A stretch of DNA of 12,672 nucleotides from assembly GCA_022257805.1 (NCBI GenBank), contig JAKOPB010000007.1, positions 1-12,672 of the forward strand, given 5' to 3'. A program made the position numbers and the translations under genes. This stretch comes from Nanobdellati archaeon. GTDB taxonomy: Archaea > Aenigmatarchaeota > Aenigmatarchaeia > PWEA01. This document shows positions 1 to 12,672 of the stretch, one piece after another (position 1 is the first letter of the stretch; each line of letters starts with the position of its first letter). Below the pieces are notes generated by a model that saw only the letters and a list, made by a program, of their open reading frames with translations, was not told where the DNA came from and did no database searches.

Positions 1-995
1 AGTGTTAGATATTCTGGATATCCCTCTACCTCATCGACGCGGAAGGTTATCTCTCCTGGAAGCCTCCTGTAGTTTGTTCGGCTGACGTCCAGGTATCTCA
101 CAGGTTTTTTCATCTCAGGAGCATCCCAGAAAAGTACCATGCTCGCCGAATCGAAGCTGTAGAGCCCTCCCTCCTCTGTGAACATCCTGACTTCGTTTTC
201 TCCTTCGTGTACGTCTACATATTCAAAATCTACCCACATAGATCTCCTGCCTGGTTTTTCTGTCCTCTGGTTGTATATTTCCACACCGTTGACCTCGATG
301 TAAAGTGGTTCATCTGGTACGAACCTGTCTGGTCTCAGAACCAACCTTCCCATCCTGAAGTTTCGGGCCTGTTCTCTGTCGAGTTCGAAGGTAAACCTCT
401 CCTCCTCTTCCTCCAGGATTTCTATGTTTACATTGAGATCTCTCAGGACGTACACGGTCGGTGCCCAGAACCTCCACCAGGAGGAAGCAGCTGCTACTTC
501 AAGCATATTGTTTTCCTGGAGAAGTTCCAGATCCAGGTTTATAGTGTGTGAACTTCCCTCCTCTGGATATCCGGAGTAGAACTCCTCCTCGTTGAAGGTC
601 ATGTATATTTCGTTTAGGTGGTTGGTTTCCTCTACATCGAACTCTATATTCATTGATTTCGTTCTTTCGATCTCGTCTTGGGTAAGGTCGAACTCCAGGT
701 AGTGGGGTTCGTTGCTAAGTATTCCCCTTTTGACGTTTGCCTCATCGAGTTTTGCTATGAGTCTGATTCTTTCGTCGAAGGAAAGCTCGAAGGGCATATC
801 TGTGAGGCTTATGTGTCTGTAGTCCGTATCCATTACACTTCCTACAAAGAAAGCATCTACTTTCTCGTCTATTGGTCGGAACTCGTACCTGTCGGGATCT
901 CTTATCGGGTCTCGTTCTATTTCAGCATCGCCGAATATCAGGAGTAAAACTCCGAAAAGAACGATGGCAACTACCAAAACCCTTGCGAAATCCAT
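1..995 (-). CDS. Membrane-anchored secreted protein of unknown function (C-terminus beyond left edge)
   Basis: An open frame of 331 codons runs on the minus strand from an ATG at 993-995 through the left edge with no stop. Residues 1-22 (MDFARVLVVAIVLFGVLLLIFG) form one hydrophobic helix, which suggests a signal anchor with the rest outside the cell. The exterior is acidic, rich in Glu, Asp, Arg, Phe and Tyr, and looks beta-rich. Two stretches resemble each other: residues about 115-195 and about 210-310. Both have alternating hydrophobic strands and segments of the form 'EVNGVEIYN...' and 'GENEVRMF', as in beta-sandwich domains of archaeal surface proteins. I do not recognise the family. It is divergent from pelA across 57 bases that must hold both promoters. 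Confidence 0.8.
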   Translation of the reverse strand, partial: MDFARVLVVAIVLFGVLLLIFGDAEIERDPIRDPDRYEFRPIDEKVDAFFVGSVMDTDYRHISLTDMPFELSFDERIRLIAKLDEANVKRGILSNEPHYLEFDLTQDEIERTKSMNIEFDVEETNHLNEIYMTFNEEEFYSGYPEEGSSHTINLDLELLQENNMLEVAAASSWWRFWAPTVYVLRDLNVNIEILEEEEERFTFELDREQARNFRMGRLVLRPDRFVPDEPLYIEVNGVEIYNQRTEKPGRRSMWVDFEYVDVHEGENEVRMFTEEGGLYSFDSASMVLFWDAPEMKKPVRYLDVSRTNYRRLPGEITFRVDEVEGYPEYLT

Positions 996-1052
996 GCTAC
1001 CACTTATATTAATCTAACCCGAACATTAAAATATTTATTGTATGGTGGTACG
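996..1052. promoter_or_regulatory. Divergent promoter region, surface protein / pelA
   Basis: This AT-rich spacer separates two divergent start codons. A TATA-like CTTATATTAA (1003-1012) lies about 45 bases before the pelA ATG and would give a short leader containing GGTGGT (1044-1049), a plausible Shine-Dalgarno sequence. ATTAAAATATTT (1025-1036) could serve the minus-strand gene, with a very short leader. The assignment of each box is inferred from spacing only. Confidence 0.5.
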
Positions 1053-2078
1053 ATGAAAATACTCGATAGCGACAAAAAAGATGGTATGCTGAAGCTAAAG
1101 GTAGAGAATCCCAATGATGTGTGGGAGCTGGAGAACGTACTGGAGGAGGGTGATCTTGTCAGTGCAGAGACCCTCAGAAGGAAGATGATAGATAGGAGGG
1201 ACGGACAGGAAAAGGGCGAGAAGAGACCGGTCTATCTGACAGTGAAGCTGGACAAGATAAAGTTCCACGAGCACACCGGTAACCTGCGGCTAACCGGGCC
1301 TATAGTGGATGGACCCGAGGACGTGGAAATGGACAGTTACCACACCATCGTGGCGGAGCCCGGTAAGGTCATCACTTCTATAAAAAAGGACGGGTGGAAG
1401 GACTGGCAGATAAAGACTATAAAAAAGGCCTACAGAAAGCCGCCTGAGGTTCTTGTCTGTGTACTTGACAGGGAAAGGGCAACCATAGCAAGGGTGAGCA
1501 ACAGCACAGAGATAATTTCAACAATAATGTCCGGAGGGTCCGGGAAACAGTATGATTCTGTGGAGGGAGACGAATACTTGGGCGAGGTTTTGTCGGTTCT
1601 ATCCAGAAAGGCCGAAAAATTCGATAAGATAGTGGTTGGAGGTCCTGGCTTTGTGAAGGACAAGTTATGTGAAATGCTGGATCAGAAAGGTCTGTCAGAC
1701 AAATGCGTCAAGGCCAGTACAAGCCAAGCTGATACCACGGGGATCGAGGAAGTGATCAAGAGGGGAATAATAGAGAAGGTCGTGGAGGACTCGAGATTGT
1801 CCGAGGAGAGTGGCGAGGTTGAGAGACTGTTCGAGGAGCTTTCCAAGGATTCGGGAAAGGTTGCGTACGGAAAGGAGAACGTGGAGGAGGCTGTTGAGAT
1901 GGGAGCTGTCGAGAAGGTTCTTGTGTCTGAGAGGAAGATCAAGGAACTCAAGGATCTGGTGAACGAGGCAGAGGACAAAGGGGCAGACATAATGATAGTT
2001 TCAGAGAGGCACGAGTCAGGTGAGAAATTGGGTAGAATGGGGGGTATAGCTGCCTTTTTGAGGTATAGAATAAGATAA
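1053..2078 (+). CDS. pelA: Protein Pelota homolog (mRNA surveillance / ribosome rescue)
   Basis: Archaeal Pelota (Dom34), 341 residues, the usual length. It has the three-domain order of the family: an N-terminal Sm-like beta domain (about 1-130, starting MKILDSDKKDGMLKLKVENP), a central eRF1-like domain (about 135-255, with the conserved segment IVVGGPGFVKDKL), and an eRF1 domain 3-like C-terminus ending GGIAAFLRYRIR. With aEF1A or ABCE1 this protein enters the A site of stalled ribosomes and promotes subunit dissociation. The ATG at 1053 is chosen because homologs begin MKI-like and GGTGGT lies 3 bases before it. An in-frame TTG at 1038 would add only five unconserved residues. The TAA stop (2076-2078) directly abuts the 3' end of the convergent tRNA-Ala gene, so any pelA 3' UTR is antisense to that tRNA. 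Confidence 0.95.
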   Translation: MKILDSDKKDGMLKLKVENPNDVWELENVLEEGDLVSAETLRRKMIDRRDGQEKGEKRPVYLTVKLDKIKFHEHTGNLRLTGPIVDGPEDVEMDSYHTIVAEPGKVITSIKKDGWKDWQIKTIKKAYRKPPEVLVCVLDRERATIARVSNSTEIISTIMSGGSGKQYDSVEGDEYLGEVLSVLSRKAEKFDKIVVGGPGFVKDKLCEMLDQKGLSDKCVKASTSQADTTGIEEVIKRGIIEKVVEDSRLSEESGEVERLFEELSKDSGKVAYGKENVEEAVEMGAVEKVLVSERKIKELKDLVNEAEDKGADIMIVSERHESGEKLGRMGGIAAFLRYRIR

Positions 2079-2114
2079 TGGACCCGGTGGGATTTGAACC
2101 CACGGTCTCCACCA

Positions 2115-2150
2115 TTTTGGATCTCTTATGGAATCCTTGCGGAAGTTCCT
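2115..2150 (-). other. tRNA-Ala anticodon-loop intron (37/38), 36 nt
   Basis: This is the canonical archaeal position. Exon UUGG (positions 32-35) pairs with intron CCAA to make the 4-bp central helix of a BHB motif. The bulges are CAA and AAU, cut as CA^A and AA^U. The intron folds as GGAA and UCC stems capped by a GCAA tetraloop. The 3' side opposite the 5' bulge is longer than 3 nt, so the motif is relaxed. Confidence 0.82.
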
Positions 2151-2167
2151 TGCCAAGGTGGCGTCTT

Positions 2168-2204
2168 TTCGGTACCACCGAAATCAAAAACTCGGTTTCC
2201 GTAT
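2168..2204 (-). other. tRNA-Ala D-loop intron, about 37 nt
   Basis: The D loop would be about 45 nt unless this segment is spliced. Removal leaves AGUGGAAA between D-stem strands GUCU and AGAC. A partial BHB is visible: UGG of the exon pairs with CCG near the 3' intron end, followed by AA^A. Inside is a 5-bp helix ACCGA/UCGGU. The central helix is only 3 bp, so this is the weakest of the three D-arm introns. Confidence 0.7.
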
Positions 2205-2245
2205 TTCCACTAGACTACGGGCCCTCACTGTTACAGAGAAAACAA

Positions 2246-2256
2246 GAAATAAAAAG
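2246..2256 (-). promoter_or_regulatory. TATA-like box for tRNA-Ala
   Basis: Minus-strand CTTTTTATTTC is centred 27 bases before G1 of tRNA-Ala, the spacing expected if transcription begins at or next to the mature 5' end. Confidence 0.5.
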
Positions 2257-2288
2257 CTTCTGGTTTTTGTCCCGTGTCGGTTTCATTT

Positions 2289-2828
2289 CTAAACTACTTC
2301 ATGTCCTGAAATCATCTGTGAGGATCTCCATAGGAAGTAGATGGTCAGGGCTCCTGTCAGGCCGAACATCATCCATTTAACAGTCGACTCCTTCTTGCCC
2401 ATGTGATCCATTCTTTCCTTTCCGTCGTACTTTTTCTCATGTCCCGATACTGGTACGGAGACCTTGTAGAGAAGGTAGAGTGCTGCCAAAGGAGCAACGA
2501 TAAATGAGATGAAGATACCGAACAAACCGCCGGCAATACCTGCTGCCGTTCCGGATAGACCACCTGCTAGGACTGTTAAACCACCAACGACCATGATTAT
2601 GGCAGGTAGCAACAGAATTGCAAACCATTTTCCAGTGGATTCCTTTTCTTTCCTGTGTTCTAAGGCCACGTACTCACCGGATATCTCTGTTTTATGTCCT
2701 GATACCATCTCTGCAATTTTCCAGAGGTAGTACAGGTTAACTACGGGTATCGCCGCTATTATTAACCATTTCCAGGTCGATTCCTTCTTATCTCTGTGCG
2801 AAAGTTTTGGAATTTTATCACCTGTCAA
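2289..2828 (-). CDS. Membrane protein with three KEST..SGHE repeats
   Basis: A 179-residue membrane protein of unknown function built from three copies of one unit. Each begins (K/E)KEST.KW, runs through a hydrophobic helix ending Y(F)LW(Y)K/R, and closes with (V/I)SGH(E/K). The copies sit near residues 13-46, 61-131 and 145-179. The middle copy contains an inserted long hydrophobic Gly/Ala-rich segment (residues about 78-105), so four or five helices are likely. The Ser-Gly-His ends and the KKEST starts would lie at equivalent positions near the membrane faces. The start is a TTG at 2826-2828. No Shine-Dalgarno sequence precedes it, but minus-strand CTTATTTT centred near 2856 lies 28 bases upstream, fitting a leaderless mRNA. 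The gene lies between tRNA-Ala and tRNA-Val on the same strand, with its own promoter. I do not recognise a named family. Confidence 0.82.
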   Translation of the reverse strand: MTGDKIPKLSHRDKKESTWKWLIIAAIPVVNLYYLWKIAEMVSGHKTEISGEYVALEHRKEKESTGKWFAILLLPAIIMVVGGLTVLAGGLSGTAAGIAGGLFGIFISFIVAPLAALYLLYKVSVPVSGHEKKYDGKERMDHMGKKESTVKWMMFGLTGALTIYFLWRSSQMISGHEVV

Positions 2829-2936
2829 ACCTTTTGTAGCTATATATAAAAAAATAAGTTTCGGGGTTCTGTCAGTTTGATAACATTGTGTAAAAGATGA
2901 TGGGCCCGGCAGGATTTGAACCTGCGATCTCCACCT

Positions 2937-2980
2937 TTTTCAAAGGCTAGAGTTTTGGTGAAGCTTTTTCTAAAAGCTTC
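2937..2980 (-). other. tRNA-Val anticodon-loop intron (37/38), 44 nt
   Basis: Exon UUCA (32-35) pairs with intron UGAA to form the 4-bp central helix. The bulges are CG^G on the 5' side and AA^A on the 3' side. The intron starts with a strong 8-bp hairpin, AAGCUUUU/AAAAGCUU, with a 3-nt loop. Confidence 0.82.
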
Positions 2981-2997
2981 CGTGAAGGTGGCGTCAT

Positions 2998-3052
2998 TTG
3001 CGGACAATCCTTCCACGGTTTTGATGAATCTTTTGTCCATGAAAAGATTCTT
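2998..3052 (-). other. tRNA-Val D-loop intron, 55 nt
   Basis: Exon GUGG (positions 15-19) pairs with intron CCGC as a 4-bp central helix. The bulges CU^A and AA^A give an 8-nt D loop, AGUGGCUA. The intron can fold with a 9-bp hairpin GAAUCUUUU/AAAAGAUUC, or with an alternative AAUCUUUUC/GGAAGGAUU stem next to the splice sites. A further 6-nt match, GGACAA/UUGUCC, competes with both. Confidence 0.78.
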
Positions 3053-3081
3053 AGCCACTAGACTACAGGCCCTCCCTTTCA

Positions 3082-3105
3082 CTTATATAACATCAACTAT
3101 TAATT
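3082..3105. promoter_or_regulatory. Back-to-back promoters, tRNA-Val and the 163-residue protein
   Basis: CTTATATAA (3082-3090) on the plus strand is centred 27 bases before the ATG at 3113. AATTAATAGT on the minus strand (3096-3105) is centred about 28 bases before G1 of tRNA-Val. Two face-to-face boxes share 24 bases. Confidence 0.55.
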
Positions 3106-3112
3106 TATGTTT

Positions 3113-3604
3113 ATGAAACTTGCGGAGGCCGTAGAGAAAGCAAAGGAACTTGATAGTATCAGAGACATAATTTCTTCTGGAGGGTTCCTCTGTTCGGCGT
3201 ACTTCATTGCAGAGAAGGACAAAAAGCCGGAAAACTGGAACCTCGCATTTTACTCAAAGGAGGACGAGGAAATAACCGCGGTAGAAGTTACTGAATCAGG
3301 TCCTGAACTGGGTGTAACTGATGCTCCCTTGCGCGAGGATACAGGGGAAGTGGTGATAGAAGAGGTGGAGTTTGGGGCAGAAAAGGCCCTGGAAAAGGCA
3401 AAGAAGCTGCTTGACGAAGAGTTTTCCATATCTTATGATAAAGTACTCTTTACCCTGAGGAAGAGGGACGGTGAGCAGGAGTGGAATGCTGTATTTGTAG
3501 GGAAAAGTCTTTCGATAGTTTCAATTGCTTTGAATTCGGCTAGCGGCGAGGTTACACAAAAGGAGAGAAAGAGCATGAACGCGGGCAAATCATTCGGCGG
3601 ATGA
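3113..3604 (+). CDS. Acidic soluble protein of unknown function
   Basis: A 163-residue soluble protein with no signal peptide or membrane helix. It has an N-terminal helix (MKLAEAVEKAKEL), then two regions with the same outline of a strand, an acidic turn and a hydrophobic strand. The second half (ALEKAKKLLDEEF..., then strands KVLFTLRKRDGEQEWNAVFV and SLSIVSIALNSASGEV) resembles the helix-plus-beta-sheet layout of PepSY-like domains, as does part of the first half (EKDKKPENWNLAFYS). That match is by outline only. The ATG at 3113 is preferred over the in-frame ATG at 3107, because a TATA box centred near 3086 lies 27 bases upstream and fits a leaderless transcript. It is divergent from tRNA-Val and convergent, with a 4-base gap, with the next minus-strand gene. 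Confidence 0.85.
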   Translation: MKLAEAVEKAKELDSIRDIISSGGFLCSAYFIAEKDKKPENWNLAFYSKEDEEITAVEVTESGPELGVTDAPLREDTGEVVIEEVEFGAEKALEKAKKLLDEEFSISYDKVLFTLRKRDGEQEWNAVFVGKSLSIVSIALNSASGEVTQKERKSMNAGKSFGG

Positions 3605-3608
3605 TATC

Positions 3609-3812
3609 TCAATGGACACGCCATCTTCTCAGCGTTTTTAACTGTGATCTCCTTCTCCAGTAATTTCTGTACCAGCTTATTACATAGCCCATTATAAACA
3701 TGGGTATAAAGGCTGCGAAAAAGGCAGAAGTAGATCCAATTAATGGGTCGGCAAAAATGGTTTCCAGACCCGACGGAAGGATACCGATAAATTCTCCAAA
3801 GATCTCATCCAA
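3609..3812 (-). CDS. Small single-helix membrane protein with WYRxYW motif (67 aa)
   Basis: A 67-residue protein with an acidic, hydrophobic N-terminal half, one membrane helix (about residues 27-46, SSAFFAAFIPMFIMGYVISW-like) and a strongly basic tail, YRNYWRRRSQLKTLRRWRVH. The start is TTG at 3810-3812. It is supported by minus-strand AAGGTGA placed 7 bases upstream, a good Shine-Dalgarno match where most neighbours have none, as expected for the second gene of an operon. The core GYxIxWYRxYWxxRxxLxT is shared with the 47-residue protein encoded 22 bases upstream, so the two are paralogs. The positive-inside rule puts the basic tail in the cytoplasm. Function unknown. Confidence 0.72.
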   Translation of the reverse strand: MDEIFGEFIGILPSGLETIFADPLIGSTSAFFAAFIPMFIMGYVISWYRNYWRRRSQLKTLRRWRVH

Positions 3813-3834
3813 GATATTTTCACCTTCTTATTTT

Positions 3835-3978
3835 TTATCTACCCATATGGGTCCTTAGCTCGTGTCTGTTCGTCCAGTAGTGTCTATACCAAGGGATCAG
3901 GTAACCTAGGAAAAAACCCAGCACACCGCCCCCGGCGAGGGAAGCAATTATGAAGGTATCTGTAACAGGGGTGAGCAT
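3835..3978 (-). CDS. Very small membrane protein with WYRxYW motif (47 aa)
   Basis: A minus-strand frame from ATG (3976-3978) to TAA (3835-3837) encodes 47 residues. It starts MLTPVTDTFIIASLAGGGVL, continues with a helix into GYLIPWYRHYW, and ends TNRHELRTHMGR. It shares helix-then-WYRxYW-then-basic-tail with the 67-residue protein that follows on the same strand, which argues that this short frame is real. Minus-strand TTTAAATA centred near 4005 lies 27 bases upstream, the leaderless spacing seen elsewhere in the window. Together they look like a two-gene unit of paralogous one-helix proteins. Function unknown. Confidence 0.72.
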   Translation of the reverse strand: MLTPVTDTFIIASLAGGGVLGFFLGYLIPWYRHYWTNRHELRTHMGR

Positions 3979-4000
3979 GTTTAATCATTGCTGTTCGTTC

Positions 4001-4015
4001 TATTTAAATTTATAG
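4001..4015 (-). promoter_or_regulatory. TATA-like box for the small membrane protein pair
   Basis: Minus-strand CTATAAATTTAAATA contains TTTAAATA, centred 27 bases before the 3978 ATG. It sits in the 45 bases between that start and the tRNA-Ile 3' end. Confidence 0.5.
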
Positions 4016-4059
4016 AAAGGGGATGGGACCGCCGGGATTCGAACCCGAGATCTCCGGCT

Positions 4060-4098
4060 TTCATGCCGCGCACAGGTTACATTTCCGCGCGGTGGCCT
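4060..4098 (-). other. tRNA-Ile anticodon-loop intron, 39 nt
   Basis: Exon UUAU can pair with intron AUGA (one G-U pair), with AAG bulges on both sides. The intron holds a 6-bp GC helix, CCGCGC/GCGCGG, with a 15-nt loop. Placing the cut after A37 or A38 gives the same mature sequence. Confidence 0.75.
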
Positions 4099-4113
4099 TA
4101 TAAGACCGGCGCT

Positions 4114-4132
4114 TTGGTCCCCTTCTCCGGGC
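4114..4132 (-). other. tRNA-Ile D-arm intron, 19 nt, near-ideal BHB
   Basis: Exon GGUU pairs with intron GACC (4 bp, one G-U) between two 3-nt bulges, AG^G and AA^A. Beyond the bulge, CCC/GGG closes a 6-nt loop. Excision restores a standard D arm ending TTAGAGC. The junction falls at about 22/23 in tRNA numbering. This is the clearest non-canonical intron of the window. Confidence 0.85.
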
Positions 4133-4177
4133 CTAACCAAGCTAAGCCACGGTCCCTGTGGATAGATTGTTACCTAA

Positions 4178-4196
4178 TAGTTAAAGCTTTTTATCT
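4178..4196. promoter_or_regulatory. Back-to-back promoters, tRNA-Ile and HTH regulator
   Basis: Minus-strand CTTTAACT (4179-4186) is centred 27 bases before tRNA-Ile G1. Overlapping it on the plus strand, GCTTTTTATCT (4186-4196) is a TATA candidate for the regulator gene, with a leader of about 40 bases. Confidence 0.45.
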
Positions 4197-4257
4197 TTGC
4201 GGAGTTAAAAAGATTTTGAAACGCATCTGTCATCTGAAGGTGCGTACGGGGCCTGAA

Positions 4258-5154
4258 ATGAGAACTGAAACTTTAAACGAGATACGAGAGTTTTTAATTT
4301 CCGGAGGCTTTGATATTTTCGAGTATACAAGAGGCTGTTTTGACATCGCTGCCAAAAGGGACAGACTCTTCTTACTCAAGATCTTGACTAATGTTGGTTC
4401 TTTTCAGAGGGGACAGGCAAGAGACCTAAAGTTACTGTCAAGTTTTCTCGATTCGAGTTGTTTCCTCTTAGGTGAGAGGACCAGGAGGGAAAGGCTCAAA
4501 GAATCCGTAGTTTACGAACGCTTCGGGGTTCCGGTCATGACACCCGATACCTTTACCTCTGTGATCGATGGAGACTATCCCGAAAAGTTCAGGACCAGAG
4601 GCGGCACCTTCGGAGAACTCGATCCTTCGGAGCTTCGAAGGTACAGGAAGATGAATGACATGACGCAGAGCGAGCTTGCCGAGGAGCTGGGGATTTCACA
4701 GAAGAGTGTATCCGAACACGAGTCTGGGAAGAAAAGAGCCCTCTTTGACATAGTCAAAGCCTTTGAAGAGCTCTTGGATGAAGATATAAGGAAAGGCATA
4801 AATCCTTTTGATATAGAACCCGAGGTAGAGGATAGAAGAAGAGGAAATAAGATCTGTAGAAGGCTAGTGGATATGGGCTTCCGTACAGGATCTGTTCAGA
4901 GGGCGCCCTCGAAGCTTCTTGCAAAAAGCGATAGGACCGTACTTTCAAGAGTTGTAAAAAGAGAAGAGGATAAAAAAGAGCTTGATTCATTGGCAAACTT
5001 TTCCAGGATAAGCGAAGCAGAGGCGTTTATCATAACGACTGGTGATGAGAATATAGACATAGTACCTCCGATCAATATAGAGGAGCTCGAGGACATAGAC
5101 AGTTCAGGGGAGCTTGTGAAACTCATCGAGGAGAAAAAGGAGTCCGTCTGGTAA
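4258..5154 (+). CDS. Archaeal XRE-type HTH transcriptional regulator (MJ0586-like family)
   Basis: A 298-residue DNA-binding protein. An N-terminal domain (about 1-115) of mixed alpha/beta type begins MRTETLNEIREFLISGGFDI and resembles nuclease-like or substrate-binding folds. It is followed by a clear lambda-repressor-type HTH (about 122-165), with LRRYRKMNDMTQSELAEELG and SQKSVSEHESGKKR. A C-terminal domain of about 120 residues ends near EEKKESVW. This layout matches the putative archaeal HTH regulator family typified by MJ0586 (COG1395). The ATG at 4258 fits the family start; an in-frame GTG at 4240 is possible. The frame stays open further upstream to 3988, but that part lies on the antisense of tRNA-Ile and is not coding. 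The target is unknown; in-window candidates are only neighbours by position. Confidence 0.9.
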   Translation: MRTETLNEIREFLISGGFDIFEYTRGCFDIAAKRDRLFLLKILTNVGSFQRGQARDLKLLSSFLDSSCFLLGERTRRERLKESVVYERFGVPVMTPDTFTSVIDGDYPEKFRTRGGTFGELDPSELRRYRKMNDMTQSELAEELGISQKSVSEHESGKKRALFDIVKAFEELLDEDIRKGINPFDIEPEVEDRRRGNKICRRLVDMGFRTGSVQRAPSKLLAKSDRTVLSRVVKREEDKKELDSLANFSRISEAEAFIITTGDENIDIVPPINIEELEDIDSSGELVKLIEEKKESVW

Positions 5155-5156
5155 AA

Positions 5157-5167
5157 GATTAATAAAG
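5157..5167 (+). promoter_or_regulatory. TATA-like box for the three-helix membrane protein
   Basis: AGATTAATAAA is centred 28 bases before the ATG at 5190 and just after the regulator stop, giving a leaderless transcript. Confidence 0.5.
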
Positions 5168-5189
5168 CCTGAAAAACGTTTTCTTCTCT

Positions 5190-5669
5190 ATGAGGTTGGG
5201 TCATCTTAAGCTTCAGAAAATACTCACTGAAGAGAACAAGAGAAGGATGTACAAAGGAGGCGTGATCCTCTTTTTCCTGGGTCTTCTCTTGATGACTTTA
5301 TCATTTCGTCCGCATCCTGCTTTAAGCGTACCTATAGAGTATCTCCATATAACGTTTGCGGCCGCCTTCATAATGATTCCGTCCGGAGCAATACTGGTAA
5401 TGATTTCCAGGATGTTCCACAAACTCACATATATAACGGCTCTTCTCGTTTTTCTTGCTTCACTAGGTATTGTGGCCCATATACAGATTCAAAGCTACAG
5501 AACGAGTGGAGTGGACCTTTGCTGTGATCTTTTTGTGGATGCAGGTGGCTGTGAAACAAGAGATTTCCCCGAGGATTTCACGGTAACTGTTGACGAGGAG
5601 GAGCTGGACTGTACGTCTTTGTATCCTGGTACAGGTTTGTATAATTGGAGATCAGTCTGCACTTGCTAG
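5190..5669 (+). CDS. Three-helix membrane protein with cysteine-rich exterior
   Basis: A 159-residue protein of unknown function. A basic N-terminal stretch (KLQKILTEENKRRMYK) precedes three hydrophobic helices at about 22-42, 53-76 and 81-101. The positive-inside rule places the N-terminus inside and the last 55 residues outside. That tail carries six cysteines: a CC pair, three spaced singles (one of them in SVCTC), and the C-terminal residue itself. They could form disulfides outside the cell. The ATG at 5190 is 28 bases after a TATA-like box. The stop TAG overlaps the stop of the convergent endonuclease IV gene in the palindrome CTAG (5666-5669). Confidence 0.8.
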   Translation: MRLGHLKLQKILTEENKRRMYKGGVILFFLGLLLMTLSFRPHPALSVPIEYLHITFAAAFIMIPSGAILVMISRMFHKLTYITALLVFLASLGIVAHIQIQSYRTSGVDLCCDLFVDAGGCETRDFPEDFTVTVDEEELDCTSLYPGTGLYNWRSVCTC

Positions 5670-6502
5670 TTTCTTATCTCCTTAACTTTACTTATGTTCC
5701 AGGCGAAGCCCCTTTCGTCTACAGGAGTTTCGAGTACCATGGGCTTGTCTCTTAGTTTTTTGTGGTTCACGAACAGACGGAAGCCTCTTTCGCCTATTTT
5801 TCCTTCTCCTATGTGTTCGTGCTCGTCTTTTTCCGATGCAAAGCTATACTTGGAGTCGTTCAGGTGGAGAAAGTGTACGTTTTTTAAACCTACGTTCTTT
5901 TCCAGCTTATCCAGCAGTTCTTCCAGTTTTCCTTCTGTCGAGAAATCATATCCACCGGAGTACATGTGACAGGTATCGAGACAGACGCCCAGCTTTTCGT
6001 AGCCGCAGTCCGAGATGTCTATCATCCTGGAGAGTTCTCCGAAAGTTTGGCCCAGGGTAGTACCCTTTCCTGCGGTGTTTTCCAGTAGGACCTTTACATC
6101 ATCATGGATCTCCAGCTTCGAAAGCCTCTCTGCGACGTTTTCAATACCTCTCTCTACTCCTGCTCCTGTGTGTGCTCCGGGATGAAAAACGTAGTATGGT
6201 ATCCCTAGCTTTGAAGTCGCGTCGATCTCTGCCTGCATCGTTTCCAGGGACTTATTCCCGAGCTCTTCCTTGGGCGTGGCCAGGTTTATGAGGTAGGTGC
6301 TGTGGACTATCCAGGGTTTTATGTCCTTCTTTTCCGCGAGTTCTCTGAATCTCTTCGCATCTTCCTCGTCCGGTTGTTTCACCTTCCAGCCACGGGGCGA
6401 TCCTACGAAGATCTGTCCGCAGTTTCCGCCCGTTTCTTCTTCCCTCTCCACGGCCCTGTGTAAGCCTCCGCTTATGGATACGTGTGCTCCGAGTCTGAAC
6501 AT
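5666..6502 (-). CDS. nfo: Endonuclease IV (AP endonuclease)
   Basis: A 278-residue TIM-barrel AP endonuclease that cuts the DNA backbone 5' of abasic sites and some oxidised bases in base-excision repair. It starts MFRLGAHVSISGGL, the family's typical beginning. All three-metal-centre segments are present in order: His67 in VHSTYLINLA, His107 in FHPGAHTG, Glu in LLENTAGKGTTLG, Asp and His in GVCLDTCHMYSGGYD, His in HLNDSK, Asp and His in DEHEHIGEGKIG, and Glu in LETP. The length is normal. Minus-strand AAATTTAAC is centred 28 bases before the ATG, so the mRNA is probably leaderless. It is divergent from the small four-cysteine gene and convergent with the upstream membrane protein gene. Confidence 0.96.
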   Translation of the reverse strand: MFRLGAHVSISGGLHRAVEREEETGGNCGQIFVGSPRGWKVKQPDEEDAKRFRELAEKKDIKPWIVHSTYLINLATPKEELGNKSLETMQAEIDATSKLGIPYYVFHPGAHTGAGVERGIENVAERLSKLEIHDDVKVLLENTAGKGTTLGQTFGELSRMIDISDCGYEKLGVCLDTCHMYSGGYDFSTEGKLEELLDKLEKNVGLKNVHFLHLNDSKYSFASEKDEHEHIGEGKIGERGFRLFVNHKKLRDKPMVLETPVDERGFAWNISKVKEIRN

Positions 6503-6548
6503 ACATTTATAGGTTTGAAAGCCAAGTTAAATTTGTTTGGTGTGGGCA
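6503..6548. promoter_or_regulatory. Divergent promoter region, nfo / four-cysteine protein
   Basis: Minus-strand AAATTTAAC (6526-6534) fits nfo with 28-base spacing. Plus-strand ACATTTATAG (6503-6512) would start the small gene about 16 bases before its ATG, with GGTGTGG (6539-6545) as a possible ribosome binding site. Confidence 0.45.
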
Positions 6549-6752
6549 ATGGAAAATGCAAAGGACGAGCTGGAATTCTGCTTGGAGCTTTGGGGCAAAA
6601 AGGATGGTTGCGACTTCGGCGGCGGGACAAGATGCGAAGAGTGCGCAGCGCCTTACGTGCTTTACAAGCTAATTACAGGTGAGGTGCTTCACGACGATGA
6701 AAGACTTACACAAGAAGACTGGAGGGGCAAATTAAAGGAAGTAAAGGGATAA
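6549..6752 (+). CDS. Small four-cysteine protein, possibly zinc-binding
   Basis: A 67-residue acidic protein. Cysteines at 11, 21, 29 and 32 have the spacing C-x9-C-x7-C-x2-C, with CDFGGGTRCEEC in the middle. This could bind zinc, but a redox or structural role is equally open. The rest is charged and helical (LYKLITGEVLHDDERLTQED). The ATG at 6549 is chosen over a TTG at 6537 because GGTGTGG lies 3-9 bases upstream. No family recognised. It is divergent from nfo and 114 bases before the thermosome start region. Confidence 0.7.
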   Translation: MENAKDELEFCLELWGKKDGCDFGGGTRCEECAAPYVLYKLITGEVLHDDERLTQEDWRGKLKEVKG

Positions 6753-6777
6753 CTTGGGCATGGTGAGGAGTCCATAA

Positions 6778-6866
6778 CCTTTAAATATGTGCATGGAGGT
6801 ATATTTGCCCTGGGGTAACACCACAATTTTAACACCGAAATCCATTTAAACAAAAAAACTTAGGAG
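6778..6866 (+). promoter_or_regulatory. Thermosome promoter and leader with strong Shine-Dalgarno
   Basis: CTTTAAATATG (6779-6789) is the best TATA candidate and would give a leader of about 60 bases. A second AT box, ATTTAAAC (6844-6851), is closer to the gene. The heptamer TAACACC occurs at 6816-6822 and 6830-6836 (14-base period), a possible operator. The leader ends in TAGGAGGTGA (6861-6870), a near-perfect anti-16S match and the strongest in the window. Confidence 0.5.
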
Positions 6867-8549
6867 GTGATAACTATTTCACCAGGAACACAAGGTATGG
6901 GTCAGCCCATCTTCATTCTAGGAGAGGACACAGAAAGGCAAAGTGGTAAAGGAGCACAGAAGAACAACATTGCTGCAGGGAAAGCAGTTGGAGACACAGT
7001 ACGAACTACGCTCGGTCCGAAGGGAATGGACAAGATGCTCGTAGACTCGGTGGGCGATATCGTAGTAACCAACGACGGGGTTACGATCCTCGACGAGATG
7101 GAGATCGAACACCCTGCTGCCAAGATGATGGTCGAAGTAGCGAAAACTCAGGAAGAGCAGGTCGGCGACGGTACCACTACGGCAGTTGTGATTGGTTCTG
7201 AACTGTTGAAGAAGGCCGAAGACCTTCTGGATCAGGACATCCATCCGACTGTGATTACACGTGGTTTCAACCTGGCTGCCGAGAAGGCTCTGGAGCATCT
7301 GGAGGACATCGGCGAAGAGGTTGACTTCGAAAAGAACAGGGATCTCTTGAAGAAGATAGCGATGACTGCGATAACCGGCAAGTCTGCCGAAAAGGCTTAC
7401 AGGAAGTACGCTGAGCTTGCAGTAAAGGCGATTGAATCGATCATGGACAAGAGTGAAGGAGAGGTAAACATCGACAAGGACGATGTAAAGATCGAAAAGA
7501 ACGAAGGTGACGGAATCAGTAGTTCAAAGCTGATAGAGGGCATCATCATAGACAAGGAGATGGTCCACGCGGACATGCCGAAGAAGATCAAGGACGCGAA
7601 GATAGCGCTAGTCAACACGGCCCTCGAGGTAGATGAAACGGAGACGAACGCAGAGATACAGATATCTTCGCCTGATCAACTAGAGAGCTTTTTGGATCAG
7701 GAAGAGAAGATGTTGAAGAAGATGGTAGAGAAGATAGTCGACTCCGGTGCGGACATAGTCTTCTGCCAGAAGGGCATAGACGACATCGCACAGCACTACC
7801 TTGCGAAGAAGGGAATTGCTGCAGTTCGCAGAGTTAAGAGCGATGACATGGAAAGACTGGCCAGAGCGACAGAGGCCAAGATAGTTAACAGCCTGGACGA
7901 TCTGGATGAAAGGGATCTAGGCGAGGCAGGAAGCATCGAGGAGAAAAAGGAAGGAGACAAGATGATCTACGTACAGGACTGCAAGAGTCCGAGATCGGTT
8001 TCGCTTCTACTTACAGGAGGTACGGAACACGTAGTCGACGAAGCAGAAAGATCCATGAACGATGCTCTGGACTGTATCATCACGGCACTCAAGTCAGGCA
8101 GCATAGTGGCCGGTGGTGGTTCAGTAGAACAGGAACTCTCGAACAGGCTCAAGAAGTATGCACAGTCGGAGTCAGGAAGAGAACAGCTTGCGATAAGAGC
8201 CTTTGCCGAGGCACTTGAAGTTATTCCGAGAACCCTGGCCGAAAACACCGGTCTGGACCCGGTCGATGCGCTTGTCGAGATAAGGTCCGCCCACGAAGAG
8301 GGAAAGAAGAACCACGGACTGGACGTTGAGAAAGGCAAGGTAGTGGATATGCGCAAGGCAGGTGTCATCGAACCTCTTGGAATCAAGAAGCAGGCCATTC
8401 AGTCCGCCAGTGAAGCTGCAGAGATGATTCTCAGGATCGACGATGTAGTTTCTGCAGGTCAGTTGAGCGGTGGCGATGGGGGTGGAGGACCGCCAGGAGG
8501 AGGCATGCCGGGCGGAGGAATGCCACCAGGTGCCATGGGAGGATTGTAG
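6867..8549 (+). CDS. Thermosome subunit (group II chaperonin)
   Basis: An ATP-driven chaperonin subunit that assembles into a double-ring folding chamber with a built-in lid. Conserved segments from the N-terminus: [25 protein letters not shown], the nucleotide-site [14 protein letters not shown] and [11 protein letters not shown], then GDGTTTAVV with its catalytic-region Asp. The apical domain is in the middle and VAGGGSVE is in the second equatorial part. The C-terminus is a flexible [21 protein letters not shown] tail. From the first possible codon it has 560 residues. The start is unclear. GTG at 6867 lies inside the Shine-Dalgarno sequence, ATG at 6897 gives the conserved MGQPIFIL but is 29 bases beyond it, and ATT at 6876 has ideal 8-base spacing from AGGAGG. 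A pyrimidine-rich stretch follows the stop. Confidence 0.95.
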
Positions 8550-8563
8550 CTCCCAAAACAAAC

Positions 8564-8594
8564 CTACCCCTTCTCTTTTCTTATTTTCCCGCCC
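8564..8594 (+). terminator. Pyrimidine-rich terminator after thermosome
   Basis: The 31 bases after the thermosome stop are almost all C and T, with T clusters (TTCTCTTTTCTTATTTTCCC at 8571-8590). This fits T-rich archaeal termination and lies just before the next promoter. Confidence 0.5.
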
Positions 8595-8599
8595 CACAA

Positions 8600-8609
8600 A
8601 ATATTTAAG
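8600..8609 (+). promoter_or_regulatory. TATA-like box for the coiled-coil gene
   Basis: AATATTTAAG is centred 28 bases before the ATG at 8632, fitting a leaderless mRNA. Confidence 0.55.
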
Positions 8610-8631
8610 TAAGACTCACAAATCTACCTGT

Positions 8632-9222
8632 ATGACAGAAGACGAAGTAGAGATAGAACCCGATGATGACGAGTATGAAGTAGTTCCCCTTTCTCCGATA
8701 AGGAAGCTCGAGAAGAGAATTGATGAACTTGAGGAGCGGAAAGACGTTGGCGATGCGAAAGGTCTTGTACTTGAAGTCATGGACCTGATAAAGGCAAATC
8801 AAAGGATGGTCGATGAGATAGTCAAGTCGAACAACGATCTCAGGAGAGAGCTCGAAGAACTGCCTGGTAAGATAGATGAGGTGACAGAGCAGTGGAGCGA
8901 GTTCCTCGATATACTGAAGAGAGGCGAGGAAAGCCAGCCAGAATCTGCAGTTTCCGAAGGAATTTCTCAGGATATGAAAAAACTTGTCGAGCTCAACAAG
9001 AACCTAATAGAGAAGAACGAAGAGATGGTTGACTCCATAGTTTCTCTAAAGGAAAGTATGCGTGGAAAAGCTGGCGACGGTAGTAGTCCGAAGGTCCGGG
9101 TTAAAAAGAACTCTAGGTCCCCTGGGAGAGACCAAGCTGGTAATAGAAGTGAGAGAAGAGACAGCCGAAGGGGCAATCCCAGGGTAAAAATAAAAGACAG
9201 AAATAAGAACCAGATGGAATAA
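8632..9222 (+). CDS. Coiled-coil protein with acidic head and basic tail
   Basis: A 196-residue soluble protein of unknown function. Residues 2-19 are very acidic (TEDEVEIEPDDDEYEVV). Residues about 24-90 and 105-145 have heptad-like leucine and isoleucine patterns (IRKLEKRIDELEE, LRRELEELPGKIDEV, LVELNKNLIEKNEEMVD), so two coiled coils are likely. The last 48 residues are basic, rich in Ser, Arg, Asn and Lys, and probably disordered; they could contact nucleic acid or lipid head groups. The ATG at 8632 has a TATA box 28 bases upstream; the frame upstream overlaps the thermosome tail and is not coding. The next gene follows after 20 bases with a Shine-Dalgarno sequence, so the two are probably co-transcribed. 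The position before the pilin genes suggests, but does not prove, a role with surface filaments. Confidence 0.82.
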   Translation: MTEDEVEIEPDDDEYEVVPLSPIRKLEKRIDELEERKDVGDAKGLVLEVMDLIKANQRMVDEIVKSNNDLRRELEELPGKIDEVTEQWSEFLDILKRGEESQPESAVSEGISQDMKKLVELNKNLIEKNEEMVDSIVSLKESMRGKAGDGSSPKVRVKKNSRSPGRDQAGNRSERRDSRRGNPRVKIKDRNKNQME

Positions 9223-9242
9223 TAAATGGAGGTGAAGACCTC

Positions 9243-9437
9243 ATGTTTGAAATGGAAGATGTAAGCGGCCTTGAGCTCATTGTTTTCGTGGTTCTGGCCG
9301 TGACAATTGTGCTTTCCCTGATCTTCGTACCATATCAGATATGGACAGGACAGGGGATGATGGTTGAGATACTGCTCTCCGTTCTGATAATCGTTCAGTT
9401 GGTTTCCCTCGTGTTCCAGATCAGAGAATCAAAATGA
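9243..9437 (+). CDS. Small two-helix membrane protein (64 aa)
   Basis: A 64-residue membrane protein. A short acidic head (MFEMEDVSG) is followed by helix 1 (about 10-32, ending VPYQIW), a turn WTGQGMM, and helix 2 (about 39-60), with a short charged end, IRESK. Both ends probably face the same side. GGAGGTGA at 9227-9234 lies 8 bases before the ATG at 9243, a strong ribosome binding site as expected for the second gene of a unit with the coiled-coil gene. A hairpin terminator follows. No family recognised; it may anchor its coiled-coil partner. Confidence 0.75.
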   Translation: MFEMEDVSGLELIVFVVLAVTIVLSLIFVPYQIWTGQGMMVEILLSVLIIVQLVSLVFQIRESK

Positions 9438-9445
9438 AAATTACA

Positions 9446-9475
9446 GGCTGGTCCTACCAGCTCTTTATTTTTACC
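9446..9475 (+). terminator. Hairpin plus T-rich terminator
   Basis: GGCTGGT (9446-9452) pairs with ACCAGCT (9456-9462, one G-U) around a CCT loop, followed by CTTTATTTTTA. It lies 8 bases after the 64-residue gene's stop and before the first pilin promoter. Confidence 0.65.
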
Positions 9476-9507
9476 CTTCCTACAGATCGTGCTCTTGCGT
9501 GGATGCG

Positions 9508-9524
9508 TCCAAAAAGCTTAAATA
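9508..9524 (+). promoter_or_regulatory. Pilin 1 promoter (BRE/TATA), copy A
   Basis: TCCAAAAAGCTTAAATA, followed by GGAGC, lies 28 bases before the pilin ATG. The purine-rich half resembles a BRE and GCTTAAATA a TATA box. The same 17 bases recur before pilin 2. Confidence 0.65.
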
Positions 9525-9552
9525 GGAGCTATAGTATAACCTAATTGATACA

Positions 9553-9951
9553 ATGAAAAGAAAAGGTGTAACACCCGTAATAGCAATCATTTTGCTGCTA
9601 CTGATTGTAGTTGTCATGATCGGCGGTGTCTTCGCATGGATGTCAGTTATGCAGGAAGACGTTGAAGAGGCAACCCGCGAGGGAGTTCTGGAATTCATAG
9701 AAGAAGCAGAGCGCAATGTAGAGGTCGTTACATACAGCTGTGATACAGGAGAAGTTTACCTTTACAACGGCGTGTCAGATAACTTCGATGTATCCCTCTA
9801 CATTGATGGAGAAAACAGAGGTTCGACAACGATAGACCTAGGTGAAGAGAATGTAGGCGAAGTATTGAATGTCGGTGATGTTGACGAAGGAAACCGTTTT
9901 GAAGTGTCTCATCAAGGTCATGTAGTTGAAAGAGAGACCTTCCGTTGTTGA
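9553..9951 (+). CDS. Archaeal type IV pilin, paralog 1
   Basis: A 132-residue prepilin. The class III-type leader MKRKG should be cut by the PibD/ArlK-type prepilin peptidase before VTPVIAIILLLLIVVVMIGG. This exposes the hydrophobic helix that packs in the filament core, as in the archaeal type IV pilin N-terminal family (Pilin_N, DUF1628). After a charged helix (about 34-56), residues 57-132 form a beta-rich head with two cysteines, Cys63 in VTYSC and Cys132 as the last residue in ETFRC, probably a disulfide. The ATG at 9553 starts exactly at the leader. It has its own promoter and is followed 181 bases later by a second pilin that matches it at both ends. Confidence 0.93.
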   Translation: MKRKGVTPVIAIILLLLIVVVMIGGVFAWMSVMQEDVEEATREGVLEFIEEAERNVEVVTYSCDTGEVYLYNGVSDNFDVSLYIDGENRGSTTIDLGEENVGEVLNVGDVDEGNRFEVSHQGHVVERETFRC

Positions 9952-10054
9952 TGACTTCCAGTAGCTGCACAGACTAGTAGCTGTGGCTTTGTTTAGCCCA
10001 GATGTATGTAAACAGCCCCCGTTATTTTTCTTTCTTTCTTCTTTCTTTTTCAGT
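9952..10054 (+). terminator. Spacer after pilin 1 with pyrimidine-rich terminator
   Basis: The first half contains CACAG/CTGTG (9968-9985), a weak inverted repeat, and two TAGCTG copies. From 10016 to 10053 the plus strand is almost pure pyrimidine (long TTTCTTTCTTTC-like runs), typical of T-rich archaeal termination. No open frame here has support. Confidence 0.5.
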
Positions 10055-10090
10055 GTTCAAGGTTTTTCTTTAGCTCATTATCAGATTATT

Positions 10091-10107
10091 TCCAAAAAGC
10101 TTAAATA
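10091..10107 (+). promoter_or_regulatory. Pilin 2 promoter (BRE/TATA), copy B
   Basis: TCCAAAAAGCTTAAATA is identical to the element before pilin 1 and is followed by CGAGC, 25 bases before the ATG at 10133. The spacer downstream differs from pilin 1's. Confidence 0.65.
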
Positions 10108-10132
10108 CGAGCCTGAACATATTTTTTATGTT

Positions 10133-10540
10133 ATGAGGAGAAAAGGTGTAACACCCGTAATAGCAGTTATCCTGTTGTTATTGATTGTAGTTGTCATGAT
10201 CGGTGGTGTCTTCACATGGATGAACCTTGTCCAAGAGGACATCGAGGAGGCGACCCGGGAACAGGTTATAAGGTTTATAGATGATGTTCGGCAGGACGTG
10301 TACATTGTAACGTACAGTTGTGGTGTTGAGGTGTACGTTCACAACAGCTGGGAAGAAGAAATTGAAAACGTACAGGTTTACTTAAACGGACAGAGCATAG
10401 GCGATCTCAATCTCCCGGCAGGCGAAGACATAGGCCTTGTGGACGAAGACGTTCTTAATGGACCTCATATTGCTCAGGACAACTACCTAGAACTGTCGGT
10501 CGAAGGTAGGGTTATTGCTAGCGAGACCTTCCGTTGTTGA
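10133..10540 (+). CDS. Archaeal type IV pilin, paralog 2
   Basis: A 135-residue prepilin with leader MRRKG and mature start VTPVIAVILLLLIVVVMIGG. The first 63 residues align without gaps to paralog 1 and keep Cys63 in VTYSC. The C-terminus again ends ETFRC (Cys135). Between them the head domain differs strongly (e.g. VYVHNSWEEEIENVQVYLNG against VYLYNGVSDNFDVSLYIDGE). The ATG at 10133 is required by the leader; the frame is open to 9983 but that covers the terminator and promoter. It probably forms the major or an alternative filament subunit. Confidence 0.93.
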   Translation: MRRKGVTPVIAVILLLLIVVVMIGGVFTWMNLVQEDIEEATREQVIRFIDDVRQDVYIVTYSCGVEVYVHNSWEEEIENVQVYLNGQSIGDLNLPAGEDIGLVDEDVLNGPHIAQDNYLELSVEGRVIASETFRC

Positions 10541-10569
10541 CACTGCCCGGTCTGGTTTACAGGAATAGT

Positions 10570-10577
10570 TTTATATC
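10570..10577 (+). promoter_or_regulatory. TATA-like box for the downstream pilus operon
   Basis: TTTATATC is centred 28 bases before the ATG at 10601. It probably drives 10601 through the right edge as one unit. Confidence 0.55.
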
Positions 10578-10600
10578 CCTCCGGTTAGCTATAAAGAGTA

Positions 10601-11224
10601 ATGTTTGGTAGTTTTGGTTTTTTCGAAATCAGGAAGGGTCAGCAGGTTCTGACAGCCATTTTACTCACAGGAGTCATACTTACAGTTTCCTTTTCTGCAT
10701 ACTTCTGGGGCAGAGAGATTCTCGAAAAGTCCAGAGATCAAAGAGAGTTCGAGGAGATGGAAAGGTTTATGAGAGACCTTAATAAAAACATAAAGGAGGT
10801 TTCTGTGCGTGGAGGCCGGGAGGAGATGTCCGTGGACCTTCCAAGCGATGCTGAGCTTAGAATAAACGATGCAACTGCTCCGGGTACCGACAATGTGACA
10901 CTGAGCTTTGGTGTACAGGGCAAGATGATGGCCACAGGCCAGGATTTTGCTATAGTTGGCACAAAGGGTTCGGAGGCAAGGATAACCGAGGATCCCGATG
11001 TGATAGTTGCGAATTCTATAGGAAGACGTGATCATTATTCCGTGGAATTCAGGTTATACTACAAAAACGTTACCGTGGAGGGTGAACCGGACAACAGGAT
11101 AGGTATAGATTCGGTTGGTAGAAACACAGCAGTTAATGAGAGGGTAAACATGATTATAGAAAGGGGTTCCACAGAGGAGTATAACGGATTTACGGTCAAT
11201 AAAGTTGAAGTAAGAATAGTTTAG
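10601..11224 (+). CDS. Pilin-like secreted protein (207 aa)
   Basis: A 207-residue protein with a prepilin-type start: MFGSFGFFEIRKG, a likely cut before QQVLTAILLTGVILTVSFSA, then a helix running into WGREILEKSRDQREFEEMERF. The exterior (about 65-207) is beta-rich with alternating hydrophobic residues, has several N-glycosylation-type sequons (NVT twice), and ends VNKVEVRIV. Archaeal minor pilins and archaellum-associated FlaF/FlaG-like subunits have this shape, but I see no specific match. The ATG at 10601 is 28 bases after a TATA box. The next gene follows after 11 bases, so it heads an operon. Confidence 0.85.
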   Translation: MFGSFGFFEIRKGQQVLTAILLTGVILTVSFSAYFWGREILEKSRDQREFEEMERFMRDLNKNIKEVSVRGGREEMSVDLPSDAELRINDATAPGTDNVTLSFGVQGKMMATGQDFAIVGTKGSEARITEDPDVIVANSIGRRDHYSVEFRLYYKNVTVEGEPDNRIGIDSVGRNTAVNERVNMIIERGSTEEYNGFTVNKVEVRIV

Positions 11225-11235
11225 ATAGCGGTATT

Positions 11236-11697
11236 ATGAAACGTAAAGGACAGTATCTCTCCTTGGAGCAGATGTCACTGTTTATGATAAGTGTAGTTAT
11301 AACAATTCTGATATACCACTCCTTCTCCAATCTCACCGAAGATGTCGGAGGACATGTTATGGAGGATCAGCTCAAAGAGTCCGTGGAAGTTGTAAAGGCC
11401 GGGATATACCGGACCTATGTTTCTTACGACAACGAGAGTGAACAGACTTATAAGAGGATAGAAGCTGATATACCCAAAGAAATTTCAGGCAATATGTATA
11501 AAATTAATATAGTGGGAGATGATGAGGAGTATATAACGGCGTATGTGGAAGATGGTCCTGTAGTAAGGAGGAGAATAGGAATGATTACCGAGGATATTGA
11601 TGTCGGAATGAGCGATGATTTTATGACCGGTATCACTTCGAGGAAAGGAAAGGTTGTAGTGGAGCTTGATGGGAGTGAAATAGTATTAGGTAGATAA
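11236..11697 (+). CDS. Pilin-like secreted protein (153 aa)
   Basis: A 153-residue protein with the prepilin-type leader MKRKG, cut likely before QYLSLEQMSLFMISVVITIL. The Glu at mature position 6 is close to the Glu5 used for alignment in type IV pilins. The exterior is an acidic beta-rich domain (about 60-153), with tandem segments such as VEVVKAGIYRTYVSYDNESE, EEYITAYVEDGPVVRRRIG and KGKVVVELDGSEIVLGR. No cysteines. It starts 11 bases after the previous stop and ends one base before the next ATG, so it is translationally linked to both. It is probably a minor pilin or assembly subunit. Confidence 0.85.
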   Translation: MKRKGQYLSLEQMSLFMISVVITILIYHSFSNLTEDVGGHVMEDQLKESVEVVKAGIYRTYVSYDNESEQTYKRIEADIPKEISGNMYKINIVGDDEEYITAYVEDGPVVRRRIGMITEDIDVGMSDDFMTGITSRKGKVVVELDGSEIVLGR

Positions 11698-11698
11698 T

Positions 11699-12672
11699 AT
11701 GGAAGGATTGAAGGAAAAGACGAAGGATGAAATAAAGAAGGGAATTGCGGAGGCACTGGAGGAGCTCGGGGCGGAGATGAAGGGGAAGAGTATTAAAAGT
11801 AAAGCACGGAGGACCGTCGGGGGCCGTAGAAAGATTCTTGGAATTCTTGGTAGTCTGAGACGCGGAATAGAGGATTGTAGTTCTACAGATTCTTTTAAGG
11901 AGGATGGTATAGCCGACACCGATAGTGATGAAATCGGAGATAGGAAGTCTATCGAAAAATCAGGATGTTTCGAAGAGGAAAGCGTAGAAATGAAAGGAAG
12001 ATTTAAAAACAAGAACGGGTTACAAGAGAATGTAATAAGTGATATGGAATTTCCAACTGGAAGTAAGATTGATTTTGATAAACTCTCCGGCGAGAAAAAG
12101 GAATCTCAACAGGTTGATTCCTCGAGTAACAAACTTTCTACAAAAGACAGTGACCTTCTCAAGCGAGAACACCGGGATCTTCACAAATCGAACGACGAAG
12201 CTGACGAAGAAGGAGGCCAGGATGATGAACTAAACTCCGAAGAAGAAGAGAAAGGTTCAGAGAGGATAAAGAAGATACTCAAAAGACTTCGCAAAGGCTT
12301 TAAGCAGGAGAACGGGGAAAAGGAAGATCTATCCGAAGACGTATCCCGGGAGAAAGAAAAATCAGAGGATCAAACACAGGAACCAGAAAGTATTGATGAT
12401 GAAAAGGGTTTATCAGGCGGCGGTCCAGAATCCGGTACTGGGGATGGATCAGGGGGTAACGGCGGGGGTTCTGGTGGTTCCGATAAGTCCGGTGACGAGG
12501 GTCCGGAAATTGAGTCCTATGTTTTTGAAAGCGTCAGTGATGAAGAGGCAGCCGATCTTCCCGAGACAGACTGGGAATGGAATTTTTCTGCCATAGCCGA
12601 TGAACCTGAGGAATCTAAAAAGAAATTGAGGGACGTTAATGAGTATTACTGCCTCGTGCCAAAAAACCCCGA
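11699..12672 (+). CDS. Long acidic, Gly-linked N-terminal region; possible pilus-assembly ATPase (cut at right edge)
   Basis: The frame is open for 324 codons to the edge. Residues 1-60 are highly charged and helical, with a basic patch (RRTVGGRRKILGILGSLRRG). Residues about 60-235 are low-complexity, rich in Glu, Asp, Lys and Ser, and likely disordered, with one more basic patch, ERIKKILKRLRKGFKQ, near 200. A Gly/Ser linker (about 238-268) follows. The last 55 residues then look folded: IESYVFESVSDEEAADLPET, DWEWNFSAIADE and LRDVNEYYCLVPKNP. An '(E)xYxxxxP' segment of this sort precedes the N-terminal domain of FlaI/TadA-type ATPases. With pilin genes directly upstream, a type II/IV secretion ATPase is the best guess, but no Walker motif lies within the window. 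The ATG at 11699 is one base after the preceding stop. Confidence 0.72.
   Translation, partial: MEGLKEKTKDEIKKGIAEALEELGAEMKGKSIKSKARRTVGGRRKILGILGSLRRGIEDCSSTDSFKEDGIADTDSDEIGDRKSIEKSGCFEEESVEMKGRFKNKNGLQENVISDMEFPTGSKIDFDKLSGEKKESQQVDSSSNKLSTKDSDLLKREHRDLHKSNDEADEEGGQDDELNSEEEEKGSERIKKILKRLRKGFKQENGEKEDLSEDVSREKEKSEDQTQEPESIDDEKGLSGGGPESGTGDGSGGNGGGSGGSDKSGDEGPEIESYVFESVSDEEAADLPETDWEWNFSAIADEPEESKKKLRDVNEYYCLVPKNP

Follow-up and report, generated by a model that had tools for sequence, protein, structure and literature searches.

Three doubly interrupted tRNA genes

The window (the whole stretch of DNA analysed, 12,672 nucleotides, from the archaeal genome designated G000) carries on its minus strand three tRNA genes, for Ile(UAU), Val(CAC), and Ala(GGC), each of which has one insert in the D-loop and another in the anticodon loop. 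The genes and their predicted introns are as follows.

4024..4156, minus strand: tRNA-Ile(UAU) gene, 133 nt, two introns; Rfam tRNA model RF00005, 46.4 bits; orthologues in G001, G002, G003, and G005
4114..4132, minus strand: D-arm intron of Ile(UAU), 19 nt, at about 22/23
4059..4097, minus strand: anticodon-loop intron of Ile(UAU), 39 nt, at 37/38 or 38/39 (identical product)
2901..3072, minus strand: tRNA-Val(CAC) gene, 172 nt, two introns; orthologue L104:1552-1399 in G001
2998..3052, minus strand: D-arm intron of Val(CAC), 55 nt, at about 20a/21; hairpin core at 3052-3014
2937..2980, minus strand: anticodon-loop intron of Val(CAC), 44 nt, at 37/38
2079..2224, minus strand: tRNA-Ala(GGC) gene, 146 nt, two introns; orthologues in G001, G002, G004, and G005
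2169..2205, minus strand: D-arm intron of Ala(GGC), 37 nt
2115..2150, minus strand: anticodon-loop intron of Ala(GGC), 36 nt, at 37/38

The acceptor stems (7 bp) and T stems (5 bp) are fully paired in all three genes, with G–U pairs counted, and the anticodon stems are likewise intact. Excision of both inserts leaves 75 nt (Ile), 73 nt (Val), and 73 nt (Ala), as compared with 73, 73, and 75 nt in the original prediction, whose central claim of three minus-strand tRNAs, each interrupted in the D arm and the anticodon loop, is confirmed by the stems, the inserts, and the spliced lengths. RF00005 aligns over the full length of the Ile gene, leaving long insertions in the D and anticodon loops; ARAGORN, as run here, reported no tRNA in the window. 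The minimum-energy fold of spliced Ala is a cloverleaf, and those of spliced Ile and Val depart from the cloverleaf in some arms. Two further Rfam matches, to tmRNA (2224-2076) and to HPnc0260 (on part of the complement of the Val gene), were below the gathering threshold and were dismissed as misread tRNA. No Rfam group I intron matched in the window at E ≤ 1, and the inserts measure 19–55 nt.

Bulge–helix–bulge (BHB) geometry at the intron ends

Each intron was scored for the pairs formed in the central 4-bp helix and in the 3-bp helices on its intron and exon sides; several insert ends may slide by 1–3 nt with the spliced product unchanged. The central helix is complete in five of the six window introns. 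The anticodon intron of Val(CAC) has the full BHB (4/4, 3/3, 3/3) and alone satisfies the strict hBHBh' definition, which demands both outer helices, the others being relaxed forms. In the anticodon introns of Ile(UAU), in its best-scoring register, and Ala(GGC), the central helix is 4/4, with the intron side at 3/3 and 1/3 and the exon side at 0/3 and 3/3, respectively. The D intron of Ile(UAU) pairs 4/4 in the center (GGUU/GACC), 3/3 on the intron side, and 2/3 on the exon side, and that of Val(CAC) 4/4 with both flanks at 2/3, whereas the D intron of Ala(GGC) is the weakest of the six (3/4, with both flanks at 2/3). The window D introns thus all have 2/3 pairs in the exon-side helix; D-arm introns in general keep the 4-bp helix and the 3-nt bulges, with the exon-side helix mostly missing (HBh' form). 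This scoring bears out the D-arm intron sites proposed in the original prediction.

Where intronless templates (at most seven mismatches plus gaps; distinct introns) fix the intron ends, the 4-bp central helix occurs in 17 of 20 introns against 0.8 expected from shuffled introns, and D-arm segments in this set also form the helix at their predicted ends far above chance. The six window introns lie outside this strict set (0/6), and their assignment as introns is based on the Ala orthologue, the arms of isoacceptors, and the BHB geometry.

Interrupted tRNA genes in the genome and its relatives

G000 is a fragmented MAG (145 contigs, 85.55% complete). By our assignment, 28 introns interrupt 22 of the 24 complete tRNA genes identified in it, in agreement with the earlier expectation of a genome-wide habit; for about half of the usual tRNA complement no gene was found at this level of completeness. 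The gene set derives from 31 rows above the loosest score, of which eight, with scores under 17, represented frames outside tRNA genes and were removed; a His gene was joined by hand from its Rfam match. Candidates from T-loop patterns were taken, for two of the searches, among the approximately 100 matches listed. Because the reversed-pattern control of one search gave a chance background of 117 matches versus 237, only candidates showing both a T stem and an acceptor partner were retained. The 24 genes are accounted for without split or permuted tRNAs. Among named genomes, Aenigmatarchaeota MAGs are the closest, which places the organism in that phylum and not in the lineages to which the introns had been linked (Thermoproteales, some Thaumarchaeota, and ARMAN-type archaea).

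The Ile, Val, and Ala genes also lie together on one contig of G001 (L104), and the Ile and Ala genes share one contig in G002 (L102) and one in G005 (L103). Across these genomes the exons are preserved, while the D insert varies in length and sequence, and this recurrence indicates that the arrangement in the window is more than chance. At the D site of Ile(UAU), G001 and G003 have unlike sequences of 41 and 40 nt, respectively. The D intron of Ala(GGC), variable in length and sequence, is present in all five genomes seen; the anticodon-loop insert is missing from the Ala gene of G001 (L104:748-630), and the Val anticodon intron recurs there as an identical 44-nt sequence. Sister genomes further contain genes without the intron, namely Ile(GAU) in G002, G004, and G005, Pro(GGG) without its D intron in G001 and G004, and Cys in G002. 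Intronless Ile(GAU), Pro(GGG), and Arg(UCU) genes show zero exon mismatches, the spliced G000 forms being identical to the sequences of these real genes. Relatives of Pelota (L003-L005 and L095-L098) were not flanked by these tRNAs in the stretches examined, and a motif match at L003:4439 was rejected as resembling coding DNA.

It might be argued that splicing removes only the anticodon-loop introns, the D-loop segments persisting as long hairpins in the mature tRNAs. Stable hairpins do occur within the D segments of Val and Ile(GAU), Val with only its anticodon intron removed folds at −51.7 kcal/mol whereas the fully spliced RNA, which is shorter, folds at −36.2 kcal/mol, and no Ala(GGC) gene seen has dispensed with its D segment. 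We nevertheless regard this explanation as very improbable, given that Ile(GAU) and Pro(GGG) have orthologues within the genus with identical exons and no D segment, and given the divergence at the D site of Ile(UAU) among species, and the central helix at the ends of the D-arm segments. Assembly chimeras or tRNA pseudogenes, for which the fragmentation of the MAG might speak, are hardly credible: the same genes, interrupted as well, are found again in separate genomes of the genus, the acceptor, T, and anticodon stems are fully paired in each gene, and no second copy of the Ile(UAU), Val(CAC), or Ala(GGC) anticodons exists among the 24 genes found.

An intron family with a class-wide hairpin core

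Four introns of G000, in the D-loops of Val, Ile(GAU), and Pro(GGG) and in the anticodon loop of Cys, are near copies of one another, with pairwise local scores of 50–72 against a maximum of 24 in 14,553 shuffled comparisons; in the Val and Ile(GAU) D introns, 38 of the 40 core letters are identical, the loop included. The original prediction was silent on introns being mutual copies. Their core consists of a hairpin followed by an AUCAAAA tail and recurs throughout the class, with the consensus RAANCUUUU/AAAAGNUUY and then NNCAAAA, about 28–40 nt long. The hairpin has nine pairs, all of them formed in each of nine rows and four with two-sided changes, so that the stem covaries; the loop and outer pairs vary between families.

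Matches to the core numbered 90 at E < 1e-3, ten of which are training rows or a repeat of one, versus none for a mirror-image control, and 248 in 36 of 40 genomes at E ≤ 0.5, versus 29 in 20 genomes for the control. Among the places inspected, 27 of 47 are within tRNA genes; of the best matches per genome, 10 of 27 were assigned to neither tRNA nor rRNA. In the window, the core model R1 scores 51.3 bits on the Val D intron and 40.9 bits on a match (2982-2948) starting 2 nt before the Val anticodon intron, both being training rows of that model. All six R1 matches in G000 at E ≤ 0.5 are likewise training rows, and none at this threshold is outside tRNA genes. Copies of the core are found in D, anticodon, and T loops and in one 23S rRNA, as tandem arrays in G037 (L252 and L289), and in tandem arrays exceeding 200 nt in T loops. 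Others are flush with tRNA 3' ends (L252, L256, and L296) or lie intergenically between near direct repeats (L292 and L293). A 30-nt core pattern was unmatched in viral contigs.

The shared core could alternatively be a structure repeatedly selected, for example as a folding insulator or a protein-binding site, that arose independently and is not a mobile intron. A covarying stem whose loop and outer pairs differ by family would fit a selected shape, as would the copies outside tRNA genes; we consider this unlikely, however, since the identity of the Val and Ile(GAU) D introns extends into the loop, beyond the needs of a shape, and since Ile(GAU), Pro(GGG), and Cys do without the intron in some sister genomes. 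Less likely still is an origin of the core as a small IS200/IS605-like or REP-like DNA element, in which a fixed tetranucleotide adjoins a hairpin, moved via single-stranded DNA by a Y1 transposase and becoming an intron once in a tRNA loop. The core presumably resembles IS200/IS605 ends, and the fixed hairpin with its NNCAAAA tail, the tandem arrays, and the copies flush with tRNA 3' ends or between near direct repeats are in keeping with such an element, but in G000 the matches at E ≤ 0.5 occur only in tRNA genes, all six being rows used to build the model, and the target sites obey BHB pairing rather than one DNA word.

The splicing endonuclease

Classification of the splicing endonuclease, a check proposed with the original prediction, revealed a single enzyme in G000 (G000:C121), a fused, single-chain protein of 364 aa with two PF02778-PF01974 repeats (α'2-type architecture), the fold of which is closest to the Methanopyrus kandleri and Archaeoglobus fulgidus enzymes (PDB IDs: 5x89 and 2gjw). 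The original prediction assumed a broad-range endonuclease; in the only enzyme found, the CSL/ASL site has no insertion. No CSL-like insert appeared in the alignment against 3p1y, and near the active site, where the ASL was placed by the range aligned to 4fz2, the loop YFGKKRA-NRVEL is as long as its counterpart in single-repeat enzymes. The available portions of two papers (PMC6379350 and PMC12397907) tie the CSL/ASL loop to broad substrate range, and the A. fulgidus enzyme of the same type is called narrow in the literature.

Compared with the A. fulgidus α'2 and M. kandleri fused αβ enzymes, the C-half of the G000 protein sides with single-repeat Aenigmarchaeota enzymes in a tree of the halves (support of 87/89, not strong), and its Tyr–His loop is longer, resembling that of Nanoarchaeum equitans α. 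The C-half Lys is located one place later than in methanogen rows (IRSK in place of VRK or VKK). The N-half is on a very long branch with unsettled bootstrap; its Tyr and His are kept in all 19 Aenigmatarchaeota-type rows, and the Lys position is occupied by K, R, G, E, D, S, or Q. G002, 94% complete and with many interrupted tRNAs, gave no tRNA_int_endo match, and G005 has two such genes.

Discussion

Altogether, we estimate at nearly nine in ten the probability that the three loci are working tRNA genes, each with two archaeal BHB introns spliced by the fused endonuclease, and that the introns are mobile in the genus. In the precursor, bases of the D-loop or anticodon loop would pair with the 3' end of the intron, forming a 4-bp helix with a 3-nt bulge on each side; the two-repeat enzyme would cut both bulges, also in the D-arm form, and a ligase, expected to be RtcB, would join the exons in vivo. 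The genus appears to gain, swap, and lose tRNA introns fast, and one family, that with the hairpin core and AUCAAAA, has probably moved from one tRNA gene to another and among the D, anticodon, and T loops, in a manner likened to the intron transposition in Thermoproteales.

In Thermoproteales, non-canonical and multiple BHB tRNA introns and intron transposition are known (Fujishima et al. 2010, as cited in the accessible text of PMC4090602). Both hallmarks of such transposition appear in the present sequences, namely near-identical introns at different positions in different isoacceptors and recipient genes that have no intron in close relatives. Canonical and D-arm sites, several introns per gene, and BHB junctions are also common to the two groups. 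Unlike Thermoproteales, the present organism belongs to the phylum Aenigmatarchaeota, its hairpin-plus-AUCAAAA core is traceable across a class, its relatives have T-loop copies and tandem arrays, and its endonuclease is of a different type. Introns per gene are more numerous in Pyrobaculum calidifontis, with 71 in 46 tRNA genes according to the available part of PMC8450103, than in G000 (28 in 24). Atabeyarchaeia and Freyarchaeia (Asgard), in which the accessible sections of PMC11291895 give 92–95% of tRNA genes as interrupted, are similar to G000 in this proportion and in their many non-canonical sites, but represent another lineage, and those sections describe no shared mobile core. Like the broad-range ARMAN-2 ε2 and crenarchaeal (αβ)2 enzymes, as presented in the excerpts of PMC12397907 and PMC6379350, the G000 enzyme serves a genome rich in odd tRNA introns. 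No report of Aenigmatarchaeota tRNA introns was found in a search that covered open-access papers, and the available part of an Aenigmarchaeota paper (PMC8407114) leaves introns unmentioned. What is new here, as judged by sequence comparison, is the recognition of the four introns as near copies sharing a class-wide core.

A bolder reading, which we hold tentatively and at somewhat less than even odds, is that a short mobile element has colonized the tRNA genes of a whole Aenigmatarchaeota class, landing in D, anticodon, and T loops and in one 23S rRNA, and is tolerated since the endonuclease would remove anything between two bulges. In that case the introns would make up a transposable family spreading by a route of their own, either reverse splicing or single-stranded DNA transposition, and the endonuclease would have a wide range without the known loops.

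With these genes, an Aenigmatarchaeota lineage joins the few in which nearly all tRNA genes are interrupted. The introns break the D and T loops used by standard searches, which suggests a likely reason why few tRNAs have been reported in relatives. The G000 endonuclease provides a test of the rule that broad range requires a CSL or ASL loop. Finally, near-identical introns together with intronless sister genes represent gain events for which the donor family, the target, and the empty site are known, and the movement of archaeal tRNA introns therefore becomes testable.

Doubly interrupted tRNA genes and their orthologues

Each of the three tRNA genes on the minus strand of the window carries two inserts, one in the D arm and one in the anticodon loop, in agreement with the original prediction, and excision of all six yields tRNAs of 75 nt for Ile(UAU) and 73 nt each for Val(CAC) and Ala(GGC). 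In all three genes, the acceptor and T stems are fully paired, allowing G-U pairs. The sites of the D inserts are numbered by hand.

4156-4024, minus: tRNA-Ile(UAU) gene
4132-4114, minus: Ile(UAU) D insert, 19 nt, site 22/23
4097-4059, minus: Ile(UAU) anticodon-loop insert, 39 nt
3072-2901, minus: tRNA-Val(CAC) gene
3052-2998, minus: Val(CAC) D insert, 55 nt, site 20a/21
2980-2937, minus: Val(CAC) anticodon-loop insert, 44 nt
2224-2079, minus: tRNA-Ala(GGC) gene
2205-2169, minus: Ala(GGC) D insert, 37 nt, site about 20/20a
2150-2115, minus: Ala(GGC) anticodon-loop insert, 36 nt

The Rfam tRNA model covers the whole of Ile(UAU) and treats 26 and 40 letters as insertions in the printed alignment; ARAGORN, as run here on the window, detected none of the three genes. 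The UAU anticodon of the Ile gene is like that of N. equitans and Korarchaeum, in which, according to PMC8450103, it replaces Ile2(CAU). The listed start of the window ORF 3988-5154 lies antisense through tRNA-Ile, and a true start near 4255 is more likely for its HTH protein.

Orthologues were sampled at the Rfam tRNA places of five more genomes of the genus (G001-G005). Three genes of the window's genome (G000) outside the window have uninterrupted 75-nt orthologues with zero exon mismatches, namely Ile(GAU) (128 nt with a 53-nt D insert), and, in G001, Pro(GGG) (130 nt, 55-nt D insert) and Arg(UCU) (113 nt, 38-nt anticodon-loop insert). In G004, Pro(GGG) has no D insert, but instead one of 15 nt in the anticodon loop. 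In the orthologues seen of the window genes, the exons are kept and the D inserts vary: all five Ala(GGC) genes seen have a D insert of some kind, that of G001 being without the anticodon-loop insert, and the D site of Ile(UAU) holds similar sequences in G000 (19 nt), G002 (18 nt), and G005 (19 nt), and different ones in G001 (41 nt) and G003 (40 nt), all five ending in GACCAA. The 44-nt Val anticodon-loop intron is identical in G000 and G001; the Val D introns of both genomes differ.

Splicing motif and endonuclease

Junctions were scored for a bulge-helix-bulge (BHB) motif: a central helix of 4 bp, bulges of 3 nt with the cut behind their second base, and two outer helices. For 20 distinct introns, a template (no more than seven mismatches plus gaps) fixes the ends; 17 of them form the full central helix, against 0.8 expected with shuffled intron letters, and the other three, all 3/4, are two D introns from CAU-anticodon tRNAs and an anticodon-loop intron of 15 nt. 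Five of the six window introns score 4/4 and Ala-D 3/4, with both outer helices complete in Val-AC (the anticodon-loop intron) alone. As a rule, D-arm introns lack the exon-side helix, giving the relaxed HBh' form, in which the G18-G19 region of the D loop supplies one strand of the central helix (e.g. GGUU/GACC in Ile). The D-arm introns of the three window genes lie at nearly the same place, as had been predicted, which may be because the G18-G19 region is half of this helix. In the precursor, each junction would adopt the BHB fold, to be cleaved by the endonuclease before a ligase seals the exons.

The endonuclease at locus L020 (495-1589) belongs to a group reading IRSK, versus VRK or VKK in methanogen rows, so the catalytic lysine of this group seems displaced by one residue. 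Two fused endonuclease genes were found in G005, and no endonuclease match in G002.

Genome-wide interruption of tRNA genes

Candidate places in G000 (609,866 bases in 145 contigs, 85.55% complete) were collected from T-loop patterns and Rfam, and 58 stretches were examined, a tRNA gene being accepted when a T stem, an acceptor partner, and positions 8-9 were present. The matches listed include 24 complete genes (His added by hand) and one cut by the end of contig C108; by our assignment, 22 of these 24 are interrupted, by 28 introns in total, which substantiates the predicted genome-wide habit. Asp(GUC) and Arg(UCG) are uninterrupted. The introns lie in the anticodon loop, in the D arm, at 30/31 of Arg(CCU), at 25/26 of Trp, and in the T arm of His(GUG) (locus L026, 445-542, contig C110), where 26 nt follow position 53 in a gene with two mismatches to its intronless sister. 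Ends are set by a close intronless template for eight of the 28 and rest on structure for the other 20; introns of Trp, Glu, two Leu, and Arg(CCU) were assigned by hand. Trp(CCA) (locus L012, 668-482, contig C54) combines a short insert near 25/26 with an anticodon-loop intron of 90 nt, whose AATGATA-like boxes may mark a box C/D guide of the sort present in other archaea. About half of the normal tRNA set was not found by T-loop patterns and Rfam in this 85.55%-complete assembly; absent contigs, interrupted genes escaping detection, or both are possible reasons.

PMC8450103 gives a mean of 0.84 introns per tRNA gene in Thermoproteales and 71 introns in 46 tRNA genes of P. calidifontis, and PMC11291895 gives 92-95% interrupted tRNA genes in three Asgard genomes; in view of the P. 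calidifontis and Asgard figures, the density in G000 is high and not a record.

The pelota gene adjoining the window tRNAs (1038-2078) is 73-75% identical to those of three Candidatus Aenigmatarchaeota MAGs (isolates T1Sed10_105, T1Sed10_213, and B1Sed10_69), which we take to come from soda-lake sediments. Window 9553-11697, downstream of the thermosome gene, encodes a series of small proteins resembling pilins or DUF7266/DUF7289, with weak Pfam matches.

Copied introns and a class-wide hairpin core

When 99 introns of six genomes were compared with one another by local score, four G000 introns in different tRNAs proved to be near-copies: Val-D, Ile(GAU)-D, Pro(GGG)-D, and Cys-AC. They score 50-72, whereas 14,553 shuffled comparisons reach 24 at most. 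The cores of Val-D and Ile(GAU)-D are identical at all but 2 of their 40 letters, and Val-AC, Leu(CAG)-D, and Ile(UAU)-D of G001 have this core as well. The 9-bp core stem is 100% paired in nine rows, four pairs being changed on both sides. Segments 3' of the AUCAAAA tail differ among the copies, and this variable part is where pairing with a new exon is needed. In computed folds, the core's 5' arm could also pair with the 3' tail in Val and Ile(GAU), so that hairpin and splicing fold may be mutually exclusive.

R1, a covariance model built from the nine rows of the core, was run against 40 genomes of the class; 36 of them yielded matches at E<=0.5, 248 in total and 90 of these below 1e-3, versus 29 and 0 for a mirror-image control of equal composition and hairpin. 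Training rows, or an exact repeat of one, account for ten of the 90, making 80 versus 0 the fair comparison; E-values are rough, and overlapping matches within arrays are each counted. All six matches in G000 at E<=0.5 are training rows in tRNA introns, so this count shows only that the model detected no further copy there.

The best match per genome was inspected, much by eye, in the 27 genomes returning a locus. Fourteen lie within tRNA genes, in the D, anticodon, or T arm (arm unassigned in L271), and include the training rows L245, L247, and L249; two directly abut a tRNA (L250 at its 5' end in antisense orientation, L256 at its 3' end); ten are elsewhere or unassigned (L254, L258, L260-L263, L265, L266, L268, and L270). 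The remaining one (L259, 1501-1537, contig C8 of G038) is inside an archaeal 23S rRNA match, and the family may thus include rRNA introns as well. The next 20 places in E order, again largely judged by eye, comprise 13 inside tRNA genes (L291 cut by a contig end), two in a tRNA 3' flank, and five elsewhere (L285, L287, L289, L292, and L293), bringing the tRNA-borne matches to 27 of 47. The core often sits in the T loop after GUUCRA(A), also in G001, G004, and G005. The class II tRNA at L252 (1299-1770, contig C33 of G037) has inserts in the D, anticodon, and T loops, that in the T loop being a tandem array of the core of >200 nt, and another copy begins directly after the last base of the tRNA. 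Introns could spread through reverse splicing and subsequent recombination, or as a DNA element; tandem arrays and copies flush with tRNA ends favour neither route.

By eye, two intergenic copies in G010 (L292 and L293) have similar surroundings and near-direct repeats (GGTGTCTTGTC), and lie directly upstream of a ribosomal protein L2-like frame and a radical-SAM-like frame. A 324-nt Val-type tRNA on the minus strand of L240 (contig C16 of G007) has a long D insert and an anticodon-loop insert, in which the unit CCTTTACTCGGCGTAAAG ... GTCAACGGAAACTGGCTTGGTGAA occurs twice, as if an intron lay within an intron. Interrupted tRNA genes were observed in G007, G009, and G013. Rfam tRNA matches number 2-5 each in the order-level relatives G006, G007, G010, and G013, perhaps because introns disrupt the D and T loops.

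In Thermoproteales, D-arm BHB introns, several introns per gene, and intron transposition are already known, according to PMC4090602. As far as open-access papers show, three things are new: the Aenigmatarchaeota lineage for this tRNA intron habit, a core that can be traced across the class and forms arrays in T loops, and the occurrence, in an intron-saturated genome, of a two-repeat endonuclease without CSL or ASL, the loops tied in the literature to broad substrate range.
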